44,738 nt of DNA, from positions 1 through 44,738 of the forward strand of contig CALZOU010000006.1 of the NCBI GenBank assembly GCA_945827805.1, read 5' to 3'. The stretch comes from an uncultured Lachnospiraceae bacterium (GTDB taxonomy: Bacteria; Bacillota; Clostridia; Lachnospirales; Lachnospiraceae). Made by a program: the position numbers and the translations under genes. Positions 1 through 44,738 of this stretch are shown here, piece by piece. Position 1 is the first letter of the stretch. Each line of letters begins with the position of its first letter. The notes under the pieces are model-generated. The model was not told where the DNA came from and ran no database searches. It saw only the letters and a list, made by a program, of their open reading frames with translations.

Positions 1-1634
1 ACACCAGTATCTGTAAAGTTGGTGGAAGAACTTCCCACTGTTTTCAGCCGACTAAACGAACCGTTATTTTTGCTTCGCAAAATTACGTAACCATCTGCTC
101 CCGGCAGTTGTTCCCACTGTATCTGAATACCTTTTGGCGCACATTTCACAGTATTCAACTGCGGTGTTCCCAACAGGATCCGGAAAGTAGTGCTGACCGA
201 ACCGGAAAACACACCGGTGCCGCTGACCGTAGCGGCAGCCGTCCCCGGACGCGTATTGTCTGCATAAGAAACGGTGTACTGCCCGGCGGGAATACCATTT
301 ACATAAACCTCAGGACAACAGGGACTTCCGGAATATACCATAGAAGATGTATTAAGGCTCATACTTACATTGCCGGATATATCGATCTGCAGTCTGTCCA
401 TACGGATCACACCGTAACCATAATAATCATCTTTTCCCGGTGTACCGTAATCCACAGCATAGTTTTGGAGAATACTCTTTACCTGACTTACCGTTGACTG
501 CGGCAATGCCAGCTTTACATATGCTGCTGCCGCGGAAACAAAAGGTGCTGCCATGGAGGTTCCGCTCCGGTAATCCAGATCGTAGTTATTTCTGGTGGAA
601 GCACTGGCAATACTCACTCCCGGTGCTGCGAAATCAATCCCTGAACCGTAATTAGAGCCTTCTAAATAGTTAAACTGCCGCGCAAATACACCGTTGCGGT
701 CAATTGCAGATACCGCAATGGTTTTCCTGTCACATGCCGGATAACAGGTACTGACATCTTTTTTGCTGTTTCCTGCGGCGCAGACAAGCGGAACTCCCTT
801 TTCCCAGGCAGCTGTGATACATTCCTCCAGCCAGTCATCACCGGCTATATGATTGACATCTCCCAGGCTCAGATTAATGACATCTGCTCCCTTCTGCAGG
901 GCATAGAGGATACCCGCCTGTACCATGGCTATGCTGGACATCCCTTTATCATTATATATACGCACGGCCAGGATTTCCACCTGCGCCGGTGTGCAGTCAG
1001 CAATAATGCCGGCAACATGAGTACCATGCCCCGTCACATCCGAAACATTTGTATTGTTTTCCACCAGATTGCGGCTGGCCGAAGATATTTTTCTTCCGAA
1101 GAACAGGGAATGGCCCATATTGATGCCGGTATCTACCACTGCAACAGTCACTGTCCCGCCAAGACTTTTCACCGCTGGCGTTAACCGAAGCTGATCAAGC
1201 CCCGTATACTCTGAACCCCAGGAAACACCTGCAGACTGCTGCCATTCTTCGGCTTTTATGACCTGATCCAGTACACAGCTTTTGCCATAGCGTTTTTTCA
1301 GGTGTTTGTAAGCCTTTTGTGTATCTTCCGCTGTGGCATACTGCAGGTAATAGATGCCGATTTCCTCATAATGCAGTACTTTTACAGCCCCATAATCATC
1401 GGACAGTCCATCGGAAAAAATCAGAATCTGATTTGTCGGGCAGGATTCATCCGCGGTGTCCGCCATACCTTCCTCATCCCAGTTCTTACTTAATTCTCTG
1501 ATCAGCTGCATGCTGCCCCGGATCTCTGTAACCACGGCTTCGTCTGCCCTGATCAGCTGCGTTCCCATAAAAACTGCAGCGATCATGGTCAGAAACAGCA
1601 CTCCTATATGTCCCCACCGATTATTCTTTTTCAT
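1..1634 (-). CDS. S8 family peptidase (subtilase), C-terminal part cut off by window start
   Basis: Manual minus-strand translation from ATG at 1634 (MKKNNRWGHIGVLFLTMIAAV...) gives an open frame to base 1 with AVVDTGIN (Asp), GHGTHVAG (His) and SGTSMAAPF (Ser) subtilase motifs and an N-terminal hydrophobic segment; absent from the ORF track because it runs off the edge. Confidence 0.9.
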   Translation of the reverse strand, partial: MKKNNRWGHIGVLFLTMIAAVFMGTQLIRADEAVVTEIRGSMQLIRELSKNWDEEGMADTADESCPTNQILIFSDGLSDDYGAVKVLHYEEIGIYYLQYATAEDTQKAYKHLKKRYGKSCVLDQVIKAEEWQQSAGVSWGSEYTGLDQLRLTPAVKSLGGTVTVAVVDTGINMGHSLFFGRKISSASRNLVENNTNVSDVTGHGTHVAGIIADCTPAQVEILAVRIYNDKGMSSIAMVQAGILYALQKGADVINLSLGDVNHIAGDDWLEECITAAWEKGVPLVCAAGNSKKDVSTCYPACDRKTIAVSAIDRNGVFARQFNYLEGSNYGSGIDFAAPGVSIASASTRNNYDLDYRSGTSMAAPFVSAAAAYVKLALPQSTVSQVKSILQNYAVDYGTPGKDDYYGYGVIRMDRLQIDISGNVSMSLNTSSMVYSGSPCCPEVYVNGIPAGQYTVSYADNTRPGTAAATVSGTGVFSGSVSTTFRILLGTPQLNTVKCAPKGIQIQWEQLPGADGYVILRSKNNGSFSRLKTVGSSSTNFTDTG

Positions 1635-1663
1635 ATTCTCCCCTTATCTCCCGAACACAGTTC

Positions 1664-2623
1664 TCAGGCAAAATAAAAACCATACGTCGTATCCGGACTG
1701 GCCTGCGCAAACAACTGGTTTACATAATCCCTGTATTCGGCTATATGCTGTGCCTTACGGATTTTTTTGATCAGACGCTGATGATCGGGAAACAGCGATG
1801 CCATGTAGTACCACTGTTCCTTAAGTTTATATAAAAGCGGAGTCTCCCCCGGACAATTCTCTTCAAAAACAGCCAGCAGTTCATCCAGAAAAGCTTTCAA
1901 ACGTCTTCCATCGTCTGCCGGTTCACCGCAGATTTCTCCAATAAGCCCGGGATTTGCCACCAGCCCCCGGCCCAGCATGATCTCCCCGGTATCCGGAAAA
2001 CGGTTCATAAACTGCTGATAGCCGCTCAGAGAAAAAATGTTACCGTTGTAACAAAGCGGTATTTTACTGTTCTTCACCGCATATTCATACATATCCAGAT
2101 GCGGTGTTTTCTTATAAAACTCCGCTCGCACCCGGGGATGGATGATCAGCTTCTTAATGGGGAAGCGGTTGTATATCTCCAGTAGCTCATAAAACTCCTC
2201 CGGATCTGTTACACCAATCCGGGTCTTCACCGTCACCGGCATTGTCAGCGCAGAAAAAATATCATCCAGAAATTTGCTCAGTTCCTCCGGATATGCCAGC
2301 ATACCTGCACCTTTATGTTTTGAAAACACAGTACCGGAAGGACATCCCAGATTAAGATTGACCTCTTCATATCCCATGCTCTGCAGTTCTCTGGCACATC
2401 GGATAAAATATTCGCTCCGGGAAGCCATGATCTGCGGAATCAACCGGATTCCCTCATTATTTTCCGGAAGAATGTCTCTGTATTCCCTCCTTCCCCAGCA
2501 GGTATTGGCATCCGGGGACAGAAACGGTGAATAGTACTCTGCTACATCATCATAATATCGATGCCGCACTGTCCGAAAAATATATCCCGTAATACCTTCC
2601 ATAGGTGCAAAAACAAAACGCAT
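1664..2623 (-). CDS. dus: tRNA-dihydrouridine synthase family protein
   Basis: MRFVFAPMEGITGYIFR..., NLNLGCPSGTV, VKTRIGV, GRGLVANPGL motifs of the DUS family. Confidence 0.9.
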   Translation of the reverse strand: MRFVFAPMEGITGYIFRTVRHRYYDDVAEYYSPFLSPDANTCWGRREYRDILPENNEGIRLIPQIMASRSEYFIRCARELQSMGYEEVNLNLGCPSGTVFSKHKGAGMLAYPEELSKFLDDIFSALTMPVTVKTRIGVTDPEEFYELLEIYNRFPIKKLIIHPRVRAEFYKKTPHLDMYEYAVKNSKIPLCYNGNIFSLSGYQQFMNRFPDTGEIMLGRGLVANPGLIGEICGEPADDGRRLKAFLDELLAVFEENCPGETPLLYKLKEQWYYMASLFPDHQRLIKKIRKAQHIAEYRDYVNQLFAQASPDTTYGFYFA

Positions 2624-2668
2624 AGGTCTGCAATACTCCTTTTATCCGATTTTTCTCTTACAGCCTCA

Positions 2669-3319
2669 TCAGCAAGTGGTCGGTCTGTTCTGAGCAGTTA
2701 CACAGATATCATTAAGACAGCACCGCTCACAGTATGGGTGAGTTCTTGCCGTACATACTTCCCTTCCATGATATACAAGACGATGGCAGAAATCACTGCC
2801 CTCCTCCGGTGGAATGATCTTCCACAGTGCCATCTCCACCTTTTTCGGATCCTTGATCCCATCCACAAGACCGATCCTGTTGGTCAGACGGATACAGTGC
2901 GTATCTGTAACAATGGCAGGTTTGCCAAACACATCCCCCATAATCAGATTCGCACTCTTTCTTCCCACTCCCGGAAGCTTCAGAAGAGCATCAAAATTAT
3001 CCGGCACTTTACCGCCGTACTCGTCCCGCAGCATACGCATACAGGCACTGATGTCACGGGCTTTACTTCTTCCCAGGCCACAGGGGCGCACAATTTTCTC
3101 AATCTCCTCCGGTTCAGCCGCCGCCAGTGAGATCACATCCGGATATTTCGCAAACAATTCTTTCACTACCACATTTACTCTGGCATCCGTGCACTGTGCC
3201 GCCAGACGCACCTCCACCAGCAATTGCCACGCATGATCATAATCCAACGTACAATCTGCCAGGGGATATTCCTCTTTCAATCGCCGGATTACCTCCAGCG
3301 CCAGTTCCTTTTTCTCCAA
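2669..3319 (-). CDS. nth: Endonuclease III
   Basis: LPGVGRKSANLIMG HhH motif, VTDTHCIRLTNRIG, C-terminal CTARTHPYCERCCLNDIC Fe-S cysteine pattern. Confidence 0.93.
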   Translation of the reverse strand: MEKKELALEVIRRLKEEYPLADCTLDYDHAWQLLVEVRLAAQCTDARVNVVVKELFAKYPDVISLAAAEPEEIEKIVRPCGLGRSKARDISACMRMLRDEYGGKVPDNFDALLKLPGVGRKSANLIMGDVFGKPAIVTDTHCIRLTNRIGLVDGIKDPKKVEMALWKIIPPEEGSDFCHRLVYHGREVCTARTHPYCERCCLNDICVTAQNRPTTC

Positions 3320-3423
3320 GATCTATCTACCTCTTCTTACGTAAAAATGTATCTGTTCAGTTCCTTCACATCAGTTTCTTCACATAAAATTCTTATCACA
3401 GTATACACCAGCCAGCCCCTGTA

Positions 3424-3493
3424 TCACAACAAAAAAACGGCTCTTCACAGAAACATCTTGTTACCTTTTCTGATGAATTGCCGTTTTTTTACT
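3424..3493 (-). terminator. Bidirectional-looking intrinsic terminator between the Fe-ADH and nth
   Basis: AAAAAACGGC...GCCGTTTTTTT inverted repeat downstream of the minus-strand ADH stop. Confidence 0.6.
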
Positions 3494-3576
3494 GTAATTT
3501 GTAACTATCCACCATCGGGCGATCACGTTCCTGTCCGCCGCACAGCAAATGTATGGCTGCATAAGAACAGTAATAT

Positions 3577-4725
3577 TTACATTGCCTTGTGATGGAGCAT
3601 TTCAATATCCTCAAGCTTTGACGATCTCGGATTTACCGCAATATTCCCACTCTTCATCGCATCCGCAGCCATAGCCGGAATCGCATCTTCTTTGACACCC
3701 ACTTCGCTTAAGCACGCCGGAATACCAAGAATATCGTTGAGATCCCGAATCTCATCCGCCAGCATAAAGGACTCAAATTCATCTGCCCCCAGCGGAATCT
3801 GCGCAATATAGTTATAAATCTTTCTGTATTTACCGTGATCGGCCAGTGCATTGTAATCAACGATGGTCGGTAACAAAATGGCATTGGCCACACCGTGAGC
3901 CACGTTAAAATGCGCGCTCACCGGATGACTCATAGCATGCACGTTGCCCAGTCTTGCAAAAGAGAATGCAATTCCGGCAAACAGAGAGCCAACCAGCATA
4001 GCCTGCGCTGCCTCAATATCTGTTCTGTTGGCCACATATCGACGGATATTACCTCCGATCAGTTCCATGGCTTTCTCCGCCATTGCGTCAGAAAACGGAG
4101 AAGCTGCTGTGGAAATATAAGCTTCCAATGCATGGATCAAAGCATCCATACCGCAGGCAGCTGCTGTATGAGCCGGAACAGTAATGATCAGATCTGCATC
4201 CAGGATCGCATAAGCCGGAAGCAGCTTATAGCTGAATACGGTCAGCTTATACTGGCGGCTGTGATCTGTGATCACCGAAAAAGCTGTAACCTCAGAGCCT
4301 GTACCTGCTGTGGTGGGGATAGCGATCAGCGGAACAATATCTCCCGGAACCTTGTGGGCACCTTCATATTCTGTAACGCTGCCGCCATACTTAGCCAGTA
4401 CACCTACCGCCTTGGCCACATCCATAGGAGATCCCCCACCGTAAGCAACGATAAAGTCAGCACCGCTCTCTTTAAACTGCGCTGTTGCCTTATCCACAGT
4501 CTCCACACTGGGATTAGCTTCGCAATCCGTAAAAGCTGCCGCCTGAATACCCGCTTCAGCCAGCAGTGCCTCACAGGCTGCCACGGCACCGATCTTATTC
4601 AGGTGCGGGCCGGAAATGATAAAGGCTTTCTTTCCGCCAAGCTTTGCGGCCACCTCCGGCAGTTTTTTAATCGTTCCTTTTCCTGCCACAATATTCTGCG
4701 GCACTGAGAATGAAAATTCTTCCAT
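3577..4725 (-). CDS. Iron-containing alcohol dehydrogenase
   Basis: GGGSPMDVAKAVG, PTTAGTGSEVTAFSVI, GMDALIHALEAYIS, HAMSHPVSAHFNVAHGVANAI; start MEEFSFSVPQ preferred over the upstream ATG of the track. Confidence 0.92.
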   Translation of the reverse strand: MEEFSFSVPQNIVAGKGTIKKLPEVAAKLGGKKAFIISGPHLNKIGAVAACEALLAEAGIQAAAFTDCEANPSVETVDKATAQFKESGADFIVAYGGGSPMDVAKAVGVLAKYGGSVTEYEGAHKVPGDIVPLIAIPTTAGTGSEVTAFSVITDHSRQYKLTVFSYKLLPAYAILDADLIITVPAHTAAACGMDALIHALEAYISTAASPFSDAMAEKAMELIGGNIRRYVANRTDIEAAQAMLVGSLFAGIAFSFARLGNVHAMSHPVSAHFNVAHGVANAILLPTIVDYNALADHGKYRKIYNYIAQIPLGADEFESFMLADEIRDLNDILGIPACLSEVGVKEDAIPAMAADAMKSGNIAVNPRSSKLEDIEMLHHKAM

Positions 4726-4747
4726 TTTTCTGTCTCCTTGTTTTTTC

Positions 4748-6271
4748 TCAGGCGCTGAGTCTTGCCAGCACCACTTCAATAGCATGATCAATAACTTTAT
4801 CCAGCTCTTCATCGTCAGCCTCAGGCATCAGGGAAGCAGCATCTTCATCGGAAATGATTTCTACCAGAGTACCGAATTTCTCTTTGTATTTTCTCTTACA
4901 GATGACGAAGAATACAACACCCAGAAGGCTCCAGCCGCCGACTACGATCCATTCCTGCACCACCAGTGTGGCACCGGATCCCGGAATACAATACATGGCC
5001 ACCATCAGACCGGACATCAGAATCGCCATGGCACCGACAAATTTGTAGCCCGGTACTCTGTAGGGACGATCCATCTGCGGAGCTTTCTTTCTGAGGATCA
5101 CGAAAGAAATAGCAACCATACAGTATGCCATACAGCAGCCGAAGTTACCGGCATCGCTGATCCACACCAGCATTTTTCTTCCGGCAAAGGGAGCAATCAT
5201 GGTCAGCAGACCAATCAGAAACAGTGAATTAATAGGTGTTTTGAATTTCGGATGCAGTTTTGCAAAGAATTTCGGGATCATGTAGGACTCTGCCATGGAG
5301 TACATGGCACGGGAACCACCGATCATAAAAGAGTTCCATGAAGTAATGATACCACACATTCCGCCTACAATGATAACTTTTGCCATGGCAGATGTACCAA
5401 AAGCTGCAGCCATGGCATCTGCTGTTACAAGACCTGTTGCCTGCTGAGAAGCTACAATGGCATCCGGTGTCATTACAAGACCCACAGCTACGATCACGAG
5501 AGCATAAAAGGCTACAGCCATAACCACAGAAAGGATCAGCATCTTTCCGATCTTTTTCAACGGCACATTGATCTCCTCTGCCGCCTGAGGAATAACGTCA
5601 AAACCAATAAAGTAGAAGGGTGTGACAACAGCCACACTGATCACATTTTTAATCATAGAACCGGTGGAATCACCCACGAACATCTGCTCATTCAGGTTGG
5701 CAGGATCACCGTTGATCACGCTGGCAACAATCAGAAGGATACCGGCGCCGCCGATGATGACTGTCAGTATCGTCTGCAGAATAGCAGCTGTTTTTGCACC
5801 GATAATATTGATCACTGTGATCAGAAAAGCTACGACGATAGCTACCGCCAGCCAGGATGCATAAATGTCAAATCCGGCTACGGTATAGAGATAACCTTTG
5901 AGAAATCCCGGCCACAGATAAGTGAGGATGGTCGGGAAAGCACAGGCCTCGAAACATGCCACACTGACATACCCCAAAACGATAGCCCAGGTACAGATAA
6001 AAGAACCGGTGGCTCCCATGGCTCTGTGGCTGAATACATGCTCACCGCCGCACTGTGGCATGGCTGCCGTCAGCTCTGCGTAAGTCAGACCCACGAAAAA
6101 GATCATGATACCGCCCAGCACAAAACCGATAGCTGCACCAAGCACACCGCCTTTTTCGATCCAGCCGCCGGAGGATACGACCCAGCCCCAGCCGATCATA
6201 GCGCCAAATGCGATCACAAGAATATCCCAGGCGCTGAATACTTTATCAAAATCTGATTTTTTCTGATTCAT
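4748..6271 (-). CDS. APC family amino acid permease
   Basis: About 12 hydrophobic segments, N-terminal GAMIGWGWV and AELTAAMPQCGGEHVFSHRAMG typical of APC superfamily. Confidence 0.88.
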   Translation of the reverse strand: MNQKKSDFDKVFSAWDILVIAFGAMIGWGWVVSSGGWIEKGGVLGAAIGFVLGGIMIFFVGLTYAELTAAMPQCGGEHVFSHRAMGATGSFICTWAIVLGYVSVACFEACAFPTILTYLWPGFLKGYLYTVAGFDIYASWLAVAIVVAFLITVINIIGAKTAAILQTILTVIIGGAGILLIVASVINGDPANLNEQMFVGDSTGSMIKNVISVAVVTPFYFIGFDVIPQAAEEINVPLKKIGKMLILSVVMAVAFYALVIVAVGLVMTPDAIVASQQATGLVTADAMAAAFGTSAMAKVIIVGGMCGIITSWNSFMIGGSRAMYSMAESYMIPKFFAKLHPKFKTPINSLFLIGLLTMIAPFAGRKMLVWISDAGNFGCCMAYCMVAISFVILRKKAPQMDRPYRVPGYKFVGAMAILMSGLMVAMYCIPGSGATLVVQEWIVVGGWSLLGVVFFVICKRKYKEKFGTLVEIISDEDAASLMPEADDEELDKVIDHAIEVVLARLSA

Positions 6272-6283
6272 CTTTCTTCCTCC

Positions 6284-6889
6284 TTACTCCTGAAATACCT
6301 TTTTTGCCAGCTGCACGATAAACTCTGCCGTTCCGTCAACGCCCAGTCTGCTGGAATCGATCAGCATATCCCGGTTATGACGGTCACCGCGGTTGCTTCC
6401 CGTCAGTGTTTTATGTCTCATATGATACCGTTTGTCCTTCTCCTGAATCAGGATTCGGGCATCCGTCTCGGAAAGATTGTGGCTTTCCATCACATTTTTC
6501 AGTCTTACTTCATTCGGTGAATATACGAAAATACGCAGCACATCGTCTCTGTCCTGCAGAATATAATCTGCGGAGCGTCCGATAATAACGCAGGAATCTT
6601 TTTCAGCCAGTTTGCGGATGATCTGTTTCTGTACGTGGATGGCCCGTGCTGTCAGATCCGCATACTTGGAGAAGTTTCCTCTCTCTTCACCTTCTTTACC
6701 CTTACCGGCGATAACCACACCGGATTCTACTTTTTCCATAATGTCCCGTGGTACGCCTACCTCATCGATAATGCTGTCCACGAGATCTCTGTCATAAAAT
6801 TTGATGCCGAGCATCTCTGCCACCTTTTTGCCTATGGCGTTACCCTTTGCACCATATTCGCAGCCGATGGTAATGATCTGATGTTTCAT
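6284..6889 (-). CDS. Cytidylate kinase-like family protein
   Basis: MKHQIITIGCEYGAKGNAIGKKVAEMLGIKFYDRDLV, CVIIGRSADYIL; start chosen at MKHQII. Confidence 0.82.
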   Translation of the reverse strand: MKHQIITIGCEYGAKGNAIGKKVAEMLGIKFYDRDLVDSIIDEVGVPRDIMEKVESGVVIAGKGKEGEERGNFSKYADLTARAIHVQKQIIRKLAEKDSCVIIGRSADYILQDRDDVLRIFVYSPNEVRLKNVMESHNLSETDARILIQEKDKRYHMRHKTLTGSNRGDRHNRDMLIDSSRLGVDGTAEFIVQLAKKVFQE

Positions 6890-6906
6890 CGTTCTTCCCT
6901 TTCCTG

Positions 6907-6947
6907 AAAAAAGGGCCACCTGTTCCACAACAGACGGCCCCTTTGCC
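6907..6947 (-). terminator. Intrinsic terminator between the 6968..8185 aminotransferase and the cytidylate-kinase-like gene (possible leader attenuator)
   Basis: Minus strand AAGGGGCCGTCTGTT-GTGG-AACAGGTGGCCCTTTTTT, about 15 bp stem plus T-run. Confidence 0.75.
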
Positions 6948-6967
6948 TCATTCTCTATAGTATGTAG

Positions 6968-8185
6968 TTATTTTACTGCTGCGAGAACAGCTTCCTTCAG
7001 AATAGCCACTGCCTTGTCACAGTCTTCCTCAGTGATGATCAGCGGCGGTACCATACGGATCGTGCTGGAACCGATGGCTGTGATCAGCAGATGTCTGTGC
7101 AGTGCTTCATGTTTAACTTCCACAGCATCCACGTTACTTTCAAACTCAACACCCACCAGAAGTCCCTGATGACGAACTTCTTTGACAAACGGAAGTTCTT
7201 TCAGCTTCTCACTGAAGTAATCACCCATCTTCCTGGCATTTCCGGCCAGATCACGATCCAGCAGCTCATTTACCTCAGCCAGTGCTGCGGCACAGCTGAT
7301 GGGATGTCCGCCAAAGGTTGTTCCGTGGGATCCCGGTGTAAAGGCTTTGGCAACCTCTTCGGTAGCACAGATCGCACCGATGGGCATTCCGCCGCCCAGA
7401 GCCTTGGCCATGGATACGATATCCGGTTTGATACCATAGTTCATATAGGACATTACCGCACCGGTTCTGCACCATCCGGTCTGTACCTCGTCAAGCAGGA
7501 GAAGCATACCCTTCTCATCGCAGAATTCTCTCAATCCGCAGAGGAATTCTTTGGTAGCCGGATGTACACCGCCTTCGCCCTGTACCGGCTCTACCATGAT
7601 GGCAATGGTGTTTTCTGTGCAGGCATTTTTGAAAGCCTCCAGATCATTGTACGGCGCATAAGAGAAACCATAGGTCATGGGTCCGAAACCAACCTGGCAT
7701 CCGTTGCCCGGCTGTCCTGTAGCAGACATGGCACCGAAGGTACGACCATGGAAGCCCATCTTTGCTGTTACAATGTGATATTTATTGGGACCGTATTTTT
7801 CAATACCGTATTTACGGGCCATCTTGATCATAGCCTCATTGGCCTCGGTACCGGAGTTCTGGTAAAAGATCTTGTCCATACCGATGGTGGTACAAACCTT
7901 CTCGGCCAGCAGAGCCTGCGGAATAGTATAAGGATAGTTAAAAGTGTGCATGATATCTTCCACCTGATCCTTAACTGCGGCTACAACTTTTTCATTACAG
8001 TTACCGGCACTGTTTACAGCGATACCTGCGTAAAAATCAAGATATGCCTCTCCATTTTCATCGTAAATATACTGATCCTTGGCTGTTTCCGCCAGGAAAT
8101 CCATACGCTCATAGGTTTCGATCATGTATTTGTCAACAAGTCCTTTGATCTGGTCTTTAGTAAGGCCTGTGTCTTTCAGTTTCAT
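6968..8185 (-). CDS. Class III PLP-dependent aminotransferase (acetylornithine/omega-amino-acid aminotransferase-like)
   Basis: NSGTEANEAMIKMARKYG, GFHGRTFGAMSATG, EPVQGEGGV, LLLDEVQTGWCRTG, SMAKALGGGMPIGA, HGTTFGGHPISCAAA; start MKLKDTGLTKDQ with AAAAGGAGATTAGTG upstream. Confidence 0.92.
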   Translation of the reverse strand: MKLKDTGLTKDQIKGLVDKYMIETYERMDFLAETAKDQYIYDENGEAYLDFYAGIAVNSAGNCNEKVVAAVKDQVEDIMHTFNYPYTIPQALLAEKVCTTIGMDKIFYQNSGTEANEAMIKMARKYGIEKYGPNKYHIVTAKMGFHGRTFGAMSATGQPGNGCQVGFGPMTYGFSYAPYNDLEAFKNACTENTIAIMVEPVQGEGGVHPATKEFLCGLREFCDEKGMLLLLDEVQTGWCRTGAVMSYMNYGIKPDIVSMAKALGGGMPIGAICATEEVAKAFTPGSHGTTFGGHPISCAAALAEVNELLDRDLAGNARKMGDYFSEKLKELPFVKEVRHQGLLVGVEFESNVDAVEVKHEALHRHLLITAIGSSTIRMVPPLIITEEDCDKAVAILKEAVLAAVK

Positions 8186-8215
8186 CACTAATCTCCTTTT
8201 TTTCCTGCAGACACG

Positions 8216-8250
8216 AAAAAAGGCGCTTTCCGGGTAAGGAAAGCGCCTTT
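8216..8250 (-). terminator. Intrinsic terminator in the 5' leader of the 6968..8185 aminotransferase
   Basis: Minus strand AAAGGCGCTTTCC-TTACCC-GGAAAGCGCCTTTTTT: perfect 13-bp stem plus T-run, between a consensus promoter and the start codon. Confidence 0.85.
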
Positions 8251-8280
8251 GCTTCTCGTCTACTATTTTGTACAAGTTGT

Positions 8281-8309
8281 ATACTAGCACTTCTGATTTA
8301 GAATGTCAA
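8281..8309 (-). promoter_or_regulatory. Sigma-A-type promoter for the aminotransferase leader
   Basis: Minus strand TTGACA - 17 nt - TAGTAT. Confidence 0.85.
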
Positions 8310-8401
8310 CACTTTAAATTCATAAATTTTTTATTTGTATGAGCCATTTTTGACTAAATGTGTCTGTTCCGTGTCTTCAGGATACAATATGCTATTATTG
8401 C

Positions 8402-9514
8402 TCAGAACAATTCACGATAGATCTTCAATACTCTCTCTCGGTCCAGCGGAACAAAGTTATTGGCCATGAGCCTTTGCTGATTCTCCATGACAGAATCGGT
8501 AAAGATCTCCAGTTCTTCTTCTTTCACACCATATTCATGAAGTGCTTTCTTGGGAATCAGCACATTCAAAAGCTTCTCCAGTTCCTCAAAAACATCTTCC
8601 GTCTTGCATCCAAGAATGTTGGCAATAAACTCAGTAAGCACTGCAATTTCACCATCGGTTTTCAGCTCCAGATAGTTTTTCATGACGCCGGTAAACATGG
8701 CATAATTAGATTCGCCATGAGCCACATGGTAAGTTGCGCCCAGAGGATAGCTCAGCGCATGTACAGCCGCACAGCCGGCATTTCCAAAAGCAATACCTGC
8801 ATAATTAGATGCCATCATAAATTCTCCCAGGAGAGGTTTTCTCGCAGCCATCCCCTGATCCCGGATCACCATATAGCCTTTCAGGATCATTTCAATAGCT
8901 TTGTAACCAAACAGGCGGGTATAGCTGTTTCCCTTCGGGGAAAGGCTGGACTCAATGGCATGGATCAATGCGTCGATGGAACTGGTGGCAAACACATAAT
9001 CCGGCAGTCCTTCCAGAAGTTCCGGGATCAATACCGCACTGTCCGCATACATCTGATCATTGGCCAGACCTTTCTTGGTTCCCCGGCTGTTTAAAGCCAG
9101 GATAGAAATATTGGTGACCTCAGATCCCGTGCCGCAGGTGGTGGGTACCAGTACCAGTTCTTTATCTTTTACTACCGGAATCTTTCCGTCATAAAGATCC
9201 AGAATAGGACTGGTCTGTTTCAGCGCATACAGCTTGGCCAGATCAATGATCGTACCGCCGCCGATGGCGATAATCCGCTTTGGAGTCTCTTTGATATCCC
9301 GGTAAATAGCCTCTGCCATATCGTCAGAAGGCTCTCCTTTACCGTATTTTTCCTGAAATATTACGTCACATTCCAGATCCAGCCCACCAAAATAGGGCTG
9401 GTAAATATATTCATTTGTCAGCACCAGGTCGCCTTTTCCCAGCTGAAAGCTTTCTGCAAACTCTTTGGCAGTGGCAAACTGGTGGATCGTTGGTCGGATC
9501 ATTAACTGCTGCAT
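8402..9514 (-). CDS. Iron-containing alcohol dehydrogenase, 4-hydroxybutyrate dehydrogenase-like
   Basis: Fe-ADH motifs GGGTIIDLAK, VPTTCGTGSEVTNISIL, SSIDALIHAIESSLSPKGN, HALSYPLGATYHVAHGESNYAMF; resembles NAD-dependent 4-hydroxybutyrate dehydrogenases by recall. Confidence 0.8.
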   Translation of the reverse strand: MQQLMIRPTIHQFATAKEFAESFQLGKGDLVLTNEYIYQPYFGGLDLECDVIFQEKYGKGEPSDDMAEAIYRDIKETPKRIIAIGGGTIIDLAKLYALKQTSPILDLYDGKIPVVKDKELVLVPTTCGTGSEVTNISILALNSRGTKKGLANDQMYADSAVLIPELLEGLPDYVFATSSIDALIHAIESSLSPKGNSYTRLFGYKAIEMILKGYMVIRDQGMAARKPLLGEFMMASNYAGIAFGNAGCAAVHALSYPLGATYHVAHGESNYAMFTGVMKNYLELKTDGEIAVLTEFIANILGCKTEDVFEELEKLLNVLIPKKALHEYGVKEEELEIFTDSVMENQQRLMANNFVPLDRERVLKIYRELF

Positions 9515-9549
9515 ATTGTTTCTCCTATCCGTTGTTTACATTTTTGCAA

Positions 9550-10905
9550 TTAATCCATACATTTTACCAGTGCATTTTCCATGATCTGCAGTCCTGCTTC
9601 CAACTGCTCATCGGTAATTACCAGTGGAGCCAGGAAACGGATAACATTACCGTACGTACCGGCATTCTCAATGATCAGACCGTTCTTTGCACACTCCTGG
9701 ATCAGATCTGCGGTAAGCTTCGGTGCCGGCTCTTTTGTTGCCTGATCCTTGACCAGTTCCAGACCGATCATACCACCCAGGCCACGGATATCACCAATCA
9801 CCGGATATTTCTTCTGCCATTCCTTATATCTGTCGGTAACAGTTTTTCCAATCTCCAGAGAACGTCCTGCGAGATTATCTCTCTCCATAATTTCTATAGT
9901 CTTTAAGGCCGCAGCACAGGCCAGCGCATTACCACAGAAAGTACCGCCGATAGTTCCTTTTGCCGGTGCCTCCATGATCTCCTCTCTGGCGATGATCGCT
10001 GACAGCGGAACTCCTGCCGCAATAGATTTGGCTGTAGCAATGATATCCGGTTCCACGCCGGCTTCTTTCCAGTATTCAGAAGCGAACATACGGCCTGTAC
10101 GGCAGAAACCGGACTGTACCTCATCAGCTACCAGCATGATACCGTTGTCATCACAGATCTGGCGCACAGCCTTGATCCACTCAATCGGTGCCGGGATAAA
10201 TCCACCTTCGCCCTGCAGCGGTTCCACAACAATGGCTGCGATGGTGTCTGCCGGAGCACACTGCTCAAACACGGCATAAATAGAATCCAGATAATACTGA
10301 CAAGCTTTATCCGCCGGCATACCTTCCGGATTACGATAGTAATACGGGAACTGTGCTCTGTAGATACCATCCGGGAAGGGACCCATGCCTACAGCGTATG
10401 CTTTCTTGGATGTCATGGACATCGTCAGCAGTGTACGGCCATGGAAAGCGCCGGAAAATACGATAATATTATTTCTCTTTGTAAAAGCTTTAGCCACTTT
10501 AACGGCGTTCTCGTCTGCCTCGGCACCACTGTTGGCAAAAAATGCTTTTTTCTTTTCCCCTTTTACCGGAGCAATGGAAGCCAGCTTTTCTGCCAGAGCC
10601 ACATAACCTTCATGGGTAACGATATTGAACATTCCATGGAAGTATTTATCTGCCTGAGCCTTAACTGCTTCCACAACCTCCGGCTGGGAATATCCGATAT
10701 TCAGCACACCGACGCCGCCGACCCAGTCCAGGAATTTGTTGCCGTCCACGTCCTCGATCATGGCACCTTCGCCTTTCTCAATGACTACCGGATAGGCACA
10801 TCCTATTGCTGTGGGTGTGGCTGCCTTCCTTCTTTCGATCATAGCCGCTGCTTTCGGTCCCGGCACGGTCTCTGTGATAATTTTCGGTAAGTCTGTCCTT
10901 AACAT
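9550..10905 (-). CDS. gabT: 4-aminobutyrate aminotransferase-like class III aminotransferase
   Basis: FFANSGAEADENAVKVAKAFTKRNNIIVFSGAFHGRTLLTMSMTSK, EPLQGEGGFIPAP, LVADEVQSGFCRTGRMFASE; start MLRTDLPKIITETVPGPK after AGGAGGAGAAAC. Confidence 0.88.
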   Translation of the reverse strand: MLRTDLPKIITETVPGPKAAAMIERRKAATPTAIGCAYPVVIEKGEGAMIEDVDGNKFLDWVGGVGVLNIGYSQPEVVEAVKAQADKYFHGMFNIVTHEGYVALAEKLASIAPVKGEKKKAFFANSGAEADENAVKVAKAFTKRNNIIVFSGAFHGRTLLTMSMTSKKAYAVGMGPFPDGIYRAQFPYYYRNPEGMPADKACQYYLDSIYAVFEQCAPADTIAAIVVEPLQGEGGFIPAPIEWIKAVRQICDDNGIMLVADEVQSGFCRTGRMFASEYWKEAGVEPDIIATAKSIAAGVPLSAIIAREEIMEAPAKGTIGGTFCGNALACAAALKTIEIMERDNLAGRSLEIGKTVTDRYKEWQKKYPVIGDIRGLGGMIGLELVKDQATKEPAPKLTADLIQECAKNGLIIENAGTYGNVIRFLAPLVITDEQLEAGLQIMENALVKCMD

Positions 10906-10998
10906 ATGTTTCTCCTCCTGATCTGCATCCTCACTCTGTTTCTGAGAAAAGATGCTGTATTCGCGATGATCAATTCGCCCGACAGCGAACTGTCCAAT

Positions 10999-11039
10999 AA
11001 AAAAAGACAAAGAGGCTGTTTTCCAAAAACCTCTTTGTC
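10999..11039 (-). terminator. Intrinsic terminator in the 5' leader of gabT-like gene
   Basis: Minus strand GACAAAGAGG...CCTCTTTGTCTTTTTTT about 100 nt upstream of the ATG. Confidence 0.8.
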
Positions 11040-11112
11040 CTTGTCTGGATAGAGTATCGCACAAGATGAAACAATATACCAGATTCCACCGGCACATATC
11101 TTTTCTCATGTT

Positions 11113-11129
11113 ATGTGCTGACAGCACAT
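11113..11129. promoter_or_regulatory. Candidate operator palindrome between divergent gabT-like and PucR-like genes
   Basis: ATGTGCTG-A-CAGCACAT, 8+1+8 bp perfect palindrome. Confidence 0.55.
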
Positions 11130-11157
11130 TTTTATTTCTCATTTTTCTGCATTTGTC

Positions 11158-11186
11158 TTGTTTTTCTCCTTTATCTTCCATATAAT
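11158..11186 (+). promoter_or_regulatory. Promoter of the PucR-like regulator
   Basis: TTGTTT - 17 nt - TATAAT. Confidence 0.65.
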
Positions 11187-11237
11187 CAGAGAGAAACTAT
11201 GCCACAACAAAACTACCGGCACATACGAGGTGAATTT

Positions 11238-12428
11238 ATGTCTGTACTTCTGCAGGATCTGTACAACGAAACTAAAAATCTCTACGGTCTGAAACTTATT
11301 GCCGGGTCCTCCGGAATGGGAAATGCCGTCAACTGGGTCTACATTGCCGAATCCCTGGCCGGTCCCGGCTATTTAAACGGTGGTGAACTGATCCTGACCA
11401 CCGGTGTACTCTGCCGCGAGGATCCGAACTGGCTTTATAACTTTGTCGAAGGCATGATCCGCGAAAAGACCTGTGGTCTGATCCTGAATACAGGTAAATA
11501 TATACAGCCGGAGCACATTACACAGGAGATTTTATCTCTCTGTGATGCAGTAGGTTTCCCCCTTTTTACCATGCCCTGGGAAACAGCTATAAGTGCCATC
11601 ACCCATGATTATTACGGTCGACTTTTTACTGACAGTCAGCACAGGGAACAGCTTGACCGCACACTGCTGGATCTGATCCATCAGCGCCAGGACAGCTCAC
11701 TGCTCTTGTCCGAGCTGGAGGAGTATGGTTATCCCGTATATCAACCCTACGGCCTGCTCTATATCCATCTTGTAAATCCGGCAGCGGGCCTTCCAGTCTC
11801 TCCTCTTACACAGGCCAATCGGCTTAGTCTGTCCATTGAGCACAAGCTTCGCAGTCTGTCTCTGCAGAGCCATCTTTGTTCCACGGACAGCTACTGCATC
11901 GTTCTGATTCCCCAGCAGGAGCTTCACCGCATGGAGTCTGCAGCACGCGAAATTCGAGATTTTATCTCTTCGCAATATCCTTCTTTACAGTTTTCCATCG
12001 GCATCAGCAGCCGGGCCGCCACCCTGGCGAATCTTCCGCGTGCTTTCTTCCATGCCCGCAGCAGCGCCATGATCGCCCTTGCCCGTGGAAAAGACCTGCT
12101 GTCCTTTGATGACCTGGGCATTTTTCAGATCCTGCTGTCAGTCACCGACAGAGGCATTTTACGAGACTATGCCCGTCGTCATCTGCATGCTGCAGAAGCC
12201 TATGACAGAGAAAATCAGAGCAACTGCACCGAAGTACTCCATCAGTACCTTCTCCACAGCGGCAGCATTCAACGCATTGCCGAAGCCATGTACTGTCATC
12301 GGAATACCATCAATAAAAAGGTACGTGCTCTGAGAGAAAACCTCGGATATGATCTCAGTGATCCCAATGTCCGCTTCGAGCTCATGCTGGCGTTCTGTAT
12401 ACGGGATTATCTGAAGATTTCCCTGTAG
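11238..12428 (+). CDS. PucR/CdaR family transcriptional regulator
   Basis: N-terminal PucR-like domain (MSVLLQDLYNETKNLYGLKLIAGSSGMGNAVNWVYIAE...LILTTG), C-terminal HTH_30-like YLLHSGSIQRIAEAMYCHRNTINKKVRALREN; start placed after GAGG at 11228. Confidence 0.88.
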   Translation: MSVLLQDLYNETKNLYGLKLIAGSSGMGNAVNWVYIAESLAGPGYLNGGELILTTGVLCREDPNWLYNFVEGMIREKTCGLILNTGKYIQPEHITQEILSLCDAVGFPLFTMPWETAISAITHDYYGRLFTDSQHREQLDRTLLDLIHQRQDSSLLLSELEEYGYPVYQPYGLLYIHLVNPAAGLPVSPLTQANRLSLSIEHKLRSLSLQSHLCSTDSYCIVLIPQQELHRMESAAREIRDFISSQYPSLQFSIGISSRAATLANLPRAFFHARSSAMIALARGKDLLSFDDLGIFQILLSVTDRGILRDYARRHLHAAEAYDRENQSNCTEVLHQYLLHSGSIQRIAEAMYCHRNTINKKVRALRENLGYDLSDPNVRFELMLAFCIRDYLKISL

Positions 12429-12527
12429 GCTTCCTGAAGTACATTCCTGCATTGAGTAACTGCAGTTTACATTGTTTCAATATACATATACCGACCTCCC
12501 GTGGGACTCTTTTTCGTCCGTCCTCCA

Positions 12528-13631
12528 TCAATCCAGTATATATTCCTTCAACCGTTCATAGATCTCCTGCTCCGTAGGCGGACACCCCTTCACACAGAAC
12601 TCAAACTTAGCCGTACAGTTCCCCACACCAAGTTTCCCGGTCTTCCCCCGGTATCCCTGACCAATACAGATCTTCTCCTGCAGCATCTCAAGCAATCCCT
12701 CACTTTTCAGCATATCCAGCGCCGGCAGCAGATACCCATAACATGCACTGCAGGAATCCACCTCCTCCACTGCATCTTTCAATTCTACCACCTTTGACGC
12801 ATAAGGAAGATCCAGATCATTCCATACCGTCTTCTCTCCGATAGTACGTATCTCAGCCTGCGCTGCGTCTGCGCAGCCAACTCCCAGTTGAGCACTAAGA
12901 CCAATATAAGACACTTCCTCCACCGGAATATGCAAAAGTCCACAGCAATACGCATCCATCAGCACCGGATCACACCCTGCCATGATGCAGTTTCTGACCA
13001 CCGGATTTCCTCCGTCTTCAAAATCCAGATCTCCGCAGATATGATCCACCACAATAAAATCCTGATGAAGATAGGCATTCAGATGGGCAATCGGTTTATG
13101 CAGGCCACAGGCATGAAAATGGCGTTTTTCTGTATTAGGGATCAATCCTTTCATATTCTTGAGTGCACATGTGATTTTCGTCTGACAATGGCCTTTCAGC
13201 ACCGGTACATTGATCAGAAAATCAATCTGATCGGTCTTGTCACAGACTTTCAAAGCCATTCCGGCGCAATCTCTCTCACTGGCAGTATCCTTCTGCATAT
13301 CCCAGAACTCCACACCATACCTGCTCACCAGCGCATCATATCCGCAGACCTGATAGGCCTCCTCTGTGCGGTCCCCCACCCAGGATCCCTCCAGCATCAC
13401 GATATCCGCAAATCCATTAGCCTGCAGATACTCGATAATACCCGCCACGATCTCCGGGTGTGTCGTGGCTCCCCAGGAAGCCTCCAACGGTGATACAAGG
13501 TTCGGTTTTATACCGATCTTCATTTTTTTATCCGGGATACGTTTTTCAAGCTCGCATTCTTCCAAAAGCCGCACTGTCATCTCCCGATAATTTTCTCCAT
13601 ATATTCTGATAATCTCTTTTTCTTTCATCAT
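12528..13631 (-). CDS. DUF362 domain-containing protein
   Basis: KIGIKPNLVSP, ATTHPEIVAGIIEYLQANGFADIVMLEGSWVG, LINVPVLKGHCQTKITCALKNMKGLIP. Confidence 0.85.
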   Translation of the reverse strand: MMKEKEIIRIYGENYREMTVRLLEECELEKRIPDKKMKIGIKPNLVSPLEASWGATTHPEIVAGIIEYLQANGFADIVMLEGSWVGDRTEEAYQVCGYDALVSRYGVEFWDMQKDTASERDCAGMALKVCDKTDQIDFLINVPVLKGHCQTKITCALKNMKGLIPNTEKRHFHACGLHKPIAHLNAYLHQDFIVVDHICGDLDFEDGGNPVVRNCIMAGCDPVLMDAYCCGLLHIPVEEVSYIGLSAQLGVGCADAAQAEIRTIGEKTVWNDLDLPYASKVVELKDAVEEVDSCSACYGYLLPALDMLKSEGLLEMLQEKICIGQGYRGKTGKLGVGNCTAKFEFCVKGCPPTEQEIYERLKEYILD

Positions 13632-13882
13632 TTTCCATCCTTTGTTCTTTTCAGGGAGCGCAGCAAAGCTCACTCATTAATATCGCCCAAACATCCCCGA
13701 GATATTTTCACATATAATAGCATGACCTTCTCCCGGTATCTCAGGCTATATTCCCGTTTCCTTAATCAATATAACATGTATATCACTTTACAAAAAGGCA
13801 TCTGCATCATTTTTCATGAATATTCTTTCCATTCATTTATCTGTCCATTACCTTCACAAATAAGATAGTTTCTATTTGCAAC

Positions 13883-13948
13883 AAAAAAGAATCGCCAGTA
13901 TGCCCCTGGTTCTGTTATTCGACAGAACCGGGACATATTGACGACTCT
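13883..13948 (-). terminator. Strong intrinsic terminator downstream of glnA
   Basis: Minus strand GAGTCGTCAATATGTCCCGGTTCTGTCGAATAACAGAACCAGGGGCATACTGGCGATTCTTTTTT. Confidence 0.85.
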
Positions 13949-13979
13949 CTATAGTATTTTCAAAAAATTACAGTTTCAT

Positions 13980-16091
13980 TTATACCTCAAAGATCAGATC
14001 ACTGTAAGCCGGCATCGGCCAGTCTTTCTTATCTACAAGCACTTCCATAGCATCTACCGGAGCACGAAGAGCCTCCATAGCCGGCATAACTTCGTCATGA
14101 TATGCTCTTGCAGCGGCTTCCATATCCTCGATAGCTGCAGCTTTGGCAGTAATTACCTCCAGAGCCTCCAGAGCCTTCTGTGCTTCTTTCAGATGACAAT
14201 TGATCTTGCCCAGCAGCTCAGTCTGTACTTCCGGATCCACACCGCAGTTCTTAACGGCAATGATGGAGGAAGCCAGAGATGTTGTATATTTGATCACAGC
14301 AGGGATAATGGTCTTCTTAGCCATATCGATCATGGTCTTAGCCTCGATATTGATGGCTTTTGCATATGTTTCAAACTGAATCTCTGCACGGGATTCCAGC
14401 TCTGCTTTTGTAAATACGCCAAATTTTTCAAACAGCGCAACGGATTTATCTGTAGTCAGCGCCGGGATGGCATCTACCATAGATCTGATGTTCGGCAGCC
14501 CTCTTCTCTCAGCCTCAGCTACCCACTCATCGGTATAGCCGTTGCCGTTGAAGACGATTCTCTGATGCTCGGTGAACCACTTCTTGGTCAGATCACGGGC
14601 AGCCTGCTCGAAATCTTCTGCACCTTCCAGGATATCGCATGCCTCGCTGAAAGCTTCGGCAACGATCGTGTTCAGTACAACGTTCGGGCCGGAGATGGAG
14701 TCTTTGGAGCCAACCATACGGAACTCGAACTTATTGCCGGTGAAGGCGAACGGTGAAGTACGGTTACGGTCTGTAGCATCCTTACGGAAATCCGGAAGTG
14801 TGGATACACCAGTGGTCAGACTCTCACCCTTCAGACTGTGATCTGCAGAACCGGTCTCAATGATCTGATGGAATACGTCATCCAGCTGCTCACCAAGATA
14901 GATGGAGATGATGGCCGGCGGAGCCTCATTGGCACCCAGACGATGATCGTTACCAACATCGGCAGCAGACTCACGAAGCAGATCTGCATGCTCATCTACA
15001 GCCTTCAGGATACAGGCCAGTACCAGCTGGAACTGCAGATTCTCGTGCGGCTTCTTGCCCGGATCCAGCAGATTGATACCGTCATCTGTAGTAATGGACC
15101 AGTTGTTATGTTTACCGGAACCGTTGACACCGGCGAACGGTTTCTCATGCAGCAGGCAGTACAGACCATGCTGACATGCAATTTTCTTCAATGTAGTCAT
15201 AACAATGTGGTTCTGGTCAGCAGCCACATTACACTCTGCGTAGATCGGAGCCAGCTCATGCTGTGCCGGAGCCACCTCATTGTGCTGTGTCTTGGCCGGA
15301 ACACCCAGCTTCCACAGTTCTTCATTGACATCTTTCATGAAAGCGGCAATTCTCTGACGGATCGTACCAAAGTAATGATCCTCCAGCTCCTGGCCCTTCG
15401 GCGGCATTGCACCAAACAATGTACGGCCGGCAAATACCAGGTCCTCTCTCTGTAAATATTTTTCACGGTCAACCAGGAAATACTCCTGCTCCGGCCCAAC
15501 GGATGGAGTGACCTTCTTGGATGTTGTATTGCCAAACAGTCTTAACAGACGCATAGACTCTTTATTGATTGCTTCCATGGAACGAAGCAGCGGAGTTTTC
15601 TGATCCAGAGCCTCGCCCTTGTAGGAACAGAAAGCAGTCGGAATGCACAGGATAGCGCCAGCCGCGTCGTAACGAACGAATGCCGGAGATGTACAATCCC
15701 ATGCGGTATAACCTCTCGCTTCAAATGTAGCACGAAGACCACCGGACGGGAAAGAAGATGCATCCGGTTCACCCTTGATCAGCTCTTTACCGGAAAAGCT
15801 CATCAGAACCTTGCCATTTGACATCGGTGCGGTAATAAAGGAATCATGTTTCTCAGCGGTGACACCTGTCAGCGGCTGGAACCAGTGTGTATAATGGGTT
15901 GCACCTTTTTCGATGGCCCATTCCTTCATCTCATGGGCAATGACATCGGCAACAGCGGGATCCAGATCTCTGCCCTCTTCGATGGTTTTCTTTAATTCTG
16001 CATATACCTTTTTCGGAAGGCGCTCTCTCATGACAGAATCATTGAAGACATTTTCTCCGAAGATTTCGGAAACTTTAACATATTCGCTCAT
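13980..16091 (-). CDS. glnA: Glutamine synthetase type III
   Basis: About 700 aa, [66 protein letters not shown]; start [16 protein letters not shown]. Confidence 0.95.
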
Positions 16092-16215
16092 AATATCCTC
16101 CTTCTTGGAATATCGCTCCGAGCCTTTCGGATGCGACACAGGTTTCCCTGCATCCACTGGATGCACTTTGTGTAAAGATCTCACGTATCTGTTCTGAACA
16201 TTCACGAAGATACTT

Positions 16216-16250
16216 AAAAAAAAGGGCACTCCACTTTAGTGGAACGCCCT
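16216..16250 (-). terminator. Intrinsic terminator in the 5' leader of glnA
   Basis: Minus strand AGGGCGTTCCAC-TAAA-GTGGAGTGCCCTTTTTTTT, 12-bp stem (two G-U) plus T-run. Confidence 0.85.
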
Positions 16251-16287
16251 TGTTCTCTACACCATTGGAAACTATCCAACTGCAATC

Positions 16288-16316
16288 AAAATACAACATT
16301 CTGCACAAAAATGCAA
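16288..16316 (-). promoter_or_regulatory. Candidate glnA promoter
   Basis: Minus strand TTGCAT - 17 nt - TATTTT. Confidence 0.5.
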
Positions 16317-16349
16317 GTATATTTTACATTGTATCTATTTCAGTACAAA

Positions 16350-17213
16350 TCAGGCTTTTCCTACGGATCCGAACAGCTCCATTTTTTCTTTAACACAGGC
16401 AACAATAGCCTCTGCACCCGGTTTCAGCAGCTTACGGGGATCATATCCCTTACCCTGCAGGTCTTTGCCTTCTTCAATATATTTACGGGTTGCCTCGGCA
16501 AATGCCAGCTGGCACTCTGTATTAACGTTGATCTTGGAAACACCCAGATTGATGGCTTTCTTGATCTGATCAGCCGGGATACCTGTACCACCGTGAAGTA
16601 CTAACGGCATATCTCCTGTCTTCTCCTGGATAGCAGCCAGAGTATCAAAGCTTAAACCTGCCCAGTTCTCCGGATATTTACCATGGATGTTACCGATACC
16701 TGCAGCCAGCATATCTACGCCCAGATCTGCGATTCTCTTGCATTCGTCCGGATCAGCGCACTCACCGTTAGATACTACACCGTCCTCTTCGCCGCCGATA
16801 CCGCCTACCTCAGCCTCGATGGACATTCCTTTACCATGAGTCAGAGCTACCAGTTCTTTTGTCTTAGCTACATTCTCCTCGATCGGATAATGAGATCCGT
16901 CAAACATTACAGAAGAGAATCCAGCCTCAACACATTTCAGACAGCCTTCGTAGCTGCCGTGATCAAGATGAAGTGCAACCGGAACAGAAATGTTCATCTC
17001 TTCCAGCATACCGTTTACCATACCGGCTACGGTCTTGTAGCCAACCATATATTTACCGGCGCCCTCAGAAACCTGTAAGATAACCGGAGATTTGCACTCC
17101 TGAGCAGCTGTAAGAATGGCTTTTGCCCATTCCAGATCATTGATGTTAAATGCACCGACAGCATAATGTCCTGCTTTTGCTTTATCAAGCATTGCTTTTG
17201 CAGATACTAACAT
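16350..17213 (-). CDS. fba: Fructose-bisphosphate aldolase class II
   Basis: MLVSAKAMLDKAKAGHYAVGAFNINDLEW, LHLDHGSYE, SIEAEVGGIGGEEDGV, LVLHGGTGIP, GVSKINVNTECQLAF. Confidence 0.93.
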   Translation of the reverse strand: MLVSAKAMLDKAKAGHYAVGAFNINDLEWAKAILTAAQECKSPVILQVSEGAGKYMVGYKTVAGMVNGMLEEMNISVPVALHLDHGSYEGCLKCVEAGFSSVMFDGSHYPIEENVAKTKELVALTHGKGMSIEAEVGGIGGEEDGVVSNGECADPDECKRIADLGVDMLAAGIGNIHGKYPENWAGLSFDTLAAIQEKTGDMPLVLHGGTGIPADQIKKAINLGVSKINVNTECQLAFAEATRKYIEEGKDLQGKGYDPRKLLKPGAEAIVACVKEKMELFGSVGKA

Positions 17214-17299
17214 TGTATACCTCCTTCTATGATCCACATAACGGAAAAACCGTTGGATTACTAATGCTTTTCTTATTATATATCATCTGTCGATAAAAA

Positions 17300-17392
17300 T
17301 AAAGGCAAAACTCAAAATTGCTGTGACTACATGTCTGAGTCTGTTACTGTTCACTGGCAAACCAGTAAACAGCGTTTGAGCCTTGCCTTACA
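17300..17392 (-). terminator. Branched terminator-like inverted repeat downstream of the lipid kinase
   Basis: Minus strand AAGGCAAGGCTCAAACGCTGT ... ACAGCAATTTTGAGTTTTGCCTTTATTTTTAT with a second hairpin in its apical part. Confidence 0.6.
17344..17372. repeat. Copy A of dispersed palindrome TTACTGTTCACTGGCAARCCAGTAAACAG
   Basis: 29-bp sequence shared with 42150..42181 apart from one loop base. Confidence 0.7.
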
Positions 17393-17408
17393 TTATGTCT
17401 ATTTTATT

Positions 17409-18329
17409 TCATCCCAACAGTGGTATGTCTTTCTCCTTCGTGGGTGCCAGGATCAACGGCAGCGCCTGTTTCCGATTCTCGATCACCACGTCTTTCACGC
17501 TTCCGCCAAATTCGCCATCCAGCGTCCAGCTCACCTCTTCCTCGCTTTCCACTGTCAGTTTCTGCGTCTTGAACGTATCGATCAGATTACTGGTATCCTC
17601 CTGACTCATGAGACATCCAACGATTTCTGCCAGTTCCAGTGCATTCTTCGGTGTATGGATCAGTGTCACTTCAAAATAGCCATCATTAAGCTCCACATTC
17701 TTTCCGGTGACATTTTTCATGCCTCCTACGGATTTGGAATTTGTCACCATGCCATAGATAAATTCTCCCTCATATACGTCTACATCGGAGGTAAATTTCA
17801 TTTTATAAGACTTCAGATCAAAGATCTCTTTGGCTCCCTGCAGCACATAGGCCAGATAGCCCATGGAATTTTTCAGCTGCTGATCCGTTGCATAGGATAC
17901 TTCGGTAAACGCACCAAAAGCTGCCACATATACAAAATAATCATCGTTAAAAGTACCGATATCCACATGACGAACTTCTCCGTCAACAATCTGCTGTGCA
18001 GCTATCGTCATATCCCGGGATATCTGAAGGCTGGATGCAAAATCGTTCGTACTGCCTGCAGGAATATACCCGATGGGCACCTTTTTCTCCGCCTCCATAA
18101 ATCCTTCTACTGCTTCATCCATGGTTCCGTCGCCGCCGCAGCATACGATCAGATCTGCCCATGCACAGGCATCTTTTACCTGCCGAACTGCGTCTTTTCT
18201 TTCCTGTGTAGGGTGCACCTGTACTTCAAAACCGCCCTTTACAAACACATCCACCACATCCAGAAGTTTGCTGCGTATGGCTGCTTTTCCGGCATGAGGA
18301 TTAAATACAAAAAACAATTTCTTTTTCAT
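17409..18329 (-). CDS. Diacylglycerol kinase family lipid kinase (YegS/DgkB-like)
   Basis: MKKKLFFVFNPHAGKAAIRSKL, VCCGGDGTMDEAVEGFM, GYIPAGSTNDFASSL. Confidence 0.93.
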   Translation of the reverse strand: MKKKLFFVFNPHAGKAAIRSKLLDVVDVFVKGGFEVQVHPTQERKDAVRQVKDACAWADLIVCCGGDGTMDEAVEGFMEAEKKVPIGYIPAGSTNDFASSLQISRDMTIAAQQIVDGEVRHVDIGTFNDDYFVYVAAFGAFTEVSYATDQQLKNSMGYLAYVLQGAKEIFDLKSYKMKFTSDVDVYEGEFIYGMVTNSKSVGGMKNVTGKNVELNDGYFEVTLIHTPKNALELAEIVGCLMSQEDTSNLIDTFKTQKLTVESEEEVSWTLDGEFGGSVKDVVIENRKQALPLILAPTKEKDIPLLG

Positions 18330-18433
18330 CACTACCCCCATTATTTACATTTGTTTTACGATTTTTATACAGAATATTTCATATACTACACCATTTACCC
18401 TTAGTATTCAACTTATAACCTCTTAAAAGAGTA

Positions 18434-18474
18434 TAAAAAAAGAGTGAACAGAAAAGCTCTGCTCACTCTTTATA
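18434..18474 (-). terminator. Intrinsic terminator downstream of rplQ
   Basis: Minus strand AAAGAGTGAGCAGAGCTTTTCTGTTCACTCTTTTTTT. Confidence 0.85.
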
Positions 18475-18483
18475 ATATTTCAA

Positions 18484-19020
18484 TTATACCAGCTCAAGAA
18501 CTACTTCCATAGCTGCATCGCCCTTACGCGGTCCGATCTTGATGATACGTGTGTAACCACCGTTGCGATCAGCGTATTTCGGAGCGATCTCAGTAAACAG
18601 TTTGTCTACCAGGTCAACCTTCTTGGTGTTCTTCTTCTTACCGGCATTCTCAGTCGGAACTTCAACTACCGGGTAAAGAACTTTCATTATCTGTCTTCTG
18701 GCATGCAGTCTGGACGGAGCATCTTTGGTTACTTCTTTCTGAACTTCGTCAAATACGGTAACTTTCTTGCCGTCAACAACCTCTTTTACTCTCTTGCCGT
18801 CAGCGTCCTTGCGGGCAACTTTAGCAGTAACAGTAACTGTTTCGAAGTTGTCTCTCTCTTTGATTGCCATAGTGATCAGCGGCTCAACCATTTTACGTAC
18901 TTCTTTGGCGCGAGCTTCAGTAGTAACGATCTTTCCGTAATGGATCAGGTTTGTAGCCTGGTTTCTTAACAGAGCTTTTCTCTGTGCAGATGTTTTGCTG
19001 AGTTTTCTGTACATAGCCAT
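18484..19020 (-). CDS. rplQ: 50S ribosomal protein L17, with internal insertion
   Basis: MAMYRKLSKTSAQRKALLRNQATNLIHYGKIVTTEARAKEVRKMVEPLI...NGGYTRIIKIGPRKGDAAMEVVLELV. Confidence 0.96.
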   Translation of the reverse strand: MAMYRKLSKTSAQRKALLRNQATNLIHYGKIVTTEARAKEVRKMVEPLITMAIKERDNFETVTVTAKVARKDADGKRVKEVVDGKKVTVFDEVQKEVTKDAPSRLHARRQIMKVLYPVVEVPTENAGKKKNTKKVDLVDKLFTEIAPKYADRNGGYTRIIKIGPRKGDAAMEVVLELV

Positions 19021-19150
19021 AATTCATTTTCCTCCATTTGTGGAACAACAATCATGCTCTTATGGTCTTACTGACTGCTGCTTTTTGTCCATAAATATCT
19101 AACGACATCCTCCGGAGAGGACACCGACAGGCTTTATTACGAACGCCTGC

Positions 19151-20110
19151 TTATTCGTCGCCGGGATTCAGCTGAAGTCCCAGCTCTTTTAACTTAGCCA
19201 GAACCTCTTCCAGGGACTTGCGACCAAGGTTACGCACCTTCATCATATCCTCAGATGTTCTGTTGCAAAGCTCTTCTACTGTATTGATACCGGCACGTTT
19301 CAGACAGTTGTAGGAACGAACAGACAACTCCAGCTCATCAATGTTCATTTCCAGAACTTTTTCTTTCTCATCGTTCACGGTTTCAATCATAACCTCTGCA
19401 GTCTTGGCATTCTCAGAAAGGTCAATGAACAGTTTGAGATGTTCACTTAAAACCTTTGCAGCCAGACTGACAGCCTCATCCGGTGCCAGCGTACCTTTGG
19501 TGTACACATCCAGAGTCAGCTTATCAAAATCGGTAATCTGACCAACACGGGTATTCTCCACGGTCAGATTCACGCGTTCTACCGGTGTATAGATAGCGTC
19601 CACAGCGATTACACCGATGGGCATATCTTCGTTTTTGCCTTTATCAGCACTGATATAGCCGCGTCCCTTGGTAATGGTCAGCTCCATATACAGTTTACTG
19701 TCAGCACCACCGTTTAATGTGGCAATAACCTGATCCGGATTCATGATCTCGATATCCTGATCTACCTGAATATCGGAAGCGTGAACTACACCTTCACCTT
19801 CGTATTCGATATATGCCACCTTCGGTTCATTTGTCTCGCTGCTGTTCTTGATCGCCAGGCTCTTCAGGTTCATGATGATCTCTGTCACATCTTCCTTAAC
19901 GCCCGGGATAGAACTGAATTCATGCAGCACTCCTTCGATCTTAACCTGGCTTACAGCAGCACCCGGAAGGGAGGACAGCATGATTCTTCTCAGGGAGTTA
20001 CCCAGAGTGGTACCGTATCCTCTTTCCAACGGTTCTACTACAAAACGACCGTATCTTTTATCTTCGGAAATCTCTGTGATCTCAATTTTCGGCTTGTTAA
20101 AATCAAACAC
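19151..20110 (-). CDS. rpoA: DNA-directed RNA polymerase subunit alpha
   Basis: [52 protein letters not shown]; likely GTG start at 20110 after AAAGGAGGGACTTTGC. Confidence 0.96.
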
Positions 20111-20159
20111 GCAAAGTCCCTCCTTTGGTTGGGTTCTTGTTACCAAAAGCTACTGTCTA

Positions 20160-20753
20160 TTATTTGGAGTACAGCTCGACGATAAGCATCTCATCAACCG
20201 GAACATCGATCATGGATCTCTGCGGCAGTTCTTTCACTGTACCTTTCAGAGCTTCCTGATCAGCTTCCAGCCACTCCGGAACCAGTCTTCCGGCAGTTAC
20301 ATCCAGGATATCTTTGTATCTCTGGCTGGATTTCTTACCTTCTTTGATCTCGATCACATCACCGGCTTTTACCAGATAAGACGGGATATTAACCAGCTTA
20401 CCGTTTACCAGTACATGCTTATGGTCAACGATCTGTCTTGCTTCTTTTCTTGTTCTTGCGAAACCAAGACGGAAAACAACGTTGTCAAGACGGCTCTCCA
20501 GCATGGTCATCAGGTTTGCACCAGTCATGCCCGGCATCTTGTCAGCTTTTTTGTAATAGTTACGGAAAGGTTTCTCCAGAACGCCGTAAATGAATTTAGC
20601 TTTCTGTTTTTCACGAAGCTGAAGACCATACTCAGAAATTTTTCTGCTGGATCTTTTCAGCTGTCTTGTGGATTTTTTATCAATTCCTAAATATACCGGA
20701 TCCATACCTAAAGATCTGCATCTTTTCAGTACAGGTGTTCTATCTACTGCCAT
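20160..20753 (-). CDS. rpsD: 30S ribosomal protein S4
   Basis: S4 family sequence with RLDNVVFRLGFARTRKEARQIVDHKHVLVNGK. Confidence 0.97.
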   Translation of the reverse strand: MAVDRTPVLKRCRSLGMDPVYLGIDKKSTRQLKRSSRKISEYGLQLREKQKAKFIYGVLEKPFRNYYKKADKMPGMTGANLMTMLESRLDNVVFRLGFARTRKEARQIVDHKHVLVNGKLVNIPSYLVKAGDVIEIKEGKKSSQRYKDILDVTAGRLVPEWLEADQEALKGTVKELPQRSMIDVPVDEMLIVELYSK

Positions 20754-20771
20754 CTCTATCTGTCCTCCTCA

Positions 20772-21173
20772 TTAAACTCTTCTGCGCTTCGGCGGGCGGC
20801 AACCATTGTGCGGTACCGGAGTCACATCTTTGATACTTGTAACTTCAAGACCAGCTGCGGCCAAGGCACGGATAGCTGCCTCACGACCTGAACCCGGTCC
20901 CTTTACAAATACGTCAACAGTCTTCAGACCGTGGATCAGAGCTGCTTTTGTAGCTGTCTCTGCAGCAACCTGAGCTGCATAAGGAGTAGATTTTCTTGAA
21001 CCTCTAAAACCAAGACCACCGGCACTTGCCCAGGAAAGAGCATTTCCTTCGGTATCAGTCAGAGTAACAATAGTATTGTTAAAGGAAGACTGAATGTGTG
21101 CCTGTCCGCGTTCAACGTTTTTCTTAACACGACGCTTGTTGGAAGCAGTCGTTTTCTTTGTCACTTTAGCCAT
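20772..21173 (-). CDS. rpsK: 30S ribosomal protein S11
   Basis: [18 protein letters not shown]...[44 protein letters not shown]. Confidence 0.97.
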
Positions 21174-21223
21174 TTTAAAAACTAACCTACTTTCTTCTTA
21201 TTTAAAGAGTTTACTTGTTGTTA

Positions 21224-21592
21224 TTATTTCTTCTTGTTTGCTACAGTTCTCTTCGGACCTTTTCTTGTTCTGGCATTGTTCTTTGTGTTCTGGCCACGAA
21301 CAGGAAGGCTCTTTCTATGACGGATACCTCTGTAGCATCCGATCTCCTGCAGACGTTTGATGTTCAGAGCGATCTCTCTTCTCAGATCACCCTCTACTGT
21401 CTGTGTTTCGTCGATAACGACACTGATTCTCTTAACCTCTTCGTCAGTTAAGTCTCTGCAGCGTGTGTCCGGATTAACATTAGCCTCTTTCAGAATACGG
21501 TCAGCGCTTGTTCTGCCAATTCCGTAAATATAGGTTAATCCGATCTCTACACGTTTGTCTCTTGGTAAATCTACACCAGCTATACGAGCCAT
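21224..21592 (-). CDS. rpsM: 30S ribosomal protein S13
   Basis: [27 protein letters not shown]...[25 protein letters not shown]. Confidence 0.97.
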
Positions 21593-21896
21593 GTATTTTT
21601 CCTCCTTCTTTTGACCGTTTGCGCAGCTCATGGTCTCCCATGCCTGAAATGTGTGCGCCGGCCTGTTAATATTTTCTTAAATGGGATGCCGGTATGATGC
21701 ATCCAGCCAGATTACTCTGACCTTTCCGGCTAAGCCGGTTTCAAGCAATATTATGATACTGGATCGAACCACTACATAATATTTCGAAATGCCTTACGAC
21801 GTATCTCGTCAGGCAATGACAGAATACCAAAACGCTTTTTTCGCAGCCGCACGAAAAAAGGATCAGCATTTGTCGGATCCAGAGTTGTTTGACGGA

Positions 21897-22010
21897 TCAA
21901 CCCTGTCTCTGTTTGTGCTTTGGATTCTCACAGATAATTCTGATGCTTCCTTTTCTCTTGATGACTTTACATTTGTCACAGATCGGTTTTACAGATGATC
22001 TTACCTTCAT
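21897..22010 (-). CDS. rpmJ: 50S ribosomal protein L36 (not in the supplied ORF track)
   Basis: Manual minus-strand translation [37 protein letters not shown], 37 aa, preceded by AAAGGAGGATTCC. Confidence 0.97.
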
Positions 22011-22090
22011 TGGAATCCTCCTTTCACGTATTACCTCTCTTGGGCATAATTTGAGACCCACTGCTACACGGGCAGAAAAGTCCGATAGTT

Positions 22091-22119
22091 AGTATAACAG
22101 AAGGTCTCCGATTATGCAA
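22091..22119 (-). promoter_or_regulatory. Promoter for rpmJ-rpsM-rpsK-rpsD-rpoA-rplQ operon
   Basis: Minus strand TTGCAT - 17 nt - TATACT upstream of rpmJ. Confidence 0.75.
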
Positions 22120-22163
22120 GTTATTTTTGTTGATTTTTAACCAATTTTTTCAAATATTTTTTA

Positions 22164-22949
22164 CTATATTTTCATCCCAAAATATGAACTTAATGTTTCC
22201 GATAATTCCTCTTCCGCAAATTCCCGGATTGTTTTTTCTTCTCCCTCCCGAACAGTCAGTGTATTGTTCGTAATATTGATATGTCCATTCGGTGTACGGC
22301 GATTTACAGTTCTTCTCGTCCTGAAAATAATCTCCGGATTCTCCATCATATAATGACAAAATGCTTCAAAGTCCCTGGGAATCAAAGCAATCGGCGCCAC
22401 AAGTACCGTAGGATATCTCTGCTGATTCTCATCCAGCCTGCAGATCAGCTTCCATCCGCCCGGAGCATCCTCCACCCAGTACGTTTCACCATGGCCAGTC
22501 TGTCTTTTTTCGGATATCTCCACAGCAAAAGCAGCCATCGGACCGCCAAGCCCTACATCCACAATATATTCCTTACCCTCCAGCCGAACAATAGTAGCGC
22601 GATGAGAAATATTACCCAACTCCGTGCGGTTCACCGCTACACGACATCCCACAGAAAAAGCATCAAATCCCAGTGACCGAAGAAGCAGAACAAACAGGCC
22701 ATTCAGTTCAAAACAGAAACCGCCCCGGTTCCTCGTCACAATCTTATCAAACAAAGAAGCCTTATCCAGCGGAGGAATCCACTCCGTATGATATGTATCC
22801 AGACATTCAAACGGTACATTGCATTGATGACAATAAATCAGCTCATCCAGACACTCTTTTGATTCTGTTACTTCCTGGCTGTATCCCATACGTTTCAGAT
22901 AGGCAGCTGTTTCTTCAGAAGATAATTCTTCATATATAATGTCGTACAT
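22164..22949 (-). CDS. Arylamine N-acetyltransferase family protein
   Basis: NRGGFCFELNGLFVLLLRSLGF (catalytic Cys), NISHRATIVRLEGKEYIVDVGLGGP (His and Asp of the NAT triad). Confidence 0.9.
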   Translation of the reverse strand: MYDIIYEELSSEETAAYLKRMGYSQEVTESKECLDELIYCHQCNVPFECLDTYHTEWIPPLDKASLFDKIVTRNRGGFCFELNGLFVLLLRSLGFDAFSVGCRVAVNRTELGNISHRATIVRLEGKEYIVDVGLGGPMAAFAVEISEKRQTGHGETYWVEDAPGGWKLICRLDENQQRYPTVLVAPIALIPRDFEAFCHYMMENPEIIFRTRRTVNRRTPNGHINITNNTLTVREGEEKTIREFAEEELSETLSSYFGMKI

Positions 22950-23091
22950 TTTTCATCCCCCAAAAGCTTTTTCTTCTAGTATGACAAAATCCGTACCTAA
23001 ATACAAGACTATTATTGCTAGGCTGACAAAATACATTTATTTCTTACTTTTCCACTCTTCTATCTTTACAACACTCTCATCCACAAGACAA

Positions 23092-23297
23092 GGCTGGCGC
23101 CGGATCCTGCTTGCGGTGTATGTCTGTTTTCAAACGATCAAGGTGCGCCCTTAGCTTCGGTGAAATCCACGCCTTACGAAGACTTGCACGCGAGCCCGCT
23201 TTAGCGAGCGTGCTAGTCGCAGTTAGGCGTTAGTTCACCGAAGCGTTGCACCTGTTTGAAAACAGACATACACCGCAAGCAGGATCCGGCGCCAGCC
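23092..23297. repeat. 206-bp near-perfect palindromic element with 44-bp identical inverted arms
   Basis: GGCTGGCGCCGGATCCTGCTTGCGGTGTATGTCTGTTTTCAAAC at 23092-23135 is the exact reverse complement of 23254-23297; nested inner arms AGCTTCGGTGAA/TTCACCGAAGC. Confidence 0.92.
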
Positions 23298-23311
23298 CGT
23301 CAATCTTCCAC

Positions 23312-23355
23312 ACAAAAAAACTCCGGAACCCACCCAAAGCAGATCCCGGAGTCAA
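23312..23355 (-). terminator. Intrinsic terminator directly downstream of infA
   Basis: Minus strand ACTCCGGGATCTGCTTTGGGTGGGTTCCGGAGTTTTTTT. Confidence 0.8.
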
Positions 23356-23369
23356 CCAGCCAACTATAC

Positions 23370-23588
23370 TTATTTATCTCGCCAAATAATACGTCCTTTA
23401 GTCAGATCATAGGGGCTAAGTTCCAGAGTCACCTTATCACCCGGCAAAATACGAATAAAATTCATACGCAGCTTACCACTGATATGAGCCAGCACCACAT
23501 GCTTATTCTCCAGCTCAACCTTAAACATGGCATTCGGCAGTTTCTCCAGTACTGTACCCTCAACCTCAATCACATCTGTTTTAGACAT
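23370..23588 (-). CDS. infA: Translation initiation factor IF-1
   Basis: [72 protein letters not shown]. Confidence 0.96.
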
Positions 23589-23601
23589 AAAAACCTCCAA
23601 A

Positions 23602-24360
23602 TTATTTAAGTGTAAGTGTCAATATTTCTGGTTCACCATCGGTAATCAGAACCGTATTCTCATAATGAGCCGCAAGAGATTCATCCTCCGTCACTACTGT
23701 CCAGTCATCATCCAGCCAGCAGACCTCCGGACGTCCCATGGTAATCATAGGCTCGATGGCCAGCGTCATACCAGGCTGAAGTCGGATGCCTTTACTTCTC
23801 TGCGGAAAGTTGGGAATCTGCGGATCTTCATGAAGACTGGTACCAATGCCGTGACCAACAAGATCGCGAACCACGCCATAGCCAAAGCTCTGGGCATAAT
23901 TTCCAATAGCATTGGAAATATCATGCAGATGATTTCCAGCTTTTGCAAACTTGATTCCCTCAAAAAAGCTCTGTTTCGTGACATCCATCAGCTTCTGCGC
24001 CTCCGGGCTCACCTGCCCGACACCATAGGTTCTGGCAGCGTCAGAATGATACCCTTTGTAGATCAGACCGGCATCCAGACTGACAATATCGCCCTCCTGT
24101 AAGATCCGATGTTTGTTCGGAATACCATGCACCACTTCATCATTGACAGATACACAAATGGATGCGGGATATCCATTATAATTTTTGAAATTGGGGATAC
24201 CGCCAAGACTGCGAATACGCTTTTCGCCGTAACGGTCGATATCCAGAGTTGAGATTCCCGGTTTAATGATATCCGCCAGCTCGTTATGCACGATCTCCAG
24301 CAGTCGGCAGGATTCTCTCATCAGCTCAATTTCTCTGGCAGATTTAATTGTAACTGACAT
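23602..24360 (-). CDS. map: Type I methionyl aminopeptidase
   Basis: [43 protein letters not shown]. Confidence 0.96.
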
Positions 24361-24362
24361 TA

Positions 24363-25007
24363 TTATTCACCTAACAGGTCCACGATGGCGGCAAATACAT
24401 CATCCATGTCTTTTGTGCCGTCAACTTCCGCAAGCTTACCTGCCTTTGTGTAATAATCGATGAGCGGCTGTGTCTGCTCATGATATACGTCCAGACGTTT
24501 CTGTACAGTCTCCGGTTTATCATCATCACGAAGAACCAGTTCAGCACCACAGGTATCGCAGATACCCTCCTGTTTCGGAGCATTAAACTCTACATGGTAT
24601 GTGGCTCCACAGCCAAGGCAAGCGCGACGACCACCCATACGATTTAAGATGTTTGCGTCCGGAACTTCCACGTTGATCGCATAATCAATACCTGTACCCA
24701 GTTTTTCCAGTGCAGCAGTGAGAGCTTCTGCCTGCGGGATCGTACGCGGGAATCCATCCAGCACATATCCTTTCTCACAGTCACTCTGCTGAATACGGTC
24801 TACAACCAGATCACAAACCAGTTCATCCGGAACAAGCAGTCCCTGATCCATATAAGTCTGTGCCTTTTTGCCAAGCTCAGTACCATTTTTGATATTTGCA
24901 CGGAAAATATCTCCTGTGGAAATATGCGGGATACCGTATTTGGCAGCGATTCTTTTGGCCTGTGTACCTTTACCGGCACCAGGCGCACCCAGCATGATAA
25001 GCTTCAT
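24363..25007 (-). CDS. adk: Adenylate kinase (zinc-lid type)
   Basis: MKLIMLGAPGAGKGTQAKRIAAKYGIPHISTGD; CLGCG...CDTCG lid. Confidence 0.97.
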   Translation of the reverse strand: MKLIMLGAPGAGKGTQAKRIAAKYGIPHISTGDIFRANIKNGTELGKKAQTYMDQGLLVPDELVCDLVVDRIQQSDCEKGYVLDGFPRTIPQAEALTAALEKLGTGIDYAINVEVPDANILNRMGGRRACLGCGATYHVEFNAPKQEGICDTCGAELVLRDDDKPETVQKRLDVYHEQTQPLIDYYTKAGKLAEVDGTKDMDDVFAAIVDLLGE

Positions 25008-25103
25008 AGTACCTCTCCTTTACATATTATATTTTTTCAGACTATTGTCTGATATTTACATATGCACGTTAAGGTTGTGATGGAAACCACCACAACCTTA
25101 TCA

Positions 25104-26417
25104 TTAATCGTTCAAAAATCCTCTGTAATTTCTGACAAGCATCATAGATTCCAGCTGATTCATTGTTTCCAGCACTACGCTGACAACGATGATCAGAGAT
25201 GTACCTCCGAAAGATACATCTGCGCCGAAAACACCATTAAAGAAGAATGGAATAACAGCAATGATCGTCAGACCTACAGCACCAATAAAGATGATGTAGT
25301 TCAGTACATTCTGCAAATAATCTACGGTTGGTTTACCCGGACGGATACCGGGAATAAAGCCACCCTGCTTTTTCATATTATCCGCAACCTCCAACGGATT
25401 GAAAGTAATGGATGTATAGAAATAAGCAAAGAAGATCAATAATACAATATAGATCACCAGACCAATAGAATATACCGGATTTGACAGGCTGAACCAGTTA
25501 TTGGAATTCAGTGTGTTCAAAATCTGAGCACCGATACCGGTACCCTGATAACCGGCAAAACTGGCGATAATATTCGGCAGTGACATTAATGTCGATGCGA
25601 AGATTACCGGCATAACACCTGCTGTATTGACTTTCAGCGGAATGTTGGTAGACTGACCGCCATACATCTTTCTTCCCTGCATCTTTTTGGAGTACTGTAC
25701 CGGAATTCTTCTGATAGCATCGTTGAGAATAACAACCAGAACAACCATTCCGATAATAATAGCAGCTATGATCACCATAGCCAGTGCTCCTCTGGCCATT
25801 GTCTTGCCTTTGACAAATGTCTCAAACAGACTTACCAGATCTGCTGGAATACGGGATACGATATTGATCACCAGGACGATGGAAATACCGTTTCCGATAC
25901 CCTTTTCATTGATCTGCTCACCAACCCACATCAGGAACGCGGAACCGGCAGTCAGTGATGCGATGACCACGATCACACTTCCGGCATTCATGTTGGTAAT
26001 CAGCCCCTGTCTGCCAAAACCAATAGTCATAGCCACACCCTCTAAAAGAGCCAGCGCAACTGTGACATAACGGGTAAGGGCAACCAGTTTCTTGCGTCCA
26101 TCCTCGCCATCCTTCTGCATCTCTTCCAATGCCGGAATAGCAATGGTAAGAAGCTGAATGATGATGGAAGATGTAATATAGGGTGTAATATTTAACGCAA
26201 AAATCGAGAAAGAGGAGAATGATCCTCCGGTAAATGCATCCAGGAAATTGAATGCATCACCGGTCTGACTCTCAAACCATTCTTTGAAGAAATCACTGTT
26301 TACACCCGGTACCGGCAACTGTGTACCGATACGTACAACCACCAGCATCAGCAGAACATAAAATATTCTGCGTCTGATTTCTTTAATTCGAAATGCGTTT
26401 CTGAGTGTCTCAAACAT
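25104..26417 (-). CDS. secY: Preprotein translocase subunit SecY
   Basis: Multi-pass SecY sequence, LPVPGVNSDFF, NIPLKVNTAGVMPVIFAS, GGFIPGIRPGKPT. Confidence 0.97.
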   Translation of the reverse strand: MFETLRNAFRIKEIRRRIFYVLLMLVVVRIGTQLPVPGVNSDFFKEWFESQTGDAFNFLDAFTGGSFSSFSIFALNITPYITSSIIIQLLTIAIPALEEMQKDGEDGRKKLVALTRYVTVALALLEGVAMTIGFGRQGLITNMNAGSVIVVIASLTAGSAFLMWVGEQINEKGIGNGISIVLVINIVSRIPADLVSLFETFVKGKTMARGALAMVIIAAIIIGMVVLVVILNDAIRRIPVQYSKKMQGRKMYGGQSTNIPLKVNTAGVMPVIFASTLMSLPNIIASFAGYQGTGIGAQILNTLNSNNWFSLSNPVYSIGLVIYIVLLIFFAYFYTSITFNPLEVADNMKKQGGFIPGIRPGKPTVDYLQNVLNYIIFIGAVGLTIIAVIPFFFNGVFGADVSFGGTSLIIVVSVVLETMNQLESMMLVRNYRGFLND

Positions 26418-26857
26418 TAGATCACCTCAACAGTACCGCCTGCAGCTTCGATTTTTTCTTTGGCAGATGCGCTGAAAGCATTTGCCTTAACATTCAGTTT
26501 CTTGGTCAGTTCACCACCGCCAAGGATCTTTACGCCGTCTTTTGCAGCGGAAATAGCACCGCTCTCCAGAAGCAGCTCTACAGTAACGACTGTATTGTCT
26601 TCAAATCTGTTCAGAACATCTACATTGATGCTGATGATTTCTTTTGTATTTCTGTTGGTGAAACCTCTCTTCGGAAGACGTCTGTATAAAGGCATCTGTC
26701 CACCTTCGAAACCAGGTCTCGGAGCGCCGGAACGAGCCTTCTGACCCTTATGTCCCTTGCCTGCTGTCTTTCCGTTTCCTGAACCGTGACCACGGCCTCT
26801 GCGGAAAGCATCACTCTGTCTGGAACCCTCTGCCGGGCTTAAATTTGATAAATCCAT
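26417..26857 (-). CDS. rplO: 50S ribosomal protein L15
   Basis: [42 protein letters not shown]. Confidence 0.97.
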
Positions 26858-26879
26858 GTTGGCACCTCCTTGTCTAGAC

Positions 26880-27062
26880 TTAAGCTTCCTCTACTTTGAG
26901 CATGTAGGAAACCTGCTGAATCATACCTCTTGTAGCTGCGTTGTTCGGCAGCTCAACAGTTTTATTCACTTTCTTCAGTCCCAGAGCCTCAACGGTTCTT
27001 TTATGTTTCGGAACTGCACCGATCGGTGATTTTACTAATGTAACTTTTAATGTATCTGCCAT
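26880..27062 (-). CDS. rpmD: 50S ribosomal protein L30
   Basis: [42 protein letters not shown]. Confidence 0.96.
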
Positions 27063-27075
27063 TTATGATATCCTC

Positions 27076-27585
27076 CTATGCGTAGATCTCATCAACAGAT
27101 TTACCACGAAGCTTAGCTACAGCTTCCGGAGTCTTTAACTGAGAAAGACCGTTGATTGTAGCCAGAACTACGTTCTGTTTGTTGTTGGAACCAAGAGATT
27201 TGGTACGGATGTTCTTGATACCAGCCAGCTCAACTACGGCACGAGCCGGACCGCCGGCGATGATACCGGTACCTTCCGGAGCCTTCTTCAGAAGCACTTC
27301 GGAGCTTCCGTATACACCGATGATATCATGGGTGATACTGTTGTTCTCATCTCTGGCAACCTCTACCAGTTTCTTCATAGCATCTTCTTTTCCTTTGCGG
27401 ATAGCTTCCGGAATTTCTGTTGCTTTACCAAGGCCAGCTCCTACATGACCATTGTTGTCTCCGACAACAACCAGGGCAGTGAAGCGCATGGTACGTCCAC
27501 CTTTAACGGTTTTAGAAACACGTTTGATGGCAACTAATTTGTCCTCCAGCTCGAACTGAGCGGGATCAATGATTGTTCTCTTCAT
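27076..27585 (-). CDS. rpsE: 30S ribosomal protein S5
   Basis: [39 protein letters not shown]. Confidence 0.97.
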
Positions 27586-27602
27586 GTGTTCTTCTCCTCC
27601 CT

Positions 27603-27971
27603 TTAGAATGTCAGTCCGGCTTCTCTGGCTGCATCTGCCAGTGCCTTAACTTTTCCCTGATATATAAATCCGCCTCTGTCGAAAACAACGGAAGTAATAC
27701 CTGCTTCTACAGCTTTCTTTCCGATAACGGTTCCCAGATATGCTGCAGCTGCTACATCGTTGGTATGCTCTAACTCAGCTTTAACTTCCTTCTGGCTTGT
27801 GGAAGCGGAAACTAAGGTATGGCCAACGGTATCATCGATGATCTGAGCATACATATGGTTATTGCTTCTGAAAACAGCCAGACGCGGTCTCTCAGCAGTA
27901 CCAACGATATGATTACGTAATCTTCTATGCTTTTTCTGACGAACTTCTGCTCTTGATACTTTGCTAATCAT
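27603..27971 (-). CDS. rplR: 50S ribosomal protein L18
   Basis: [33 protein letters not shown]...[26 protein letters not shown]. Confidence 0.97.
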
Positions 27972-27988
27972 ATTCTCACCCTCCTTAA

Positions 27989-28528
27989 TTATTTCTTACC
28001 AGTCTTACCAACTTTACGTCTGATAACTTCATCAACATACTTAATACCTTTACCTTTGTAAGGCTCCGGTCTTCTCTTGTCTCTGATCTCAGCTGCAAAC
28101 TGGCCAACTTTTTCTTTGTTGATACCCTTAACGGTAATCTTGTTTCCGTCAACGGCTGTCTCGATACCTTCCGGATCGATCATCTCAACTACGTGAGAAT
28201 ATCCCAGGTTCAGAACCAGCTTGTTGCCCTGCTTAGCTGCTCTGTAACCAACACCGTTAACTTCCAGTTCTTTTGTATAGCCCTGGGAAACACCTGTTAC
28301 CATATTGTTGATCAGGGTTCTGGTAAGACCATGAAGGGATTTCATCTTCTTCAGGTCGTTCGGTCTTGTGACAACGACGGTGTCGTTCTCTACTTTAATA
28401 TCCATCTCCGGTGCAAGTACTCTCTCGAGTGTGCCCTTCGGTCCTTTAACGGTAACTACATTACCGTCTGCTACTGTTACGGTTACACCAGCCGGGATTA
28501 CGACCGGCTGTCTGCCAATACGTGACAT
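27989..28528 (-). CDS. rplF: 50S ribosomal protein L6
   Basis: [17 protein letters not shown]...[28 protein letters not shown]. Confidence 0.97.
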
Positions 28529-28623
28529 ATTGTTTTCCTCCTTACTTAGATTCTCGGAAAGGCTCTTTGGTGTCCTTTCTGTTTTCAGTAGTAACTAAAT
28601 TATATAAAATATGATGGGGATAG

Positions 28624-29025
28624 TTACCAAACAAATGCAAGAACTTCGCCGCCGACTTTCAGCTTACGAGCCTCTTTGTCAGTGATGATACCCTGGTTTG
28701 TGGAAAGGATTGCGATACCCAGTCCGCCCAGAACCTTCGGCAGCTCATCTTTACCTACGTAGATACGCAGACCCGGTTTGGATACTCTCTTCAGGCCGGT
28801 GATGATCTTTTCGTTCTTATCTGCACCATATTTCAGGGTCAGACGCATTGTCTTGAAGCAGCCATCTTCGATCATTTCATATTTCTCGATATATCCCTCG
28901 TCAACCAGGATATTTGCGATAGCAATTTTGGTTTTGGATGCCGGAACATCTACTGTGTCGTGTTTTGCAGTATTTGCATTACGGATTCTGGTAAGCATAT
29001 CTGCAATCGGATCGCTCATTGTCAT
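28624..29025 (-). CDS. rpsH: 30S ribosomal protein S8
   Basis: [29 protein letters not shown]...[33 protein letters not shown]; start set after AAGGAGG. Confidence 0.97.
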
Positions 29026-29173
29026 GATAGTTTCCTCCTTTTTCATTTAGACTTTTCATGTCTTGACTCACCGCTGTGGGTGAGTGTGGTTAATTTGTAT
29101 ATGCAAAAAGTATGATGGGCTCGCTCTCCGGAGGAGAGCATCGCCGTTCATTACTCTTTGGCTTTATTTACAG

Positions 29174-29284
29174 GTTCCGCTTACTAAGCTCAACCGGCGC
29201 CTTTCGGCTTGGTTTCGCTAAGTGCGCGGAACGGCGTTCTCACTAAACTCAGCCGGCGCGCTTTGCGCTTGGCTTCGTTAAGTG
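29174..29284. repeat. Tandem pair of structured palindromic repeats in the rpsN-rpsH spacer
   Basis: Copies 29184-29222 and 29241-29284 have the same helix/internal-loop pattern with compensatory differences; extra outer arms GTTCCGC/GCGGAAC on copy 1. Confidence 0.8.
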
Positions 29285-29292
29285 TTCACAGC

Positions 29293-29478
29293 CTACCAGC
29301 TAGCTTTCTTAACACCCGGGATCTGACCTTTGTAAGCCAGTTCGCGGAAGCATACTCTGCAGATGCCGTATTTTCTCAGTACAGAATGGGGACGGCCGCA
29401 GATTTTGCAGCGGCTGTATTCTCTTGTGGAGAATTTCTGTTTGCGCTGCTGTTTGATTTTCATTGAAGTCTTAGCCAT
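29293..29478 (-). CDS. rpsN: 30S ribosomal protein S14 type Z
   Basis: [61 protein letters not shown]. Confidence 0.97.
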
Positions 29479-29493
29479 GTCTTCTCTCCTCCA

Positions 29494-30033
29494 TTATTTG
29501 GCAAACGGCATATTGAACAGTCTCAGTAACTCGCGTGCCTCTTCGTCAGTCTTTGCTGTTGTAACAAAGATAACATCCATACCTCTAACTTTATCTACCT
29601 TATCGTACTCGATCTCCGGGAAGATAAGCTGCTCTTTGATACCCAGAGCATAGTTTCCTCTGCCGTCGAAAGCATTCGGATTAACACCGCGGAAGTCACG
29701 TACACGGGGAAGAGCCAGGTTGATCAGACGATCAGCGAACTCGTACATCTTCTCTCCTCTTAAAGTAACTTTGCAGCCGATCGGCATGTTCTCTCTGATT
29801 TTGAAGTTAGCAACAGACTTTTTAGCTCTGGTAACAACTGCCTTCTGACCTGTGATAGTTTCCATATCACTTACAGCGGCATCCAGAAGCTTAGCATTTT
29901 CTTTTGCTTCGCCAACACCCATATTAACAACAATCTTAGCGAGTTTCGGCACTTCCATGATATTCTTGTAACCGAACTTTTTGATCATTGCGTCAACGAT
30001 CTCATTCTGGTATGTTTCTTTTAATCTACTCAC
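29494..30033 (-). CDS. rplE: 50S ribosomal protein L5
   Basis: [19 protein letters not shown]...[34 protein letters not shown]. Confidence 0.97.
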
Positions 30034-30053
30034 GATCTTAGCCTCCTCTCTTA

Positions 30054-30356
30054 TTAGTCGATAACCTCTCCGGTCTTCTTAGCAACACGGACTTTTTTAC
30101 CATCTTCTACTTTGTAGCCGATGCGGGTTGCTTTTCCGTTCTGTACATACATAACGTTGGAAGCATCGATCGGAGCTTCTTTGTTGATGATGCCACCCTG
30201 CTGATTGGAAGCAGACGGTTTGGCATGCTTAGTTACCATATTTACGCCTTCAACGACAACACGGCCGGTTTTCTTATCTACGGAAAGAACCTTGCCCTCT
30301 TTGTCTTTATCTTTGCCGGCGATTACTTTAACGGTATCACCTGTTTTGATCTTCAT
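30054..30356 (-). CDS. rplX: 50S ribosomal protein L24
   Basis: [48 protein letters not shown]. Confidence 0.97.
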
Positions 30357-30370
30357 CTAGCTGATCCTCC

Positions 30371-30739
30371 TTATAATACTTCCGGAGCCAGAGAAACGAT
30401 CTTCATGAACTGTTTCTCACGCAGCTCTCTTGCTACTGGTCCAAAAATACGGGTTCCTCTCGGTGTCTTATCGTCTTTGATGATAACAGCTGCGTTCTCA
30501 TCGAAACGGATATAGGAACCGTCTTTACGACGAGCGCCCTTAACGGTACGAACGACAACAGCCTTTACAACATCACCTTTTTTAACAACACCGCCGGGTG
30601 TTGCATCTTTAACGGATGCAACGATCACATCGCCGATGTTCGCATATCTTCTTGTAGAGCCACCCATAACACGGATGCACAGGATTTCCTTAGCACCTGT
30701 ATTATCAGCAACTTTTAATCTACTTTCCTGCTGAATCAT
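30371..30739 (-). CDS. rplN: 50S ribosomal protein L14
   Basis: [28 protein letters not shown]. Confidence 0.97.
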
Positions 30740-30772
30740 GCCGGTATTCCTCCTTGTTGAATCCTAAACAAA

Positions 30773-31033
30773 TTATTTAACTTTCTCAACGATCTCAACC
30801 AGTCTCCATCTTTTGTCTTTGGACAGCGGTCTGGTCTCCATAACTTTTACGGTATCACCGATGTTACATTCGTTGTTCTCATCATGAGCTTTTAACTTAT
30901 ATGTTCTCTTTACGATTTTCTTGTAAAGAGGATGTTTTACATGGTCCTCGATGGCAACAACAATTGTCTTATCCATCTTGTTGCTGACAACTTTACCAAC
31001 ACGTGTTTTTCTCAGATTTCTTTCCACGATCAT
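30773..31033 (-). CDS. rpsQ: 30S ribosomal protein S17
   Basis: [47 protein letters not shown]. Confidence 0.97.
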
Positions 31034-31063
31034 GGACTCCTTTCGAACTTATCAACAATTCGA

Positions 31064-31273
31064 TTACTCAGCTGCGTTAGCCTTCTCAGCGATTACAGTC
31101 TGAATTCTCGCAATATTCTTACGCACTTCTTTGATGCGACTTGTGTTATCCAGCTGGTTAGTAGCATTCTGGAATTTCAGGTTAAAAAGTTCCTTCTTTG
31201 CAGCTACTAATTCATCCTGCAGTTCTGCAGCTGTTTTAGCCTTTAATTCTTCAACATAATTCTTAGTTTTCAC
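31064..31273 (-). CDS. rpmC: 50S ribosomal protein L29
   Basis: [47 protein letters not shown]; likely GTG start overlapping the end of rplP. Confidence 0.93.
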
Positions 31274-31700
31274 TGTTATCACCGCCTTCTAAGTCTGCAC
31301 GGGAAGCAATTTTGCACTTGCAGGGCAGTTTATGCATAGCAAGACGAAGCGCTTCTCTGGCTGTTTCTTCGGGAACACCTGCGATTTCAAACATTACGCG
31401 GCCCGGTTTAACTACTGCTACCCAGTACTCAAGGGAACCTTTACCGGAACCCATACGAGTCTCAGCCGGTTTAGCTGTTACCGGTTTATCCGGGAAGATC
31501 TTGATCCAAACTTTACCACCACGTTTGATGTAACGGGTCATAGCTACACGGGCAGCCTCGATCTGATTGGAACGGATCCAGCAGGGCTCTGTTGCTACCA
31601 GACCGTACTCACCATAGTTGATTTTATTTCCGCGGAGCGCTTTTCCTCTCATGGTGCCGCGGAACTGTTTACGACGTTTAACTCTTTTCGGCATTAACAT
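31263..31700 (-). CDS. rplP: 50S ribosomal protein L16
   Basis: [64 protein letters not shown] (start 31700 or 31694). Confidence 0.97.
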
Positions 31701-31702
31701 AA

Positions 31703-32359
31703 TTATCTATCGCTCCCTTCCTTTTTTGCTTTGGTTGGAAGTACCTCACCATTGTAGATCCAAGTCTTAACACCAACTTTACCGTACTGTGTATCAGCCT
31801 CAGCGAAACCATAGTCGATATCTGCTCTCAGTGTCTGCAGCGGAATTGTTCCCTCACTGTAGAACTCTGTACGAGCCATATCGGCACCGCCTAAACGGCC
31901 GGAAACGGATGTTTTGATACCCTTAGCGCCGGCTTTCATTGTTCTGGACATGCAGGACTTCATAGCACGACGGAAGGAAATACGGTTCTCCAGCTGCAGC
32001 GCAATGTTTTCTGCAACCAGCTGTGCATCTTTGTCAGGTCTCTTAATCTCTTTGATGTCAACAACCAGCTTCTTGTCTGTCAGCTTCTGCATTTCTTTTT
32101 TAACTTTCTCGATCTCAGCACCGCCCTTACCGATTACAACGCCCGGTTTTGCAGTGTAGATGATAACTTTCACACGATCGGATGCTCTCTCGATCTCGAT
32201 TCTGGATACGCCAGCACTGTATAATTTCTTTTTCAGGAACTTTCTGATGTTGTAGTCTTCTACCAGGTAATCAGAGAAGTTGCCTTCTGCATACCATTTG
32301 GAATCCCAGTCTTTAATAACACCGACTCTGAGTCCATGCGGATTTACTTTCTGTCCCAT
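31703..32359 (-). CDS. rpsC: 30S ribosomal protein S3
   Basis: [35 protein letters not shown]. Confidence 0.97.
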
Positions 32360-32370
32360 GACTTTCCTCC

Positions 32371-32757
32371 TTATCTTTCATCCAATACGATAGAGATATG
32401 ACTTGTTCTCTTCTCAATTCTGTAAGCACGGCCCTGTGCTCTGGGGTGAATTCTCTTCATTGTCGGTGCCTTATTAGCGTAGCACTCTGCAATGTAAAGA
32501 TTCTCAGCGCTCATACCGTTGTTGTTCTCTGCATTTGCAATAGCAGATTCCAGCAGCTTCTTGATGAGACTGGAAGCATATCTCGGATTGTATGTCAGAA
32601 TACCAAGGGCGGTCTGAACATCCTTACCTCTGATTGCGTCTAATACATAACATGCTTTCTGAACGGAAACTCTTGCGTAAGACAGCTTAGCAGACGGTCT
32701 CTTATCTTTCTCAGCATTTCTCGCTCTTTTAATTTGGGATCTATGTCCTTTTGCCAT
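32371..32757 (-). CDS. rplV: 50S ribosomal protein L22
   Basis: [40 protein letters not shown]...[23 protein letters not shown]. Confidence 0.97.
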
Positions 32758-32882
32758 GATAAATCCTCCTTTCATATTTCGGCTTACCAGCCAGCGTTTA
32801 TCATAAGCACCCTTCGCCCGTCCCCAGGGTCCGGGTCATCCGCAGGCGCCCGAAGGCGCCAACGGGAATTAACTGTAAAAAA

Positions 32883-33167
32883 TTATCTGCGGACACCGCT
32901 CTTCTTTTCGTCTTTTCCATGGCCTCTGTAGGTTCTGGTAGCAACGAACTCACCAAGTTTGTGACCAACCATATCCTCTGTTACATATACCGGAACATGT
33001 CTTCTTCCATCATGTACAGCGAATGTATGTCCAACGAAGCTCGGGAAAATTGTTGAGCGACGGGACCATGTCTTAATTACACTTTTTGTACCAGCCGCAT
33101 TCATGGCGTCTACTTTCTTCAGCAGGCTCTCATCAGCGAAAGGTCCTTTTTTCAATGAACGTGACAT
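32883..33167 (-). CDS. rpsS: 30S ribosomal protein S19
   Basis: [74 protein letters not shown]. Confidence 0.97.
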
Positions 33168-33179
33168 ACTCTTACCTCC

Positions 33180-34028
33180 TTATTTGCTCAGTGCTCTTCC
33201 ATCTCTTCTTCTGATGATGTACTTGTTGGACTGTTTGTGTTTATTTCTGGTCTTCAGACCCATTGCAGGTTTGCCCCACGGTGTGCACGGACCCGGACGG
33301 CCGATCGGAGCACGGCCCTCACCACCACCATGCGGATGGTCATTCGGGTTCATAACAGAACCACGAACGGTCGGGCGGATACCCATGTGACGTTTACGAC
33401 CAGCTTTACCTACGTTGATCAGGTTGTGCTCGCCGTTACCTACAACACCAACAGTTGCACGGCACTCGATCGGAACCATTCTCATCTCGCCGGAGGGCAG
33501 ACGCAGTGTAGCGTATTTGCCTTCCTTAGCCATCAGCTGTGCAGCATTACCGGCAGCACGAACCATCTGGCCACCCTTTCCGGGATGCATCTCGATGTTG
33601 TGAATCATGGTACCTACCGGAATCTCAGACATCGGCAGACAGTTGCCAGGTCTGATCTCAGCGCCAGTACCTGCCATAACTTTCATACCAACTTTCAGTC
33701 CTTCCGGAGCAAGGATGTATGCCTTCTCACCGTCTGCGTAGCAGATCAGTGCGATGTTAGCTGTTCTGTTCGGATCGTATTCAATTGTTTTAACAACAGC
33801 CGGAATTCCGTCTTTTGCATTTCTCTTGAAATCGATCAGTCTGTATTTTCTTCTGTTTCCACCACCGTGATGTCTAACGGTGATCTTACCCTGATTGTTA
33901 CGTCCAGAAGTTTTCTTCAGAGAAGTTACCAGAGATTTCTCCGGTTTGCTGGTTGTGATCTCAGCGAAATCAGAACCGGTCATGTTTCTTCTGGAAGGTG
34001 TATATGGGTTATATGTCTTAATTCCCAT
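33180..34028 (-). CDS. rplB: 50S ribosomal protein L2
   Basis: [25 protein letters not shown]...[17 protein letters not shown]...[28 protein letters not shown]. Confidence 0.98.
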
Positions 34029-34101
34029 GTTAATCTCCTTTCATTTACGTTGCCGTAATTGCCGGATCAGATATTTGGATTTTTTTCCTGATCCTTACTG
34101 A

Positions 34102-34401
34102 TTAAAGACCCTCGAAGATTTCGATATCCTTGCTCTCCTCTGTCAGGAAAACAATGGCTTTTTTGGTCTTTGCTGTCTTTCCTACTACCATGCCGCGGCG
34201 TCTTTTCTTGCCGTCACAGTTTAAGGTGTTAACGCGTTTTACTTTTGTTCCTTCGAACATTTTTTCAACAGCCTCTTTGATCATCGGCTTTGTTGCTTCC
34301 GGATGTACCAGGAATGTGTATTTCTTCTCAGCCATCTGATTCATGCTCTTCTCGGTGATGACCGGTTTCAGGATAACGTCATAATATTTCAGATCTGCCA
34401 T
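34102..34401 (-). CDS. rplW: 50S ribosomal protein L23
   Basis: [44 protein letters not shown]. Confidence 0.97.
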
Positions 34402-35021
34402 TATGCGAACACCTCCTCGATAGATGCTACAGCGTCTTTTGTAACAACCAGAGTCTTGTGATTCAGAACATCGTATACATTGATGTTGGCTGCTACGCTT
34501 GTCTCAACGCCCGGAACATTTCTTGCGGACAGAACTACATTGTTGTCCTGTGCTGCAGTTACAACCAGAGCGTTTTCAACTTTCAGGTTGCTCATTACTT
34601 TTACAAAATCTTTTGTCTTTACTGCGTCCAGTTTAAGTTCGTCAAGAACAACGAGCTTGTTCTCCTGAACTCTGGATGTCAGAACAGATTTCAGAGCTGC
34701 TCTCTTCTCTTTCTTGTTCATCTTGAAAGAGTAATCTCTCGGAACCGGAGCGAATACTACGCCGCCGCCTGTCCACTGCGGAGCTCTTGTTGAACCCTGT
34801 CTTGCATGACCGGTTCCTTTCTGTCTCCAGGGTTTTCTGCCGCCTCCGCTGACTTCAGAGCGGGTTTTTGCTTTCTGAGTACCCTGACGATTATTTGCAA
34901 GCTGGAGAACAACTGCCTGATGTACCAGATTCTCGTTGATCTCAACTCCGAAAACGGCATCGTTCAGTTCGATTGTTCCAACTTCATTGCCTTCCATATT
35001 AAATACAGATACGTTTGCCAT
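34401..35021 (-). CDS. rplD: 50S ribosomal protein L4
   Basis: [53 protein letters not shown]. Confidence 0.97.
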
Positions 35022-35047
35022 CTGTGTGTCCTCCTTTCCTGTAAAGC

Positions 35048-35683
35048 TTACTTACCGGACTTAACGGTTTCTTTGATAGTTACCATTGCTTTCTTCGGTC
35101 CCGGTACAGCGCCCTTAACCAGAAGCAGATTGTTTTCAGCATCTACTCTTACGATTTCCAGATTCTGAACAGTTACTTTCTTGTTACCCATCTGACCCGG
35201 CATCTTTTTGCCTTTGAATACGCGGCTCGGATCGGAAGAAGAACCATTGGAACCTGCATGACGATGGAACTTGGAACCATGAGCCATCGGTCCTCTGCTC
35301 TGACCGTGTCTCTTGATAGCGCCCTGTAATCCTTTACCTTTGGAAATGGCGGTCACATCGATCTTGTCACCAGCGACAAAGATGTCAGCTTTGATTTCCT
35401 GGCCCAATGCATAGTTTTCTGCATCTTCCAGTTTGAACTCTCTGATGTATCTCTTGTAGGATACGCCAGCTTTGTCAAAGTGTCCTTTCAGCGGTTTGTT
35501 GACCAGTTTTTCTCTCTTGTCAGCAAAACCAACCTGTACTGCGCTATAACCGTCGTTCTCAACAGTTTTAACCTGTGTAACAACAACAGGACCAGCCTGC
35601 AGTACTGTTACGGGAGTAAGCACTCCGTCTTCGTTGAAGATTTGAGTCATTCCGACTTTGGTAGCTAAGATAGCTTTCTTCAT
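35048..35683 (-). CDS. rplC: 50S ribosomal protein L3
   Basis: [32 protein letters not shown]...[29 protein letters not shown]. Confidence 0.97.
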
Positions 35684-35819
35684 TCTTTTTTACCTCCTGT
35701 TAATCTACAGCGGATCGCTTTTGGCGATCATCCTAGAACAGTAGATATATGTGGAATGATGGATCATTACTTCTATATCTAAAGCTTCAGGACTGTTACC
35801 AAATTTGTTTTACAGAAAA

Positions 35820-36137
35820 TTATTTCTGTTTCATTTTGATATCAATGTACACACCAGCCGGCATTTCCAGTCTGCTCAGCGCATCTACAGTTTTCTGTGT
35901 AGGTGTGATGATATCGATCAGTCTTTTATGAGTTCTCTGCTCAAACTGCTCGCGGCTGTCTTTGTATTTGTGAACAGCACGAAGAATTGTAACTACCTCT
36001 TTCTTTGTCGGAAGGGGTACCGGACCACTCACTACAGATCCGTTCTTCTTTACAGTTTCGATGATTTTAGCTGCAGATGCATCAACCAGCTGATGATCAT
36101 AAGCTTTCAGTGTGATTCTCATTACTTGACTTGCCAT
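35820..36137 (-). CDS. rpsJ: 30S ribosomal protein S10
   Basis: [71 protein letters not shown]. Confidence 0.97.
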
Positions 36138-36358
36138 AAAAAAAGTCGCCTCCTTTTCGCTTTTTCGAGCGACAAGCGGTGACTGTACACTTTCCCGTGT
36201 GTGTCCTAAAAGGCTGCACACGTTGTTTCCATACTCTCAATGGACGTTGTAAGTTTTGTACAGTGACTTGTCGTCAGTTATCTTGAACTTGACATTCGCT
36301 CCACGGAAAACCTGTCTTTCGACAGCAACCTCACGCTTCATCGCTATCATGTCACAAC
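36138..36358 (-). promoter_or_regulatory. Structured 5' leader of the S10 operon
   Basis: Promoter-to-start distance about 220 nt; long-range complementary arms CGACAAG..ACTGTACA / TGTACAGT..CTTGTCG plus internal hairpins. Confidence 0.65.
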
Positions 36359-36364
36359 GTTTGC

Positions 36365-36393
36365 ATTATACAAGAAACCCCTCGCCTTGGCAA
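36365..36393 (-). promoter_or_regulatory. S10 operon promoter
   Basis: Minus strand TTGCCA - 17 nt - TATAAT. Confidence 0.8.
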
Positions 36394-36422
36394 GGGGTTT
36401 CTGAATATTTTTGTTTTTTTTT
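36373..36422 (+). terminator. Terminator-like palindrome overlapping the S10 promoter
   Basis: AGAAACCCCTCGCCTTGGCAAGGGGTTTCT followed by a plus-strand T-rich run. Confidence 0.6.
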
Positions 36423-36501
36423 CCGTACATTCGCATCGCACTCTTACCGCCTAATCCGCAGGTGTTTCAGCTGTCTTGTGCGGCTATTGGACATTTCTTC
36501 C

Positions 36502-37629
36502 TTATAATATAGATGAATAATCGAGAAGTGTCAGACCCAGATCGCGGTCTTCTACAATATCAGGCTCATCTCCTGCGAGAATTGCCTTGCGAATCAATTC
36601 ATCTGCGCTATAGCAGGGGATTACAATCTGCTGAGAGTCTTCCTGCAGCGTCTCCTGAGAAGCAACGGCCATCTCATTTTCGGCATCCCCTGCAGTCTGT
36701 GTCTCATGTTCATTTGCTGCAGCGCCGGATACTTCCTGCGTTAAAGCCATTTCCGGATTAATTGCCGGTTCTGCAGCAGTTCTATTCTGCCCAACAGGAT
36801 CCTGATCCTCTGCCATGGCACTTGCCACGGAAGAAGCAATCTCTGCTCTGGCCGCTTCAAAAAGATCTGCTGTATTCTGTACCGGCTCCGGCTCAGCTTC
36901 AATAGCTCTTGTCGTAGGCTCCTCGTTCAGATGTTTAGCTTCCTTTTTCGCTGCCTTTCTGGCCCTTTTGGCCGCTTTCTTTTCTTCTTTCTTTTTCAGG
37001 TATGCTTCATACTCTTCGTCTTCTTCCTCATCCCTGGCTTCTTTAGCAGCTTTCTTTCTGGCCTTTTTCTCTTTTTTCATTTTTTTCTTTTCTTCACGGG
37101 CCTGCTCCATTTCCTCTGCATCCCCGTCTTCATCATCCTCTTCTTCCTCCTGAAGCTTGTCTTTTCTCCAAATTTCCGAAAGGATAAACAAAAGCAGGAG
37201 CAGCACTGCCGCCAGACCAATGATTACCCATCCCTTTACTGATCCGGCAGCTACAGCCAGATATCCCAGCACAGGAACTGTGACAAATACCACACATACT
37301 GATGAGAGGGTTTTCTCTACAGTCTGGGCCGCATCATTTCTTGCATCCTTTAATACCACAGTACCATTTTCAGCATCTACTGCATTTACACGATACAAAT
37401 ATTCGGAACCGTCTGTTTCCTCGATAAACACGTTATCGCCAAATTCAACGTCCTGCAGGCTCTTTGACTGTCCATACACTACCGTTCCCACTGACAGGTT
37501 CGTTTCCACTCTGTCATTTTCAATAATATTCATCTCCACACCCAACAATGACGGTACCAGCAATGCTGCTGCCGACAAAAGGGCACAGACCAGAACAATA
37601 TTCACGATTATTTTTAAAAACTTTGACAT
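36502..37629 (-). CDS. Membrane protein with SipW/signal-peptidase-I-like N-terminal region lacking catalytic Ser/His, plus charged cytoplasmic tail
   Basis: MSKFLKIIVNIVLVCALLSAAALLVPSLLGVEMNIIENDRVETNLSVGTVV...FGDNVFI...EYLYRVNAVD...VVFVTVPVLGYLAVAAGSVKGWVIIGLAAVLLLLLF then Lys/Glu-rich tail. Confidence 0.65.
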   Translation of the reverse strand: MSKFLKIIVNIVLVCALLSAAALLVPSLLGVEMNIIENDRVETNLSVGTVVYGQSKSLQDVEFGDNVFIEETDGSEYLYRVNAVDAENGTVVLKDARNDAAQTVEKTLSSVCVVFVTVPVLGYLAVAAGSVKGWVIIGLAAVLLLLLFILSEIWRKDKLQEEEEDDEDGDAEEMEQAREEKKKMKKEKKARKKAAKEARDEEEDEEYEAYLKKKEEKKAAKRARKAAKKEAKHLNEEPTTRAIEAEPEPVQNTADLFEAARAEIASSVASAMAEDQDPVGQNRTAAEPAINPEMALTQEVSGAAANEHETQTAGDAENEMAVASQETLQEDSQQIVIPCYSADELIRKAILAGDEPDIVEDRDLGLTLLDYSSIL

Positions 37630-37856
37630 TTCCGTACTCCTTATTGCTATACTGCTCCCCAAAGTAAAACCAACTTCATATATGTATCACATCATTTGTA
37701 TCTGTTCAGCGACTTCACAGATACGATACCTCATTCATTATAACACATTACTGACTCATTGCAAGATTTTTAAAACTAAGGGGTTTCTTGCATTCCCGGT
37801 TGCCATATATTGGCAACTCTATTATAATAGGTAAAAACTCTATTTCGGAGATTATT

Positions 37857-38612
37857 ATGGACAAAGAAATAAAACTGATCGAGGATCTGTCTCTGAATGC
37901 CTGGCCATCCCACCAGATGCAGATCTATGACAGCTGGATCCTGAGATTTTCTTATTTTTATACCCACCGCACCAACAGCGTGGAACAGCTTGGAGCGTCT
38001 ACTCTGCCTCTCGCAGAAAAAATCTCCTACTGCGAATCCATCTACCGCGACTGGGGCACTCCCTGCATTTTCAAGATCAATCCCTTTCTCATACCGGATT
38101 TTGACAATATGCTGGACAAACGGCACTATGAGATCGAACATGTCACAGAAGTCATGACGATGCAGATTCCTGACAACATCTGCCCCGTTTCTGATGTGCC
38201 GGTTCAGCTCGATCCCAAAATCCGCCCGGAATGGATCTTTTCTCTGTTTGACCTGAAAGAAATGACAAACGAAATCCACCGCCAGATTGTTCCTTCCATG
38301 TACCGTGCCATCCCGAAACGAACTATCGCCGCCCATATTGAGGCCGAGGGCCGCTATGTGGCCACCGGGCTTGGTATTCTGGACAGAGACTATATCGGCA
38401 TTTATGCCATCCATGTGGATCCAGCCTACCGCAGACAGCACTTTGCCCGGGCCATCTGCCAGAATCTGCTTCTTCAGGGGCAAAAGCAGGGCGCCCGCAA
38501 AGCCTATCTCCAAGTCGTACAGGGCAACACTCCCGCACGCAAATTATACGAACAGATCGGTTTTACCCAGCTGTATACCTACTGGTTCCGCGTCAGTCCC
38601 GATTATATCTGA
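37857..38612 (+). CDS. GNAT family N-acetyltransferase
   Basis: YIGIYAIHVDPAYRRQHFARAICQNLLLQGQKQGARKAYLQVVQGNTPARKLYEQIGFTQLYTYWFR. Confidence 0.9.
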   Translation: MDKEIKLIEDLSLNAWPSHQMQIYDSWILRFSYFYTHRTNSVEQLGASTLPLAEKISYCESIYRDWGTPCIFKINPFLIPDFDNMLDKRHYEIEHVTEVMTMQIPDNICPVSDVPVQLDPKIRPEWIFSLFDLKEMTNEIHRQIVPSMYRAIPKRTIAAHIEAEGRYVATGLGILDRDYIGIYAIHVDPAYRRQHFARAICQNLLLQGQKQGARKAYLQVVQGNTPARKLYEQIGFTQLYTYWFRVSPDYI

Positions 38613-39559
38613 TGGGCAGCCCGCAGTTTCTCTGCGATCTCCCCCAGTTTTCTAAGCCGGTGATTGACACCGGATTTTCCCACAGGCGGATTTAACAGCT
38701 CCCCCAGCTCCTTCAGTGAAACATCCGGATATTCCAAGCGAATCTCCGCAATTTCCCGAAGATTCTGAGGGAGATTTTTTAATTCTCCGCATGCCTCAAT
38801 ATAGCGTATATCCTCGATCTGACGCACAGCGGCCGAAACCGTTTTGTTTAAATTTGCGGTCTCACAATTTACCTGCCGATTCAGATTATTGCGCATTTCT
38901 TTCAGAATCAGTACATTTTCCATGGCAAACAGATGCCTGGTAGCACCAATACTGCCCAGAAAAGAAGCGATCTGTTCCCCCTCTTTAAGGTAAACCACAT
39001 CATTTTTCTTTCTCGTCACAATACGTGCATCCATCCCCAGCTCATTCAGCACCTGTTTGAGCACCTGTGCCCGCTCTTTTTGCTGACAGACAATCTCCAG
39101 ATGATAGGATTTCTGAGGATCACTGACAGATCCGCTGGCAAGAAAAGCCCCACGGATATAGGCACGCCTGCAGCAATCCTTTTTCAAAAGCGCCAGCTGG
39201 CTGTACTCTACCTCTTCTCTCACAAATCCATCTTCATCCAGCACACACACTGCATCCAGAATATGTACAGCATCTTCATGATCATCCACCACCAGATGAT
39301 AGGTGGATGCCTTTGTAAGATATTCGTTTTTTCTGAGAATGACTGCCGCCTGAATACCAAACAGTTTTTTTACCAGCGAATAGTATTTTCTGGCGAGGCA
39401 CACATTCTCCGTGCGTACCTCCAGCTCATACCGGTCATCCTCGTCGATCATGATCTGTCCACATCCGGAAATGATCGCCGCCAGTTCAGCCAGACGGCAA
39501 TGTCGGCTGCTGTCTGTGATTTTTGAAAGTTCTTCTTTTATTTCACCGGAAAAAGACAT
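38603..39559 (-). CDS. whiA: DNA-binding protein WhiA
   Basis: MSFSGEIKEELSKI, RRAYIRGAFLASGSVSDPQKSYHLEIV, LRLEYPDVSLKELGELLNPPVGKSGVNHRLRKL. Confidence 0.95.
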   Translation of the reverse strand: MSFSGEIKEELSKITDSSRHCRLAELAAIISGCGQIMIDEDDRYELEVRTENVCLARKYYSLVKKLFGIQAAVILRKNEYLTKASTYHLVVDDHEDAVHILDAVCVLDEDGFVREEVEYSQLALLKKDCCRRAYIRGAFLASGSVSDPQKSYHLEIVCQQKERAQVLKQVLNELGMDARIVTRKKNDVVYLKEGEQIASFLGSIGATRHLFAMENVLILKEMRNNLNRQVNCETANLNKTVSAAVRQIEDIRYIEACGELKNLPQNLREIAEIRLEYPDVSLKELGELLNPPVGKSGVNHRLRKLGEIAEKLRAAHQI

Positions 39560-39572
39560 GCTCTGTATCCTT

Positions 39573-40457
39573 TCAGTGTGCTTTTACGATGGCATCCTTC
39601 TCAATATCTCTGTGTTCCAGGCGAAGCCCGATGGTCTCCATCCGGGTAAGGCGCTGATACAGATGGTTTGCCAGCGTCACAGAGCGATGCTTGCCTCCCG
39701 TACAGCCCACAGCAATTACCAGCTGATGCTTGCCCTCATCTATATAATTTGGAATCAGAAACTGTAAAAGATCAGTCAGCTTATCCAGAAACATCTGGGC
39801 CTGCTCGTGTTTCATTACATAATCGCTGACCGGCGCATCGTTGCCTGTCAGGGGACGAAGCTCCTCAAAATAGTAGGGATTCGGAAGAAAACGCACATCA
39901 AATACCAGATCTGCATCTTCCGGGATACCGTATTTAAAACCAAAGGAAACCACAGAAACCATAAGACTGTTAAACTTCTGTCCACTGACAAAGATTTTCT
40001 CCAGCTCTATTTTCAGTTCTCTGGTCAGTAAATGAGTGGTATCCAGCACATAATCTGATCGCAGCTTAATATCCCTAAGCATTTCCCTTTCGAGATGGAT
40101 TCCCGGCTGCACACGACCGTTTCCTACCAAAGGATGTTTTCTTCGTGTTTCTTTATAACGTTTTGTCAGTACCTCATCCGATGCCTCCAGAAACAGGATC
40201 TCGCACTTGATATCCAGGGCATCCAGCTCGCCCAGCGCTTTCCCCAGCTGTTCAAAAGATTTATGGCTGCGCACATCCATTCCCAGTGCCACCTGAGAAA
40301 AATCGCCGGTCACCTTATTTTGCTGCACAAACTCTGCGAAACGCCCCAAAAGCGGAACCGGCAGATTATCCACGCAAAAAAAACCCATATCTTCCAGCAT
40401 CTTCAACGTCGTAGATTTTCCGGCGCCGGACATACCGGTTACAATAATAAATCTCAT
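39573..40457 (-). CDS. rapZ: RNase adapter protein RapZ (YvcJ family)
   Basis: MRFIIVTGMSGAGKSTTLKMLEDMGFFCVDNLPVPLL...FGFKYGIPEDADLVFDVRFLPNPYY...VAVGCTGGKHRSV. Confidence 0.96.
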   Translation of the reverse strand: MRFIIVTGMSGAGKSTTLKMLEDMGFFCVDNLPVPLLGRFAEFVQQNKVTGDFSQVALGMDVRSHKSFEQLGKALGELDALDIKCEILFLEASDEVLTKRYKETRRKHPLVGNGRVQPGIHLEREMLRDIKLRSDYVLDTTHLLTRELKIELEKIFVSGQKFNSLMVSVVSFGFKYGIPEDADLVFDVRFLPNPYYFEELRPLTGNDAPVSDYVMKHEQAQMFLDKLTDLLQFLIPNYIDEGKHQLVIAVGCTGGKHRSVTLANHLYQRLTRMETIGLRLEHRDIEKDAIVKAH

Positions 40458-40468
40458 ACCTGCACCTT

Positions 40469-41386
40469 CTATCTGTCAAATCCAAGGAAACGAATCTCCG
40501 GTTCCAGCTCTTTTCCATACTTTTCCATAACAACCTGCTGCACATGGGAGATCACTCCGCACACATCCTCTGCGGTAGCCTTTCCGGCATTGACTACAAA
40601 ACCGCAATGCTTCTCTGACACCATGGCATCACCTATCCGAAAACCTCGAAGTCCTGCATCCATGATCAATTTACCGGCAAATGCACCTTCCGGTCGTTTA
40701 AATGTACTGCCTGCACTTGGATACTCCAGTGGCTGCTTAGCGATTCTTTTTTCTTTCAGGTCATCCATCTGTGCCTGAATTTTCTCAGGATCTCCCTTTT
40801 CAAGATGGATCCTGGCTCCCAGTACTACGTACTGTTTCTCCATCATAATGCTGTGCCGATATCCCAGCTCCAGCTGATCGGCCGCCAGTTCCACGATCTG
40901 TCCCTTATCATCCAGAGCCCGTACACCCACAAGGATCTGACTCATCTCACCGCCATAGGCTCCTGCATTCATCATACAGGCGCCCCCCAGACTTCCCGGG
41001 ATTCCCGCTGCAAACTCCATACCTGTCAATCCATGTGCAAGTGCTGCGTGAGCCACCTGTGACAGCATGGCGCCTGTCTTTGCTGTGATCTCTGTCCCTT
41101 CTACAGAGATATCCCGCAGATCAGATCCGATATGCACTACAACACCATCATAGCCCTGATCACTGACAAGAAGATTGCTTCCGTTACCCAGGATAAAATA
41201 TGGTGCACCCTGGCTGCGGCAGATTTCAATTGCCGTCACCAGATCCTTTTCACTCTTTGGTGTAACAAACACACTGGCCGGTCCGCCGATACGAAATGTA
41301 GTATGTCTGCTCATCAACTCATCTGTACAGACTGAATCCGGTGCCAGTCGTTCTTCCAACAATTTTTTTATGACTAACTGCTCCAT
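40469..41386 (-). CDS. murB: UDP-N-acetylmuramate dehydrogenase
   Basis: HTTFRIGGPA, FILGNGSNLLVSDQGYDGVVV, GIPGSLGGACMMNAGAYGGEM, YPSAGSTFKRPEG. Confidence 0.96.
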   Translation of the reverse strand: MEQLVIKKLLEERLAPDSVCTDELMSRHTTFRIGGPASVFVTPKSEKDLVTAIEICRSQGAPYFILGNGSNLLVSDQGYDGVVVHIGSDLRDISVEGTEITAKTGAMLSQVAHAALAHGLTGMEFAAGIPGSLGGACMMNAGAYGGEMSQILVGVRALDDKGQIVELAADQLELGYRHSIMMEKQYVVLGARIHLEKGDPEKIQAQMDDLKEKRIAKQPLEYPSAGSTFKRPEGAFAGKLIMDAGLRGFRIGDAMVSEKHCGFVVNAGKATAEDVCGVISHVQQVVMEKYGKELEPEIRFLGFDR

Positions 41387-41502
41387 TCAGTTCTCCATTC
41401 CTGCTAATCTTTACTATTTACTTTTGCTCATAATCTTTTTTATTATACTATGATTCTTTTTGTAATAGCAATATTTTTCCTTTGATAGAACAGTATTTTC
41501 AT

Positions 41503-41537
41503 AAAGAAAGGACTGCCCCACGGCAGCCCTTTCTTCA
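41503..41537 (-). terminator. Intrinsic terminator downstream of the 41556..42023 gene
   Basis: Minus strand GAAAGGGCTGCCGTGGGGCAGTCCTTTCTTT. Confidence 0.7.
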
Positions 41538-41555
41538 TTATTATGTAGTTTGGCA

Positions 41556-42023
41556 TCAAAGATGAATAGATTCGCTCCAGTCATCCTCGTCAAAGCTGAA
41601 ATCCTTTTCGGAAACAGCTTCCACCATATGACCATTAACCATAGATCTGTACATTTCTGTAAGCGGTGCCTCATCATCGTCATCCGGCATCGGACTTTCC
41701 ATGAGGATACGTCCGGCTACTTTTACGGGTGCCCACCAGTTGGTGCGGCCAAGCTCTGTCACCGGTACATCTCTTCTTCTCTTGGAAACCAGTGTGGGAG
41801 CGATCAGCGGATGTGCGGTATACTCCTGCATATCTTTGTGGAAATCCTTGCCGACATAATCAAAGGTCTCCAGAATCATCTCGTTCATTCTGTAGAAGCA
41901 TTTGTTGCGAATACCATAGGTCCAGGCAACCCTCTGCTCCTCTACGGACGGATTCAGGAACTGCTGCAGTACAGCTTCTCTCTTTTCCGGTACGATGTAA
42001 ATCAGTTCTGCTACTTGAATCAT
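41556..42023 (-). CDS. Conserved hypothetical protein, possibly dimeric alpha/beta-barrel (L-rhamnose-mutarotase-like) fold
   Basis: MIQVAELIYIVPEKREAVLQQFLNPSVEEQRVAWTYGIRNKCFYRMNEMILETFDYVGKDFHKDMQEY; ORF quality good, fold is a guess. Confidence 0.55.
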   Translation of the reverse strand: MIQVAELIYIVPEKREAVLQQFLNPSVEEQRVAWTYGIRNKCFYRMNEMILETFDYVGKDFHKDMQEYTAHPLIAPTLVSKRRRDVPVTELGRTNWWAPVKVAGRILMESPMPDDDDEAPLTEMYRSMVNGHMVEAVSEKDFSFDEDDWSESIHL

Positions 42024-42149
42024 GATCAGTTCTCCTTTTCAAATTTTGTTGTAAAACCTTTTTCCCAATACAATGTATTCTAACATGCACCATCGCATCT
42101 GTCAATTCGTACAGATATTCTATATTTTTTTCATACCTTTTGTACACTT

Positions 42150-42181
42150 TTACTGTTCACTGGCAAGCCAGTAAACAGTAA
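42150..42181. repeat. Copy B of dispersed palindrome TTACTGTTCACTGGCAAGCCAGTAAACAGTAA
   Basis: Matches 17344..17372 apart from one loop base. Confidence 0.7.
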
Positions 42182-42239
42182 TCTTTTAATAATTCCCGGC
42201 TTGCATCCTTTCTGATGATGTGCTATGATGCAAGAGATA

Positions 42240-42470
42240 TGAAAATAACGATGACGGAACGAGTAGTGCAACAGTACTCACCCAGAGAGGACGGCCACGG
42301 CTGGAAGCTGTCTGTGAATGCTTTGCATGAAAACCACTCCTGAGTTGCGCGCGAACGGGACCTTCTCTTAAGCGCTGCCGTGCGGCTTACGTTACAGGCC
42401 ATGAGTGAAACAAAAGGTGGAACCGTGCATTTGCACCCTTGGATAAAATTATCCGTGGGTGCTTTTTTAT
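42240..42470 (+). promoter_or_regulatory. T-box leader of thrS with terminator at 42433..42469
   Basis: AAGGTGGAACCGTG T-box core at 42414-42427, Thr codon(s) ACC/ACT in GAAAACCACTCCTGAG specifier region, stem I pairing GCAAC/GTTGC, GCACCC...GGGTGC-T6 terminator. Confidence 0.92.
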
Positions 42471-42500
42471 TTTATATATTTATAATAGGAGAAGAGAACA

Positions 42501-44255
42501 ATGGTAAATTTCAAGAATGATGAAAGTCTGAACACCCTGAACCATTCCTGCGCCCATCTGATGGCACAGGCTGTCAAACATCTGTATCCCCAGGCAAAAT
42601 TCTGGGTAGGGCCGGTAGTAGCCGAGGGATTTTACTACGATATCGATCTCGGTGATGATGTTATCCGTGATGAAGATATCCCGGCTATCGAAAAAGAAAT
42701 GAAGAAGGTCGCCAAGAGCGGTAAAAAGATCATCCGCCGCGAGATTTCCAAAGCAGAGGCTATGGAGCTGTTCAAAGACGATATGTACAAGCTGGATCTG
42801 ATCAGCAACCTGGAAGATGGTGAGATCACTGTTTATGATCAGGGCGACTTCACAGATCTTTGCCGCGGACCTCACGTGGATAATGTGAAGCTCTGCCGCA
42901 ACTTTAAGCTGGTAAAACATTCCGGCGTATACTGGAAGGGCGATGCTAACAACCATGTACTGCAGCGTATCTACGGTGTGTGCTTCCCCACTCCCGAAGA
43001 GCTGGAAGAACATCTGAAGCTTCTGGAGGAAGCTAAAGAACGCGACCACAGAAAGATCGGTAAAGATATGCAGCTGTTCATGACTGATGACCTGATCGGA
43101 CGCGGTCTGCCCATGTTCCTGCCCAAGGGTTATGTGGTATGGCAGGAGCTGGAGAACTACATCAAAGCCAAAGAACGCAAACTGGGTTATAAACATGTCA
43201 TGACGCCCTGCGTCGGCACCGTAAATCTGTACAAAACTTCCGGACACTGGGATCATTACAAGGAAAATATGTTCCCGGCTATGGAAGTTGAGGGAGAATC
43301 CTTCGTTCTTCGTCCGATGAACTGCCCGCACCATATGATGATCTATGCTAACCGTATGCATTCCTACAAGGATCTGCCCATCCGTATCGGTGAGATTGCC
43401 CATGACTTCCGTTTTGAAGCCAGCGGTACATTAAAGGGCATCGAGAGAGGCCGTCACTTCTGCCAGAACGATGCTCACCTGTTCGTAACACCGGAGCAGA
43501 TCAAGGATGAATTTTCCAAGGTAGTGGACCTGATCTTTGATACCTACAAAGATTTCAATATCACGGATTATCGCTGTGTACTGTCTCTGCGTGATCCGGA
43601 GGATAAGGTAAAATATCACGATGATGATGAGATGTGGAACAATGCAGAGAACGCTTTGCGTGAGGTTCTGAATGAGATCGGCATCGAATACACAGAGGAG
43701 ATCGGCGAGGCTGCTTTCTATGGGCCGAAGCTGGATGTTAACGTAAAACCGGCCGTAGGTAATGAATATACGCTGTCTACCTGCCAGCTGGACTTCTGTC
43801 TGCCGGCTAAATTCAATCTGACCTATATCGACAGAGATGGCGAGAAGAAGACTCCGGTGGTTCTGCACAGAGCTATTCTTGGTTCTCTGGATCGTTTCAT
43901 GGCGTATATTCTGGAGGAAACAAAGGGTAATCTGCCGGTATGGCTGGCTCCGGTTCAGGCAAGGATCCTGCCGGTGAAGAATGATGATGAGGAATTGTCC
44001 GCTTACTCTCAGGAGGTATATGAACTTCTGGATGAGGCTCAGGTACGTGTTGAGCTGGATGACCGTTCGGAGAAGCTGGGGTATCGTATGCGTGAGGGTC
44101 AGCTGCACAAGGTGCCGTATCTGCTGGTTCTGGGTAAGAATGAGAGAAATGACAGAACGGTTTCTTTCCGTCTGCATGGTGAGCAGAATACTACTACTGT
44201 GGGACTGGATGAGTTTGTGGATATGATTCGGGATCAGATTATTAATAAGAAATAA
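42501..44255 (+). CDS. thrS: Threonyl-tRNA synthetase
   Basis: NHSCAHLMAQAVKHLYP, RPMNCPHHMMIY, class II motifs FRFEASGTLKGIERGRHFCQNDAHLF, HRAILGSLDRFMAYILEE. Confidence 0.97.
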   Translation: MVNFKNDESLNTLNHSCAHLMAQAVKHLYPQAKFWVGPVVAEGFYYDIDLGDDVIRDEDIPAIEKEMKKVAKSGKKIIRREISKAEAMELFKDDMYKLDLISNLEDGEITVYDQGDFTDLCRGPHVDNVKLCRNFKLVKHSGVYWKGDANNHVLQRIYGVCFPTPEELEEHLKLLEEAKERDHRKIGKDMQLFMTDDLIGRGLPMFLPKGYVVWQELENYIKAKERKLGYKHVMTPCVGTVNLYKTSGHWDHYKENMFPAMEVEGESFVLRPMNCPHHMMIYANRMHSYKDLPIRIGEIAHDFRFEASGTLKGIERGRHFCQNDAHLFVTPEQIKDEFSKVVDLIFDTYKDFNITDYRCVLSLRDPEDKVKYHDDDEMWNNAENALREVLNEIGIEYTEEIGEAAFYGPKLDVNVKPAVGNEYTLSTCQLDFCLPAKFNLTYIDRDGEKKTPVVLHRAILGSLDRFMAYILEETKGNLPVWLAPVQARILPVKNDDEELSAYSQEVYELLDEAQVRVELDDRSEKLGYRMREGQLHKVPYLLVLGKNERNDRTVSFRLHGEQNTTTVGLDEFVDMIRDQIINKK

Positions 44256-44275
44256 TTATTTTTAAAAATACGTTC

Positions 44276-44421
44276 GCAAAAGGGCGGTGTCGGCCCCCGG
44301 CGGATAAATATTCTTTTCTGCGCTCCACTGCGCTCACTCCGAGCCTGTAGTCTCGGAGTCGTGCTCGTTAAGTCGCTTGCAAAGAATATTTATCCGCCGG
44401 GGGCCGACACCGCCCTTTTGC
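44276..44421. repeat. 146-bp palindromic element with 41-bp perfect inverted arms
   Basis: GCAAAAGGGCGGTGTCGGCCCCCGGCGGATAAATATTCTTT at 44276-44316 is the exact reverse complement of 44381-44421; nested CTCCGAG/CTCGGAG hairpin. Confidence 0.92.
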
Positions 44422-44506
44422 TCACTCCGGGTTGAGGTACGGCAGAGCGTGGGTGGCAGGGTTGGAGTTATCGTATAGATTATAGATGATGGTTTTTTCT
44501 TGAAAA

Positions 44507-44539
44507 AGGATAGCAAATGCACTTCGTTGTTTGCTATCC
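44507..44539 (+). terminator. Hairpin downstream of the palindromic element, possible terminator
   Basis: GGATAGCAAATGCACTTCGTTGTTTGCTATCC with flanking A/T-rich tracts. Confidence 0.5.
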
Positions 44540-44609
44540 TTGGTTTTCGTCTTGTGTTTGGTTTTTACTGTTAGTATCTACATTGCGTTAAACACTGCAT
44601 TGAACAATA

Positions 44610-44693
44610 TTATCTGTTTTTAGATGGGATCACGAAGATCCAGATCAGGGAACTTACCAGTAATAAATACGGATAGTACAGATACGGCAGGAT
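44610..44693 (-). CDS. C-terminal fragment of a membrane protein, truncated at contig end
   Basis: Minus-strand frame ILPYLYYPYLLLVSSLIWIFVIPSKNR* open up to the adapter junction. Confidence 0.4.
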   Translation of the reverse strand: MLPYLYYPYLLLVSSLIWIFVIPSKNR

Positions 44694-44738
44694 CTGTCTC
44701 TTATACACATCTGACGCTGCCGACGATACTCCTTGTGT
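44694..44738. other. Illumina Nextera transposase adapter + i5 index read-through (non-biological)
   Basis: CTGTCTCTTATACACATCTGACGCTGCCGACGA followed by 8 bases TACTCCTT (reverse complement of AAGGAGTA) and GTGT. Confidence 0.98.

Follow-up and report, generated by a model that had tools for sequence, protein, structure and literature searches.

A probable autogenous switch in the S10-operon leader of a Lachnospiraceae bacterium, coupling the RF03136 aptamer to competing helices

How might the S10-operon leader of this gut bacterium turn its own operon off? The leader occupies positions 36358-36138 on the minus strand of the window (the whole stretch of DNA analysed here, 44,738 nucleotides), between a promoter-like site and rpsJ (S10; 35820-36137, ATG at 36137), which is followed by rplC, rplD, rplW, rplB, and rpsS according to the open reading frame translations. 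All features described below lie on the same strand. A consensus scan identified a predicted promoter, TTGCCA-17-TATAAT (36365-36393, 11/12 matches), as the sole strong site and detected no promoter-like site between the aptamer and rpsJ, placing the predicted start of the S10 transcript at about 36358. A start close to rpsJ, which the first-pass annotation had named as an argument against a leader switch, is therefore not predicted. The arrangement TTGCA..TATAAT recurs in relatives immediately 5′ of GTTGTGAC, and GUUGUGAC represents the expected 5′ end of the transcript near 36358. A terminator-like hairpin, AAACCCCTTGCCAAGGCGAGGGGTTTCTT (36400-36372), includes TTGCCA, the −35 hexamer of the predicted promoter, and a similar overlap was seen at loci L072 and L086. 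Rfam matches to Leu_leader and Phe_leader in this upstream region scored far below their gathering thresholds and had picked up a terminator-like hairpin. A short ORF across the aptamer (ATG at about 36350, noticed by eye) was also discarded, as relatives do not preserve it: their hairpin loops move it out of frame or interrupt it (L002, for example).

The Firmicutes S10 leader was reportedly first described by Yao et al. in 2007. An Rfam search, as the first-pass annotation had proposed, revealed that the 5′ half of the leader (36268-36349) is a full-length match (model positions 1-81) to RF03136, S10-Clostridia, with a score of 85.2 bits against a gathering score of 35.1. The score thus exceeds the curated cut-off over the full model, and the element lies upstream of rpsJ and the S10 operon, with the hairpin and core sequence of the model. 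The statement that this leader matches no described Firmicutes motif consequently fails for 36349-36268; the part downstream is absent from Rfam 15. Likewise, the upstream hairpin CTGTC-GAAA-GACAG (36312-36325) exists as annotated and is a variable hairpin within an RF03136 stem, not an element outside the described motif. In the source paper (Eckert & Weinberg 2020, PMC7247131), RF03136 extends to Clostridia an S10 r-leader that had been known from Firmicutes before, and binding of an operon-encoded r-protein with consequent repression is a prediction there too. The literature that we found describes neither a mechanism nor a proven ligand for this family. RF03136 matches were found in 183/200 genomes of the family and in 92/116, 81/148, and 66/150 genomes of the order, class, and phylum samples, respectively. 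No other Rfam 15 family was detected in 20 diverse leaders that were scanned, and the window contains no match to another S10 leader. It does contain a second known r-protein leader, RF03140 (S4-Clostridia; 21726-21676, minus strand, 45.1 bits against a gathering score of 37.5). In genome G200 of the same genus, RF03136 occurs twice in tandem about 300 bases apart (L034/L035) with a run of N between the copies, which may be a scaffolding artefact. Mimicry of 23S rRNA by the aptamer was rejected, as the resemblance was not significant.

The RF03136 model stops at 36268 and thus lacks the helices P0′, P1, P4, and T of the present leader. In addition, its last helix, UGUC/GACA, is offset by 3 nt from the pairing preferred by most leaders, UGUCA.GUU/AACUGACG (P3, 36272-36294). 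The shifted register had a probability of 0.86 in the window, versus 0.14 for the Rfam register, and was ahead in 123/145 distinct cases; those favouring the Rfam register were mainly GUUAGGAAAC-type Lachnospiraceae. This majority register is compatible with P1, whereas the Rfam register overlaps it.

We fetched about 270 leaders from relatives and examined the region downstream of the aptamer. Across the window's order, conservation was strong from the aptamer end to the ATG, with the consensus CGACAAG(N)TCACTGTAC - variable hairpins - GACACACACGG - NNNN - GTGTACAGTCACC(A/G)CTTGTCGTACT - loop - AGTGCGAAAAGGAGGCGACTTTTTTTATG. Judged by this conservation, the roughly 130 nt 3′ of RF03136 are a conserved, uncatalogued expression platform, which appears undescribed in Rfam 15 and in the literature examined, attached to an aptamer that is a member of a known family. 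Whole-leader stability was not unusual (z −0.85). The annotated CCAT/ATGG and CGTGTG/CACACG hairpins are indeed present. The former corresponds to UCCAU/AUGGA inside P1 (36228-36244), which appears in the minimum free energy (MFE) fold and differs in sequence and length among relatives. The latter (36222-36217/36201-36196) competes with a sequence-conserved MCGG-loop hairpin candidate that we designate P4, ACAC-ACGGGAAA-GUGU (36187-36202). The GAMACACMCGG motif of P4 is retained in the rest of the class and at loci that lack the aptamer. Just 5′ of rpsJ at L072, L082, L084, L086, and L114, there is no recognisable aptamer, yet GACACACMCGG..GUGU is kept, and for this reason P4 may be a separate protein site.

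The central helix of the platform, P1, is formed by a 5′ strand, CGACAAG-UC-ACUGUACA (36257-36273), and a 3′ strand, UGUACAGU-CACCG-CUUGUCG (36170-36189). The first-pass annotation had described it as an interrupted 15-bp helix of CGACAAG-ACTGTACA (36273-36267 and 36264-36257) with TGTACAGT-CTTGTCG (36189-36182 and 36176-36170), and the sequences and coordinates that it quoted are all correct. When its 104-nt domain was folded, P1 appeared in the MFE structure (−32.3 kcal/mol, z −3.2; 0/200 shuffles did as well), and it appeared again in that of the whole leader (−60.7 kcal/mol). Ungapped column counts in the order-wide alignment had little power since the strands are too conserved and compensations involve indels; we therefore used strand-swap tests, in which the duplex energy of a leader's own strands is compared with that of strands exchanged between leaders. 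Among 47 distinct 5′ strands, the mean energy of P1 was −18.3 kcal/mol for own strands versus −13.0 ± 0.44 kcal/mol for permuted ones, and none of 20,000 permutations reached as low a value. The 29 most divergent leaders gave −18.1 versus −12.1 ± 0.59; the permutation ignores the tree, and this divergent set covers many families. P1 is kept despite wholly different sequence in L188 (CGACUUUAAGAC), L191 (CGACAGGGUUUCUAUAC), and the Oscillospiraceae-type loci L106-L113 and L195. By these comparisons, P1 coevolves across Clostridia.

The second helix, T, hides the rpsJ Shine–Dalgarno (SD) sequence. Its 5′ strand, AGUC-A-CC-G-CUU (36184-36174), lies within the P1 3′ strand, and its 3′ strand, AGG-A-GG-C-GACU (36144-36154), contains the SD sequence AGGAGG (36154-36149). 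Between them stands an apical hairpin, UCGCU/AGCGA (36157-36172), which reads UCGUACU/AGUGCGA in most relatives and displayed two-sided changes in 3/3 counted pairs. In 29 aligned modules, 94.5% of the cells of T were paired, compared with 46-61% for slid versions, and six pairs showed two-sided changes (14 cells); none of 500 shuffles reached any of five measures. Strand swapping also favoured own strands (z −2.6, p 0.0055). The SD was paired with the T partner strand in the MFE fold of 155/161 distinct modules, versus 52% when the partner was shuffled, and relatives such as L115 (AGUAACC/GGUUGCU), L134, and L146 form an equivalent hairpin with other letters. From this comparison of relatives, the conserved SD-pairing strand is AGUCACCGCUU. 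Next to the SD, 171/178 leaders carry a mismatch at one position, 36180/36148 (mostly A.C, A.G, or G.A), which we interpret as if it limited the stability of T. Unguided RNAalifold on the 3′ module did not find T and returned a weak hairpin between the SD and the U-tract instead.

P1 and T are mutually exclusive and nearly equal in computed energy. For the window's leader, the MFE of −60.7 kcal/mol belongs to the P1 state, and the T state, at −59.6, costs 1.1 kcal/mol; across the order (157 leaders), the difference E(P1)−E(T) had a median of −0.3 kcal/mol (interquartile range −2.6 to 2.0). When the growing transcript was folded, the probability of P1 was 0.88-0.96 before the SD emerged; at 214 nt, P1 had fallen to 0.41 with T at 0.60, and at full length the values were 0.72 and 0.16. 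Such near-isoenergy, in these computed values, is how a bistable switch would be expected to look.

A third helix, P0′, links the aptamer to this pair. Here the GUCAC segment of the P1 5′ strand (36267-36263) is the potential partner of GUGAC (36355-36351), located at the predicted transcript's 5′ end; their pairing would close the aptamer and, by overlap, exclude P1. The strand-swap z-score was −5.4 over all leaders; it was −2.7 when the rest of the class was taken by itself and a weak −1.8 within the order. Leaders with GUGRY at their 5′ end tended also to carry RUCAY in the P1 strand: the correlation, phi 0.757, exceeded the null maximum of 0.479 (0/3000) obtained by simulating the second trait on an rpsJ tree in 3000 runs. 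P0′ would explain why the two bases UC are conserved although unpaired in P1. Folding of the window's leader gave P0′ a probability near 0 without ligand, and when P0′ was forced (−56.5 kcal/mol), the resulting fold contained T unprompted. An alternative helix, P0, between the 5′ end and the 5′ strand of P3 was unsupported (z −0.8). The earlier proposal of mutually exclusive helices is therefore well supported for P1 against the SD helix; it had missed P0′ and overlooked that U7 might be the tail of a terminator.

Together, these results make it probable, though well short of certain, that a complete autogenous switch of the S10 operon resides in this leader, with the RF03136 aptamer coupled to a three-way helix competition. 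P1, T, P0′, and their overlaps rest on comparative evidence; the ligand, the direction of control, and termination are inferred. In the free RNA, P1 would form as computed and tie up AGUCACCGCUU, leaving the rpsJ SD open (ON). An r-protein of the operon would then bind, with P0′ (GUGAC/GUCAC) holding the aptamer closed, and P1 could no longer form, as coevolution and overlap suggest. AGUCACCGCUU would pair with the SD strand to give T, as computed with P0′ imposed; T would hide the SD and block translation of rpsJ (OFF). Since U7 directly follows T, the two would probably also end transcription just 5′ of the AUG. Our guess, by analogy, is that the ligand is L4, which in E. coli controls both transcription, through an intrinsic terminator, and translation via a structured S10 leader (PMC10931766). 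The operon and the principle of structured-leader control are shared, but terminator and operator are separate in E. coli, whereas one hairpin would serve here. Proteomics in C. difficile did not support a role for L4 (PMC3933415). The order of elements resembles riboswitch expression platforms, in which an aptamer closing helix, an antisequestor or antiterminator, and a sequestor or terminator overlap in series; unlike these, the present leader presumably has a protein ligand, and its U-tract ends at the start codon. In another Clostridia lineage, Peptostreptococcaceae, an rpsJ motif, RLC-47-1, is likewise an rpsJ 5′-UTR and ribosomal leader candidate, known from 87 representatives in three genera (PMC11109978).

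The full form of this proposal is tentative, and we give it somewhat less than an even chance: a relay from P0′ to P1 to T, with a single hairpin that both sequesters the SD and acts as an intrinsic terminator with its end at the start codon, a roughly 130-nt platform inserted between an SD-abutting aptamer (the arrangement of other Firmicutes classes) and the rpsJ SD, and a terminator that, in the order of the window, was subsequently relocated to the AUG from its place within P1. Its evolutionary part draws on the distribution of the U7 tract (36138-36144), which lies between T and the AUG and is kept in the order. A U-tract directly precedes the AUG in 172/181 leaders of the order versus 1/65 in the rest of the class, and a terminator-like hairpin lies inside the P1 loop in 8/181 leaders of the order and in the leader interior in 31/65 of the rest of the class, by a strict criterion that probably makes these counts lower bounds. 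From this complementary pattern, T seems to have assumed the terminator function within the order of the window, although the pattern is a single order-versus-rest contrast and is confounded with phylogeny. Some rest-of-class loci pair the SD/start-codon region with other sequences (B-region × SD swap, z −3.9). At L233, L241, L245, L248, and L255 in the rest of the class, inspection by eye suggested a candidate antiterminator: the P3 3′ strand, AACCGGGC, complements GCCCAGGUU, which forms the 5′ strand of the leader terminator. Within the phylum's other classes (L259-L278), RF03136-like aptamers directly abut the rpsJ SD (GGGCGA-AGGAGG) without room for a platform. This suggests simple occlusion in those classes, and the Clostridia platform accordingly looks like an insertion, although its polarity is our reading of the comparison.

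The strongest competitor, which we consider unlikely, is a switch acting on translation only, in which P1 and T control the SD and U7 terminates nothing, serving as a spacer or pairing weakly with AAGGAG. The T hairpin has −15.8 kcal/mol (z −2.5) with U7 directly after it, but mismatches lie near its base; because this base comprises just 4 bp followed by a mismatch, T may be a poor terminator, and a simple terminator scan of the window did not list it. RNAalifold paired the U-tract with AAGGAG, and the aptamer of other classes adjoins the SD with no terminator. Against this stand the retention of U7 in the order, even though it lengthens the spacer between SD and AUG, its absence where a terminator sits inside the P1 loop, and the lack of covariation in the U-tract/AAGGAG hairpin, which we rejected for that reason.

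Still less probable, in our estimate, is action of the aptamer alone, the bound protein blocking ribosome loading or recruiting a nuclease while P1 and T serve as mRNA-stability or assembly structures without ligand-dependent switching. Occlusion can suffice outside the class, where the aptamer abuts the SD, but here the aptamer ends more than 100 nt from it, and without switching it is difficult to account for mutually exclusive helices that both coevolve and, in 157 leaders, remain close in energy. Finally, the first-pass version, in which GTCGC/GCGAC (36173-36169 with 36149-36145) competes with P1 to hide the SD, is scarcely credible: this pairing can form in the window, with an RNAduplex energy (−9.8) equal to that of T for the window strands, but its covariation was at shuffle level (246/500 and 418/500 shuffles as high), its strand swap gave z −0.3, it is absent in L088, L098, L115, L134, and others that retain T, and forcing it cost 4.3 kcal/mol, compared with the 1.1 for T. 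The core idea of a switch between a free and a sequestered rpsJ SD is thus retained, through coevolution and computed energies, with AGUCACCGCUU replacing the strand originally named.

For the preferred reading, in which P0′, P1, and T compete, the helix set predicts, mutation by mutation, whether the S10 operon would be repressed or derepressed, making Gram-positive S10-operon control directly testable, and it shows how the Rfam RF03136 model could be extended. The comparison across Firmicutes suggests that one aptamer has three outputs, namely occlusion beside the SD, a leader terminator, and a terminator-plus-SD hairpin. The two-state switch beyond the aptamer shows how the RF03136 sensor probably turns the operon off.
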